In this document: one piece after another, positions 1 to 46,632 of the stretch
How positions within the stretch are numbered: the stretch's first letter is position 1
Layout of the letters: every line of letters starts with the position of its first letter
IMG/VR virus record: IMGVR_UViG_3300023116_000080
Span: 1-46,632 of that record
DNA: 46,632 nt
Source of the DNA: a virus
Reading direction: 5' to 3' (one strand)
Notes under the pieces: model-generated
What the model was told of the DNA's origin: nothing
The model's database searches: none
What the model saw: the letters and a program-made list of their open reading frames with translations, nothing else
Translations under genes and position numbers: made by a program

Positions 1-1
1 A

Positions 2-580
2 AAAGAAAATTTTCCATATAAGGTAGTAGAGCATGATAGATGTGAAGCAGATGATATCATTGCTGCTATTGTAGAAGATACTCAAGAGTTTGGTAAGTAT
101 GAACCAGTGATGATTATATCTTCGGATAAAGATTTTGCTCAGCTGCAAAAGTATGATAATGTATCTCAGTATTCTCCTATCACAAAGAAAATGATTAAGG
201 AAACACATCCACGCAAACAATTAATGGAATTGATTCTTAAAGGTGATCAGGCGGATGGCATTCCTAATGTATTATCTAATGATGATGTATTTGTGGAAGG
301 CATTCGTCAAACACCTCTTCGTAAGAAAGTTATGGAAGACATAATTGATAAATTATCAACCACCTACAAAGAGCCGTATGGTAAAGATGAAGAGTGGATG
401 CGTAATTATATTCGTAATAAAACATTGATTGATCTTTCAGAAACACCGAAAGACATCAAAACAGAAATTATATATAATTATGATAACCAAGATAAATGGT
501 CTAACAAAGGTAAAGTATTTCCCTACCTAATTGAAAAACAGTGTCGTCTACTAATGGATGACCTACAGGATTTTATTTGA
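2..580 (+). CDS. rnh: T4-type RNase H (5'-3' exonuclease), C-terminal part
   Basis: A partial gene whose start lies before the window; the frame is open from base 2. The protein belongs to the T4 RNase H / FEN-type nuclease family, which removes RNA primers and 5' flaps from lagging-strand fragments. What shows this: the acidic metal-binding motif EADDIIA near the visible N-terminus, then SSDKDFAQL, the second metal-binding motif of the family, then GDQADGIPN, which fits the helix-hairpin-helix that grips DNA. T4 RNase H is about 305 residues and the visible 192 match its C-terminal two thirds. In T4, rnh lies near genes 33, 59 and 32; here gp33 and gp32 sit 17 kb away, separated by accessory genes. 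The stop codon is followed after one base by the next start. Confidence 0.9.
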   Translation, partial: KENFPYKVVEHDRCEADDIIAAIVEDTQEFGKYEPVMIISSDKDFAQLQKYDNVSQYSPITKKMIKETHPRKQLMELILKGDQADGIPNVLSNDDVFVEGIRQTPLRKKVMEDIIDKLSTTYKEPYGKDEEWMRNYIRNKTLIDLSETPKDIKTEIIYNYDNQDKWSNKGKVFPYLIEKQCRLLMDDLQDFI

Positions 581-581
581 G

Positions 582-1016
582 ATGGTAAACAAAACTACAT
601 ATTATACATTTGAAATTTTAGAAAAGATTTCTACGGCTAAAACAAAAGCCCAAAAAATTAAACTTCTCCAGGAACAAAATGATAACTGGGCTCTAAAGGA
701 TCTTCTTAGAGGTACCTTTGATGATGCAGTTCAATGGCTATTACCTCAGGGTAAAGTTCCATATGAACCAGCAACTCCAGAATCACATCCTTCAAACTGG
801 ACACAGCATAATAAAAAACTAGCTTATTTTGTTAAGGGCGGTCAAGGTGAACGTATGAGCGTCGTTAAACGAGAAAAGATGTTTTTAGATATTCTCGAGA
901 CAGTGCACCCTCGAGATGCAGAACTTCTTGCTGGAATGATCAACAAGAAACTGCCAATTAAAGGTGTCACAAAAAAACTAGTACAGGAGGCTTATCCCGG
1001 TTTAATTTTACGTTAA
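582..1016 (+). CDS. Conserved DUF6433-like phage protein
   Basis: A 144-residue protein of unknown function. The pattern fits the DUF6433 family common in T4-like marine phages: an N-terminal helix rich in Lys and Gln (KTKAQKIKLLQEQND), then LPQGKVPYEP in the middle, a helical stretch about damage to which nothing can be said, and a C-terminal QEAYPGLI. The frame also offers an upstream start at 558, but that lies inside rnh; the ATG at 582, one base after the rnh stop, fits translational coupling better and gives the usual family length. No catalytic residues stand out. Family assignment is from memory of the pattern. Confidence 0.75.
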   Translation: MVNKTTYYTFEILEKISTAKTKAQKIKLLQEQNDNWALKDLLRGTFDDAVQWLLPQGKVPYEPATPESHPSNWTQHNKKLAYFVKGGQGERMSVVKREKMFLDILETVHPRDAELLAGMINKKLPIKGVTKKLVQEAYPGLILR

Positions 1017-1032
1017 CAAATAAGGAGTACTT

Positions 1033-1182
1033 ATGAGTAGAATACAACTAGATAGATTAAGAAACGATTTACTTGAACTTACCAGTTATATGGAAAAAGT
1101 CAAACAAAGAGGTAATAAGGATCTTTTATCTAAGTTGAAACGTAAACATGATTTTTTAAAGTCTAAATTGGAAACCACTTAA
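1033..1182 (+). CDS. Small coiled-coil protein, 49 residues
   Basis: A short gene with a good Shine-Dalgarno (AGGAG about 6 bases before ATG at 1033). The product starts MSRIQLDRLRNDLLEL and is almost wholly helical, with leucines spaced as in a short coiled coil and many Lys and Arg. It could bind nucleic acid or dimerise, but no family is recognised. It sits between the DUF6433-like gene and the hairpin that precedes the next gene, all in one direction. Confidence 0.6.
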   Translation: MSRIQLDRLRNDLLELTSYMEKVKQRGNKDLLSKLKRKHDFLKSKLETT

Positions 1183-1184
1183 CT

Positions 1185-1223
1185 AGGAGGAGGGACTGGT
1201 GCCAAGCCAGTCCCTTAACACAA
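1185..1223 (+). promoter_or_regulatory. Shine-Dalgarno separated from start codon by a perfect hairpin
   Basis: AGGAGGA at 1185-1191 is followed at once by an 8-bp perfect stem (GGGACTGG at 1192-1199, CCAGTCCC at 1207-1214) with a 7-base loop, then 9 bases to the ATG at 1224. No other Shine-Dalgarno precedes that ATG. In linear form the ribosome site is about 32 bases from the start; with the hairpin folded, the spacing becomes normal. T4 genes 25 and 38 are known to use this arrangement. There is no U-run after the stem, so a terminator is less likely. Confidence 0.7.
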
Positions 1224-1451
1224 ATGCCATCATACACAATGATAGATATAGAAACAAACGAAGAACATGAAATGGTTCTGTCTTTGGCAGAGCGAGAAGA
1301 ATTATTGGCTACAGGAAAGTATAAACAAAAACTTTCTACTGCCAAGTTTGTATCTGATACTACATCTACTCTTCGTAGAGCTGGATCAGAATGGAATAAT
1401 ATGTTAGGTAGAATTAAAAAGAACAATCCTGGAAGCACGATTAATAATTAA
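1224..1451 (+). CDS. FmdB-like small protein lacking the zinc cysteines
   Basis: A 75-residue protein that begins MPSYTMIDIETNEEHEM, the pattern of the N-terminal strand pair of FmdB-type zinc-ribbon proteins, also seen in marine T4-like phages. There are no cysteines at all, so the zinc knuckle of the cellular family is lost. The C-terminal half is polar and probably helical. The start is fixed by the family's M-P-x-Y opening, and no ATG, GTG or TTG precedes it in frame after the previous gene. Translation seems to rely on the upstream hairpin (1185-1223). It abuts phoH with no gap, so the two are probably coupled. Function unknown. Confidence 0.65.
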   Translation: MPSYTMIDIETNEEHEMVLSLAEREELLATGKYKQKLSTAKFVSDTTSTLRRAGSEWNNMLGRIKKNNPGSTINN

Positions 1452-2147
1452 ATGAAAAGAGTCAAGACTCAGAATAATTCCATGACGGTCAAATTGGATG
1501 ATCTTCTTCAGTTTGACCCATTAACCAAAAATCAGGAAATTGCTTATAAAGCTTGGGATGAGGGAGACAATTTAGTATTAGCTGGAACTGCGGGTACTGG
1601 TAAAACATTTATGGCGTTATATCTTGCATTAGAGGATATGCTTGATAAAGAAACCGAGTGGGATCAGGTTGTCATAATTCGATCAATGGTACCCACAAGA
1701 GATATGGGATTTCTGCCAGGAGCCAAAGAAGATAAAGAAGAAGCCTTCACTACACCCTATAGAGCTATCTGTGCTGAATTGTTTGGTGATAAATCATCAT
1801 ATAACAAATTGGTTACATCAAAACAAATAATGTTTGAATCTACATCATTTATTCGCGGGACAACATTTGATAATTCTATTATAATTGTAGATGAAATGCA
1901 GAACCTTAATTTTCATGAATTAGATTCTGTAATCACAAGAGTCGGAAGACACTCTAAAATAATTTTTTGCGGTGACTATAAACAAAGTGATTTTAAGTAT
2001 GATGATGACAAAAACGGTATTATGAAATTTATGCAAATTGTTGAACAATTGAGAAATTTTACAGTCATTAATTTTGGATGGGAAGACATCGTAAGGTCAG
2101 ACTTTGTAAGAGATTATATTATGACAAAAGAAATGTTAGGCTACTAA
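1452..2147 (+). CDS. phoH: PhoH-like P-loop ATPase
   Basis: A 231-residue ATPase of the PhoH family, frequent in marine phages. A Walker A motif GTAGTGKT lies at about residues 44-51 and a Walker B motif IIIVDEMQN at about 142-150; FCGDYKQSD near residue 175 fits the sensor region of this helicase-like fold. Bacterial PhoH is linked to phosphate starvation and RNA metabolism, but the role of phage PhoH is unsettled. The ATG touches the stop of the preceding gene and lacks its own strong Shine-Dalgarno, which implies coupling. Length fits phage PhoH proteins. Family is sure; function is open. Confidence 0.92.
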   Translation: MKRVKTQNNSMTVKLDDLLQFDPLTKNQEIAYKAWDEGDNLVLAGTAGTGKTFMALYLALEDMLDKETEWDQVVIIRSMVPTRDMGFLPGAKEDKEEAFTTPYRAICAELFGDKSSYNKLVTSKQIMFESTSFIRGTTFDNSIIIVDEMQNLNFHELDSVITRVGRHSKIIFCGDYKQSDFKYDDDKNGIMKFMQIVEQLRNFTVINFGWEDIVRSDFVRDYIMTKEMLGY

Positions 2148-2156
2148 GAGGAGAAC

Positions 2157-2342
2157 ATGGCTAAGTATTCAAGATTCGATCCACGCAATAAGAAACGTGG
2201 CAAGCATAAATCACAATCGGAAAATAAAGACCTACGAATTCGAGAAGTGATAGACCGAGAAGAAAAACAATTGTTAAGTGAAGTAATGTATGATGATGAA
2301 CATGACTATGATGAATACGAACCCCGATCATTGCACGGATAG
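2157..2342 (+). CDS. Small charged protein with acidic tail
   Basis: A 61-residue protein after a clear Shine-Dalgarno (AGGAG, 7 bases before ATG). The N-terminal half is very basic (NKKRGKHK), the C-terminal third very acidic (YDDEHDYDEYE). Such two-sided charge is seen in small nucleic-acid-binding or inhibitor proteins, but no family is recognised. The acidic end overlaps, in another frame, a run of ATG codons that may start the next gene. Confidence 0.6.
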   Translation: MAKYSRFDPRNKKRGKHKSQSENKDLRIREVIDREEKQLLSEVMYDDEHDYDEYEPRSLHG

Positions 2343-2571
2343 TATATTTACAATATTGAATTTGAGATCTCAATGGGAGGAAATCACTCTCGGTAATAGA
2401 TCTACATATAAATTAATTAATGAAGATAGTACTATTGATACCTTAAAATGGTTTGTCAATAGTGGATCTAAATCTAACCGCTTTCGTAAAAACTTTAAAC
2501 AGGCATTATCATTGGCTAATGATATAGTTAATTATTATGAAAACTCTAATTTATCAGGTATATGTCGGTAA
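2290..2571 (+). CDS. Small hypothetical protein, start uncertain
   Basis: The frame is open from 2290 to 2571 and encodes up to 93 residues. The first 15 or so (a run of Met, Asn, Thr) are a by-product of the overlapping acidic gene and may not be translated. The protein-like part begins near LRSQWEEITLGNRSTYKL and runs to NDIVNYYE, a plausible small helical domain. Possible starts are the ATGs at 2290-2311 or TTG at 2356 or 2362; none has a good Shine-Dalgarno. The last 35 bases overlap the first glycosyltransferase gene. No family recognised. Confidence 0.5.
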   Translation: MMMNMTMMNTNPDHCTDSIFTILNLRSQWEEITLGNRSTYKLINEDSTIDTLKWFVNSGSKSNRFRKNFKQALSLANDIVNYYENSNLSGICR

Positions 2572-3331
2572 GCGATCAGCTGTTCACGATCTATGTGTTA
2601 ATTCTGTTAAAGACTATTCAGAATGTATAGGTTCAGATTACATTTGCCAAACACAGCCGTTACTACGCATAAAACCAAATCCATTCACATCAAATAGATC
2701 TGAGAACTCATGGAAACAACATGGTGGGTTTTTGCCTATCTATGAGAAAGAAAATGTATTTAATTACATCTACGATTATGATAGGGTTTGTGTAATTGAC
2801 AATGACATATGGATTAGACCCGGCACTCCTAATATTTTTAATGAAATAAAAGACGAAGATATTGCGGCTCAGTTTGAAAGAGAACTACCTGCAGATCCAT
2901 CCTATCGTAAAAGAATAAAGTTATATTCCGAACAGCAGTTGGAACCCCTCAAACAATACGATTGGGATTGGAATGAGAATGGTGGTAATTTCTTTAACTC
3001 TGGTGTCGTAATATATAATTCATCAATAAAGGATATTCTCAAGGGCCAGAAAGCAAAAGAGTTTATGGAGAGAGTTGACTTTCAGGACTTTATTGATGGT
3101 AAGGGTTTTTGGAAATGGCAGACAGATCAAATCATGTTGAACTATTGGGCCAAGAAAGAAAACCTTAAAGTAAAACATCTTGATTGGAAATGGAATGCTC
3201 TATATAATCCATTCTTTGGTGGTGTAGATAAAGACAGAGTCAAAGAAGCCCATTTCGTCCATTTCTTTCAATCTGGTAGATTAGCACAATATGCAAGAGA
3301 TACTAAAGATCTTTTAGAGTTAGTAAAATGA
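2537..3331 (+). CDS. GT8-like glycosyltransferase, copy 1
   Basis: A 264-residue protein of GT-A fold type. CVIDNDIWIRPG near residue 90 carries a D-x-D motif that would hold the metal and nucleotide sugar. FFNSGVVIYN near residue 155 matches the N-S-G-V element of GT8 enzymes, and TDQIMLNYW near residue 195 the acceptor-side D-Q motif. It therefore probably moves a sugar from a UDP- or GDP-sugar to a glycan or protein; the acceptor is unknown. It opens with MKTLIYQVYVGKRS, identical to its neighbour, so the two arose by duplication. The 3' end overlaps the next start by 4 bases (ATGA). Confidence 0.75.
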   Translation: MKTLIYQVYVGKRSAVHDLCVNSVKDYSECIGSDYICQTQPLLRIKPNPFTSNRSENSWKQHGGFLPIYEKENVFNYIYDYDRVCVIDNDIWIRPGTPNIFNEIKDEDIAAQFERELPADPSYRKRIKLYSEQQLEPLKQYDWDWNENGGNFFNSGVVIYNSSIKDILKGQKAKEFMERVDFQDFIDGKGFWKWQTDQIMLNYWAKKENLKVKHLDWKWNALYNPFFGGVDKDRVKEAHFVHFFQSGRLAQYARDTKDLLELVK

Positions 3332-4119
3332 AAACCTTAATATATCAAGTATACGTTGGCAAACGTAGTAAACTTTATGACTTTTGCACAGAGTCAGTAA
3401 AGGCTTATGCTAAACGTATAGGCGCTGATTATCAGGTACAACGGCAACCCATACTTATGATTAAACCCGATCCCTTTATGACCAATCGTAAGGGTAAAAC
3501 TGGTGGTTGGGAAAAGCTGGGTTATCTTCCAATCTTTGAAAAAGAAAATGCATTTACGTTTTTAAAGACTTATGATAGTATAGCAATTATTGATAGTGAC
3601 ATTTATATTAGAAATAATATGAATGAATCTATCTTTGATCAAATTGGATCAAATGACTTTGCAGGTGTACTAGAAAGAGATTTACCCATTACAAAAGAAC
3701 ATAAGAATAAAATTGTAAATTATTCTCGTATGCAATATCAATCTATCCGTAATGTTAATTGGCAATGGAATGATCGTGGGGCCGCCTTCTATAATATGGG
3801 TATGATGGTTATTAACAAATCAATCACTAAATATTTGAATGGTGAAACACCTCAACAATTTTTACGTAGACCAAACTTTAAACCCTTTATTGATGGTGTA
3901 GGTCCATGGCAATGGTCTACAGATCAGACTTTACTTAATGTCTGGGTAAAGGAATCCGGAATGAAAACCAAGAACCTAGACTGGACCTGGAATGCTCTTT
4001 ATACTGCAATTGACGATTCAAGATTATCAGAAGCAAAGTTCATTCATTTTTATTTAAAAGACAAACTACCTGCCAATGGTGAGAATGTCGAACAACTTAG
4101 AGGTATTATAAATGATTAA
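3328..4119 (+). CDS. GT8-like glycosyltransferase, copy 2
   Basis: A 263-residue paralogue of the preceding gene. It shares the first 14 residues exactly and the same order of motifs: AIIDSDIYIRN (D-x-D), FYNMGMMVIN (in place of the N-S-G-V element, with Met for Ser), and STDQTLLNVW. The DNA of the shared N-terminus differs at silent positions, so the duplication is old and the sequence is held by selection. Ser to Met in the central motif may change sugar choice. The stop overlaps the following methyltransferase by 8 bases. A soluble, cytoplasmic enzyme is likely, as there is no signal or membrane segment. Confidence 0.75.
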   Translation: MKTLIYQVYVGKRSKLYDFCTESVKAYAKRIGADYQVQRQPILMIKPDPFMTNRKGKTGGWEKLGYLPIFEKENAFTFLKTYDSIAIIDSDIYIRNNMNESIFDQIGSNDFAGVLERDLPITKEHKNKIVNYSRMQYQSIRNVNWQWNDRGAAFYNMGMMVINKSITKYLNGETPQQFLRRPNFKPFIDGVGPWQWSTDQTLLNVWVKESGMKTKNLDWTWNALYTAIDDSRLSEAKFIHFYLKDKLPANGENVEQLRGIIND

Positions 4120-4717
4120 ACCTGACCTTACGGCATCAGCAACTAATCTTGAAGAATTTTATGAACAGATCACTGCAGCACAACAGGGATCTCATGGTAA
4201 AGAATATACAGAACATCATAAGTCACTTATAGCATGTGCTAATGATCCAGATGTAAATGTTATTAAAGAATTAGGTGTTTGTCAGGGAGCCACCTTTGCG
4301 GCACTTATGATGACAAAGCCAAAGAAGCTTATTGGTTATGATATTGCTTCTAGATATATTGATCCCTACAAACATCTATTTGATAAGTATGCTGAGGAAC
4401 ATAACCTTGATTATGAGTTTCATGAAATGAGTAGTCATGACACTAGATCGGTATCTCAGGTTGATATGTTACACATTGATAGTCTTCATACACCAGCACA
4501 CCTACAACAAGAACTTCGGATGCATGCACCAAAGGTTAGAAAGTATATTGTATTACATGATACAGCTAACTTTAAGGGTTCATCTGGGCTGTTTGTTACT
4601 ATTGCTAAGTATATTACAGAAATGGAACAACTCTGGAAAGTCCATACACATTATATTCATCGTGTAGGATATACAGTATTGGAACGTGTAAATCGTATTC
4701 AACCCGAATGGAAGTAA
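4112..4717 (+). CDS. SAM-dependent methyltransferase (Methyltransf_24-like)
   Basis: A 201-residue class I methyltransferase candidate. KELGVCQGATFAAL near residue 53 is a glycine-rich motif I for S-adenosylmethionine; LIGYDIA follows as motif II; DMLHIDSLHT near residue 117 and VLHDTAN near 147 match the D-x-x-H and H-D elements of the Methyltransf_24 and cephalosporin-hydroxylase-like group, which often act on sugars in surface polysaccharide loci. It sits between the GT8-like pair and a second methyltransferase in one overlapped operon, so O-methylation of a transferred sugar is a reasonable inference. Substrate unknown. Confidence 0.72.
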   Translation: MIKPDLTASATNLEEFYEQITAAQQGSHGKEYTEHHKSLIACANDPDVNVIKELGVCQGATFAALMMTKPKKLIGYDIASRYIDPYKHLFDKYAEEHNLDYEFHEMSSHDTRSVSQVDMLHIDSLHTPAHLQQELRMHAPKVRKYIVLHDTANFKGSSGLFVTIAKYITEMEQLWKVHTHYIHRVGYTVLERVNRIQPEWK

Positions 4718-4718
4718 A

Positions 4719-5288
4719 ATGAAACTTTATGAATACAAAGATCATAATGAATATGTAAATGAACAAACTAGAGCCAATGTTGTAAAGTTACATAAGGTTT
4801 GGGTTTCTAAGCAAACTATTATTCTTATCAAATCTTTGGTCAACTATGCATCAAATGTCTTATGTCATGGTACTCGAAATGGCGCTGAACAAAATTATTT
4901 TAAAGAAGAGTATCCTGAAGCCAATATAATTGGTACAGAGATAGCATATACGGCAACACAATTTCCAATGACAGTACAACATGACTTTCATGAAGATAGA
5001 GAAGAATGGTTTGATAAGTTTGATATTGTTTATAGCAATTCATTTGATCATTCCTATGATCCTACTAAAAGTCTTACGGCCTGGAAAAAACAAATTAATG
5101 ATTCAGGAAAAATTTTTATTGAACTTATGACAGGCGATGATCAAAAGTCAAAGAGTACAGATCCATTAGAAATATCAGAAAGTGAATTTGCGGCTTTATG
5201 TGTTGAAATTGATTTGAAAATAGAAGGTACATATAGAACAATAGGCGGTGAAGGTCGTCATTCTATTCTATATCAATTGTCAAAATGA
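4719..5288 (+). CDS. SAM-dependent methyltransferase-like protein
   Basis: A 189-residue protein with the later part of a class I methyltransferase fold. NVLCHGTRNGAEQNYF near residue 46 stands where motif I should be, NIIGTEIA is motif II, FDIVYSNSFDHSYDP near residue 102 resembles motif IV of the Methyltransf_11 family, and SGKIFIELM the following strand. The N-terminal 40 residues form helices. It starts two bases after the previous stop and overlaps the next gene by 4 bases. It could methylate a sugar or lipid made by the cassette. Motif I is not canonical, so activity is less sure than for its neighbours. Confidence 0.65.
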   Translation: MKLYEYKDHNEYVNEQTRANVVKLHKVWVSKQTIILIKSLVNYASNVLCHGTRNGAEQNYFKEEYPEANIIGTEIAYTATQFPMTVQHDFHEDREEWFDKFDIVYSNSFDHSYDPTKSLTAWKKQINDSGKIFIELMTGDDQKSKSTDPLEISESEFAALCVEIDLKIEGTYRTIGGEGRHSILYQLSK

Positions 5289-5971
5289 AAGTCCAAATAA
5301 TCTATATTGATACCGAGAAGTCAAAAAAACAGGCCCAGACTTCTTTAAAGTCATTTAAGATGTATGGCTGGGATGCAGAGTTATATGAAGGTATTACTCC
5401 TTCTACTTTAGATGAAAATGACTTTCCCTATAAAGATCTAAAGGATGGTAGATTAGAAGCCTTTAAATATAATGAGCCACATAAGTATCCCATAAAGAAA
5501 AGTTGTCTATTTAATAATTTAAAATTTGCTGAGAGAGTTATAGAAGCAAATGAACCAATGGTGTTTGCAGAACATGACTCTCTTTGCATTAGTAAACCTG
5601 AAGAATATTTCTTTACCGATTATTTGTTTTTATCTTTTGAGTATGCCTTTAGTCCCCCCACAGCATTAGCCAAAGAACCCTTTCTAAGTTATAAAACACC
5701 CTTTGGTATTGGTATATCCGATTTTCCTGGTGATTACCCGTTGCGTTATTATAGAGATACATTATATAATAATCATATTATGAGTCCGGGTACAGCATGT
5801 TATGCTTTATCTCCTACAGGTGCAAGAAAGATATTGGCCGCAGCAGAACGTAATGGTTTGGAACAATCTGATTTTATTTACAATTCATATAATGTTTCAA
5901 TGCAATATGTTAATCCAAGTCCCGTCAGATATCAAAAAGAAAACCTCAATACATCACATGTGATAATATGA
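5285..5971 (+). CDS. GT25-like glycosyltransferase 1
   Basis: A 228-residue protein with the pattern of family GT25 (lipooligosaccharide galactosyltransferase type). The N-terminal MKVQIIYIDTEKSKKQ strand and helix, AEHDSLCI near residue 95 in the place of the family's E-D-D metal site, and GTACYALSPTGARKIL near 165, a hallmark of GT25, support this. The E-H-D variant of the metal motif is shared with the next two genes. Genes overlap by ATGA on both sides, so it is translated with its neighbours. Acceptor unknown. Confidence 0.72.
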   Translation: MKVQIIYIDTEKSKKQAQTSLKSFKMYGWDAELYEGITPSTLDENDFPYKDLKDGRLEAFKYNEPHKYPIKKSCLFNNLKFAERVIEANEPMVFAEHDSLCISKPEEYFFTDYLFLSFEYAFSPPTALAKEPFLSYKTPFGIGISDFPGDYPLRYYRDTLYNNHIMSPGTACYALSPTGARKILAAAERNGLEQSDFIYNSYNVSMQYVNPSPVRYQKENLNTSHVII

Positions 5972-6660
5972 AAACATATGCTATAGTCATAAAAGATTCT
6001 GAAGTATCGGAATTTGGATACAATAACCTTTTAACTAGTTCAAAAAAGGTTAAAAACGATTTTGAAGTAAATCGATTTGATGCTATAGTTCCAAAAGACG
6101 TTGATAAACTTCTTATGATATATGGATTAAAATGGAACTATCCATGGAGTGGTGAAGTCATAGACATGCAATCCGGTTTGGTTAAAAGAGCATATGTTAC
6201 CGCAAATCCTAAAGCAAGAATAGCATGTGCTCTTAGTCACTATACATTATGGAAAAAAGCGTCTATGATGGATGAACCTATTTTGATTATGGAACATGAT
6301 GCATATTTTCAAAATAAAATAGATTTTGATCCTAAAGAATGTAAGGGTAACATAATTGGAATTAATAATCCTTTGGGTTGTACTCGCAGGGCCAATCTTT
6401 ATTATGAATCAATTTTATCTAAGCAAGATAAATTTCAGTTGGTCCCATATATTGATGATCAAAAGATACCTCAAGGCCTAGCTGGAAATTCGTCATATAT
6501 AATTAACAGAAAAGGCGCAGAAGATATGTTAAAATTGGTTAACGAATATGGTCTGTGGCCCAATGATGCTTTGATGTGTCGCCAACTAGTGCAGGGGTTA
6601 TATGTCACTAGAAAATTTTATACTCATATTCAAAATCTAAAGAGCACCACAACGCTATGA
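5968..6660 (+). CDS. GT25-like glycosyltransferase 2
   Basis: A 230-residue member of the same family as the genes on both sides. ACALSHYTLWKKA near residue 87 is the conserved S-H-x-x-L-W element of GT25 enzymes. LIMEHDAYF near residue 107 replaces the usual E-D-D by E-H-D. NSSYIINRKGAEDML near 175 matches the G-A-x-x-L helix. The first 60 residues carry an Ile/Val-rich strand that fits the nucleotide-sugar site. It differs from its neighbours enough that the copies are not recent. Overlaps by 4 bases at both ends. Confidence 0.7.
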   Translation: MKTYAIVIKDSEVSEFGYNNLLTSSKKVKNDFEVNRFDAIVPKDVDKLLMIYGLKWNYPWSGEVIDMQSGLVKRAYVTANPKARIACALSHYTLWKKASMMDEPILIMEHDAYFQNKIDFDPKECKGNIIGINNPLGCTRRANLYYESILSKQDKFQLVPYIDDQKIPQGLAGNSSYIINRKGAEDMLKLVNEYGLWPNDALMCRQLVQGLYVTRKFYTHIQNLKSTTTL

Positions 6661-7310
6661 AAAACTACGTAATTACAATTATGGATAATCCCAATTCTGT
6701 AGAGGTGGCCGAAAGATGTATTTCTTCGGGGCAACGTTTTGGTATGCCCATAGAAAAGTTTGAGGCCATAACTCCTAAATCTGATTTGACGGAATTAATG
6801 GCAAAGGAAAAAATAAAAAAGGAAGGTTTTGAAGAGCGCTGGTCACGTATGCCAGAATGTATGTCAGCATTTATGTCACACTATAGTTTGTGGAAAAAAT
6901 CTGTAGAATTAAATGAAGAGATTACCATATTTGAACATGATGCTGTTATTATGGATCCTATACCATACATAAATGATTATAGAGGTTGTATATCTTTTGG
7001 TAGACCTTCTTATGGTAGATATAATAATCCTCCCAGTCTTGGAGTCAATGGTTTAATTTCTAAACCCTACTTTCCGGGAGCTCATGCATATAGAGTCAAA
7101 CCTAACATAGCACAATTACTTATTGACGAAGCAAAGTATCATGCTCGTCCTACTGATGTATTTTTAAACATAAACACCTTTCCATTTTTAGAAGAATATT
7201 ATCCATGGCCAGTAGAGGCCCATGATTCCTTTACGACCATACAAAATGAAAATGGAATTCAAGCCAAACATAATTATGTAAAATTAAAAGATAAGTATGA
7301 GATCATTTAA
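6657..7310 (+). CDS. GT25-like glycosyltransferase 3
   Basis: A 217-residue third member of the GT25-like series. CMSAFMSHYSLWKKSVE near residue 67 and ITIFEHDAVIMDP near 88 repeat the S-H-x-x-L-W and E-H-D motifs of the previous gene. The C-terminal G-A-x-x-L helix is weaker (GAHAYRVKPNIAQLL). Three consecutive GT25-like genes suggest stepwise building of an oligosaccharide, or alternative acceptors. The stop and the next start share one base (TAATG). Confidence 0.7.
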   Translation: MKNYVITIMDNPNSVEVAERCISSGQRFGMPIEKFEAITPKSDLTELMAKEKIKKEGFEERWSRMPECMSAFMSHYSLWKKSVELNEEITIFEHDAVIMDPIPYINDYRGCISFGRPSYGRYNNPPSLGVNGLISKPYFPGAHAYRVKPNIAQLLIDEAKYHARPTDVFLNINTFPFLEEYYPWPVEAHDSFTTIQNENGIQAKHNYVKLKDKYEII

Positions 7311-7948
7311 TGTTGATACCAAAACAAATTGAACACTACCTTGATGTACCAGGGTTTAATAATCCTAAACATTTAGACGCACTAGCAGAAACCGCAAGTA
7401 GCATTCAACCCGGATCGAGAGTATTAGAAATAGGCCCCGCGTTTGGTTGTTCTACTTGGGTGTTGATGACAAATCTACAAAAGGGGGTTGAGTTACATAC
7501 ATGTGATACATTTGGTATGAACCACCCAGCTCTTAAACAAAGACATTATAATGGTGTTATGGCAAAGCATGGACACAATTCAGCCATATCATATGCTATG
7601 AATCTTTATCTTGAAAAAGATCACAGAACATTGTTTAATCATAATGTCAATCAACATCCAAGGCGTTATGAAGTACTTAAAGAAATTCATGCATATCCCA
7701 GCTTGGAATTATTGGCTAAAGATACTAATTGGGATATGGTCTACATTGATGGTTTACATTCATATGAAAATGTATCAGCTGAATTAAACTTCTTGAAGGA
7801 TGTACCACTTCTATGTGGTGATGATTATCATCCCGCACATCCCGGTACCATGCAGGCCATTGATGAGTTTGTTGCTAAAAGAAAATTAAAATTAGTACAT
7901 CACGAATTTGATACTGGTTCAGGATTTTGGAAGATTGATAATGCATAA
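7310..7948 (+). CDS. SAM-dependent methyltransferase
   Basis: A 212-residue class I methyltransferase. RVLEIGPAFGCSTWVL near residue 37 is a good motif I, HTCDTFG follows as motif II, DMVYIDGLHSYENV near 143 is the D-G-x-H-x-Y motif of Methyltransf_24-type enzymes, and CGDDYHP takes the place of the following G-D-D strand. It is probably related to the methyltransferase at 4112 by family but not a close copy. Start by TAATG overlap with the GT25-like gene before. Sugar O-methylation is inferred from context only. Confidence 0.75.
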   Translation: MLIPKQIEHYLDVPGFNNPKHLDALAETASSIQPGSRVLEIGPAFGCSTWVLMTNLQKGVELHTCDTFGMNHPALKQRHYNGVMAKHGHNSAISYAMNLYLEKDHRTLFNHNVNQHPRRYEVLKEIHAYPSLELLAKDTNWDMVYIDGLHSYENVSAELNFLKDVPLLCGDDYHPAHPGTMQAIDEFVAKRKLKLVHHEFDTGSGFWKIDNA

Positions 7949-8552
7949 AAAATTATTCATAACGGGATGTGATAAGAAAACAAGATGGATGTTACCTTGG
8001 TTTGAACAAAACTTTAGGAAACATAATCCCGATGCTTTGTTACATGTATATGATTTTGATAAAGAATTTTTATCCGAAAGTCATTGGTTTAAAAAACCAG
8101 CCGCCATGTTGGATGCTACAAGACGTGCTCATAAGGTTTGTTGGCTGGATACAGATTGTCAGGTTAAAGATAATATTGAAAACATATTTGAATATACTTT
8201 ACCAAATAAATTGTGTATGGTAGAAGATGTTCCGTGGTCTATACGTAGAGGAGAGACTTGGCACAACTCAGGGGTAGTAGCATTTCAAAACAGGCCTATT
8301 ATATTACGAGAATGGGTTAAGCAGATAAAGAATGTAACTGATACAACCAATCCTATGTTTGGAGATCAAGATGTACTTCATGCCATTCTCAGACAGGAAA
8401 TGAATAGGTTAATATATATTAGAGATCTTCCAAGAAAATTTAACACACTCAGATTAGATTTGCTTGATAAGTCTGCTCCCGAAAAAATTAGTATCATGCA
8501 CTGGACTGGTGCAAAAGGTAAAGAATATATTAGAGAAATGATTAATGTCTAG
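7941..8552 (+). CDS. GT-A-type glycosyltransferase
   Basis: A 203-residue protein starting at the ATG at 7941, which overlaps the previous stop by 8 bases; an earlier in-frame ATG at 7908 lies deep in the methyltransferase gene. KVCWLDTDCQVKDNI near residue 69 holds a D-x-D motif, TWHNSGVVAFQ near 105 the N-S-G-V element, FGDQDVLHAIL near 137 the D-Q motif, and IMHWTGAKG near 190 a C-terminal His that binds metal in GT8-like enzymes. It is shorter than the two GT8-like genes at the start of the cassette but follows the same plan. Confidence 0.72.
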   Translation: MHKKLFITGCDKKTRWMLPWFEQNFRKHNPDALLHVYDFDKEFLSESHWFKKPAAMLDATRRAHKVCWLDTDCQVKDNIENIFEYTLPNKLCMVEDVPWSIRRGETWHNSGVVAFQNRPIILREWVKQIKNVTDTTNPMFGDQDVLHAILRQEMNRLIYIRDLPRKFNTLRLDLLDKSAPEKISIMHWTGAKGKEYIREMINV

Positions 8553-9141
8553 AGTTGCTCATATTATCGGTAATGGTGATAACCATTCTTTATATAAACC
8601 CGCTAAGGGCATTAAGATTACTTGTAATCTACCACCACAGGAAATTGCAAACACATATGCAAGCTGCATTGTAGATTTTAAAATGTGCCATGCCCTCACT
8701 GAAGGTTCTGTGCAGATTCCTGGAAATTGGGTTATGGGATATAGACCCAAGATTTGGTATGAACAAAACAAGGGTAATTTTAAGATGAGGTTTGGTCATA
8801 AGATCAGAGAGTTCTATACCGTATTGCCTGAATATGCGGGTAACTATACAAATCTTAATTGTGGTCATTTCGCCGCACACTATACAGCAAATAAACTGAG
8901 AGCCGACGAAATACATCTATACGGCTTCGATTCTTTGTTTGATATGAATTTAAGAAGTACCACTGATTTTATAATTAATTCAGATCGTGGAGCTACTAAT
9001 AACGTGAGACTTAATGATCGTTGGCGACCTATCTGGAAAAGTATCTTTGAAGAATTTAAAAATACTCAATGGGTACTACATCACAATCATCCTAACCTTA
9101 AATTTCCAAAAGGTGATAATGTAGAAATAAAAGTGCATTGA
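8545..9141 (+). CDS. GT42/DUF115-like putative sialyltransferase-type protein
   Basis: A 198-residue protein. It opens with VAHIIGNGDNHSLYKP, similar to the G-N-G-P-S nucleotide site of GT42 sialyltransferases and DUF115 proteins. GHFAAHYTANKL near residue 110 and EIHLYGFDSLFDM near 125 match the conserved S-G-x-x-A-x-x-x-A and I-x-L-x-G-x-D strands of that group. A late HHNHP near residue 180 could be the catalytic His region. This is similarity of pattern only, and the donor may not be CMP-sialic acid. It is the last gene of the cassette; a sigma70-like promoter follows at once. Confidence 0.55.
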   Translation: MSRVAHIIGNGDNHSLYKPAKGIKITCNLPPQEIANTYASCIVDFKMCHALTEGSVQIPGNWVMGYRPKIWYEQNKGNFKMRFGHKIREFYTVLPEYAGNYTNLNCGHFAAHYTANKLRADEIHLYGFDSLFDMNLRSTTDFIINSDRGATNNVRLNDRWRPIWKSIFEEFKNTQWVLHHNHPNLKFPKGDNVEIKVH

Positions 9142-9146
9142 CCCCG

Positions 9147-9184
9147 TTGACATTTGATTTCAGATGAACTATATTACTAATATA
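9147..9184 (+). promoter_or_regulatory. Sigma70-like promoter with palindromic -10 region
   Basis: TTGACA at 9147-9152, a 17-base spacer, TATATT at 9170-9175. The -10 box is the left arm of a perfect inverted repeat TATATTA-C-TAATATA (9170-9184). GAAGGAG and the ATG of the next gene follow within 16 bases. The same -35 (with TTT after it), spacer length and palindrome recur at 10267, and the palindrome recurs at 13736. Confidence 0.8.
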
Positions 9185-9197
9185 GAAGGAGAATCAA

Positions 9198-9362
9198 ATG
9201 AAAACATTTACTATCATCATCTCAGAAGAACAACTATCTCAATTACAATCTGCTTTATGCGCAGATATCTTCTATACAGAAGAAGGTAATTATCTTATCG
9301 GTATGATTCAGGATGTTCTAGATCAAAAAGAAGAAGATATCATCAACGATTTTACATCTTAG
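9198..9362 (+). CDS. Small hypothetical protein, 54 residues
   Basis: The first gene after the promoter at 9147, with an excellent Shine-Dalgarno (GAAGGAG, 6 bases before ATG). The product begins MKTFTIIISEEQLSQLQ and ends in an acidic helix DQKEEDIINDF. The N-terminal strand followed by a helix that starts at SEEQ is common in small phage proteins that bind or inhibit host factors, but no family is recognised. Too short for most gene callers' default limits. Confidence 0.65.
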   Translation: MKTFTIIISEEQLSQLQSALCADIFYTEEGNYLIGMIQDVLDQKEEDIINDFTS

Positions 9363-9371
9363 GATAATAAA

Positions 9372-9806
9372 TTGTTAGTCTTAGAATTCCAAACCAAAAC
9401 AGCAAAGTATCGGCAGAAGGCTATTCAGCAGGCTGTCGATTTTGCTTTCTGTGAACTTATGCCTCGGGTTAGAAAGCCGATTTATATAAATATTCGTACG
9501 ATACGTAAGTTAGCAGAAAAGCAAGGAGTTTACGGCGACTGTATGGATGAAGGAGATCGTGAGTTTACGATCCGCATCGATGTATCTCTTCCCCTAGATG
9601 AAATGATATCAACAATTCTCCATGAGATGGTTCATGTGTGGCAGTACGTCTCTAAACGTATGATCCAAAATTGGGTACATGAGGTACGATTTGCAAAGCA
9701 GGTGTATAGTTCTGATATGCCGTATGATGATCGCCCCTGGGAAATAGAAGCGCATCGTGTAGAGAAAGAATTAAAGGAAAAATGGGATGGACTTAGACGG
9801 TATTGA
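9372..9806 (+). CDS. SprT-like zinc metalloprotease
   Basis: A 144-residue protein starting at TTG (9372), the only start codon that fits an AGGA 7 bases upstream. TILHEMVHVWQY at about residues 80-91 holds the H-E-x-x-H zinc site; DRPWEIEAHRVE near residue 122 offers a third ligand (Glu or His) of the SprT-like type. The SprT/Spartan family cuts proteins bound or crosslinked to DNA; phage versions are common in marine T4-like phages and their targets are unknown. The length is that of a bare catalytic domain, without a zinc ribbon. The next gene overlaps its 3' end by 20 bases. Confidence 0.78.
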   Translation: MLVLEFQTKTAKYRQKAIQQAVDFAFCELMPRVRKPIYINIRTIRKLAEKQGVYGDCMDEGDREFTIRIDVSLPLDEMISTILHEMVHVWQYVSKRMIQNWVHEVRFAKQVYSSDMPYDDRPWEIEAHRVEKELKEKWDGLRRY

Positions 9807-10080
9807 AAAAGCATGTATTGATATATGCGATGACAATCCTAATATGCTTATACCATGGTATTTAATGGCAGCCTATGCTTATTATGTTGAAGATGATCCA
9901 ATATTGAGTGATAATAGGTTTGATCAAATGGCAAAACGTATTTTGCATGTTTGGGATGATATAACACATATGCATAAAGAGTGTCTCACTCAAGATATGT
10001 TAAAGGCAGGAACATTTATTGGTGATTACCCCTCACGTATTAAAGGAGCATTGGATGACCTCAGACACGCCTACCGATGA
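9787..10080 (+). CDS. Protein resembling the Ia domain of NAD-dependent DNA ligase
   Basis: A 97-residue protein. AYAYYVEDDPILSDNRFD near residues 28-45 is close to the Y-Y-x-x-D-x-P-x-I-S-D-x-E-Y-D signature of the N-terminal Ia domain of bacterial LigA, which binds the nicotinamide half of NAD. The rest of a ligase (adenylation, OB, zinc, HhH and BRCT domains) is absent. The protein may have kept a nucleotide-binding role or become a scaffold. It overlaps the metalloprotease by 20 bases and the next small gene by 26. Similarity is by pattern only. Confidence 0.55.
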   Translation: MDLDGIEKACIDICDDNPNMLIPWYLMAAYAYYVEDDPILSDNRFDQMAKRILHVWDDITHMHKECLTQDMLKAGTFIGDYPSRIKGALDDLRHAYR

Positions 10081-10228
10081 CCCTATTGACGGAATTGATT
10101 TGAACAACTTAGGTGGATGGACTAGTTATGACAGTAGTAGAATGCGCGAGAAGAATAATGGAGAAGGATTGGGAGGGGATTCAGGAGATCGATATCAAAA
10201 CTCTTGGGTACGCCTTGGTGATGGTTGA
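10055..10228 (+). CDS. Small hypothetical protein, 57 residues
   Basis: Starts at ATG 10055 with AGGAG 7 bases upstream; an earlier ATG-like start at 10019 has no such site. The product begins MTSDTPTDDPIDGIDLNN, acidic and polar, and becomes Gly, Asn and Arg-rich in its second half. That half overlaps another open frame (10128-10247) that looks more protein-like, so the true gene may be shorter or the two may overlap. No family recognised. Confidence 0.45.
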   Translation: MTSDTPTDDPIDGIDLNNLGGWTSYDSSRMREKNNGEGLGGDSGDRYQNSWVRLGDG

Positions 10229-10247
10229 AGCCGTAAAAAAAAGTTAA
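10128..10247 (+). CDS. Candidate overlapping small gene, 39 residues
   Basis: An open frame in the +1 register relative to the previous gene, starting MTVVECARRIMEKDWEG and ending MVEAVKKS. It predicts one amphipathic helix followed by a strand and helix, with a more natural composition than the overlapping frame. An AGGTGG lies 11 bases before the ATG. It could also be the continuation of the 10055 gene after a frameshift. Support is composition only. Confidence 0.35.
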   Translation: MTVVECARRIMEKDWEGIQEIDIKTLGYALVMVEAVKKS

Positions 10248-10266
10248 TTTATTTTGAAAATAACCG

Positions 10267-10304
10267 TTGACATTTCTGGATAGATGCCTTATATTATTAA
10301 TATA
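10267..10304 (+). promoter_or_regulatory. Sigma70-like promoter with palindromic -10 region
   Basis: TTGACA at 10267-10272, 17 bases, TATATT at 10290-10295, with the perfect inverted repeat TATATTA-T-TAATATA at 10290-10304. The extended -35 (TTGACATTT) and a GATG three bases before the -10 are shared with the promoter at 9147. The gap before it (10248-10266) holds only an AT-rich palindrome. Confidence 0.8.
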
Positions 10305-10322
10305 GGATGAAGGAGAATGAAA

Positions 10323-10700
10323 ATGGCTTTTACTTTTGCAAATGAACTGATCTCAGATCTTCATAAAGATGCTTATGGTTTTCGCCCATCTCAACGTTTC
10401 TTTGATGATTGGAAATCATATTCTGACGAAGAGAAGCAAGAGGTTTGGGATGCTTTGATTCATACGATGGAGTATAATCAAAAAGAAGAAGCTCGTCATG
10501 AAGCTGATAACCTAAATAAGTTTCGTGAAACGGTTCGTAAAGTAATGAATACATGTGGTGTAGCATGGAACGACGCTATTGATTATCTTTGGGATGCCGA
10601 AGATGATACTACTGATTTTGATTATTTCCTTTGGAATTATGGAATTGGTTATAACGATCGTCGCAATATACGTAAGCTATATGAGGAGGCTGCACAATGA
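10323..10700 (+). CDS. Hypothetical early protein, 125 residues
   Basis: First gene after the promoter at 10267. Two in-frame ATGs exist, at 10317 and 10323; the AGGAG at 10311-10315 is one base from the first but 7 from the second, so 10323 (MAFTFANELISDL) is chosen. The protein is helical, rich in Trp, Tyr and Asp, with KQEVWDALIHTMEY and a C-terminal acidic and aromatic stretch (DDTTDFDYFLWNYG). No family is recognised; a host-takeover role is possible from its position only. Arginine codons are nearly all CGT. Overlaps the next start by 4 bases. Confidence 0.7.
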   Translation: MAFTFANELISDLHKDAYGFRPSQRFFDDWKSYSDEEKQEVWDALIHTMEYNQKEEARHEADNLNKFRETVRKVMNTCGVAWNDAIDYLWDAEDDTTDFDYFLWNYGIGYNDRRNIRKLYEEAAQ

Positions 10701-10915
10701 TGTTAAGTGGTGATCTGCAGGGAGCAATGGTTTTACATATTCTTGAGAAAGGATGGCATCAGCCTTTCGTTGATGGTAAAGCCAATGAATATCAAATAGA
10801 AGAAGCTATTACGGTTGGTTTGTATCAAGGAGACATACCTCCTTTAGATCAAGATGACGTTGATGTCATAATCTCTCTGGTAAATGATTTAATTAAAAAT
10901 TATGGTACAGTATGA
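10697..10915 (+). CDS. Small acidic hypothetical protein, 72 residues
   Basis: Coupled to the previous gene by ATGA. The product (MMLSGDLQGAMVLHILEKGW at its start) is acidic, with a C-terminal helix DVDVIISLVNDLI. It has the size and pI of small phage inhibitors, but nothing specific identifies it. It overlaps the next gene by 4 bases (ATGA). Confidence 0.6.
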   Translation: MMLSGDLQGAMVLHILEKGWHQPFVDGKANEYQIEEAITVGLYQGDIPPLDQDDVDVIISLVNDLIKNYGTV

Positions 10916-11634
10916 AAAAAATTATATTAAAAGGCAATGCTCATTGGTTTGAGGCTTTTTCTAAACCCATAACAGCATTTAAAGCATTGCCTAAATGGTA
11001 TAAAGATACTAAGATTGATGGACCAATTAAACAGGCAATGTTTAACACCAGAAATGATGGCACATTGAAAAAATGTGTTCCATTTCTAGATGCAATGACT
11101 GCGGGGTATGTTATTACGGCTGCTCAGGATTTTGGTATTAAATTATATTATGATAAGGAAGGAAAACATAATTGGCATTCTGAAAGCCCTGCACCAACTC
11201 TTCCACAGATTATTTCTTCTCATACATCACCTCAATTGGGGCCGTATTGGAAACCGTTTAAGGATTTTGTGACCTTAAAATATGATAATCCATATGTATT
11301 AAACACACCTCCTGGGTATAGTTTGCTCTATACACCTTTACTAAATAATTTTGAATTACAAAATAAAGGCATTCATTTTTTATCTGGTATAGTTGATGCT
11401 GACAGGTTCCCCATTGCTGTTGCGCTACCTTTTATTTGTACTAATTTTGATGATGAAATAATAGTAGAAAAAGGTACACCATTGGTTCAGGCAATTCCCA
11501 TTAAAAAAGAAAATTGGGTTATGTCAGAGGCTATTATGGATTCTAATGAATATGAATCTAACTACAATAAATTAACCACAAAATTTAGGGATGCTTATAA
11601 AAATATGTTTTGGAATCAAAGCAAATATAGATAG
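10912..11634 (+). CDS. DUF6065-like protein of unknown function
   Basis: A 240-residue protein. The order of conserved elements recalls the uncharacterised DUF6065 family: ALPKWYKD near residue 26, CVPFLDAMTAGY near 58, NTPPGYSLLYTPLLN near 130, a G-I-V-D-A-D strand near 162 and KGTPLVQAIPIKKENW near 190. The repeated strands suggest a jelly-roll-like fold, but no metal site is clear. Members sit near halogenase genes in some genomes, by memory, and a flavin halogenase lies 4 kb downstream here. Family membership is a recollection, not a search result. Confidence 0.5.
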   Translation: MKKIILKGNAHWFEAFSKPITAFKALPKWYKDTKIDGPIKQAMFNTRNDGTLKKCVPFLDAMTAGYVITAAQDFGIKLYYDKEGKHNWHSESPAPTLPQIISSHTSPQLGPYWKPFKDFVTLKYDNPYVLNTPPGYSLLYTPLLNNFELQNKGIHFLSGIVDADRFPIAVALPFICTNFDDEIIVEKGTPLVQAIPIKKENWVMSEAIMDSNEYESNYNKLTTKFRDAYKNMFWNQSKYR

Positions 11635-11642
11635 GAAAGAAA

Positions 11643-12101
11643 ATGTTTAAATTCATTATACCATTACTTTTAGTTGCAGGGTCGGCCGCGGCAGATAATG
11701 TTGATCGCATTAAGATCTATGACCATACAACAACGGTTGTTACTCAAATCCCTACTACTCAGACCCGTTGTCAGAATGTAGAAGTACCAATCTATCAAGA
11801 AGTGCAGAGACAAGGTGATGCAGCTGGTGGTGCGTTAGCCGGTATGATTATTGGTGGTCTTCTTGGCAAAGGGGTTTCTGGTAATGATGATGGAGCTGCT
11901 GCAGGTGCTGTGATTGGTGGTCTTATAGGGGCTGACAAAGGCTCTAAGCCTAAGACAGAGCGGCGAATAGTTGGATATGAGACTCAACGTCAATGTAGTG
12001 AAGTTGTTGTATATGTGGATGAGAAAGAAGAGCGTTACAGCCACTCTACAATTCGTTTCTATCTGAATGGTAAGCGTTATGTATTGGAATTTATAAAATA
12101 G
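11643..12101 (+). CDS. Glycine-zipper (17 kDa antigen-like) exported protein
   Basis: A 152-residue protein with a typical signal peptide (MFKFIIPLLLVAGSAAA, cut before DN) and no lipobox Cys. Residues 60-100 hold two glycine-zipper segments (GGALAGMIIGGLLGKGV and AAAGAVIGGLIGADKG), as in the Rick_17kDa_Anti / 2TM glycine-zipper family of Gram-negative envelope proteins. Flanking Cys residues (TRCQNVEV and QRQCSEVVV) could form a disulfide in the periplasm. It may act on the host outer membrane, for example at lysis or to block superinfection. AGGAAAG precedes the ATG. Confidence 0.72.
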   Translation: MFKFIIPLLLVAGSAAADNVDRIKIYDHTTTVVTQIPTTQTRCQNVEVPIYQEVQRQGDAAGGALAGMIIGGLLGKGVSGNDDGAAAGAVIGGLIGADKGSKPKTERRIVGYETQRQCSEVVVYVDEKEERYSHSTIRFYLNGKRYVLEFIK

Positions 12102-12110
12102 GAGTTTATT

Positions 12111-12323
12111 ATGGGTTTTGTAATTTTACTAACATTGTTTGCATATGATAATCAAGAGTTCTTAGAAATGGAAAAAGCTAAACGAGCTGAAGGTTATACG
12201 TGGCAACAAATCGAAGGCGGTTGTCGTGAACCATATCCTGGTTTTGTTGAGGGTAAGGATTATATTTCACAGGGGAAAACTGATACACATCCAGGATATG
12301 TTTGTCATCAGTTAACCAAATAA
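12111..12323 (+). CDS. Small hypothetical protein with hydrophobic N-terminus
   Basis: A 70-residue protein after GGAG, 7 bases from ATG. The first 11 residues (MGFVILLTLFA) are hydrophobic; the rest is polar with two Cys (GGCREPYPG and YVCHQ), consistent with a small exported or membrane-anchored protein. The downstream gene starts in the stop codon (TAATG), and both proteins share this short-signal plus Cys layout, so they may work together with the glycine-zipper protein upstream. No family recognised. Confidence 0.6.
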   Translation: MGFVILLTLFAYDNQEFLEMEKAKRAEGYTWQQIEGGCREPYPGFVEGKDYISQGKTDTHPGYVCHQLTK

Positions 12324-12520
12324 TGGCTTGGTTATTGGTATTCATGACATACTGGGATGGTCAGATTATGACAGTTGGTAATGGTGTGTTTGAAACTCAT
12401 ATAGAATGTTTTGCTGAACGTGAAAAGCTCAGTACTGAGGTTGGTGGTATGAATGGATACTTTCCACCTAACATGCAAGCCATATGTATGAAGATAGAGT
12501 TGAAAAAAGATTCTATATAG
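12323..12520 (+). CDS. Small hypothetical protein, possibly exported
   Basis: A 65-residue protein starting at ATG 12323 by TAATG overlap; an upstream in-frame start at 12302 falls inside the previous gene. The N-terminus MAWLLVFMTYWDG is hydrophobic, followed by a polar part with two Cys (HIECFAERE and MQAICMKIE) that could pair. It ends 8 bases before the tRNA gene. No family recognised. Confidence 0.6.
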   Translation: MAWLLVFMTYWDGQIMTVGNGVFETHIECFAEREKLSTEVGGMNGYFPPNMQAICMKIELKKDSI

Positions 12521-12528
12521 GTTATAAT

Positions 12529-12605
12529 GATTCCGTAGCTCAACTGGATAGAGCAACTGACTTCTAATCAGTAGGTTGAGGGTTCGAGTCCTTCCGGAAT
12601 CACCA
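12529..12605 (+). tRNA. tRNA-Arg (anticodon UCU)
   Basis: A complete 77-base tRNA with encoded CCA. Acceptor arm GATTCCG (12529-12535) pairs with CGGAATC (12595-12601), followed by A and CCA. The anticodon arm is ACTGA-CTTCTAA-TCAGT, giving UCU, and the T arm carries GGTTCGAGTCC. It reads AGA and AGG, which are abundant in the virion genes here. A TTGAAA, 17 bases, TATAAT pattern ends right before it (12500-12528), but a start there would fall inside the tRNA, so it is more likely processed from a longer transcript. Confidence 0.95.
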
Positions 12606-12620
12606 GATAAAGGTAACGAT

Positions 12621-12836
12621 ATGCAACTAAGTTGGGAAAAAATTAGAGATCCAGAAACATGTGAATTATATCATGTTATGTGGGATCCTATTATATCAAA
12701 AGAAGTTGCATCAATACATAAGGTAAAATTTAAAAAACCTTATCAAGTAAAAATATTAGATAGAGTACCTTGGCATCGTAAAACACTTAAACAGGCTAAA
12801 GCAGATTGTGAATGGATATATGGCAACACAAAATAG
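12621..12836 (+). CDS. Small hypothetical protein, 71 residues
   Basis: Starts at ATG 12621, 15 bases after the tRNA, with AAAGGT upstream; the frame is open further back but that part overlaps the tRNA. The protein (MQLSWEKIRDPETCELY at its start) is basic in its second half (KVKFKKPYQVKILD) and ends in a helix with Cys and Trp. No family recognised. The last 17 bases overlap the sulfotransferase gene. Confidence 0.6.
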   Translation: MQLSWEKIRDPETCELYHVMWDPIISKEVASIHKVKFKKPYQVKILDRVPWHRKTLKQAKADCEWIYGNTK

Positions 12837-13434
12837 TTTTATGATCTTTGGTCTACAACGATCTGGTACAACATTTCTTGAAAAACTTATTACATATAAC
12901 TATGATGCTACGGTTGCCAACGGATCTATATGGAAACATCAGTTAGAAGTTCCGGATAGTGATATACCATCTGTAGCAATTATTAAATCTCCATATACAT
13001 GGGTTGAGTCTATAGCATGGCGTGAACCAGCAGACATTGCAAAAACATATCCTGAGGTTACAGAACCCGGAAAAATAATGATAGACAATTCTTATGGTGA
13101 ATGTATCTTAAATCTTCATAATTTAATAAACCTATATTGCAAATGGTTTAATAATTGGTATGAATCAGCCACACATTTTTTTAGATATGAAGATCTTCTG
13201 GTTGCTCAAGACCAACAAATCCAATTGGGTCGTTTAGATTTTGTAAGACCTTATGATGATTGGGAGGCTCCTGCATATGGAAGCCTGTTTATGTCTGAAG
13301 GATTTAAGGGTGAAGATCTTTTTTATTATAAAAGCCAAACGCCCAAACATCTCACAGACAACCACATTGATATTATAAATGATGTCTTGGGGAATGATTT
13401 TTTTAACGAGACTAAGTATAAGAGGATAAGATGA
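12820..13434 (+). CDS. Sulfotransferase-family protein
   Basis: A 204-residue protein (start ATG 12820; a GTG at 12808 would add four residues). FGLQRSGTTFLEKLI at about residues 10-24 is the 5' phosphosulfate-binding loop of PAPS-dependent sulfotransferases. IKSPYTWVESIAWR near residue 61 fits the element that binds the 3' phosphate, and HFFRYEDLL near residue 122 matches the conserved R-Y-E-D-L. It would move sulfate from PAPS to a sugar or other hydroxyl. The host must supply PAPS. Beside a glycosyltransferase-rich region, sulfation of a glycan is a fair inference. Confidence 0.78.
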   Translation: MATQNSFMIFGLQRSGTTFLEKLITYNYDATVANGSIWKHQLEVPDSDIPSVAIIKSPYTWVESIAWREPADIAKTYPEVTEPGKIMIDNSYGECILNLHNLINLYCKWFNNWYESATHFFRYEDLLVAQDQQIQLGRLDFVRPYDDWEAPAYGSLFMSEGFKGEDLFYYKSQTPKHLTDNHIDIINDVLGNDFFNETKYKRIR

Positions 13435-13643
13435 CACAAGTTCTAGTATATAACACAGGACCTGGAACTGAATTCCAGAGAGTTATGATTGGCGAGACGA
13501 CTCTAGAAATGGCACTCCGAAACTACCTAGATCAGGATCCTGAGCTAAGAGAAACCAAAAAAGCTGAATTTGAAGCTAATGGCCGCGCAATATTTAACCG
13601 TACTGCTGAAGAATATGAAATAGAATTAAAAGAAAATTCTTAA
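13431..13643 (+). CDS. Small hypothetical protein, 70 residues
   Basis: Coupled to the sulfotransferase by ATGA. The product starts MTQVLVYNTGPGTEFQRV, a strand and turn, then a helix (TTLEMALRNYLDQ) and a long acidic helix rich in Glu and Lys. No known family. It closes the transcription unit: a candidate terminator follows within 30 bases. Confidence 0.6.
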   Translation: MTQVLVYNTGPGTEFQRVMIGETTLEMALRNYLDQDPELRETKKAEFEANGRAIFNRTAEEYEIELKENS

Positions 13644-13668
13644 AAAATTATAACCCATTGATTTTAAA

Positions 13669-13703
13669 CGAAAACAAAATGCACTTTTCTGCACTTTTTT
13701 TCG
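13669..13703 (+). terminator. Candidate AT-rich terminator
   Basis: TGCA at 13680-13683 and 13690-13693 pair around a 6-base loop. The stem continues outward by A-run against T-run with two mismatches, and seven T follow (13695-13701). It lies between a stop codon and the next promoter, where a terminator is expected. Stability is modest. Confidence 0.4.
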
Positions 13704-13713
13704 TGTGCCCGGG

Positions 13714-13750
13714 GTGAAATCTCTGAAATAATCATTATATTAATAATATA
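13714..13750 (+). promoter_or_regulatory. Promoter with palindromic -10 region, weak -35
   Basis: TATATT at 13736-13741 is the left arm of TATATTA-A-TAATATA (13736-13750), the same inverted repeat as at 9170 and 10290. The -35 is poor (GTGAAA at 13714-13719, 16-base spacer), so this promoter may need an activator or be weaker. AAGGAG and ATG follow as in the other two. Confidence 0.65.
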
Positions 13751-13767
13751 AGATGAAGGAGATCAAA

Positions 13768-14085
13768 ATGGAAATCATCGTAAAACATATGGATCGTAAC
13801 GAAGTAACAGGTGATATGGAAGGATATACATCTGTAGCGAAGGTTGATGTATCTGATTTTGTTAATCATGGTACCAATGAAATGTTGGAGTATGCATTCC
13901 GTTGGACTAACAACGTAATGGGTAGCTGGTCTAAGAAGATTGGTGAAGATGCTAATGATGATGTAACAGTTCTTGTTGAGCGTGAAGATGGTTTGGGACT
14001 TCGTTCTACATCAGTATTTGATCGTATGGAGCTTGACGGTGTTGAGTACGAAGTTGGTATGGTAGGATTCAAGGAGGTAGCATAA
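13768..14085 (+). CDS. Hypothetical early protein, 105 residues
   Basis: First gene of the unit driven by the promoter at 13714. The ATG at 13753 overlaps the AAGGAG, so the start is ATG 13768 (MEIIVKHMDRNEVTGDMEGY), 6 bases after it. The protein is acidic, beta-rich (VTVLVERED, GVEYEVGMVGF), and looks like a small OB- or SH3-like barrel, but no family is recognised. It shares one base with the next start (TAATG). Arginine is coded by CGT throughout. Confidence 0.68.
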   Translation: MEIIVKHMDRNEVTGDMEGYTSVAKVDVSDFVNHGTNEMLEYAFRWTNNVMGSWSKKIGEDANDDVTVLVEREDGLGLRSTSVFDRMELDGVEYEVGMVGFKEVA

Positions 14086-14372
14086 TGTCTATTAAAGTAA
14101 TGCATGAGCAAAAAGAAAATCGTCGGACTGGCAACATAGAAGGTGAGACAATTTATTTTGAATCATCAGGCTGGTGGGGTAGTGGTCCTATCTCATTCCG
14201 CCGTAGATATGGTTCTTGGTCAATGTCTACAACATCAGGTGGTCAAAGCCAAGGCATTGATGTTCTTGATCAGATTCGTGAAATGAAAGCAATGTTAGAT
14301 TATGCCGAATCAGCTATCTTAGAGTATCGTGCAGTTGAGCAAGAGTATGACGGTCTGGAGATCGTGGAGTAA
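14085..14372 (+). CDS. Hypothetical early protein, 95 residues
   Basis: Second gene of the unit, by TAATG overlap. The N-terminal half is polar and Gly/Ser/Trp-rich (SSGWWGSGPISFRRRYGSW), the C-terminal half a long helix (DVLDQIREMKAMLDYAE). The layout is a small strand domain with a helical tail. No family recognised. Confidence 0.62.
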   Translation: MSIKVMHEQKENRRTGNIEGETIYFESSGWWGSGPISFRRRYGSWSMSTTSGGQSQGIDVLDQIREMKAMLDYAESAILEYRAVEQEYDGLEIVE

Positions 14373-14605
14373 TGAGATATGTTGAATTCGAAGGAGAAGA
14401 ATATGATGCTCGGCATGGAGGTCCTTTTGATCGCGGATCGGCTGATTCGTATTATGGTCGTCGCTTTGATCCTCATTTTTTTATCGGCGCAACTAATACT
14501 ACACCTCGCGTAGATAGATCGGGAATGTCTGATCGTCAAGTGGAGGAGTATTATAAGGGTTATGCTTATAATGAATCCACTGGAGATAAAAAGGATTGGG
14601 GATGA
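14372..14605 (+). CDS. Hypothetical early protein, 77 residues
   Basis: Starts in the stop of the previous gene. The product is rich in Tyr, Asp, Gly and Arg (EEYDARHGGPFDRGSADSYY) and largely without predicted helix until SDRQVEEYYKGYAYN near its end. Such composition suggests a disordered adaptor. No family recognised. Overlaps the next gene by ATGA. Confidence 0.58.
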   Translation: MRYVEFEGEEYDARHGGPFDRGSADSYYGRRFDPHFFIGATNTTPRVDRSGMSDRQVEEYYKGYAYNESTGDKKDWG

Positions 14606-14790
14606 AGTTCGTTCATGATAACCAGCCAGATAAGGTATACTATATCACCGAGTCTTGGCATGGTGGCGGAGCAACAATGAAAGAACACTTTAACGGTTGC
14701 TTTCGTACTAAAATTGAGTTAAACTCTAATGAGTATAAAAAAATGTTAGAAAGGTTGGCTGAGAATGGCTGGAAAGAATCTATTCGCTAG
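14602..14790 (+). CDS. Hypothetical early protein, 62 residues
   Basis: Start chosen at ATG 14602, which overlaps the previous TGA by 4 bases; an in-frame TTG at 14596 is possible. The product (MKFVHDNQPDKVYYITESWH at its start) has a strand pair and a C-terminal helix (NEYKKMLERLAENGW). No family recognised. Its last 26 bases overlap the next gene. Confidence 0.55.
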   Translation: MKFVHDNQPDKVYYITESWHGGGATMKEHFNGCFRTKIELNSNEYKKMLERLAENGWKESIR

Positions 14791-15007
14791 TGAGTTGAAA
14801 AAAGAGCTTACAAAGTTTCGTAATGCGGAAAAGCGTAAGCAGGCTACCTTTATGAAGAAACAGGCTCGTCAGGCTAAAGTAAAGCGTGAGGATCGTTCTA
14901 TGCTTCGTAAAGAAGAGATGCATTGGACTGATGCATCTAAGTATGCTAAACAATATTATGGAGAGACCTTCTATGAAACAACAAGACATGATAACGATTG
15001 GGATTAA
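14765..15007 (+). CDS. Small basic helical protein, 80 residues
   Basis: A Lys- and Arg-rich helical protein (KELTKFRNAEKRKQATFMK and KKQARQAKVKRED), likely to bind nucleic acid or membrane. It ends in a short acidic tail (TRHDNDWD). The start overlaps the preceding gene; the stop TAA at 15005-15007 lies in the first arm of a perfect hairpin. No family recognised. Confidence 0.58.
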   Translation: MAGKNLFASELKKELTKFRNAEKRKQATFMKKQARQAKVKREDRSMLRKEEMHWTDASKYAKQYYGETFYETTRHDNDWD

Positions 15008-15122
15008 GGCAATAGGTGTTATTGCCTTAATTGGATTTGGGGTTTGGTATACAATACATGTATGGTCAGATTGTCTTCAAGAAAATTCTTTTTTAACATG
15101 TGGAAGGATGTTGTATAAATGA
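14973..15122 (+). CDS. Single-span membrane protein, 49 residues
   Basis: Starts at ATG 14973 after GGAGAG. One hydrophobic helix (IGVIALIGFGVWYTIHVW) follows a short polar N-terminus, then two Cys in a polar tail (WSDCLQENSFLTCGRM). It has the look of a small inner-membrane protein such as a lysis, superinfection-exclusion or host-membrane modulator, but nothing proves this. Its transmembrane codons include the 11-bp hairpin at 15004-15030. Overlaps the next gene by ATGA. Confidence 0.58.
   Translation: MKQQDMITIGIKAIGVIALIGFGVWYTIHVWSDCLQENSFLTCGRMLYK
15004..15030 (+). other. Perfect 11-bp hairpin inside overlapping genes
   Basis: TTAAGGCAATA (15004-15014) pairs fully with TATTGCCTTAA (15020-15030) over a 5-base loop GGTGT. 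It starts at the stop codon of the basic protein and lies within the membrane-protein gene. No U-run follows, so RNase processing, translational pausing or control of coupling is more likely than termination. Confidence 0.6.
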
Positions 15123-15271
15123 GTGATACTCGGCAACTAGAAATGAAATTGCATGAGCAGGCTGATCAGATTGGTTACCTGCGTCATGAAGTAGCTAAGC
15201 TAAAGCAACAGCTTGAAAAGAGTGATGCTATTCTTAAGAATCTCTGTGAAAGGTTATATGTGCAGGGATGA
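15119..15271 (+). CDS. Small coiled-coil protein, 50 residues
   Basis: A short gene linked by ATGA at both ends (start 15119, stop 15269-15271). The product MSDTRQLEMKLHEQADQ continues as one coiled coil (LRHEVAKLKQQLEKSDAI) with hydrophobic residues at heptad spacing. It probably forms a dimer or trimer; role unknown. Confidence 0.6.
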   Translation: MSDTRQLEMKLHEQADQIGYLRHEVAKLKQQLEKSDAILKNLCERLYVQG

Positions 15272-15576
15272 CCGGAATTTTTTATGATACAAAGGAAATG
15301 GAAATGATTTTACAAGAACAAGAGGACGGTACTATGACATATGATCGTAGCTGGATGATTCAGGAATTGCATAAGCGGGTCTGTCGTGTAATCTTTACTA
15401 AGGTTAATGGTGAAACGCGGGATATGCAATGCACTCTAATGGAATCAGCATTAACCACTGCTGGTGATAAACATGATCCTAAACGCCAGCGCAATGAAGA
15501 TACAATTGCTGTTTGGGATACTCTAAAATGTGAATGGCGTTCATTCCGTGTAGATCGCGTAATTTCATTTACATAA
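15268..15576 (+). CDS. DUF2693-like protein, SH3-like C-terminal half
   Basis: A 102-residue protein whose second half carries the DUF2693 pattern of T4-like phages: VCRVIFTKVNGETRDMQCTL near residues 38-57, then AVWDTLKCEWRSFRVDRV near 81-98. The fold is expected to be a small beta barrel; function is unknown, though the family appears next to DNA metabolism or regulatory genes. The N-terminal 35 residues are an acidic extension. ATGA overlap with the gene before. Confidence 0.68.
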   Translation: MTGIFYDTKEMEMILQEQEDGTMTYDRSWMIQELHKRVCRVIFTKVNGETRDMQCTLMESALTTAGDKHDPKRQRNEDTIAVWDTLKCEWRSFRVDRVISFT

Positions 15577-15584
15577 ATATAATC

Positions 15585-15773
15585 ATGTTTGATATAATTT
15601 GGATACTTTTCGCTGCGGCTTCTTTCTGTTCCTTTATGATCGGTAGATCATGGAGTAATAGATTTCCGCCCGAATTCATCATTGAGAATACTATAGAGTA
15701 TTTAATCGCCGAAGGCTATATACATGCCGAACGAACCGAAGATGGCGAATGGGAAATAAGTAAAGTAGATTAA
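15585..15773 (+). CDS. Small membrane-anchored protein, 62 residues
   Basis: Start ATG 15585; a further upstream start would overlap the previous gene by 40 bases. An N-terminal membrane segment (MFDIIWILFAAASFCSFMIG) is followed by a soluble helix and strand domain (ENTIEYLIAEGYIHAERTED) that resembles small phage proteins of unknown role. No clear Shine-Dalgarno is seen. It shares one base with the halogenase start. Confidence 0.6.
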   Translation: MFDIIWILFAAASFCSFMIGRSWSNRFPPEFIIENTIEYLIAEGYIHAERTEDGEWEISKVD

Positions 15774-16939
15774 TGAAAAAACTTGCAATTGTCGGTAAAG
15801 GCACCATTGGCTGCCTTGCCATTAATTATTTTTTACAACGTACTGATTGGCATATTGATTGGATATTTGATAGTAGTATTCCTACTACATCAGTTGGCGA
15901 AGGAACTACATTAGCAGTTGCAAAACTTTTACAAACATTTGATTGGACCAATAATGCTATGTCGGAATTTAATGCGGTTCCTAAATTAGGCATTTATAAA
16001 AAAAATTGGACTGAGGAAACGTTTTCACACTCTTTTCCTTTTGGTGAATTTGGTATCCACATGTCCGCAGTTGATCTCCAAAATAAGATATATGATTTTG
16101 TAAAAACCTCACCACGCATTAATATTATTAACATGTATGTAGAGAATCCAAATGATCTTGACGCTGATCATGTAATGATTTGTTCTGGCTCTCCTAAAGA
16201 TTATAGTGATTATACACCACTTGATCATGTATCGGTTGACAGTTGTTTTGTGACACAGTGTTATTGGGATCGCCCAGAATTTATGGAAACATTAACTATA
16301 GCCCGGCCCTATGGTTGGGTGTTTGGCATCCCCATACAGAATAGATGTTCTATTGGTTATCTTTATAATTCTAATTATACTTCTCTGTCAAATATAAAGA
16401 AGGATGTACAAAGTGTATTTGAAGATTTTGGTTTGACACCAAGTGATACTACAAATCATATACAATTTAAAAGTTATTATAAAAATAATAATTTTTCAAA
16501 TAAAGTTGTATATAACGGCAATGCATCATTTTTTGTAGAACCATTAGAAGCAACAACGTCAGCTTCAGCCATTAAGATAATGAATACAGCATTAAATTTA
16601 TGGCACGGTGTGTTTCCATCCGAGTTTGCACAGAACCTATATGAAAATGAAATTAATGCCGTTGAGTCAATCATATGCATGCATTATATGTCAGGCTCTA
16701 CATTTAAAAACGATTTCTGGAATGACGCAAAAAAACGTTCCACACAAAAATTACAAAAAGATTTTAAAGAAGGATCTGAGTTTAGTAACATAGTCAAATT
16801 GGTTACCAAAGAAAATATAGATCATATGGAGATGATGAACATTGAACTTGGTACATGGGAAGCCCAAAGTTATAAATTTAACATTGAAAGACTTGGTATC
16901 AAAGACACTTTAATTGAAATGGCTAAAAATAATTCGTGA
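15773..16939 (+). CDS. Flavin-dependent tryptophan-halogenase-family protein
   Basis: A 388-residue FAD-dependent halogenase-like enzyme. IVGKGTIGCLA at the N-terminus is the G-x-G-x-x-G dinucleotide site. PKLGIYKKNW at about residues 70-79 aligns with the loop that carries the catalytic Lys of PrnA, and the Lys (about 71) is present. YGWVFGIP near residue 181 stands for the W-x-W-x-I-P motif, with Phe in place of the second Trp. SFFVEPLEATTSASAI near 253 matches the family's active-site Glu segment. Cyanophage relatives exist, and one (VirX1) halogenates many small substrates in vitro. The enzyme is shorter than bacterial halogenases (about 520). It needs reduced FAD from the host. The substrate is unknown. 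Confidence 0.85.
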   Translation: MKKLAIVGKGTIGCLAINYFLQRTDWHIDWIFDSSIPTTSVGEGTTLAVAKLLQTFDWTNNAMSEFNAVPKLGIYKKNWTEETFSHSFPFGEFGIHMSAVDLQNKIYDFVKTSPRINIINMYVENPNDLDADHVMICSGSPKDYSDYTPLDHVSVDSCFVTQCYWDRPEFMETLTIARPYGWVFGIPIQNRCSIGYLYNSNYTSLSNIKKDVQSVFEDFGLTPSDTTNHIQFKSYYKNNNFSNKVVYNGNASFFVEPLEATTSASAIKIMNTALNLWHGVFPSEFAQNLYENEINAVESIICMHYMSGSTFKNDFWNDAKKRSTQKLQKDFKEGSEFSNIVKLVTKENIDHMEMMNIELGTWEAQSYKFNIERLGIKDTLIEMAKNNS

Positions 16940-16972
16940 CATTTGTTTCGTTTGATGTTATAATAAATTATA
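16936..16972 (+). promoter_or_regulatory. Sigma70-like promoter before the gp33 operon
   Basis: GTGACA at 16936-16941 (extended GTGACATTT, as at 9147 and 10267), 17 bases, and a perfect TATAAT at 16959-16964. The -10 is the left arm of TATAAT-AA-ATTATA (16959-16972), a variant of the palindrome at the other promoters. The -35 overlaps the end of the halogenase gene. GGAGGA and ATG 16988 follow. Confidence 0.78.
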
Positions 16973-16987
16973 TGTTGGAGGATACAA

Positions 16988-17524
16988 ATGGTCAAACCTT
17001 TAAAGAAGAAAAGAGTTCTCACACCAAAGCAAAAAGAAGAGTTGACACTTCGTTTGGAAAAAGCACGGGCAGCTAAGGGCCCCGCTAAGAATGTCAGCGT
17101 ACATGAATCCATTAGAGATCTGACTGATGATCATCCATTATCACCTAAGAAGGTTCGTAAATGGATTAAGGATCAGCAATTGAAACTTCGGGCCATGAAG
17201 GCGTTGAAGAATTCTAATGACCGTAAGGAAAAAGCTGCATATCATGTTGAAGAAGGTTATCTACATAATATGCAGGCCTATATTAGAACTGGTATCTGGC
17301 TTGATAATAGAGCAGGCGCTGATAGAGAACAAAAAGTAAAATTACGTTGTACACATTTAGCTTATGATAAGAATGGCAATGTAAAAAGAACATTAGGCGT
17401 CTACTATCCTGATTTAGGAGGTGAGTGGACTTTAGAAATGGAATTAGGAAATAATGCAGGAAGAAAGATTTCTAACAAAGGCAAGGTTCACAAAGCTCGT
17501 AGAAAGAATCGTAAAAGAGCATAA
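16988..17524 (+). CDS. Conserved basic protein of T4-like marine phages
   Basis: A 178-residue, very basic protein. The opening VKPLKKKRVLTPKQKEELTL, the central SPKKVRKWIKDQQLKLR, and the C-terminal KRTLGVYYPDLGGEWTLEM follow a pattern seen in conserved hypothetical proteins of marine T4-like phages next to genes 33 and 32. The basic helices suggest DNA or RNA binding. The stop overlaps the gp33 frame by 71 bases, so the two genes share DNA in different frames. Function unknown. GGAGGA, 5 bases before ATG, is a strong start. Confidence 0.72.
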   Translation: MVKPLKKKRVLTPKQKEELTLRLEKARAAKGPAKNVSVHESIRDLTDDHPLSPKKVRKWIKDQQLKLRAMKALKNSNDRKEKAAYHVEEGYLHNMQAYIRTGIWLDNRAGADREQKVKLRCTHLAYDKNGNVKRTLGVYYPDLGGEWTLEMELGNNAGRKISNKGKVHKARRKNRKRA

Positions 17525-17684
17525 GTCATCTTACATGGATGCAATCATACATGTTTGTGATGATGTTGATTTAGATCTAGAGGATGTTAGAAAATACATA
17601 GCCCCGGCCATAAAAGATAAACTTGAAGCTGAGGCTATGAATTTAAATTTTTTACCAAAAGGCAACACTTTGCCGATTGACTAA
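17454..17684 (+). CDS. 33: gp33-like late transcription coactivator
   Basis: A 76-residue protein. The C-terminal two thirds, with SSYMDAIIHVCDDVDLDLED, KYIAPAIKDKLEAEAMNLN and a final FLPKGNTLPID, match gp33 of marine T4-like phages, which joins RNA polymerase to the sliding clamp gp45 and to gp55 for late promoters. The hydrophobic C-terminal tail (LP) is the probable clamp-binding end. T4 gp33 is 112 residues; phages of this type have shorter forms. The ATG at 17454 lies inside the previous gene. The position just before gp32 is conserved (33-59-32 in T4), but no gene 59 is seen. Confidence 0.8.
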   Translation: MQEERFLTKARFTKLVERIVKEHKSSYMDAIIHVCDDVDLDLEDVRKYIAPAIKDKLEAEAMNLNFLPKGNTLPID

Positions 17685-17713
17685 TACTATATAATTCTTT
17701 ATAATGATATAGT
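17677..17713 (+). promoter_or_regulatory. Sigma70-like promoter of gene 32
   Basis: TTGACT at 17677-17682, 17 bases, TATAAT at 17700-17705. ACTATAT (17686-17692) and ATATAGT (17707-17713) form a perfect 7-bp inverted repeat that brackets the -10. The -35 overlaps the end of gp33. The predicted start lies near 17712. Confidence 0.78.
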
Positions 17714-17761
17714 GGACAATAAAATACACAAAGATATACAATTAATATACGGAGAATACAT
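17712..17761 (+). promoter_or_regulatory. Unstructured A-rich leader of gene 32 mRNA
   Basis: About 50 bases between the predicted transcription start and ATG 17762, almost without G or self-pairing until GGAG at 17751. T4 gp32 represses its own translation by binding a pseudoknot and then an unstructured AU-rich leader. The unstructured part is present here; no pseudoknot is evident. Confidence 0.45.
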
Positions 17762-18691
17762 ATGAGTTTTGCAGCACTAAAACGTAACCGCACAGACCTT
17801 TCGGCTTTAGTAGAAGCAGCAGGTAATGCAGGTCCAGAAGAACAGAAGAAGCATAATGTTACTGATGATCGTTTCTGGCAACCAACTCGAGATAAGGCTG
17901 GTAATGGTTATGCTGTAATTCGTTTCCTTCCTGGAGACGCAGAAGCACCTACTCCTTGGGTGCGTTACTGGGACCATTTCTTTAAGGGCCCAACAGGTCA
18001 ATGGTATGTAGAGAAATCTCTTACATCTATTGGTCAAGCCGATCCATTAGCAGAGATGAACTCTAAGCTTTGGAACCAAGATGGTTCAGAAGAAGCAAAG
18101 CGGACAGTTCGTGAACGTAAACGTAACCTACGTTATGTTGCTAATGTGTTGATTATCTCAGATCCATCTGCACCAGAGAATGAGGGTAAAGTAATGCTCT
18201 ATCGCTTTGGTAAAAAGATCTTTGATAAGATTATGGATACAATGCAACCTCAGTTCCCTGACGAGAAACCTATCAATCCATTTGATATGTGGGAAGGGGC
18301 TGACTTTACATTGAAGATTCGTAAGGTAGAAGGTTATCCGAATTATGATACATCCGCCTTTAAGTCTGCATCAGCCATTCCTGGTAGTGATGAAGAACTA
18401 GAAGCAATCTATAATCAACAACATGATCTATCAGAGTGGACAGATCCTAAGAACTATAAGACATATGATGAATTGCAATCTCGTCTGGCTGTGGTATTAG
18501 GTGAGTCTTCTACTCCAATGACAGCAAAGGTCATGGAGAGCCTAGACGATATTGATTCTATTCCGGGCTTTGATTCTCGTCCAGCTCCTACAGCAGCTAC
18601 AGCACCCGAACCAACTATTCGTACGGCTGAGTCTTCTATGGAAGAGGATGATACAATGAGTTATTTCGCTAAGCTGGCAGCGGAAGACTAA
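17762..18691 (+). CDS. 32: gp32 single-stranded DNA-binding protein
   Basis: A 309-residue homologue of T4 gp32 (301 residues). The basic N-terminal segment FAALKRNRTDLSALVE fits the cooperativity domain. APENEGKVMLYRFGKKI, WEGADFTLKIRKV and GYPNYDTSAF are the conserved OB-fold core. LSEWTDPKNYKTYDELQSRL closes the core, and an acidic C-terminal tail (SSMEEDDTMSYFAKLAAED) would contact replication partners. The protein has no Cys at all, so the zinc site of T4 gp32 (His, three Cys) is gone; in its place is a loop around KSLTSIGQADPLAEMNSKLW. Marine relatives share this loss. Promoter and leader precede it. Confidence 0.95.
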   Translation: MSFAALKRNRTDLSALVEAAGNAGPEEQKKHNVTDDRFWQPTRDKAGNGYAVIRFLPGDAEAPTPWVRYWDHFFKGPTGQWYVEKSLTSIGQADPLAEMNSKLWNQDGSEEAKRTVRERKRNLRYVANVLIISDPSAPENEGKVMLYRFGKKIFDKIMDTMQPQFPDEKPINPFDMWEGADFTLKIRKVEGYPNYDTSAFKSASAIPGSDEELEAIYNQQHDLSEWTDPKNYKTYDELQSRLAVVLGESSTPMTAKVMESLDDIDSIPGFDSRPAPTAATAPEPTIRTAESSMEEDDTMSYFAKLAAED

Positions 18692-18695
18692 GAAA

Positions 18696-18959
18696 ATGGA
18701 TATACAAGGGGCTTCAAAGAATATGCCGTTTAATACGATCTATCCAAACTCGGAGAATATTCCGCCCCCTGTATATCCTACCAAAGAAGCCAAAAGAGTT
18801 GTTGAGCCGTCTACTCGTGCTTCGATTAATATGGATGTTTTGAAAAAGTATTATGAAGCAAAAGACAGAATGACGGAAACTATTAATGATGAAAGATTAC
18901 AGAAATACCTTAATGCTGCGGAATATCGCCCAGGGGATGTTGTAGATATTGAGGTATAG
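18696..18959 (+). CDS. Hypothetical protein downstream of gp32
   Basis: An 87-residue protein 4 bases after gp32. The first 40 residues are Pro- and Asn-rich (NTIYPNSENIPPPVYPTKEA), probably disordered; a helix follows (MDVLKKYYEAKDRMTETI). No family recognised. It is the last rightward gene before the convergent intergenic region. Confidence 0.6.
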   Translation: MDIQGASKNMPFNTIYPNSENIPPPVYPTKEAKRVVEPSTRASINMDVLKKYYEAKDRMTETINDERLQKYLNAAEYRPGDVVDIEV

Positions 18960-19057
18960 AAACCCATCCCTGCAGTCTGCAGCTCAGGAATGGTCGGTGA
19001 GTCGCTGGTACCGATTGGAAAGCTAGCCGGGTGCTGTACTGCGAAACGAACAGATAG
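18960..19057 (+). ncRNA. Candidate structured RNA between convergent operons
   Basis: About 100 bases with far higher GC than the surroundings and no open frame. By hand: C64-C69 (18964-18969) pairs with 18987-18993 with one bulged A; inside it a 5-bp hairpin CTGCA-GTC-TGCAG (18970-18982); then TCGGT (18994-18998) with ACCGA (19010-19014); then CTGT (19034-19037) with ACAG (19050-19053) around GCGAAACG. It runs into the terminator. It matches no ribozyme or riboswitch known to me. A 3' UTR element that guards the gp32 mRNA, or an independent small RNA, is possible. Confidence 0.45.
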
Positions 19058-19088
19058 AAAGGGCGTCACCTAGGAAGGGCGCCCTTTT
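19058..19088. terminator. Bidirectional terminator between gp32 and hub operons
   Basis: AAAGGGCG (19058-19065) pairs with CGCCCTTT (19080-19087), a perfect 8-bp stem with a 14-base loop, followed by T on the + strand and by T on the - strand (the A-run). It lies between the convergent stops at 18959 and 19092, as expected for a terminator used by both. Confidence 0.8.
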
Positions 19089-19091
19089 GAT

Positions 19092-20915
19092 TTAATTATT
19101 AACTGTAAGATCGTTTGTTACGGTCGTAACGTTTTGAGGTGGAAGTGGGGGTATATCACTGCCTCCACCTGATGCAGAACCATTTACAGTATTGGTATCT
19201 CCACCATTAAAGATATAGGTATCACCGGATTGAGTAATTGTTCCACCTTCTATGAGTCTTGAAACAATATCATTTACGGCTCCGCGTTCTGCATAGGCTT
19301 GAGTACCTATTCTGGTTTTTCCACTACCACTACCTCTAAAGAATCTACTGCGAATACCGAAGAGGCCGCGGCCTGCCATTTTTTCTAGTCTTCTGGCACT
19401 TAGATTTTCAATAGGTAAGAATCCATCATTTGGATCTTCATTTGCCACAACATTATAATCCATTATTTGTTTATAGCTATCCCATGTAGTATAATCATCA
19501 GGATCAAATCCAGGAGCCTTTTCTGGGAATCTAAAGAAATGTTTTTCTTGAGCCCATGTCTTTAATTCTTCTGTGGACATTTTCATTAGTAATTCACAAT
19601 AGACACCCCATTCGCCTTGAGGCATACCTTGGCCACCAGTGGTTTTTATCCAATCCTTCATACCTTTTTGAATTGCTAATAATACTGCTATAGCACCTTT
19701 ACCTCTATCAGCAGCAACTTTTTCCATATCAAAAGCAGCTTGAATCATAGGTGCATCAATAGAACCATCAGCTAAAGAGCTTGGAGCTATCATCATTTGT
19801 AGTGCGGCACCAGGCACTGACCCTGCAATTTTAAATGCAGCTGATATTGTCTTGCCAGGTATTGATACCCCACTCACAAGAGTTCTACCAATCATATTGT
19901 TGAGAGGGTTGTATTTTCCCTTTGTGATCGTTTGGGCTTTAGCTAATACATTTGCGGCTGTTTCTGCTGCAGCTTCAACTGGATTAAGAGCAGCCACAAA
20001 AGCTGTTGCCCCTACTCTGTTCCTTATCATCATACCATAATTTTTATATCTATTTCCTCTACCTCTTTCATCATTCATAGCGGTGAATCTACGGTTTGGA
20101 TCAATAGACTTGGTAGGATCTGCTACTAGTGGCTTAGTGGTAGTTGTATCTATTTTAACCGCGGATTTAGATGTGTCGGGAGGGGCTAACGCCTGTGCTT
20201 CTTTTCTAACAACCATTGCATCGGCACCACCTGTAAGTCTAGTAACTTTACCATTCTTTACACTGTAATTTTTTCCAGTAGCATCCCTAAAGGTATTTGT
20301 ACCAACATTTTTTTGGAGATCTAATTTTTTCCCCTGATAATCAACTGTTACTTTTGGAATTGGTTTTGGTAAAGTTGGTGTTACTTTTGTAACCGGCGAT
20401 GGTTGTTTAAGTGTAGGTGTAACCTTTGATACCTTAGGTGTTGTGTAAGGAACCTTGGTATTTTTTTTAATCTCTGAATTCTGAGATTGAATATCATTTA
20501 ATCTTTGATTAATTTTGGCAATACTTAAGGTAATGTTTTGATCTAATGGATTCAATACAGTTTCTACAGCTTCTTTGACCTCTGTCTTTTGTCTTGAATC
20601 CAATTTATCTACAAAAGCTTTTATTGCTGCAGCACCTGCTGCTAGGCCCAAAGCACCTTGAGCCAAAGCACCCATTGAGGGTCTGCTGGTTTCACCCGAA
20701 GATTTGTCTACTCTAGAACTTGCCTTCTGCGCCTGAAGTTTTTTATTCTGAGCCTCTAGTTGATCAAACTTATTTCTGTCTTGACTTTTTAAAAAGGCCG
20801 TAAAGTTTTTATTGAGTCCCTCAACACCATCACCGACACGATTAATGCCCTCAAGAGTATCGGCATTAAGTTTCTTTTGCTCTTCGAGCTTCTGGGCTAG
20901 GTTTGTTAAACTCAT
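19092..20915 (-). CDS. Putative tail tape measure or hub protein (gp29 position)
   Basis: A 607-residue protein, last gene of the leftward hub operon. The first 70 residues are coiled coil (LAQKLEEQKKLNADTLEG, KFDQLEAQNKKLQAQK). A short hydrophobic stretch (ALGLAAGAAAIKAFV) lies near residue 92; residues 150-200 are Pro/Lys/Thr-rich; two more Ala/Gly segments occur near 310-375; the C-terminus is Gly/Thr/Asn-rich. Direct position after a gp26/gp51 pair that looks like lambda G/GT, and a length close to T4 gp29 (590), suggest the ruler of tail length. Sequence alone does not prove it; a central hub protein is the alternative. AGGG lies 8 bases before ATG. Confidence 0.5.
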   Translation of the reverse strand: MSLTNLAQKLEEQKKLNADTLEGINRVGDGVEGLNKNFTAFLKSQDRNKFDQLEAQNKKLQAQKASSRVDKSSGETSRPSMGALAQGALGLAAGAAAIKAFVDKLDSRQKTEVKEAVETVLNPLDQNITLSIAKINQRLNDIQSQNSEIKKNTKVPYTTPKVSKVTPTLKQPSPVTKVTPTLPKPIPKVTVDYQGKKLDLQKNVGTNTFRDATGKNYSVKNGKVTRLTGGADAMVVRKEAQALAPPDTSKSAVKIDTTTTKPLVADPTKSIDPNRRFTAMNDERGRGNRYKNYGMMIRNRVGATAFVAALNPVEAAAETAANVLAKAQTITKGKYNPLNNMIGRTLVSGVSIPGKTISAAFKIAGSVPGAALQMMIAPSSLADGSIDAPMIQAAFDMEKVAADRGKGAIAVLLAIQKGMKDWIKTTGGQGMPQGEWGVYCELLMKMSTEELKTWAQEKHFFRFPEKAPGFDPDDYTTWDSYKQIMDYNVVANEDPNDGFLPIENLSARRLEKMAGRGLFGIRSRFFRGSGSGKTRIGTQAYAERGAVNDIVSRLIEGGTITQSGDTYIFNGGDTNTVNGSASGGGSDIPPLPPQNVTTVTNDLTVNN

Positions 20916-21047
20916 TTAAATACCCTGCGCAACCTTTCTTTCTTCGGCTATTCTTTTCATTTGCTCGATCAATAGATTTACATAAATTTCTCTCTCCCAT
21001 GGCATCATCGATTCTATGTCGCTGAGTGAATAGTTATGGTTCTCCAT
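20916..21047 (-). CDS. 51: gp51-like tail assembly chaperone segment (probably made by -1 frameshift)
   Basis: An open frame of 43 residues from its only ATG, MENHNYSLSDIESMMPWERE onward, ending at the base before the next gene's ATG. The Y-S-L-x-x-x-E-x-M-x-P-W-E-R-E-I-Y-V pattern is that of gp51-like hub assembly proteins of marine T4-like phages and of tail chaperone C-termini in general. No Shine-Dalgarno precedes the ATG at 21047. The frame stays open upstream to the T-run at 21103-21110, where a -1 slip from gp26 would enter it and add 62 residues (LIALSHDTLVNFYQ... first). It is thus more likely the tail of a gp26-gp51 fusion than a separate protein. Confidence 0.6.
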   Translation of the reverse strand: MENHNYSLSDIESMMPWEREIYVNLLIEQMKRIAEERKVAQGI

Positions 21048-21100
21048 TAATTGAAAATTCACTTGATAAAAATTCACTAGTGTGTCATGTGAGAGAGCTA

Positions 21101-21112
21101 TTAAAAAAAATC
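21101..21112 (-). other. Candidate -1 frameshift site at the end of gp26
   Basis: On the minus strand gp26 ends GAT TTT TTT TAA: eight T (21110-21103) give the slippery heptamer T TTT TTT immediately before the stop. A -1 slip re-reads one T and continues through TTA ATA GCT into the gp51-like frame. The layout matches the G/GT tail chaperone genes of long-tailed phages. Confidence 0.65.
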
Positions 21113-21811
21113 CTGTAATCCCTGTAATGTATATTTATTCTCTTTTTTACATTTTTCACAAGTAAATTCTGCATCATGTTTCAATGATGGTAGATTGTTT
21201 ACATATTCCAAAATCTTTTGATAGTGATCAGTAGAAAGACTATCCATAAATTGTTTAATTTCTTCTTCCGGTTCATCTTTAAATAAGAATGTATCATCTT
21301 CTGTATGAAGTGTTTGTAGGCACATCAAAGATAAGTTATAAAGAATCTCAGTATAGCTTTCACCTTCTAGGATCTTTTCTTTTTGAATTGCATCCTTATA
21401 TTTTGGAAATCCCATTACCAATTCAATATCATCATTTAATTTGATTTTTGGATTTGGAAATTCTTTTGATTCAATCTTAATAGTAGATACATCAATATCA
21501 ACTGAGTTGGGATGCTCACATTCACATCTCAGCAAGATAGTACTTGTCTCACCAACTGACTTTGATCTAATCTGTAAGAACATATATTCAACGTCAAATG
21601 TCGATAGATTATTAATGTCTATATCTTCTTCGATACATTGTTTTACTATATCAAGAATAGCCTGAGCTGCCATTAGACTATCATCAGATTCAAATGCCAT
21701 AAGCAATACTTTTTCTTCACCTACATTGTAGGGTCTAAAATGAATCTTTTGTTGGAGAGAAGGTAATACTGTATTAAATTTAGGATAATTGTTTAGTTTG
21801 GGTAGAGCCAT
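21101..21811 (-). CDS. 26: gp26-like baseplate hub / tail assembly protein
   Basis: A 236-residue protein of the T4_baseplate family (gp26). The opening ALPKLNNYPKFNTVLPS, KIHFRPYNVGEEKVLLMA near residue 22 and FDVEYMFLQIRSKSVGE near 72 follow the family pattern. Four Cys in two places (RCECEH near 100 and CEKCKKENKY near 220) could bind zinc. In T4, gp26 helps to build the central hub without being sure to stay in it. The C-terminus runs into the slip site, so a minor fraction would carry the gp51-like extension. T4 gp26 is 208 residues. Confidence 0.75.
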   Translation of the reverse strand: MALPKLNNYPKFNTVLPSLQQKIHFRPYNVGEEKVLLMAFESDDSLMAAQAILDIVKQCIEEDIDINNLSTFDVEYMFLQIRSKSVGETSTILLRCECEHPNSVDIDVSTIKIESKEFPNPKIKLNDDIELVMGFPKYKDAIQKEKILEGESYTEILYNLSLMCLQTLHTEDDTFLFKDEPEEEIKQFMDSLSTDHYQKILEYVNNLPSLKHDAEFTCEKCKKENKYTLQGLQDFF

Positions 21812-21827
21812 TTCAAAGCCTCATTAA

Positions 21828-22538
21828 TTAAAAAATATTATTTACAAACCCTATAATGTTAGATCTAATTGTACTAGTCAAAGCATCTTTAAGATTTGAT
21901 GGAGATACGATAAATGGAGCTTTCCAGTCAGTAAAACTTAATTGAATATTTAATTCAACTATACCATCCATCTCATTGTTTAATTGTATTGCATTCATAG
22001 TTGTTGGGAATGCATCAATAAGTTTACATTTATAGATCACAAGATCGTTTAGTTGATCATTAAGACCCAAAATAGTTTCGCCAAGTTCAAAGTCAGAAAT
22101 TTTAGGAAGAACATTTCCTATACCACTTGAGAATTCCTGTCTATATCTTTGAGGTAGGCTCTTGACTTTTTTAAACTGTTCTATTTCAACATCTCTAGAA
22201 TAGTCTTTTTTGTAACCCACTTCATATGTATTTGTGTTTGTTGCAAGGTTTTGCCATGTTTCAAAATATTCCCTTACACCATAATCATTAAGAACATGGA
22301 ATGTCATAGACACATCTTGAATTAAAAATCCATTGGCAACACGCTCTTGTATTAAACCATAATTAAAAGTATTGGTAGTAATCTGCCTACCAGGTAATTG
22401 AACATCCCTACAAAGTATATTCATTTCCTCAGATCTAGCCCCAGGAAGGCTTGGAAGCTTTACGCGCCATAGGTTATTACGGGCAAGGCCACCTTTAGCA
22501 CTTACTAAACTTTTAAACTGATCAACTGTACCAGCCAT
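21828..22538 (-). CDS. Tail-tube-fold baseplate protein (gp54-like)
   Basis: A 236-residue protein with the layout of the gp19 tube fold: NNLWRVKLPSLPG near residue 21, CRDVQLPGRQITTNTFNYG near 43, FLIQDVSMTFHVLNDYGVREYFETW near 72 (in two parts) and a final FTDWKAP strand near 207. In T4-like phages such a protein beside gp48 and the hub is gp54, the platform from which the tube grows; gp54 of T4 is 320 residues. A tube protein of gp19 type is the alternative, but gp19 usually lies in the sheath region. Start overlaps the previous stop (TAATG). Confidence 0.55.
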   Translation of the reverse strand: MAGTVDQFKSLVSAKGGLARNNLWRVKLPSLPGARSEEMNILCRDVQLPGRQITTNTFNYGLIQERVANGFLIQDVSMTFHVLNDYGVREYFETWQNLATNTNTYEVGYKKDYSRDVEIEQFKKVKSLPQRYRQEFSSGIGNVLPKISDFELGETILGLNDQLNDLVIYKCKLIDAFPTTMNAIQLNNEMDGIVELNIQLSFTDWKAPFIVSPSNLKDALTSTIRSNIIGFVNNIF

Positions 22539-23122
22539 TAGATTTTCCTTCTTGAATCAGAATATACTTTGTTCTTACCAGCCTTTTGGAAATCAGCGGT
22601 AGGAAGAAATGTAGCAATCTCCCACTCAGGAGCTTCTACTCTGGCAAATCTACTTCTGACATGTTCATTTAAATAATGCTTTACACATGGTTTAAAGTGT
22701 TTATATTTACCGGCTCTCTTTAGTAGATTATATGAAACATTAAATTTAGTTGTCTCATCATATCTTTTGTTATTCGTAATATCTAACAGACTATCCAAGA
22801 ACTTGGCTCTTAGTATTGGTGGTAGATAATGAAGATTGAGACCCAAGAATCCCTTTTCTGCGGGACCAATAACAATCACTAAAGGAAAGCTATCATAGTA
22901 GGGCAGAGTTGATTTTAATTTTGGGTCATAGAAAAACATATACATTGAACCAACGATTTGTCTATTCGACAATTGTATTGGTTCTTCTTTCATAAGAGCG
23001 TTTCTATTTACACTTCTCATAGCCGAAGCCTTACGACGAAACCATTCACGAGACTCCTGAGTTCGTGGTGTAATCCCGTTGCGGAAAGCTTCCATTTCTA
23101 ATTTGTAAAATAAATTTGACAT
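22538..23122 (-). CDS. Conserved T4-like phage structural-region protein
   Basis: A 194-residue protein with a basic N-terminus (RTQESREWFRRKASAMRSVN), a beta core (IVGSMYMFFYDPKLKSTLPY, then FPLVIVIGPAEKGFLGLNLHY) and a basic C-terminus. The same pattern occurs in proteins of marine T4-like phages encoded beside gp4. A DNA-end or head-to-tail role is possible from the basic residues and position, but I cannot assign it to a T4 gene. An AGATAAATA near 23127-23135 (minus) is a weak late-promoter-like sequence. Confidence 0.65.
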   Translation of the reverse strand: MSNLFYKLEMEAFRNGITPRTQESREWFRRKASAMRSVNRNALMKEEPIQLSNRQIVGSMYMFFYDPKLKSTLPYYDSFPLVIVIGPAEKGFLGLNLHYLPPILRAKFLDSLLDITNNKRYDETTKFNVSYNLLKRAGKYKHFKPCVKHYLNEHVRSRFARVEAPEWEIATFLPTADFQKAGKNKVYSDSRRKI

Positions 23123-23130
23123 ACCATTAT

Positions 23131-23622
23131 TTATCTACGTTTTTTCACTTTTAGGGGTTTTAAAGGTTTAAGAGTTCTTTTTGGTTTGGGCAGAATACCC
23201 ATTGAAGATAATTCTTTCTCTGTCCAAACCTGAAATCCCCAACCTCTATCAGCTGCATAGTTTTGAGCTGCAGCCCATTTATTCATATTCTTTATGTATG
23301 TCATTCCTTCAGAGATATACTTTTTTGTCTTGCGACCCTTGAACTCTGGTGGGGATGTTTCTTTCTCTGGTTTGATCTCAACTAAAAAAGTCTTGCCATC
23401 ACTGTAGGTAATTTTGAGATCCATGAAGTAACGATGATACTTTTTGTCGACTTCATAGAAGTAGGGTATAACAACCTCTTCTGATGACCAAGAACGTATT
23501 GACGAATTTTCATCACACCACTTAAAAGCATTTCTCTCCCATAAAGATCTAAATATTACATTATCTGGATCACCTTTATACTTGGTTCTGTTCTTTACCT
23601 TATATCTTCCAGAATATGCCAT
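23131..23622 (-). CDS. 4: gp4 head completion protein
   Basis: A 163-residue homologue of T4 gp4 (150 residues), needed for the last step of head filling before tail joining. YKGDPDNVIFRSLWERNAFK near residue 14, SSEEVVIPYFYEVDKKYHRY near 45, then FLVEIKPEKETSPP near 79 are typical. The E, D and E-x-K residues resemble the TnsA/PD-(D/E)XK nuclease fold, so the protein may trim DNA ends. The C-terminus is very basic (KPKRTLKPLKPLKVKKRR). It is the first gene of the leftward operon, divergent from gp48. Confidence 0.82.
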   Translation of the reverse strand: MAYSGRYKVKNRTKYKGDPDNVIFRSLWERNAFKWCDENSSIRSWSSEEVVIPYFYEVDKKYHRYFMDLKITYSDGKTFLVEIKPEKETSPPEFKGRKTKKYISEGMTYIKNMNKWAAAQNYAADRGWGFQVWTEKELSSMGILPKPKRTLKPLKPLKVKKRR

Positions 23623-23630
23623 AATTACCT

Positions 23631-23638
23631 TATAAATA
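23631..23638 (+). promoter_or_regulatory. T4-type late promoter before gp48
   Basis: TATAAATA at 23631-23638 in the divergent intergenic region, 38 bases before the TTG start of gp48. This is the gp55-dependent late promoter consensus of T4. On the minus strand an AATAAATA (rc of 23656-23663) could serve the gp4 operon less well. Confidence 0.7.
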
Positions 23639-23675
23639 CTTTAAAGTTTTTTAATATTTATTAGGATAAAAACCG

Positions 23676-24761
23676 TTGCGTATCAAAATCACAGAAGGCA
23701 ATTTGTCATATAACTTTCCAATAGAAAATAATAGTGACTATAAGGCCAAAGTTCAGTTTAGAGCTACCCAAGAAAGCTATGCAGGATTGTGGGATGCTGG
23801 TGTTTCAGTATTTGGCAGCCAGGTGCAAGCGAATATTCCAAATGAAAGCTTTATCCCAAATAAAGATCTAGCTAAGAAAGCACAACAATCTATTGATGTG
23901 CAAAAACATAAAGGTATAAGTTACTCCCAAAAGTTAAGAAACAACAAAACAATTAAAGGCTCCGTTGAATTATTTTTACCACAATCTATACAAATTGCAG
24001 ATAAAATTGATTATACTCAGCCTGAATTAGGTATGCTTGGTGGAGCAGCCTTTATGGGAGCCAGAGCAGCTGCTATGGGTGCTTACGTTGGTGTAGGCAC
24101 TATGATGGATGCCGGGTCTAAAATGGTTGGGCAGACACTTGGAGCTTTGTTTAATGGCAATCTTGGTAATACAGCCACTTCACTTGCTGTACAAAGAGCA
24201 GCCCAAAAAGCTAGTATGCCAGAGGTTTCAGGTGCGGTTGCATCAGCAACAGGCATTGCCGTAAATCCAAATAAAAGAAATATTTTAAATGGCATTGCTC
24301 TAAGATCATTTAGATTTACATTTAAGTTGATACCCCGCACCGCTGAAGAGTCTCAAAGGATAAAGGACATAATTTATTTCTTTCGAAAAAATATGTATCC
24401 ATCTCTAACTGATGATTCTAAAATATTTGATGGTGAAGATGAAGGCATTGGTGCTACATCAGCTGGAAATGAAATTTTAAACTTTGAGGGTATGTCTGCT
24501 GGTTTAGAATACCCATGCAAGTGGGAAATTGAAATGTATTATCTTGGTGAAGATGTATATGGAGAAACCTGGACTAAGATAGGAACAGAAATTCTGCCAT
24601 GTTTCTTAGAATCATTTGAAGCTGTTTATAACCCAAACACTATGGCATTTCATACAGATGGATCTCCTCAGGAAGTAGATATCTCTTTAACCTTTGTTGA
24701 AGAACGTGCCATGAATGCTACTGATATTAAAAAGCCCGCTCCATTAGAATCTACCTTTTAG
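23676..24761 (+). CDS. 48: gp48 baseplate tail tube cap
   Basis: A 361-residue protein starting at TTG 23676 with AGGA 9 bases upstream. QSIQIADKIDYTQPELGMLG near residue 109 and ALRSFRFTFKLIPRTAEES near 209, followed by IIYFFRKNMYPS, match gp48, which caps the baseplate and seeds tube growth with gp54. A Gly/Ala-rich linker (GGAAFMGARAAAMGAYVG) splits the two parts. The C-terminal SFEAVYNPNTMAFHTDGSPQ strand pair is the tube-like fold. T4 gp48 has 364 residues. It heads the rightward late operon. Confidence 0.78.
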   Translation: MRIKITEGNLSYNFPIENNSDYKAKVQFRATQESYAGLWDAGVSVFGSQVQANIPNESFIPNKDLAKKAQQSIDVQKHKGISYSQKLRNNKTIKGSVELFLPQSIQIADKIDYTQPELGMLGGAAFMGARAAAMGAYVGVGTMMDAGSKMVGQTLGALFNGNLGNTATSLAVQRAAQKASMPEVSGAVASATGIAVNPNKRNILNGIALRSFRFTFKLIPRTAEESQRIKDIIYFFRKNMYPSLTDDSKIFDGEDEGIGATSAGNEILNFEGMSAGLEYPCKWEIEMYYLGEDVYGETWTKIGTEILPCFLESFEAVYNPNTMAFHTDGSPQEVDISLTFVEERAMNATDIKKPAPLESTF

Positions 24762-24774
24762 AAAGTTTTAAACT

Positions 24775-25371
24775 ATGCCAATGTTTGCTAATTTTCCAAT
24801 TACAACCTATAATTTTGGTGAAGAGACATCAAATGTTTTATTTGATAATATCACCACCTATATAGATCTTGTTGATGAATTTAAAGATGATTTAAGTTAT
24901 TACTCAGAATACTTTATTCAGGACGGCGAAAGACCGGACATACTTTCTTACAAACTTTATGGCACAACTGAATATTATTATCTATTTTATCTTTTAAATG
25001 ATAAGTTAAGAGTAAGTGGCTGGCCGCTAGATGAATCTGAATTGATTGAAAAGGCAAACGAATTCTACCCACACAAAGCAATTCAGACTGATAACAACAT
25101 AGCAGTAGGAATGTATAAAGGTGATTGGGTTGCATCTAGTGATTACAACACCGTAGAATATCCAAGCTTTAAAGGTAAGATCATAGAGAAAAATCTCATG
25201 CTTGGACAATTAATTGTAGAGCCAGCAACTGAGATCAGAGACATTAATATTACTAATCCAGGTTCTGGATATACATCCCCTCCCACAGTAACCATAACAG
25301 GTGGTAATGGTGAAGGCGCAACAGCAATCAACAATTGCCAATGGATCAGTAACAGCTGTTACCATTACTAA
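24775..25371 (+). CDS. 53: gp53 baseplate wedge, N-terminal part (frameshifted)
   Basis: Encodes 198 residues. FANFPITTYNFGEETSNVLF, then YKLYGTTEYYYLFYLLNDKL and FYPHKAIQ, fit T4 gp53, a wedge protein that joins wedge to hub. From about residue 160 a repeat DINITNPGSGYTSPPTVTITG begins, a module often inserted in gp53 of marine phages. The frame ends at 25371 after an out-of-frame tail (NNCQWISNSCYHY). The rest of the repeat and the conserved C-terminus continue in the +1 frame, so the gene appears broken near 25325-25345, by mutation, error or a rare frameshift. Confidence 0.75.
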   Translation: MPMFANFPITTYNFGEETSNVLFDNITTYIDLVDEFKDDLSYYSEYFIQDGERPDILSYKLYGTTEYYYLFYLLNDKLRVSGWPLDESELIEKANEFYPHKAIQTDNNIAVGMYKGDWVASSDYNTVEYPSFKGKIIEKNLMLGQLIVEPATEIRDINITNPGSGYTSPPTVTITGGNGEGATAINNCQWISNSCYHY

Positions 25372-25816
25372 CAGAGGCACTGATTATACATCTATACCTA
25401 CAATTACTTTATCATCTCCTCAGGTTGGTGCTAATACAGCAACTGCTGATGCTCTTATTTCATCTACTACAATTAACGCAGGTGACAGATTATATTCAGA
25501 TCCAGGTGAAGACAATATTGACAATTGGAACCAGGTACCAAGTTCTATTCCCAACTTTAGAGTTGTAGGAGTAAAGGATCAAACTCTTGGTATTCATCAT
25601 TATGAAAATGCAGATGGGGAATGGATTGATCTGGATGTACTAAATACTGGTGGAGTTAATATATCCCAATTTGTTGGAGATACAACAGGTGCTGGTGGAG
25701 TAACATACCGCCAACAACTACGTAAAGAAAATGATGAATTAAGACAAATAAATGTTTTTCTTCCACGAATTGCACGACAGCTGCATTTACAATTTAATAA
25801 ACTTTTAAGGGTTTAA
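25301..25816 (+). CDS. 53: gp53 baseplate wedge, C-terminal part (frameshifted)
   Basis: The second piece of gp53. In this frame the repeat continues as ANGSVTAVTITNRGTDYTS (residues 13-31) and the conserved end follows: IPNFRVVGVKDQTLGIHHYE near residue 83 and RQINVFLPRIARQLHLQF near 147, the usual C-terminus of gp53. Joined to the first piece by a +1 shift the protein would have about 345 residues. The ATG at 25301 is merely the first in the frame and has no Shine-Dalgarno of its own; independent translation is doubtful. Confidence 0.65.
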   Translation: MVMVKAQQQSTIANGSVTAVTITNRGTDYTSIPTITLSSPQVGANTATADALISSTTINAGDRLYSDPGEDNIDNWNQVPSSIPNFRVVGVKDQTLGIHHYENADGEWIDLDVLNTGGVNISQFVGDTTGAGGVTYRQQLRKENDELRQINVFLPRIARQLHLQFNKLLRV

Positions 25817-25817
25817 C

Positions 25818-27272
25818 ATGGCCTATTTGACGCCAGAATCTTTTGATTTAGGTTCAGTATACTTTTATACAAATCGCATGTCGGTTGATAATCCTAATGT
25901 TGATAATAAAATTGACATTAAAGAGGGTATAAGTGAATTTAGTATATATGAACATCTAGGTAAGGCATATCTTACGGCTGAGATGATATATGTGGACGAT
26001 CTTAATCTTTTTGAAATGCCTGGCATCATTGGCACTGAAAGAATTCAATTTAATATTTCTACACCTCTTACTGAATCCGAATCAAATGTGTTTACGACTA
26101 CCAAAAACTTTGTCATTAATGGAATAAACAAATTTAATAAACACAATGAAGGTACATCCGTATATCATATTTCTCTTATAGAAGACCATGGATATTTTAA
26201 TTATGTTCAGAAGATCAGTAAATCTTATTTTGGTAGTGGCGAGGATATTATACAAACTATATTAAAAGACAATCTTAAAAAAGAAATTGATTTTGAATTT
26301 AATGACGGTAATCCATTTAGAAAGTCAGTACAGGGTGATATGAGGTATAATGTACCATTCCTTAAACCTCTTGATGCAGTAAAGGCTATTCTTGGTAAAA
26401 TTACAACTTCTCATGGAATGCCATATCTACTCTATTCAAGTATACACAGTGATAAACTTATTTTTACCGATCTAGAAACACTACTTGAAAAGGAACCATT
26501 TAATAAAGATAGAGCAGCTACGTTTAATCCGACCATGTCCTATACTTCTGGTAACTTTATAGAGCAGATGTATAATATAAGTAAATATTCAATAACATAC
26601 TCTACAGCAGAAGATACACTTAAACTTGCTCAAAATGGCGGTCTAGGGTTTAGATATGAAAACGTTGATACTAATGATGGTACGTATTATAATCAAAGTA
26701 TGAATCTTAGAAATTTTATTGTGCCTTGGTTGGAAAATATATTTGATAAAAATGCATTGGGCTTTTTGGTAGATGATGATGTATTTGATCCTGATCCTTC
26801 AAACCAGAATGAAACAAATGTATCAGCACCGACTTTAGGTGATTATAATTCTCAGGTGTATACTACTCTCAAGTCAAGTAACTTTGCGCCTAATAAAGAA
26901 AAAGGTATAAATGAGTCTCGTTCATTTCTTAATGATGTAGTAAGAGATGCTACTATGCATTATCTCACAAAAAATGTTTATGATATTGAAATGGCTGGTA
27001 TGATATGGCTGGCCACTGATACGTCAAGAAGTGTAGGCGGCCAAGTTAACATTGCTGTAAATCAAGATACTGGTTTAAGTACTAATCAACATAATTATTC
27101 TTTAACAGATGATAAAAGATCTGGACCTCATTTAATAATTACTAAAAGACATCTATTCACACCCCATAATAAAAAAACAAGAGTAAGTGTTCAGGTATCA
27201 AGACTAGCCAACAGAGTATCTAAAGTAGGTGTTCGTGTAGTTGAGAATCAATCTTTGGTCGGGAGAGTATAA
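25818..27272 (+). CDS. gp27-like baseplate hub protein
   Basis: A 484-residue protein directly before the spike genes. FEMPGIIGTERIQFNIST near residue 65, VYHISLIEDHGYFNYV near 117, and SGEDIIQTILKDNLKKEID near 140 give the order of elements of hub proteins of the gp27 / VgrG N-terminal / Mu gp44 group, which form the trimeric ring above the spike. Residues 300-420 are specific to this phage. T4 gp27 is 391 residues and binds gp5; the same partner lies next door here. Assignment rests on pattern and position. Confidence 0.6.
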   Translation: MAYLTPESFDLGSVYFYTNRMSVDNPNVDNKIDIKEGISEFSIYEHLGKAYLTAEMIYVDDLNLFEMPGIIGTERIQFNISTPLTESESNVFTTTKNFVINGINKFNKHNEGTSVYHISLIEDHGYFNYVQKISKSYFGSGEDIIQTILKDNLKKEIDFEFNDGNPFRKSVQGDMRYNVPFLKPLDAVKAILGKITTSHGMPYLLYSSIHSDKLIFTDLETLLEKEPFNKDRAATFNPTMSYTSGNFIEQMYNISKYSITYSTAEDTLKLAQNGGLGFRYENVDTNDGTYYNQSMNLRNFIVPWLENIFDKNALGFLVDDDVFDPDPSNQNETNVSAPTLGDYNSQVYTTLKSSNFAPNKEKGINESRSFLNDVVRDATMHYLTKNVYDIEMAGMIWLATDTSRSVGGQVNIAVNQDTGLSTNQHNYSLTDDKRSGPHLIITKRHLFTPHNKKTRVSVQVSRLANRVSKVGVRVVENQSLVGRV

Positions 27273-28243
27273 TGTATTATGGAGATAAGACCCGTTGGTT
27301 TATAGGTACCGCAATTGAAATCAATAAAGATTTTCCTGGGAAGATTAAGGTAAGAATATTTGGTATTCATGGACCCGATATTGATAATGCCAATTTACCT
27401 TGGGCAGACATTTTAATACCCACCACAGAAGCCGGGACATCAGGTATTGGTAAAATACCTCAGATACATCCACCGGCTAGGGTTTATGGGTTTTTCTTAG
27501 ATGGTGAAAATTCACAGTCTCCTATTGTATTAGGATCAATGTTTACCACAGAAAGAGAATCAGCAACCCAACAAAGATTGAGAACCACTGTCAATAGAGG
27601 TTCCACAAGCAGCAGTGTAGACGCAAGTAGTACTATTAAGCATGATGGGTTTATACAACCCAATAATCTTATAAAGAATTACAATACAGTTGAAAGGGCT
27701 GCTGGTGGTTACGGTTCATCAGCCATGGTAAAAAAATCTGTAATTATTATGAGTTATCTTACCCAAAATGGATATACACCATTACAAGCTGCCGGTATAG
27801 TAGGCAACCTCACAAAAGAAAGTTTTAATGCAAAGGACAATGTGTATTTTGATCCTACTGCTTTGGGTGACAACGGTAATTCTTATGGCTTGGCACAATG
27901 GAATAATAGTGCTAATGCAGGATTTAGATGGAATAAATTAAAAAATTATGCCAACCTTAGAAATTTACCCGAAAGTGATTTCTTTGGGCAGTTGGGTTAT
28001 TTGGTTAATACTTTAAACGGTTCATTAGGTGGTAAAGATACTGATGCGTCAGAATATTCTTATGTGCATCGTAGGCTCATAAACAGTAATAGAATAAACG
28101 GTCCTAAAGGTGATAATAACGCAACGTGGGTTTTTCTTGATAGATATGAAAACCCTGCTAATAAGGATAGTGAGTATATTACACGGTCTAAATATGCAAC
28201 AGATGCCCTATCTTGGTATGAAGCATCTATTAATGGAGTATAA
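27272..28243 (+). CDS. 5: gp5-like spike protein: OB domain plus tail lysozyme
   Basis: A 323-residue protein. Residues 1-95 are the N-terminal OB fold of gp5 / Phage_base_V (WFIGTAIEINKDFPGKIKVR, DNANLPWADILIP, SQSPIVLGSM). A Ser/Thr linker follows. Residues 150-320 carry a phage tail lysozyme of the Phage_lysozyme2 type (AAGIVGNLTKESFNA, catalytic Glu near 182; SYGLAQWNNSANAG; DFFGQLGYLVNTL). T4 gp5 has instead a GH24 lysozyme and a C-terminal beta-helix spike; here the spike part is missing and seems to lie two genes downstream. It would cut peptidoglycan during entry. Shares one base with the previous gene. Confidence 0.8.
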   Translation: MYYGDKTRWFIGTAIEINKDFPGKIKVRIFGIHGPDIDNANLPWADILIPTTEAGTSGIGKIPQIHPPARVYGFFLDGENSQSPIVLGSMFTTERESATQQRLRTTVNRGSTSSSVDASSTIKHDGFIQPNNLIKNYNTVERAAGGYGSSAMVKKSVIIMSYLTQNGYTPLQAAGIVGNLTKESFNAKDNVYFDPTALGDNGNSYGLAQWNNSANAGFRWNKLKNYANLRNLPESDFFGQLGYLVNTLNGSLGGKDTDASEYSYVHRRLINSNRINGPKGDNNATWVFLDRYENPANKDSEYITRSKYATDALSWYEASINGV

Positions 28244-28245
28244 TT

Positions 28246-29892
28246 ATGTCACTGTCAAATGATCTTAACTTTATTGCGGCTACCGTAACATCAACTGCTA
28301 AAAAATTAGACCACTCTGTAAAAGAAAAATTAAATGATGCCCAGGCCCAACAAATACTTGAAAATACATCTAAGGCAGGTCTTAAAGTAAATGAGGAAAT
28401 AGGTGGTATAATATCTTTAAATGCCTCTAGTGATATGATTAAAAACGTAGAGGGTAGTATACCGACTCAATCTATAGGCCAACTACCAATCACAAAGCTT
28501 ACTTCAAATATGAAAGGCCTGAAGGCAACACTAGAACCTGTTGCATCTACAGTGCTTAAAGAAACAAGTAAAAATCTTACTAATGCTACCCTTGCAGTTG
28601 AAACAAATTTAAATGAAGTTATATCGTTGGGGTCAATAGAAGCAATATCATCATCGCTAAAATCTATTGTACCTGACATTAAGGCAAATGAAATAAATTC
28701 TATTATTAAAGAAGCCGTTGTTGATGTATCAAAGCCCATTGTAGATCTAAAGGCTGCTGGTAGTAACTTTGATGAATTTTTAGAAGACCTAGATGAGATT
28801 AATGAAATTCTTGAAAAAAACCTTAACAATGTAATTGCAACTGTCGCTGGCACTAGTGGAGTAAAACCAGGTCTTGCCGGGCTTCTAAATAGTGTATCTA
28901 GTGATGTAATAAAATTTAAAAATGAAGCTCTATCTATTTTTAACATTGGATTTAATTCAATGGTTGAAAATGCTATTGAAAAATCCTTTGCCCCCGCCAC
29001 AAATATTCTTAATGAATTTGCAACTAAGAATGGTATTCCTATAAAAATAAAAGATAAAGATAAAGCAGCAATTTTTACAAATATACAAAACGGAAATATT
29101 TTGGCAGCGGTCAATATTTTACAAAAATATAGTGATAGACCTCTAGATGATTTAGTAACAGGGGTCAGAAAAATTGATAATAGAATGTCAACATTTCAAC
29201 ATAAAAAATCAGAGGCTGCTGTTTCGGTAACTCCAGTATCAAGAGATCTTTCTAAAATAGAAGTTGACTGGAGAAATGGATATCCAGTAAATAATGGATA
29301 TGATTATTACTTAGACTATATAGTATCTTCAGAAGAAGAATTAATTACAGAAATATCTACTATCAAGAGAGCTTTCACTGAAGTAATAATTGATTGTACT
29401 GGTACACCATCTGATGTAGCAAATGATATGTACAGCATTCATTATCATGAAGCCCGAGACTATATTAAAAGTAATGGGTTTCCATGGCACTATTATATTT
29501 TAAAAACAGGTATAATAGAAAGAGTGAGACCCGTAAATATTGAATCTATTAATGTTGGTGGTACTAAAAATCATGACAAGAGATCTATTATTATAATGAT
29601 TGATGGAGGTACTACTACGCCATATTATGAAGACTATGATTTTAATAAACATGCCGTAAGAGATAAGGGTATTAATCAAGCCCAATATGCGACTCTAGAA
29701 AAGATACTTAGAAACATTTATTATTACTATCCGGGCACACAGGTTTTTGGTTATCATGAAATAAACAAAGAAGCATTTCCATATCTCAATGTACCTAATT
29801 ACATTCAATCAAAATTTAATAAGAAAAATATTTTTAACCCATTTGAAAGAGATTCCTTGACACTTGATGAACTAAGAAGGGGCGGTGTATAA
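28246..29892 (+). CDS. Baseplate protein with degenerate amidase (PGRP) domain
   Basis: A 548-residue protein. Residues 1-310 are helical, without recognisable domain (KNVEGSIPTQSIGQLPITKL). Residues 345-520 follow the T7 lysozyme / Amidase_2 fold: VIIDCTGTPSD near 380, then PWHYYILKTGIIERVRP, IIIMIDGG, and GYHEINKEAFPYL near 503. Compared with T7 lysozyme, the first zinc His is Asp (IIDC for FVHC), the Cys ligand is Phe and the nearby Lys is Glu (EAFPYL for KACPSF); only one His ligand remains. It is probably inactive and structural, or uses another metal. Shares one base with the next gene. Confidence 0.6.
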   Translation: MSLSNDLNFIAATVTSTAKKLDHSVKEKLNDAQAQQILENTSKAGLKVNEEIGGIISLNASSDMIKNVEGSIPTQSIGQLPITKLTSNMKGLKATLEPVASTVLKETSKNLTNATLAVETNLNEVISLGSIEAISSSLKSIVPDIKANEINSIIKEAVVDVSKPIVDLKAAGSNFDEFLEDLDEINEILEKNLNNVIATVAGTSGVKPGLAGLLNSVSSDVIKFKNEALSIFNIGFNSMVENAIEKSFAPATNILNEFATKNGIPIKIKDKDKAAIFTNIQNGNILAAVNILQKYSDRPLDDLVTGVRKIDNRMSTFQHKKSEAAVSVTPVSRDLSKIEVDWRNGYPVNNGYDYYLDYIVSSEEELITEISTIKRAFTEVIIDCTGTPSDVANDMYSIHYHEARDYIKSNGFPWHYYILKTGIIERVRPVNIESINVGGTKNHDKRSIIIMIDGGTTTPYYEDYDFNKHAVRDKGINQAQYATLEKILRNIYYYYPGTQVFGYHEINKEAFPYLNVPNYIQSKFNKKNIFNPFERDSLTLDELRRGGV

Positions 29893-32435
29893 TGTTAAGT
29901 AAAAGCAATCTAGCCAAAACTGCAGCGCAGAATCAAAAAAATAATCAGCATGAAGATATTACAGGTACTTACCCCACCATTGATTATGTTGGTGCTTTTA
30001 ATTATTCTAAAGAAGCCTTAGGTAATAAAAGGACAGAACTTTATTATAATGGCGCAATTGATGGAATACCTATTGATAATACAGATTTGATTCAATCTGA
30101 ATATCCCCTTAATCAAGTACAAAAAAGCTTTTCAGGCCACAGCTTTGAAATGGATGATACACCAGGTGCTGAACGTATCATTATAAAACACACTACAGGT
30201 GCAGGTGTAGAAATAGGTAAGGATGGTTCTATCTCTATTTCAACAATTAAAAATAGTATTCAAGTTACGGGTGGTGATCAATTTATTACAATTACTGGAG
30301 ACGGTACAATTAATTATGGTGGTAACCTTGAACTAAATGTAACAGGTGATTTTAACATAAATTGTATGAATTTTAATGTAAAGACCAGAGGAAACAAAAC
30401 TGAAAACATTAGTGGCTTTAGCAAATCAAAAAGTCTTGGTCAAGAGAATATTGTAAACGGCCCATCATTTGAGGTCTATACTCAACAGGTAACAGAATTG
30501 ATGTTGGCCAATCATGATCATATGGTAAAGGGTGTATCTACTCATCTTGTTGAGAATGATATGAAAACCTTTGTAGGTGGAAATCTATACATGACAACAG
30601 AGGGCATCTTGGCTCAGTCTGCAGACGATATGAACCTATCTGCTAATAATATGACTGTGCAGGGTGGCACGGGTATTATTGGCGGTACTGCTGTTGACTT
30701 TGTCGGCAATGGAGCTGTATTTGATCAAGGAGTCAAGGCTCCAACATTTCATGGAGATCTAACAGGTAGAGCTGATGAAGCAATTTCGGCAGACACATCA
30801 GTATTTGCTGCTACAGCAGGAGCTGCACCAACTGGTCTGGCAGGAGCAGCAGAAAATTGGACAAATACAAATACAGCTGTGCCCGCAAACATTGAGGATG
30901 TAAATGCAGCAAACTATGCTGTACCAGATGCATCTTCGGTAGCCGAATATCTTACAAAACTTAATGGCGGTATTCGTAAGGTCAAGGTAGACAATAATAA
31001 TTACATTAAAAACAAAATTGACCCTAAAGTAGATACTGGTGGCATTCTCTATAATATTGATGAGGTGACACCTGACTTAATTAGATCAAGACTTAGAAAT
31101 AAAAAGAATGCTGAGAACAAAGCCTTCCTTGAATTTATTCTTAAAAATCAATTAATCAACAATAGTTATTTTGAAGAAAAAACACCAGCTGGTTATGGTA
31201 GATCAACACAAAGAGAGACATCGCCTGTTGTTGGTACTACTTCATTTGGTCCTAGTGGGCAGACTAATACAGTATCAACATCTACAAAAATTCCTACTAA
31301 AAATATTATACCAGATCCAGAATTTAATTATTTAAATCTCGGAGATATAACGTCTCGTACCAAGTTGTCAAAAAATATTACAATGGCAACTTTCTTGGGT
31401 ACCAAAGATCCAACAAACATTGATTTTATCAGAGACCAAGAAGTCAAACGACAAATTGCAAAGTATTTAACAATACATGCAAACATACTTGAAATAGTTA
31501 ATAATGAAAAAACGTTATTGAAAAATCTTATTGTAAAACCAGTTGAAAGTATTTACAGACCTGGTGAATTCGAAATATTTGATACCGGATCTGACACTGA
31601 TTTAAAAATTAAGGGTCGATTGGTAATATATGATATTGTTGATAAAACCACAGGTAAATCTAATCCAACCCAAATGTATGATCTTGCTGTATTTCTTAAA
31701 GACAGAATACCATTTGATATCATTTCTCTTGAATATGATAATATTAATATTGTGGATGATGAATATAATGCTAGAATGGCTATCTATCTACCTGAATTAA
31801 ATCAGGACTATCAGGGAGATTTTAAACAAAAAATTAATACCAAATTTAATGGTGAGATAGTATCGCAAAACGAGTTTATAGAACTACAAGCAAATAAGAA
31901 AGAAATTACACCCATACCATATACTGAAGAAATAAAAAATAATAAAACATTTGATTATAAAGTATCAATAAAGAATTCAACTATTGATCGTAAATATATT
32001 AAAGACCAATGGGTATTGAGAAACCTATCTGATAATGCTGAAGAAGTATTGCTTAAAATTCTTGAAAACGAATTTAGTGATCTTATGTCTTTATGCAACT
32101 TTCAAATCTATACAACACCACAAGGTATACTTCCCAAAACTAAAGGTAGTAGAAAAAAAACCTCTCAGCATTTAAAAGGTAAAGCCTTTGATATAAGTGT
32201 TGCTGGTTGGTCTAATGATCAAAAGAAATTATTTATTAACAATGCACTTACGGTAGGTTTCCAGGGCTTTGGGTTTTATCCAGAGACTGGTGAATATAAC
32301 TTTATACACATTGATATGGGCCCAGCAAGGTGGTGGAAAGCAACAGAGTCTTGGGCGGGTGAGAGTGTCGAAAATGATTGGGTACCTCACATAAATAAGA
32401 ATCGCAAACGAGAAAATCCATATTTAAGCTTATAA
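29892..32435 (+). CDS. Spike beta-helix protein with C-terminal M15 peptidase
   Basis: An 847-residue protein. Residues 70-190 resemble the C-terminal beta-helix of gp5/VgrG (IIKHTTGAGVEIGKDGSISI, then repeated I-T-I-x-G and N-x-T-G turns), the membrane-piercing spike. Residues 330-700 are a long linker with helical and strand parts. Residues 720-835 form a peptidase M15 domain: SQHLKGKAFDIS near 757 (the S-x-H-x-x-G-x-A-x-D zinc site) and FIHIDMGPARWW near 803 (H-x-D). It would cut peptide crosslinks in peptidoglycan. The spike part may join the OB and lysozyme protein of 27272. It ends near a late promoter. Confidence 0.7.
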   Translation: MLSKSNLAKTAAQNQKNNQHEDITGTYPTIDYVGAFNYSKEALGNKRTELYYNGAIDGIPIDNTDLIQSEYPLNQVQKSFSGHSFEMDDTPGAERIIIKHTTGAGVEIGKDGSISISTIKNSIQVTGGDQFITITGDGTINYGGNLELNVTGDFNINCMNFNVKTRGNKTENISGFSKSKSLGQENIVNGPSFEVYTQQVTELMLANHDHMVKGVSTHLVENDMKTFVGGNLYMTTEGILAQSADDMNLSANNMTVQGGTGIIGGTAVDFVGNGAVFDQGVKAPTFHGDLTGRADEAISADTSVFAATAGAAPTGLAGAAENWTNTNTAVPANIEDVNAANYAVPDASSVAEYLTKLNGGIRKVKVDNNNYIKNKIDPKVDTGGILYNIDEVTPDLIRSRLRNKKNAENKAFLEFILKNQLINNSYFEEKTPAGYGRSTQRETSPVVGTTSFGPSGQTNTVSTSTKIPTKNIIPDPEFNYLNLGDITSRTKLSKNITMATFLGTKDPTNIDFIRDQEVKRQIAKYLTIHANILEIVNNEKTLLKNLIVKPVESIYRPGEFEIFDTGSDTDLKIKGRLVIYDIVDKTTGKSNPTQMYDLAVFLKDRIPFDIISLEYDNINIVDDEYNARMAIYLPELNQDYQGDFKQKINTKFNGEIVSQNEFIELQANKKEITPIPYTEEIKNNKTFDYKVSIKNSTIDRKYIKDQWVLRNLSDNAEEVLLKILENEFSDLMSLCNFQIYTTPQGILPKTKGSRKKTSQHLKGKAFDISVAGWSNDQKKLFINNALTVGFQGFGFYPETGEYNFIHIDMGPARWWKATESWAGESVENDWVPHINKNRKRENPYLSL

Positions 32436-32438
32436 ATA
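32431..32438 (+). promoter_or_regulatory. T4-type late promoter before gp25
   Basis: TATAAATA at 32431-32438 overlaps the stop codon of the spike gene and lies 18 bases before the gp25 ATG. The predicted transcript would start almost at the AAGG of gp25. Confidence 0.68.
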
Positions 32439-32455
32439 AGACTAAAGGTTGAGAC

Positions 32456-32899
32456 ATGGTAACAAGAGTAAAATCAGCAGAAGATGGTAATTTAAATGTC
32501 GGTACAATACGGGCCGCCAGAAGTGTGCCATTTTCTGATATTGATCTTACCTTTGCCATTAAGGATAATGGTGAACTTAGAAAGAAAAAAGAAGCGGCCG
32601 CAGTAAAGCAGGCCATTAGAAATCTTCTTCTTACTAACAAATTTGAAAAACCATTTAACCCCGACTTTGGTGGCAACCTAATAAATCTACTTTTTGAATT
32701 GGCTGGTAGTTCAACTAATATTATTTTGAAAAAAGATATCATTAAAACCATAAATGTATATGAACCACGTGCAAATGTATTGGACGTTTCTATACAAGAT
32801 GGTACTGATTATAACTCAATATATGTGACAGTTACTTTTAGAGTAATGAATAGTAGAGAAGTAATTTCAACAACAACTGCTTTATCAAGGTTGAGATAG
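32456..32899 (+). CDS. 25: gp25 baseplate wedge protein
   Basis: A 147-residue homologue of T4 gp25 (132 residues), the wedge subunit that joins the inner baseplate to the sheath and shares the EPR fold of type VI secretion TssE. PFSDIDLTFAIKDNGELR near residue 25, AVKQAIRNLLLTNKFEKPFN near 49 and YEPRANVLDVSI near 101 (with the family E-P-R motif) show this. It is the first gene after a late promoter and is followed after one base by gp6. Confidence 0.92.
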   Translation: MVTRVKSAEDGNLNVGTIRAARSVPFSDIDLTFAIKDNGELRKKKEAAAVKQAIRNLLLTNKFEKPFNPDFGGNLINLLFELAGSSTNIILKKDIIKTINVYEPRANVLDVSIQDGTDYNSIYVTVTFRVMNSREVISTTTALSRLR

Positions 32900-32900
32900 T

Positions 32901-34901
32901 ATGGCAACAACAATAAAATCATCATCATTAGATTTTAATTCTTTAAAGAATAATCTAAAAACCTATTTGCAAAATAGTGAAGAGTTTGCGGACTATGATT
33001 TCGAAGCATCCGGTCTTTCAAACATTCTAGATGTGTTGGCACATAATACACATATGAATGGCCTCTTGGCAAACTTTGCTCTTAATGAATCATACTTATC
33101 AACTGCTCAATTAAGAAGTTCCGCTATCTCTTTGGCAGAAGGCATTGGTTACATACCCGACTCTGCAACAGCTTCTCAGGGCCGTGTTAGAGTATATTAT
33201 ACAACTTCTACTACACCACGTGAATCACCAGTAACTCTTCCGGCCTATACTCAGTTTAATGCAACAGTTGATAATGAAACATATACATTTCTTACAATTG
33301 AGCCATATGTTGCTACTGATGATGGAAATGGTTTTTATGAATTTAAGACTGATCTTGGTCTTAATGAAATTACAATTTATGAGGGCACACTTAAAACTAA
33401 AACATTTCTTGTAGGTGAATATCAGGATAATCCCGTATACGTAATTCCAGATACAGGTTTATTTGCCGATAGTGTTACCGTAAGGGTTTATCCAGATGCT
33501 ACTTCAAGTGAATTTACAGACTATACAAATATTCTTAATGCAACAACTATTAACGCAAGTACCAAAGTTTACATCTTAAGAGAATCACCTAATGGTTATT
33601 TTGAATTGTCTTTTGGTGATGGTAATACGTTTGGTATTGCTCCCACATCAGGTGCTAAGATAGAAGTGATTTATCTTTCCACTTCAGGAGCTGAAGCGAA
33701 TGGTGCTAATAGATTTACTGCTGCGCAACAATATACAACAGGTGGTGATAATTCAATTACAGTTGATTTGATTACTACGACCCTTCAAAGAAGTGTTGGT
33801 GGCAAGCCAAAAGAATCTATAGAATCAATTAGAAAAAATGCTCCATTCTCATATGCATCTCAAAACCGTATGGTGACAGCTGCTGACTATTCGTCTTTGA
33901 TTCTTAAAAACTATTCCTCACTCATTAAGGATATTATTTCTTGGGGTGGTGAAGATGCAGCTCAGCCTGAATTTGGTGCCGTGTTCACTTCTATACTATT
34001 TGAGGATGGTATTTCAGATAGTACAATACAATCAGTTAAACAAGGTATAGTAAGTCTTGCCGAACAACTTGCTGTAGCGTCATTTAATCTAAGATTTGCA
34101 GATCCTGTTACTACTTATATTGAGGTTGACACATATTTCCAATTCAACCCAACTAAAACCGATAAAACATCTAATACTGTAAAAGATGAAGTAAACACAG
34201 TAGTCAGCAATTATTTTACTAATACTACGGGTGTTTTTAATAGTTCATTTAGAAGATCAAATATGTTATCTTTGATTGATGATGTAAACACTGCTGTGCT
34301 ATCATCTCGTGCTGATATTAGAATGCAGAGAAGATTTACCCCAACTAATCCTAATCTAGTAACTGTAATTAATAATATTACTGATACTGGCAATCTTACA
34401 GGTGCCGAACTTGATTATGTTGTCAAACTAGTAAATTCAAGAAACTATAATGGCGCGGCCAATTTCCTTTTGGATTTCTCATCACAGAACTATACATCGA
34501 TTCGCACTACACTGTCAACTACCGCTATATCAAATGTACAACAAATTATATATCCAGTGCCATTATCAGAACCCGATAATGATCAATATATTATAACAAG
34601 TAATACTTTTGTTTACAATGGTATTAACTGCCAATTGAGAAATGCTCTTAATAGTAGAACAATCAATATTATTAATGCCGGTTCAGGGCTCACCGTATTA
34701 GAGGGTGTTGGTACCTGGCAGGATAACAAAGTTACTATTGATTACTTTATTCCATCTACTATTTCAGGTACAGATACTCAAATAGCTTTGTCAGCAGTGC
34801 CTGCAAACCAAAGTGCCATTACGCCAATTAGAAACGATCTTTTGGTTTATGATCCAAATAGATCTTCGGTGAATGCTGTATTGGTAACAGCGGAGAACTA
34901 A
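32901..34901 (+). CDS. 6: gp6 baseplate wedge protein
   Basis: A 666-residue homologue of T4 gp6 (660), the dimeric wedge protein that forms the iris ring of the baseplate. SGLSNILDVLAHNTHMNGLL near residue 37 and LRSSAISLAEGIGYIPDS near 71 are the conserved N-terminal helical domain; FELSFGDGNTFGIAP near 234 and NRMVTAADYSSLILKNYSS near 321 follow the family's middle part. A Thr/Ser-rich C-terminal domain follows. Starts one base after the gp25 stop. Identity is clear. Confidence 0.92.
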   Translation: MATTIKSSSLDFNSLKNNLKTYLQNSEEFADYDFEASGLSNILDVLAHNTHMNGLLANFALNESYLSTAQLRSSAISLAEGIGYIPDSATASQGRVRVYYTTSTTPRESPVTLPAYTQFNATVDNETYTFLTIEPYVATDDGNGFYEFKTDLGLNEITIYEGTLKTKTFLVGEYQDNPVYVIPDTGLFADSVTVRVYPDATSSEFTDYTNILNATTINASTKVYILRESPNGYFELSFGDGNTFGIAPTSGAKIEVIYLSTSGAEANGANRFTAAQQYTTGGDNSITVDLITTTLQRSVGGKPKESIESIRKNAPFSYASQNRMVTAADYSSLILKNYSSLIKDIISWGGEDAAQPEFGAVFTSILFEDGISDSTIQSVKQGIVSLAEQLAVASFNLRFADPVTTYIEVDTYFQFNPTKTDKTSNTVKDEVNTVVSNYFTNTTGVFNSSFRRSNMLSLIDDVNTAVLSSRADIRMQRRFTPTNPNLVTVINNITDTGNLTGAELDYVVKLVNSRNYNGAANFLLDFSSQNYTSIRTTLSTTAISNVQQIIYPVPLSEPDNDQYIITSNTFVYNGINCQLRNALNSRTINIINAGSGLTVLEGVGTWQDNKVTIDYFIPSTISGTDTQIALSAVPANQSAITPIRNDLLVYDPNRSSVNAVLVTAEN

Positions 34902-35750
34902 ATGAGTCATTCGGGCGATAAGACACTTTTAGACAATAAAAGAAATAATTTAAATCTTCACAGGTCTGAAGTAAAAAAACTTCTGCCTGCTTACTTTCAA
35001 GATGATTATCCTAAGCTAATTCGTTTATTGGAACTATACTATGAGTGGTTAGATAAGCAGGATGGCTTTGAAGATAAGATACACAGACTAAATGAAAAAA
35101 GAGATGTAACTATTGTTTCAGAATCTTTGCTTGAATTTTTAGAAGATGAATTATTATTAGGTAATGCCTACTTTGGTGGTTTCCTCAATAAAAGAGAAGC
35201 CATAAAATTTAGTAATCTTTTATATCGTTCTAAAGGTACTAAGTATTCCATTGAACAATTTTTTAGGGGATTCTTTGGTGTAGACCCGGTAATCATTTAT
35301 CCTAAAGAAAGTATTTTCAAAGTTGGACCTGAAATTGATTATGAATTAAATGCCACAAATACTAACGGCGAACAGATTAAGCAACCTGCTTCAACACTCG
35401 GACCCGAATCCTTTAAATATATTACTGATGATAAATTATATCAAGTACTTTCAATTTTGATTAGGGTTAATATTCCTATTGATCAGTGGGTAGATGTTTA
35501 TAAACTCTTTGCTCATCCAGCAGGTTTTTATATTGGATCAGAGGTTCTCATTGAAGTTGTAAATGAAAACTGGGATTATGATGGTGATACCAATGTTGGC
35601 CTATTTACACCATTCTCTGAAGAAGAGGGTATAAGTTATACTATGGAATTTGGTCCAGGCGAAGAACTTACTACATTTACAGCATCTACATCAATTGCTA
35701 CTACCCAGCCTGATGCCTATGTAAGTGTAACAACAATCGAGGAAGAATAA
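34902..35750 (+). CDS. Putative baseplate wedge protein (gp7 position)
   Basis: A 282-residue protein that starts at the base after the gp6 stop. The N-terminal VKKLLPAYFQDDYPKLIRL and LELYYEWLDKQ match a helical module seen in baseplate proteins of marine T4-like phages, followed by a LYRSKGTKYSIEQFFRGFFG stretch. T4 gp7 (1032 residues) has no clear similarity, but the position after gp6 fits a wedge component. The C-terminal part is acidic and beta-rich. Function inferred from position. Confidence 0.6.
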   Translation: MSHSGDKTLLDNKRNNLNLHRSEVKKLLPAYFQDDYPKLIRLLELYYEWLDKQDGFEDKIHRLNEKRDVTIVSESLLEFLEDELLLGNAYFGGFLNKREAIKFSNLLYRSKGTKYSIEQFFRGFFGVDPVIIYPKESIFKVGPEIDYELNATNTNGEQIKQPASTLGPESFKYITDDKLYQVLSILIRVNIPIDQWVDVYKLFAHPAGFYIGSEVLIEVVNENWDYDGDTNVGLFTPFSEEEGISYTMEFGPGEELTTFTASTSIATTQPDAYVSVTTIEEE

Positions 35751-36325
35751 TGGGATTCCGAAGACAAGTTGTATATCAAAAAATTGATGATCTTGAAAAT
35801 TATGGCTTGGAAGCTTTTGAAGGTTTTGATCTTGAAGAACTCTTTGATCCTAGTGGTGTAACCTTTGATGATAGTGATACAAATTCCGATGCGGAATTTA
35901 GTGATGCTGTGTTTATGGATGAGGATGATTATGGAAACGGTTTTTATGACAGTGTTGCAGCCCAGATAACATCATTAGTAAATGGTGCTACATCATTGCC
36001 TGAACGCTGGACCTTTTTACAGGAATTGGTGGGTATATACCAAAAAGCTGATATTACAAATACAGCAACAGTAAGTACAAATGATGTGCAGGCTATTTTA
36101 AATTTTAAAGCTGGTAATAACTCTAATACATTTGAACAAGATAATTGGATAAGAAAACATATTTTACCCTACAATACTTTATCACAACCAAGTGTTTTGA
36201 CTTCTAGGTTTGATCAAAATAAATGGTATACAAAATATGATAGTATAAATGATTTTGATTCTATAGGTAGAGCATTAGTTGGTACAGATTCCATAGGATA
36301 TCACGGAATTACTCAGTGGTGGTAG
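35750..36325 (+). CDS. Virion-region protein, 191 residues
   Basis: A protein without recognised family, joined by TAATG to the previous gene. The first 65 residues are very acidic (FEGFDLEELFDPSGVTFDDS), the rest has helices and a Trp-rich end (GYHGITQWW). It lies between wedge genes, so a structural or assembly role is likely. The stop abuts the late promoter at 36326. Confidence 0.6.
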   Translation: MGFRRQVVYQKIDDLENYGLEAFEGFDLEELFDPSGVTFDDSDTNSDAEFSDAVFMDEDDYGNGFYDSVAAQITSLVNGATSLPERWTFLQELVGIYQKADITNTATVSTNDVQAILNFKAGNNSNTFEQDNWIRKHILPYNTLSQPSVLTSRFDQNKWYTKYDSINDFDSIGRALVGTDSIGYHGITQWW

Positions 36326-36333
36326 TATAAATA
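36326..36333 (+). promoter_or_regulatory. T4-type late promoter
   Basis: TATAAATA at 36326-36333, right after a stop codon and 28 bases before the ATG at 36361. AGGCAG precedes the ATG. This is the third perfect late consensus in front of a virion gene in the window. Confidence 0.68.
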
Positions 36334-36360
36334 ATACAAAGAAAATTGGTAGGCAGATAA

Positions 36361-37338
36361 ATGGCTAGACAAATTATTAACACAGGTACAGTTGCTAATG
36401 ATGGCACAGGTGATACATTACGTGTTGCTGGTACCAAAATAAATGAAAACTTTGCTGAGTTGTATTCGACCGTTGGTGGTGACGTTGGTGGATCAACAAG
36501 ATTAACCGATAGTGGTGTTACCTTCTTGGGATTATCATACAATACAAGACTTGGTTTTGTTGAAGGCACATCACTTGTATCTATTGACCTGCCAAATACT
36601 GGTGGTACATTATTAGTTGATACGGCAACACAGACAATTACTAATAAAACCATTAGTGCGGATGATAATGATATATCCGGTTTGCCAGCTTCTAGTTTTG
36701 TAATTACTAATGGTTCTGGAGTTGTTGATGGTGCAGCTTCTGCCAAAGCAATTCCTTCTGGTGCTGTGGTTGGTACGACCGATACACAAACCATAACCAA
36801 TAAAACACTTACTAGTCCGACAATTTATAGACCCAATATTCAACAGTCTCTAAGAGATTCTGCAGGATCTGACATTATTAGATTTGTAACAGTAGGTTCG
36901 GCTAATTCAATTCAGGTTTCTAATGCAGCAACAAGTAATAAACCAAAAATTGCTGCTGTTGGTAGTGATACTAACGTAGGCCTAGATATTAATGCTAAGG
37001 GCACTGGACAAATTAATCTTAATTCATCTTTAGTATTGGGTAATAATTCTATTGATTCTGCTGCTCCTACACTAGCGGCATATATGAAATCCCCCCTTAC
37101 TATTTTTAATCACAGTGCATCAATTGCCGCAACCATGCCAAATGGTACTACAGTAGGTCAAAAGAAAACCTTTGTCAATAAAAACACAGGCACGGCAACA
37201 ATTACTAAGACAGGTAGTAACTTAGGACCACATAATACATTTGCTGTAGCAAGGTATGGATCAGCTTCATTAGTGTGGGATGGAACTGAATGGATAGTTC
37301 TTAACGATCCAACATCTACATACTTAACATTTACATAA
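36361..37338 (+). CDS. Fibre-like structural protein with T-N-K-T repeats
   Basis: A 325-residue protein. The opening ARQIINTGTVANDGTGDTLR and INENFAELY is the common N-terminal module of tail-fibre-like proteins of marine T4-like phages, thought to attach to the baseplate. Two repeats, DTATQTITNKTISADDND and DTQTITNKTLTSPTI, follow, then beta-rich segments and a final VWDGTEWIVLND, as in phage adhesin tips. It would form a short fibre or trimeric spike on the baseplate. Preceded by its own late promoter. Confidence 0.7.
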   Translation: MARQIINTGTVANDGTGDTLRVAGTKINENFAELYSTVGGDVGGSTRLTDSGVTFLGLSYNTRLGFVEGTSLVSIDLPNTGGTLLVDTATQTITNKTISADDNDISGLPASSFVITNGSGVVDGAASAKAIPSGAVVGTTDTQTITNKTLTSPTIYRPNIQQSLRDSAGSDIIRFVTVGSANSIQVSNAATSNKPKIAAVGSDTNVGLDINAKGTGQINLNSSLVLGNNSIDSAAPTLAAYMKSPLTIFNHSASIAATMPNGTTVGQKKTFVNKNTGTATITKTGSNLGPHNTFAVARYGSASLVWDGTEWIVLNDPTSTYLTFT

Positions 37339-37348
37339 GAGATAAACC

Positions 37349-38869
37349 ATGGTAGCAATTATTACTAAAAAATTAAAAAAACTTTTTATACAGGATTTGC
37401 TTGATCAATACAATGTTGAAAACATTGGTGATTCAAATAATTACTATTACATTGGTTTAAGTAAATCTCAACCATATAATATAGAAATTGGGGGTACAAA
37501 CTCAGTATATGATCCTGATCCATCTGATTGGGATGAACGTAGTTTTAGAATGTCTCTTCAATCTGTAAAATTAGCCGAAGCTGTATCATTTGTAGTACCT
37601 ATTGAAACCTGGAGTACTAATACTAAGTATTTTCAATATGCTGATAATCTTCAACAGGACCCAAGATTTTATGTACGTACAAATGATAACAATGTATATG
37701 TTTGTATTAGGCATGGTAAAAACGCGGTTGGTACACATGTTGAATCAACGGTAAAACCTGATCATACTGATACCACATTGCCTATTGAGTCTGATGGATA
37801 TGTATGGAAATATCTTTATACTATTACAACAACTGATGCTAACAACTATCTTACTGATACGTGGATGCCCGTAAAGTATGTTGATTCTGCAGCTGCTACT
37901 GCACCTGAAGCTCCACAAAAAGCTGTACAGGATGCAGCCATTGCAGGGCAAATTATTGGGTATAGAGTCGTTGCTAATCAAGCTGGTGCTGCAGCACAAT
38001 ATTCACAAGCACCATCTTTGACTGTAGTTGGAAATGGTTCTGGTGCAACTGCAAGACCTATTATGTCAGCAACTTCAGGAAACGCAACTATTGTGGCGGT
38101 TGAGGTAGGAGACTCAGCTAATGCAGGAGCAACTGGTTATGGTAGTTTGTCAACCTATATGGGTAGTAATTACAAATATGCCAATGTTGAGGTAGATAAT
38201 ACTTACTTGGTTTCTGGTGCTGCACCTACAATTTATCCTGTATTCGCTCAAGACTCTGGTATGGGAGCCGATCCCACAGTTGATCTTAAAACTAGAGCTA
38301 TTATGTTTAACGTTAAACCCACTGGCACTCAAAATAGCAAGTTCGTAATTGACCAAAATTACAAACAAATTGGTCTTATTAAAAATCCAAGACAATATGG
38401 TTCAAATAATTTATTTACAAATGCTGAAGGCCTTGGTCTTAAAAAATTAAGAATTAGTCCAAAGCCAGCAGGAGCCGTTGGAGATCCATCTACTGGATAT
38501 GCATTAACATTTAGTGATAATACACTTATTAATCAAACCACTGGCACAAATGCCGGTGCCAAAGCTTATTTAACATGGTATGATGATTCAGATACATTAT
38601 GGTACCATCAAGACGAATATACAGGATTTACACCATTTGATTCTGGTGAAACTATTACTATTGATGGTAACAATGACCTAAGTACGACATCTATTTTTGG
38701 TATCTATAACACTGATACCCTACCAGCAGGTGCAGGCGCAAATGGATATACATCATTTAATCCTGATATAGATAATTACTCTGGTGAAGTACTTTTCATT
38801 AACAACCAACCTGCAACTACACGTAACAGACTTGGTACTGAAGACATCAAACTTGTAATACAACTTTAA
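37349..38869 (+). CDS. 8: gp8 baseplate wedge protein
   Basis: A 506-residue protein whose N-terminal part matches T4 gp8 (334 residues): NYYYIGLSKSQPYN near residue 31, FRMSLQSVKLAEAVSFVVP near 66, FYVRTNDNNVYVCI near 105 and SDGYVWKYLYTITTTDANN near 148, then WMPVKYV. The middle and C-terminus (residues 200-430) carry Gly/Ala-rich beta inserts that T4 lacks. gp8 links gp7, gp6 and gp10 in the wedge. Starts after GAGATAAACC. Confidence 0.8.
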   Translation: MVAIITKKLKKLFIQDLLDQYNVENIGDSNNYYYIGLSKSQPYNIEIGGTNSVYDPDPSDWDERSFRMSLQSVKLAEAVSFVVPIETWSTNTKYFQYADNLQQDPRFYVRTNDNNVYVCIRHGKNAVGTHVESTVKPDHTDTTLPIESDGYVWKYLYTITTTDANNYLTDTWMPVKYVDSAAATAPEAPQKAVQDAAIAGQIIGYRVVANQAGAAAQYSQAPSLTVVGNGSGATARPIMSATSGNATIVAVEVGDSANAGATGYGSLSTYMGSNYKYANVEVDNTYLVSGAAPTIYPVFAQDSGMGADPTVDLKTRAIMFNVKPTGTQNSKFVIDQNYKQIGLIKNPRQYGSNNLFTNAEGLGLKKLRISPKPAGAVGDPSTGYALTFSDNTLINQTTGTNAGAKAYLTWYDDSDTLWYHQDEYTGFTPFDSGETITIDGNNDLSTTSIFGIYNTDTLPAGAGANGYTSFNPDIDNYSGEVLFINNQPATTRNRLGTEDIKLVIQL

Positions 38870-38878
38870 AGGTATAAC

Positions 38879-41800
38879 ATGGCTACTCAATATACACAAA
38901 CTACATTTTTAAGTCAGTATAATGATGACTATCGAGACAGTGATCACTTTCATCGTATATTGTTTAATAACGGTCGTGCTTTGCAGGCTCGTGAACTTAC
39001 TCAGATGCAGACCATTATTCAATCTGAGATTGCACGTATTGCAACATATCTTTTTAATGAAGGTGCAATTCTTAATACTAACGTAAGCCTTGCATCTGGT
39101 CCCAATGAAGGCGCCTTTACATTTATTAAATTAGACAACCTTTCAAACATTGCAACGCCATCAGCCTTAGTTGGTACAGAAATTACAGATGGCACATTAT
39201 ATGCAACTGTAAAGGCTGTTATACCATCAGAAACCGTAACTCGTAATGGTGTGGTAGTTACAGACCCTGATACACTTATTGTAAAAATGGGTAAGGGTGA
39301 ACCAAACGTTGATACGTCATCTACAACTCCTGAACTTAATTCTTTAAGATTCCAAGCAGGTGCCACTATTACAACAGATGAGGGATCGGTAACTATAAAA
39401 GTTGGTACCGATGTTGTGGGCACTTGTACTCTTATTGATACTCCTCGTTTTGAATCATTTGCTGCTGGCCATATGATTATGGTTGAAGCCCAAACTTTAG
39501 TTATTGATAAGTATTCTCCTACAGGATCAGGTATTGTTGGTTTTAGAGTAAATGAAGAAATAATTACTTCTGGCGACAATGTAGCTCTATATGATAATTC
39601 AGGTACCACACCAAACCTCACATCACCTGGTGCCGACAGATATAAAATTACTCTTACATTAGGTCTTAAATCACAAGCACCTGCAGGTTCTACATTCTTT
39701 GAACTATATCATGTAACCAAAGGATTGTTTACTCTTGTAAAAACAAAAGACAATAATCTAAATTATGTTGGCGATCTAATAAATCAACGTACAAAATCAA
39801 TAAGTGGTAATTTTATTGAAAGAAATACAAGTGGAGAATTAAGCCTTACTGTAGAAAATGATTCTACCGATGATAATTATTTGGTATATTCAGTTACAGG
39901 CGGTACTGCATTTATTGAAGGTCAAAAGATTACACGTAAGTTTTTTAACACACAACGTGTTGAAAAACCAAGATCTCTTGTAAACGACATTCACACAGAA
40001 ACCAATGAATTTGTTTCGGCACGCTATGGTAGTTATTTCCTTGCAGATAGTGCCTGGGGACTTCTTGGTAAAATAGATGATTATTCTGTTGTTAATTTAT
40101 ACACCATTGACAAGACCGGATCAAATCAATATCAACTTAGTTCTTTTGATTCAGCTGCTGGTGTAAACATTGGTACAGCAAGAATTAGACAAATCGATGA
40201 ATATAACAATCAATATAGAATTCATGTTTTTGATGTAAGAATTACCGATGCTCAAAAGGGTATTAAAGATGTAATATCATTAGGTACAGATTCTGATAAC
40301 CATGCTAACCTAGTATCTGTTTTGGGATCTACTGACATCTATGACAGAGCCGATGATAATCTGTTGTTCCCTTTAACAAGGGATAGAGTACAGACTATTT
40401 CTAATCTAACTACTACTATTGGTGTAATAAAAACCGATACTACAAGTGGTGCTGGTGTTGCAACAAATATTAACTCTACCGGTAGTAATACTCTTACTGA
40501 TGCTGAGCAATGGCTGATTACAGTAGACAGCAGTGGAGAAATTTTCTCTGAAGCAGCTATTACCATTGCTGGAGATGGTCTATCTGCTTCTATAAGTGGG
40601 TTGCCATTTAACTCAGCTATTACAGTATTGGCATATGAAAATACAACACTAACACAAAAAGTCAAAACAATTTCTGCCAACACAACTGAGGCTGGTCTTT
40701 CTTTAAATTCAGACAATGAATTTAAACTTAACAAGGTTGACATTTATAAATTCATTAGTATTACAGATGATACATCTGGTGAAGATATAATGTATAAATT
40801 CCTAAAAGACAATGGTCAAAGAGACAACTTCTATTGTGCAGGTGGCGGTAAATTAAAGGCAGGAGTTTCAGCACCTGCAGGTACCATTACAGTTGTATAT
40901 CAATATTTTGATCATGGTGCAGCACCTTCTGGATCTGGGTATTTTGGTGGTAAGGCTTCCTATCCAAGTCTTACATATGATAAAGTGCCTGTTTATACTA
41001 CATCTACTGGCATTAAACAAAGACTTACCGATGTTATTGATATGAGACCTATTCAAGATCCAGTATCTGGTAACTTTGATACCGGTCAAGCCAGAATTGA
41101 ACGCATACCGCGCAACACAGATACATTAACTATAGGCACTGCGGAATATTGGAAACCAAGAGTTGATATGATAACAATGGCACCTGACGGTAGGTTGCAT
41201 TCTCATCAAGGCACATCAAGCTTTAGACTCTTAGAACCTAGAGATATTGATCCAACCCATATGATATTGCATAAGGTTACATTGGCTCCATATACCATTG
41301 ACCATAAAGATCTTAACACATATACTTATGACAATCGTGGCTTTAAAATGTCCGACATAAGAAGTATGGAACGTAGACTGACTAATATTGAGGCTATATC
41401 GACCCTAAGTCAGACCGAATGGAAACTTTCTCAACTAACAGTGTATGACCCCGACAATCCAACTGATGTCAGACAGACTGAGGGTCTATCGGGTGATGGA
41501 TTTAACAACCTTGCACAGACCTCATGGGATGATGATGATAATAGATCAGCTGTTTATACTGGTTATGGTATTTTGGCTCCTTTGCAATTTAAGAGACAAA
41601 TCGGCACCACTTATGATTCAGATGCATCTTCTGATGTAATAAGAAAAGGAGATACAATCTGGCCAGTATATACAGAAACCGTTGCTGACTGGAGTATGGA
41701 TTCTGCTACCAGTTATATTGCAGTAAATCAATTTGAAACTGGTAGAACAATTGGTGTTGGAGAGTTAACACCACAGGCCGATATCTGGACTGAAAGAAGG

Positions 41801-41953
41801 AAAGTAGATGAAAATTATATCTCCGAGCAAGAGGAATCATTTATTGATCCAGATGGAGTAACAGTAACCATAAGTAACTCGGTTGGGTTTACGCAACCTT
41901 CAGGACCGCCGCCAATGTTTAACGGAGAGCAGCTACCGTCCTATCACCGGTAA
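38879..41953 (+). CDS. DUF4815-type baseplate or tail fibre protein
   Basis: A 1024-residue protein. The N-terminal FLSQYNDDYRDSDHFHRILF and GRALQARELTQMQTIIQSE are the signature of DUF4815, a domain of large baseplate proteins of T4-like marine phages. Repeated beta segments fill residues 100-700; residues 740-790 (RLTDVIDMRPIQDP) match the domain's end; the C-terminus ends in a Pro-rich tail. It may do the work of T4 gp10 or part of gp7. The two next genes look like its usual C-terminal parts in split form. GGTATAAC precedes ATG. Confidence 0.72.
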   Translation: MATQYTQTTFLSQYNDDYRDSDHFHRILFNNGRALQARELTQMQTIIQSEIARIATYLFNEGAILNTNVSLASGPNEGAFTFIKLDNLSNIATPSALVGTEITDGTLYATVKAVIPSETVTRNGVVVTDPDTLIVKMGKGEPNVDTSSTTPELNSLRFQAGATITTDEGSVTIKVGTDVVGTCTLIDTPRFESFAAGHMIMVEAQTLVIDKYSPTGSGIVGFRVNEEIITSGDNVALYDNSGTTPNLTSPGADRYKITLTLGLKSQAPAGSTFFELYHVTKGLFTLVKTKDNNLNYVGDLINQRTKSISGNFIERNTSGELSLTVENDSTDDNYLVYSVTGGTAFIEGQKITRKFFNTQRVEKPRSLVNDIHTETNEFVSARYGSYFLADSAWGLLGKIDDYSVVNLYTIDKTGSNQYQLSSFDSAAGVNIGTARIRQIDEYNNQYRIHVFDVRITDAQKGIKDVISLGTDSDNHANLVSVLGSTDIYDRADDNLLFPLTRDRVQTISNLTTTIGVIKTDTTSGAGVATNINSTGSNTLTDAEQWLITVDSSGEIFSEAAITIAGDGLSASISGLPFNSAITVLAYENTTLTQKVKTISANTTEAGLSLNSDNEFKLNKVDIYKFISITDDTSGEDIMYKFLKDNGQRDNFYCAGGGKLKAGVSAPAGTITVVYQYFDHGAAPSGSGYFGGKASYPSLTYDKVPVYTTSTGIKQRLTDVIDMRPIQDPVSGNFDTGQARIERIPRNTDTLTIGTAEYWKPRVDMITMAPDGRLHSHQGTSSFRLLEPRDIDPTHMILHKVTLAPYTIDHKDLNTYTYDNRGFKMSDIRSMERRLTNIEAISTLSQTEWKLSQLTVYDPDNPTDVRQTEGLSGDGFNNLAQTSWDDDDNRSAVYTGYGILAPLQFKRQIGTTYDSDASSDVIRKGDTIWPVYTETVADWSMDSATSYIAVNQFETGRTIGVGELTPQADIWTERRKVDENYISEQEESFIDPDGVTVTISNSVGFTQPSGPPPMFNGEQLPSYHR

Positions 41954-41973
41954 CACCATTAAGGAAATAAAAA

Positions 41974-42705
41974 ATGAGTCATGGATACTATAAAAATAAA
42001 ACGGTTACTACCTATTCTGATGAAAATATAGGCTTTGATCAGATCTCAATTCAGAGACCTCAGTTTATCTATTTTGAATTCGAGGGGCTAAGACCAAACA
42101 TACCGCATTATTTTTTCTTTGGTGGTAAAAATGTTACTACTTATGTAAAGACAGGTGTTGCCAAAACCACATTTACTAATGCAGGAAGAAATTCTAAGTT
42201 AAAGGAACCTGGTGATTCATATATTAATGATACAGCATATCCTTCTGCTCAGGGCGGTCCCACGAGCTCAAATGGTGATGGTATCAAAACCGATAATACC
42301 GGAAAAATTTACGGGTTGTTTTATTTACAATCTAATAGTACACTTAATTGGCCCACAAAATATGATGGTACAGAATTTGTAGTAACTGATGTTGCAACAG
42401 CTGTCAAAGAAAATTCAACTTCATATGGAGTATCTAAATTTAGTGCATTTGGTCAGATACAAAATTACTGGGTCAAGACAAATGTAACTACAACTCCTAT
42501 TTGGGTGGCTTACACACATTCACCAACTCCATCAGGTAGCAATAAAGATGATAATTATACAGCGCCATTATTGTCAGTAAGAGTTGGTAATAAATGGCAT
42601 AATGCTTATACTGACACACAAGCCAAGGCATTAGAAGAAAAGCTTGTAAACGACGACAACGCTGTACAAGTATCCAGTAATGGCAGTTATGGTTGGGGTA
42701 ATTAA
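41974..42705 (+). CDS. Virion structural protein, FN3-like modules
   Basis: A 243-residue protein. ISIQRPQFIYFEFEGLRPN near residue 24, then HYFFFGGKNVTTYVKTG, resembles the module that follows DUF4815 in large baseplate proteins of marine phages. Two further segments are Ser/Thr/Asn-rich. AAGGAAAT precedes the ATG. It likely forms part of the outer baseplate with the genes on both sides. Start is clear; family assignment is by pattern. Confidence 0.62.
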   Translation: MSHGYYKNKTVTTYSDENIGFDQISIQRPQFIYFEFEGLRPNIPHYFFFGGKNVTTYVKTGVAKTTFTNAGRNSKLKEPGDSYINDTAYPSAQGGPTSSNGDGIKTDNTGKIYGLFYLQSNSTLNWPTKYDGTEFVVTDVATAVKENSTSYGVSKFSAFGQIQNYWVKTNVTTTPIWVAYTHSPTPSGSNKDDNYTAPLLSVRVGNKWHNAYTDTQAKALEEKLVNDDNAVQVSSNGSYGWGN

Positions 42706-44385
42706 ATGACTAGTCTTTTAAATATTACAGAAAAAAGAAATCCTGCGGCTCAAGTATTTAAGGTGCCAGAACCTACAGTTATTACCAAGATTGGTATTTT
42801 CTTTGCAAAGGCACATGCATCATTACCTATTACTCTTGAACTTAGACCAGTAACAGAAGGTGGGATTCCTTCTTCTCTTGAATTTGTTCCAGGTTCTAGA
42901 GTCACTATGCCAGCTTCTGCTTTTACTAATGCAAGTAGAACTTTTAATAAAAATACTGAAGTAGTATTTGAATTTAATAATCCTGTTTTAATACCACAAC
43001 AAATGTATATGAGTTTCTGTCTTTACACTTCAGCTCCAATCGGTGCATATGAAATGTGGATTGCAGAAGGCGGAGAGTTTATCACAGGCACTAATACTAA
43101 GAAATATATTACATCTGCTGGTGGTGGTGGCTTCTATGGATCATCAAATGATATTTCATGGGAAGCTGATAATAATAAAAACATTGCATTTAAGATATAT
43201 AAAGCTCAATTTGAAACTGGTAAACAATTTAGAGCAAGAATTAATACCAATATTCCCCCAGAAAAGAAACTAACAGAACTTACAAATATTGATAATAAAG
43301 CAAGATATACATATGATCCTTTATATTTCACACAAGGTGATGCTACTCTAAAGGTAAACCATCCTGGACACGGATTTAGAGTTGGCGATAAAGTAGAATT
43401 ATTTTCAGACGGTGTAAATAGTTTTGACAGTGCTGATACTATTAATGGTGTAAGTGGTGCTGCTATCTTAGGTCCTCGAGTAATTAATGCTGTAGATCCA
43501 TATGGGTATTCATTTGAAATGGATGCAGGTTCAAACCCAACTGAAACCATAAGAGCTGGTGGCACGGGTTTAAGTGCTACAGAGCAATATGAAATTGCTC
43601 AAATGTTATTTAACATACAATATACAACACCTCGAGGAACTGCACTAAACACCGAAGCAAGTTTAACAACTACTTCCAGCTTTGCAGGTTCTGAAACTCC
43701 ATATGTAAAACGTCAGGGGCTTTTGGTAGAACCTAATATTTTATCACATTTGAAAAATCCATACGTTATTGCATCTAATGCTCAGGAGCAACCAACTACA
43801 GGAGATTCCGCTGGCGGTAGAGGTTTAAATGAATCTACATTATTTGATGTCTATATGGAAACTCAAGATCCAAACGTTGCACCATACTTTAATGCAGCTA
43901 CATGTACACTTGACGCCACAAGCTTCTTTGTAGATTATCAGGACTCCGCATCAACTGATGGTAGAAATTTAATTACTACTATACCATGGACATCTGAGAC
44001 AGAACCTGATGGTGGTACCACTGCTTCTAAACATATTACTATACCATATTTCTTAGAATATGCATCAGATTCATTAGTTGTATATGTTGATGCAAGCAGA
44101 CCAGTAGGATCTGATTTCTCAGTTTGGTATAGAACATCTCAGGGTGGCGAAGACCATATTCATGAAAAGAATTGGGTTGAATTTAGTAAGGATGTAAAAA
44201 ATGTAAAGGGTAAATCTTATTCAGAAATTTCTACCAATAGAAGTTATGATGAGTATAGTGAATATGCATTTGCATCATTTAACTTGACTTCATTTAAAGA
44301 GTATCAGATTAAAATTACTTTTAACACTAAAAACCAAGCACAACCTCCTATCTTTAGAAACCTTAGAATTGTGGCAACTTCTTAA
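42706..44385 (+). CDS. Baseplate or fibre structural protein
   Basis: A 559-residue protein starting one base after the previous stop. NPAAQVFKVPEPTVITKIGI near residue 12, LPITLELRPVTEGGIPSS near 39 and EFNNPVLIPQQMYMSFCLYT near 85 follow the A-Q-x-F-x-V / P-V-x-L-x-I-R module of large marine-phage baseplate proteins, usually the C-terminal part of a single DUF4815 protein. The later part has VKVNHPGHGFRVGDKV-like turns (LKVNHPGHGFRVGDKVEL, in residues near 215) and ends in a jelly-roll-like domain. Probably assembles with the two genes before it. Confidence 0.65.
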   Translation: MTSLLNITEKRNPAAQVFKVPEPTVITKIGIFFAKAHASLPITLELRPVTEGGIPSSLEFVPGSRVTMPASAFTNASRTFNKNTEVVFEFNNPVLIPQQMYMSFCLYTSAPIGAYEMWIAEGGEFITGTNTKKYITSAGGGGFYGSSNDISWEADNNKNIAFKIYKAQFETGKQFRARINTNIPPEKKLTELTNIDNKARYTYDPLYFTQGDATLKVNHPGHGFRVGDKVELFSDGVNSFDSADTINGVSGAAILGPRVINAVDPYGYSFEMDAGSNPTETIRAGGTGLSATEQYEIAQMLFNIQYTTPRGTALNTEASLTTTSSFAGSETPYVKRQGLLVEPNILSHLKNPYVIASNAQEQPTTGDSAGGRGLNESTLFDVYMETQDPNVAPYFNAATCTLDATSFFVDYQDSASTDGRNLITTIPWTSETEPDGGTTASKHITIPYFLEYASDSLVVYVDASRPVGSDFSVWYRTSQGGEDHIHEKNWVEFSKDVKNVKGKSYSEISTNRSYDEYSEYAFASFNLTSFKEYQIKITFNTKNQAQPPIFRNLRIVATS

Positions 44386-44603
44386 TGAAAAGAAATTTGA
44401 TACCTATTGATAATCAACCAGATCTAGCTCGAGACGGAAAAACTGGGCTTATAGTTAATATAAATAAAGAGAAACACAATAGACGTCAGTTGATGAAACA
44501 AAAAGAAGCTGAACAGCGTGAAGAAATAGATGAAATAAAAAATGATGTTCGTGATATAAAATTGATGTTGCAAAAACTATTAGAGAACGGTACAAATGGC
44601 TAA
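44385..44603 (+). CDS. Small coiled-coil virion-region protein, 72 residues
   Basis: Starts in the previous stop (TAATG). A short N-terminal part (NQPDLARDGKTGLIVNINKE) is followed by a coiled coil (EQREEIDEIKNDVRDIKLML). The same layout, a Val/Ile strand then a long helix, is seen in small proteins before fibre genes of marine T4-like phages, where it may act as an adaptor or chaperone. Overlaps the fibre gene by 8 bases. Confidence 0.68.
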   Translation: MKRNLIPIDNQPDLARDGKTGLIVNINKEKHNRRQLMKQKEAEQREEIDEIKNDVRDIKLMLQKLLENGTNG

Positions 44604-46632
44604 TAATACAAAAATACCTTTCGTGCAATTAAGTGATACAATTAATACGCACAGAAAAAGATTTAATCAATTAGTTGATTCAGTTGGTGATATCACCTCT
44701 TTGACTACCGATGCAGTTGACGTTGTACAATCAATTAATGAACTAGACGCAAAACTTGATTCTATACAAAACACCGGTTTGTGGACTCCGGGTGCACATT
44801 TTTCTGATAGTAATTTTGTAAGTCATTTTGATGGTCAACTTAATGTTGATACTCGGATTTGGACATCAAATCTCGAAGCAGATTCTGCCTATGTAGGCCA
44901 ATTAAATGCTTCTCAAGTTGATATAGATTCCGCCTATGTAGATGTACTAGATGTTCATTTCCTGCACGCAGACAGCGCGTATATCGACGGAGATCTATCA
45001 GTAAAAGGCAATCTTATAGTAGATGGTGTTTCTTCTCTAAAGGCTGGTAATGCAAGCCTTGTTACAATTGGTGATACTAATACTGATGCTGTTGTTTTTC
45101 AAGCACAAGTAGGTTCAGCAATTATTCCCAATAATAAACATGATCTGGGTGGTCAAACAGATAAATGGGGAACTCTTTGGGTAGAAAATGCATCTATTGA
45201 TTCCGCGGCTATAAATCAATTAGATGTAGATTCCGCAGACATAAGACAATTGCGTCTACGTGATGGTATTATTGATTCGGCCTATGTTACACAACTTAAT
45301 GTAGCAACAATGGATGCCGATAATGTTGTATTGGATTCTGCCTATATCGGTCAACTTAATGTTTCTCAGGCTGACATTGATTCAGCATATGCTGATCAGA
45401 TTAATGTAAATAAACTAGATGTTGATTCAGCGTATGTAGTACAGTTAAGCGCATCTCAAGTAAATGTTGACTCAGCTTATTTTAGTCAAATAAATGTAAG
45501 TCAAATTGCTGGTGATTCTGCGTACTTCTCACAATTAAATTTTAAAGATGTAGATGTTGATTCTGCATTTATGCATCAACTTAATGTTCTTCAAGCGGAT
45601 ATAGATTCGGCTCATATTAGTCAATTGGATGTAGATTCAGCTGACATAAGACAGCTACGTCTACGTGATGGTATTATAGATTCCGCTTATGTTACACAGC
45701 TTAATGTAGCAACAATGGATGTCGATAATGCTACACTTGATTCTGCTTATATTGGTCAACTTAATTCCGCTAATGCTGATATTGACTCAGCTCATATTAG
45801 TCAATTACATGTTGATTCTGCAGACTTTGGAACTCTAAGCACCAGTGGGTTTATAGGTATTATTGATTCTGCTGCTGCAAGCAACTTGCATGTTAATACA
45901 CTTTCAGTTAATAGTCTTGTTGCAGCAACCCAAGTTGTAGAAGGTAATGTTAGAACTAGTGATGCATATGTAGTTCTACTTTCTGAAAATACACCAGATC
46001 AGGGTCAACCTACTCAAAATGCAGGTATAGCAGTTCGCAGACGGTCCTACGATTCTGCGGTAATTGAATGGAATGAAAATGGCAACTATTGGGTTGCTAA
46101 TTATGACTCATCTAATACTTCTCAAATTCTTACAGCAAGTAACATTGACGGTTCTACACTAGAATTTTCATCTGGTACAGTAAATGTTAAGGATAATGGT
46201 ATTGCCCTAGGTACTAAAACTACTGGTAACTATGTACAGTCAGTTGGAGTAACTGCCTCAACTGGTATTAGTGCATCTGGTACAGGTGAGGGGGCTACCG
46301 TAACAATTGCTGGCGTAAATGCCACAACCTCGGTTAAGGGTGTGGCCTCATTTAGTTCTGATAACTTTAGTGTAAGTAATGGTGCAGTATCTGTTAAAAA
46401 TAATGGTATTACTCTAGGTACAGAGACTACCGGCAACTACATGTCTGGTATTTCTGGAACTACCAATGAGATTACAGTATCTCATACACCAGGTGAAGGT
46501 TCATCAGCAACAATTGGTTTGCCAGATGATGTTACTATTACAGATCAATTGAGTGTAAATAGAATTGCTGTATCAAAAGGTATTACAGCAGACTCAGCTG
46601 ATATCAGTCAATTTGCCGCAGACTCTGCAAAT
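44596..46632 (+). CDS. Adhesin-like tail fibre protein, N-terminal 679 residues (open at the window end)
   Basis: The frame is open from ATG 44596 to the last base without a stop, so the gene is partial. An N-terminal helical module (FVQLSDTINTHRKRFNQLV) resembles baseplate anchors. From about residue 90 to 440 there are some 20 repeats of the form D-S-A-Y-x-x-Q-L-x-V, about 13 residues each, likely a beta-solenoid stalk. Then come VIEWNENGNYWV, VASFSSDNFSVSNGAVSVKN and ISGTTNEITVSHTPGEG, modules typical of marine-phage fibres. It probably forms a trimer that contacts the host. Two long repeat copies (45223 and 45628) are nearly identical. Confidence 0.75.
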   Translation, partial: MANNTKIPFVQLSDTINTHRKRFNQLVDSVGDITSLTTDAVDVVQSINELDAKLDSIQNTGLWTPGAHFSDSNFVSHFDGQLNVDTRIWTSNLEADSAYVGQLNASQVDIDSAYVDVLDVHFLHADSAYIDGDLSVKGNLIVDGVSSLKAGNASLVTIGDTNTDAVVFQAQVGSAIIPNNKHDLGGQTDKWGTLWVENASIDSAAINQLDVDSADIRQLRLRDGIIDSAYVTQLNVATMDADNVVLDSAYIGQLNVSQADIDSAYADQINVNKLDVDSAYVVQLSASQVNVDSAYFSQINVSQIAGDSAYFSQLNFKDVDVDSAFMHQLNVLQADIDSAHISQLDVDSADIRQLRLRDGIIDSAYVTQLNVATMDVDNATLDSAYIGQLNSANADIDSAHISQLHVDSADFGTLSTSGFIGIIDSAAASNLHVNTLSVNSLVAATQVVEGNVRTSDAYVVLLSENTPDQGQPTQNAGIAVRRRSYDSAVIEWNENGNYWVANYDSSNTSQILTASNIDGSTLEFSSGTVNVKDNGIALGTKTTGNYVQSVGVTASTGISASGTGEGATVTIAGVNATTSVKGVASFSSDNFSVSNGAVSVKNNGITLGTETTGNYMSGISGTTNEITVSHTPGEGSSATIGLPDDVTITDQLSVNRIAVSKGITADSADISQFAADSAN
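45223..45765 (+). repeat. Two 138-base repeat copies in the fibre stalk
   Basis: Copy 1 at 45223-45360, copy 2 at 45628-45765, 405 bases (135 residues) apart. Over the first 93 bases the proteins are identical (31 residues, beginning DVDSADIRQLRLRDGIIDSA), while the DNA differs at nine sites, all silent. The last 15 residues differ at three. The units between are weaker repeats of D-S-A-x-x-x-Q-L. Confidence 0.85.

Follow-up and report, generated by a model that had tools for sequence, protein, structure and literature searches.

A probable programmed −1 frameshift joins gp26 to a gp51 domain in a T4-like virus and its relatives

The gp26-gp51 junction

The window analyzed here is the whole 46,632-nucleotide stretch of IMG/VR virus record IMGVR_UViG_3300023116_000080. 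The features at the 3′ end of its gp26 gene and on either side are as follows, in 5′ to 3′ order along the minus strand:

21828..22538, minus strand: tail-tube-like gene preceding gp26 (E 7.8e-32 to phrog_45, tail tube)
21101..21811, minus strand: gp26, 236 aa, zero frame; probably the short form of the tail assembly chaperone (TAC-N, like lambda gpG)
21119..21123, minus strand: AGGGA, a weak Shine-Dalgarno (SD)-like sequence 8 nt before the heptamer, corresponding to a GGAGGG-type element seen across the family
21104..21110, minus strand: slippery heptamer T TTT TTT of the X XXY YYZ form, in phase with gp26 and abutting the zero-frame stop
20916..21104, minus strand: −1 extension with the gp51 domain, 62 codons plus stop, read from the TTA at 21104
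21045..21047, minus strand: earliest ATG in the −1 frame, at its codon 20, with no SD-like sequence upstream
19092..20915, minus strand: 607-aa ORF in the tape measure position, beginning one base past the extension stop; identity by position only

The gp26 protein belongs to the T4 gp26 family, matching PF12322 (T4_baseplate, E 3.8e-50) in Pfam and the baseplate hub family phrog_150 (E 4e-55) among the PHROG profiles. Its last codons on the minus strand read GAT TTT TTT TAA, with the TAA stop at 21103..21101 and eight Ts at 21110..21103, just as a preliminary description of this DNA had reported. The in-phase X XXY YYZ heptamer expected of a programmed −1 frameshift is present in the window. 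The same description gave the −1 frame 62 open codons, with the gp51-like frame contained in them, and this is borne out both by the ORF and by a match of the segment to phrog_634 ('baseplate hub assembly catalyst', E 2e-23), which identifies it as the C-terminal domain of gp51; no significant match to the segment was found in Pfam. A second match of the segment is to the C-terminal end of the gp26 family phrog_150 (E 2e-8), whose members thus seem to include fused proteins like T4 gp51; the latter matches phrog_150 over nearly its full length. In the window, gp26 itself would supply what in T4 gp51 is the gp26-like N-terminal part, and the product gp26-51 (TAC-NC, lambda gpGT-like) would be 236 + 62 = 298 aa long. 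There is no Shine-Dalgarno sequence before the first ATG of the −1 frame or the two GTGs that precede it, in agreement with the preliminary description, whose figure of 54 bases between the two genes becomes 53 when counted from the gp26 stop to this ATG. A 190-nt stretch spanning the junction is identical in 8 other IMG/VR contigs, making an assembly error in the T run unlikely.

Conservation of the slip site in relatives

Loci for comparison were drawn from IMG/VR relatives of gp26, relatives of T-even gp51, and named phage records. The IMG/VR gp26 relatives used were the best 80 of 279, of at least 597 and of at least 595, and since only the best 80 per search were kept the survey leans to near relatives. 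Profiling of 270 loci gave 249 of the frameshift type (including the window), 11 with a fused gene, one with both arrangements (L248), eight without a gp51 match, and one without gp26. The eight comprise four loci that end too early (L008, L032, L059 and L104) and four that are diverged (L085, L095, L267 and L268). The locus without gp26 is from Lactococcus (L093); a weak Lactococcus match to the gp51 segment lies between replicase and excisionase genes and was taken as chance. Wherever gp26-type and gp51-type matches overlap in the profiled loci they stand in the −1 relation (253/253 pairs).

We examined 249 junctions, leaving out the window and including L248, which was the sole junction without six Ts. 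An in-phase T TTT TTN was found at all 248 frameshift-type junctions outside the window, and the conservation across relatives of the T run and the open −1 frame, the check proposed by the preliminary description, accordingly came out at 248/248 frameshift-type loci. L248 is a T-even contig in which the gp51 frame is split by an internal stop, through mutation or sequencing error. When the window and the diverged loci L085, L095 and L267 are added (L268 being left out), the count becomes 252/252, representing 206 distinct 350-nt junctions.

Dereplication at 80% identity, after dropping four loci with a cut −1 frame, left 132 representatives. Their heptamers are TTTTTTC (93), TTTTTTT (26), TTTTTTA (10) and TTTTTTG (3), the second slip-site codon being correspondingly TTC in 93, TTT in 26, TTA in 10 and TTG in 3. 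The first Phe codon is TTT in 132/132 as against 74% in gp26 bodies, and the codon before the slip site ends in T in 132/132 even though it encodes any of five amino acids (S, D, N, A or G) for which T-ending codons make up 68% in gp26 bodies; these heptamer statistics count related sequences as independent. Among 476 control ORFs of at least 130 aa from the representative loci, three have an in-phase T6 in their last 20 codons and 142 have a −1 frame that stays open for at least 50 codons beyond the stop, but none has both, and the combination of site and open frame seen in the window is therefore beyond chance.

Eleven named phage records were inspected one by one, with the heptamer present in nine and absent in two. 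Vibrio phage D509 (L272) and Klebsiella phage FKP14 (L275, Ackermannviridae) have an open −1 frame and a similar extension without a T6. The zero frame ends TCA CTT TTC AAG TAA in D509 and GAG ATT TTC ATT TAA in FKP14, and both keep a gp51-like MPW motif. These two phages may slip at another site, for which gene 10 of phage T7 perhaps offers the type.

The −1 frame as protein-coding sequence

The part of the −1 frame that lies 5′ of the usual ATG varies in the manner of a gene. Across the 132 representatives the entropy at codon positions 1, 2 and 3 of this part is 1.08, 0.76 and 1.44 bits, and it contains four near-fixed residues (H in 119, L in 125, N in 125 and F in 123 of the 132). The −1 frame is thus both open across the junction, as a programmed −1 frameshift demands, and under protein-like selection.

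Signals around the slip site

A scan for pairing with the anti-SD sequence gave one strong peak, formed by 9-mers starting 15-16 nt before the heptamer. The mean duplex energy there is −6.5 kcal/mol across the family compared with −1.1 kcal/mol in control windows (the window itself reaching −4.4), and 81% of the family but only 10% of control windows have a duplex of −4 kcal/mol or lower. Codon choice for Glu at position −5 is skewed in the same region, with GAG:GAA at 68:17 against 777:1999 in gp26 bodies (68/85 versus 777/2776, P 1.8e-22). Synonymous shuffles average −4.8 against −6.5 for the real SD-like pairing, and a mean of 30% of them are as strong as the real element family-wide, 41% in the clade of the window and 25% in the window. 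With a quarter of its shuffles equally strong, the AGGGA of the window is weak on its own.

Downstream RNA structure is, like an upstream SD-like stimulator, an optional accompaniment of frameshift sites. At the window junction there is no Rfam match up to E 1 and the downstream sequence folds no better than shuffles (z 0.09); likewise, RNAalifold finds no consensus structure in the 23 sequences of the window's clade or in 42 cyanophage-type sequences. In a 50-nt stretch that begins 5 nt after the heptamer the mean folding z (n = 132) is −1.64, with 39% below −2, compared with −0.04 and 8% for an upstream control, and among the sequences listed the signal is clearest where the hairpin resembles that of P-SSM2. 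We examined this hairpin in 42 representatives from a search ranked on P-SSM2 gp26, with the structure also taken from P-SSM2, a choice that favours a hairpin of this type. In this set 77.1% of cells are paired versus 73.8% in shuffles (0/500 shuffles reach the real value), 15 cells are changed on both sides versus 6.7 (0/500), and the covariation score is reached by 2/500. The number of pairs changed on both sides (197/500) and of pair types (92/500) are not exceptional. Sliding the hairpin partner lowers pairing to at most 47.6%, though a slide of −2 gives more two-sided cells (19, against 15) with 32.3% paired. On the sequence comparison, support for the predicted downstream hairpin is confined to the cyanophage subgroup.

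In the clade of the window a different stretch, resembling CTCTCNCAYGA and located at 21095..21085 on the minus strand (9-19 nt 3′ of the heptamer), is nearly fixed at the DNA level, with 8 of 11 columns invariant across the 23 sequences. This constancy perhaps goes beyond what the encoded amino acids LSHD require.

The T-even arrangement

T4 gp51 is composed of a gp26-like domain (PF12322, E 3.9e-52) followed by the same C-terminal domain as the −1 extension, and T-even gp51 in general is an in-frame fusion of gp26-like and gp51 parts. T4 gp26 is homologous to the gp26 of the window, and the C-terminal domain of T4 gp51 is shared with the extension; the arrangement differs in that T4 has two full genes, on opposite strands, and no slippery site in gp26. 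Of 12 T-even gp26 3′ ends 11 are complete, that of L242 being cut, and none of the 11 has an in-phase T6. The −1 frame of T-even gp26 runs into other sequence, which in T4 is the next gene, 25. The comparison thus indicates that the slippery site is kept where the −1 extension is the sole source of the gp51 domain and is absent where there is a full fusion gene. A tree built from 35 frameshift-type sequences and 16 domains of 8 T-even loci, 51 chosen rows in all, puts the gp26 and gp51 N-domains of the T-even phages apart on long branches and yields neither a root nor a direction of change.

Predicted fold and gene neighborhood

The AlphaFold2 model of the window gp26 has a pLDDT of 93.5. The first ~95 residues of the model best match 3fgx (Z 8.0) and 2ob9, the tail assembly chaperone of HK97 (Z 7.8 over 85 residues, rmsd 3.9), with the next row at Z 4.0; the HK97 match falls in the range for which the tool cautions about common arrangements. 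By Foldseek on its own the match has E 1.2 and a probability of 0.66, and for a T-even gp51 model no HK97 chaperone is among the PDB rows listed. Against viral models the gp26 model has 65 matches at E ≤ 0.001, the named rows near the top being other baseplate hub proteins, and a search of solved structures by sequence yields weak matches to unrelated proteins only. Given the weak Foldseek result and the lack of such a match for the T-even gp51 model, the predicted fold supports the chaperone reading without deciding it. The analogy with lambda G/GT made in the preliminary description gains some backing from the fold. Taken together with the sequence comparison, gp26 is probably the short tail assembly chaperone and gp26-51 the long one.

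A tape measure gene had also been proposed to follow at once. An ORF does start at the adjoining base; its tape measure identity is one of position, since its 607-aa product is without matches in Pfam or PHROG at E ≤ 0.1. An ORF of at least 150 aa begins within 900 nt of the extension in 118 of the 132 representatives (the other 14 have less than 600 nt left), and 77 of the 79 complete ones are 426-826 aa long. By position, this ORF stands where the tape measure gene would be expected from its place after G/GT.

In 38 of the 118 representatives, from pelagiphages and others, the next large ORF begins 260-440 nt after the extension stop (for example, 3903-4235 in L083), and HTVC008M has a small ORF without known function between the extension and the next large ORF. 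Elsewhere in the window, the head-closure (gp4-like) gene at 23131-23622 on the minus strand shows a further match, to PF08722, the N-terminal domain of TnsA-like endonucleases (E 1.4e-19).

Discussion

We consider it very likely that a programmed −1 frameshift joins gp26 to the gp51 segment, such that one gene has two products, and the preliminary proposal to this effect is well supported by sequence conservation in relatives. We infer that the slip does take place and that it is ribosomal. Most ribosomes would stop at the TAA, producing gp26 as the short tail assembly chaperone, and a minority would move back by one base at U UUU UUU and translate 62 further codons, producing the 298-aa gp26-51 as the long one. 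By analogy with lambda G/GT (for the mechanism of gpG and gpGT see PMC5009743), the short form, in many copies, would cover the tape measure protein, and a few long forms would recruit tail-tube subunits through their C-terminal part. With the short form coating and the long form recruiting, the frequency of slipping would set the ratio between them. Since some ribosomes would slip back one letter on the T run, two tail helper proteins are probably made from one message in the virus of the window and in many of its T4-like relatives.

It is very improbable, in our judgment, that gp51 is instead a separate small protein with its own internal start or made by re-initiation after the gp26 stop. 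Such a protein would account for the ATG that is found within the first 25 codons of the −1 frame in 117 of the 132 representatives and for the small ORF annotated in 13 of 19 frameshift-type phage records; stop and start overlap at the gp26 stop in 6/132, and within the first 25 codons an SD-like 4-mer lies upstream of an ATG in 3/132 and of any start codon in 6/132. From the overlapping stop-starts and the few SD-backed starts, re-initiation may operate in a minority of loci. However, the −1 frame is conserved as protein 5′ of the ATG, the counterpart of this part sits inside T4 gp51, and the residue at the position of the window's ATG is variable (M in 89, I in 25, L in 6, V in 5, K in 3 and others in the rest) and the T run is kept in 132/132. 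The preliminary description had named a good ribosome site at the ATG of gp51 as evidence that would count against a frameshift; such sites are rare (3/132 dereplicated loci), and the ATG at 21045..21047 is probably not a start codon.

The two remaining alternatives concern the T run and the open frame themselves. A slip of RNA polymerase on the T run rather than of the ribosome would suit the eight Ts found in the window and in 15 of the 23 sequences of its clade. Against this, 106 of the 132 representatives have only six Ts followed by a variable seventh base, a pattern that fits codon re-pairing, and the SD-like element and cyanophage hairpin fit translation better; we regard transcriptional slippage as highly unlikely. 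The absence of any fusion, with the open −1 frame as a remnant of an ancestral fused gene, is scarcely credible even though in-frame fusions exist in the T-even phages, for the heptamer and the −1 frame are kept together in 248/248 loci, variation 5′ of the ATG is gene-like, and 0/476 control ORFs have both site and open frame.

The frameshift favored here is close to that of the lambda tail assembly chaperone gpG/gpGT, which has counterparts in P2, HK97 and the mycobacteriophages. The predicted N-domain of the window gp26 resembles the HK97 chaperone 2ob9. The window system differs in its protein families, assigned by profile to PF12322 and phrog_634, in having a poly-U slip site, and in a long product that is predicted from sequence. 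The −1 frameshift of E. coli dnaX is accompanied by an internal SD-like stimulator, a slippery run and a downstream hairpin. An SD-like element and a slippery run are common to dnaX and the gp26 family, and the hairpin is shared by some cyanophages only; dnaX differs in being a host gene with another heptamer, and the window is without the hairpin.

The preliminary description knew of no slip described for gp26/gp51 of T4-like phages, yet one is indicated to be in print by papers that cite Vladimirov et al. 2022. According to these papers, that study identified the chaperone genes of T4-like phages (PMC10885494, PMC12846349), apparently the same genes as gp26 and gp51 of the window. Poly-T slip sites are described as known in TAC-N genes of T4-like phages, again citing Vladimirov et al. 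2022 (PMC12846349), and some T4-like phages are said to have a short gene and a longer fusion gene instead of frameshifting (PMC10885494). From these citing papers the basic frameshift finding is probably already in print. The chaperone frameshift described in the Vandenendeviridae and Andersonviridae (phage Adele, PMC12846349) follows the same strategy with a poly-T type site, but in other phage families and with the motif GTTTTT. In the open-access literature, outside which most subscription papers lie, we found no report of the SD-like element, the cyanophage hairpin or the missing T-even site, and these three may be additions to the known frameshift.

The frameshift also has a bearing on annotation. 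Among 19 frameshift-type phage records, a joined CDS appears in none; a separate small ORF is listed in 13 and none in six. In Cronobacter phage S13 (L087) and Aeromonas phage AsFcp_4 (L271) gp51 is unannotated, yet the extension is present in the −1 frame that follows gp26. In Aeromonas phage Aeh1 gp51 is listed as missing (PMC3037559), which may be the same oversight as in S13 and AsFcp_4.

A 2016 review held that long-tailed phages 'except T4' share the G-T frameshift of the lambda type as a widely conserved feature (PMC5009743), and a 2010 comparison reported that cyanophage gp51 is ~20% of its length in other T4-like phages, with the first ~200 residues lacking in cyanophages and marine vibriophages (PMC3037559). 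Both the exception and the short cyanophage gp51 would fit a gp51 that is the −1 extension of gp26. A broader reading, whose parts we take together and hold to have an even chance of being correct, is that outside the T-evens the chaperone pair of T4-like phages is a modular frameshift cassette, with a synonymously kept SD-like element, a strict U UUU UUN and, in one cyanophage lineage, a covarying hairpin; that in the T-evens a gene duplication took the place of this cassette, after which their slippery site was lost; and that the 'T4 exception' accordingly applies to the T-evens only and the marine 'short gp51' is an annotation artefact. Cultured cyanophages would make the balance of gp26 to gp26-51 testable.
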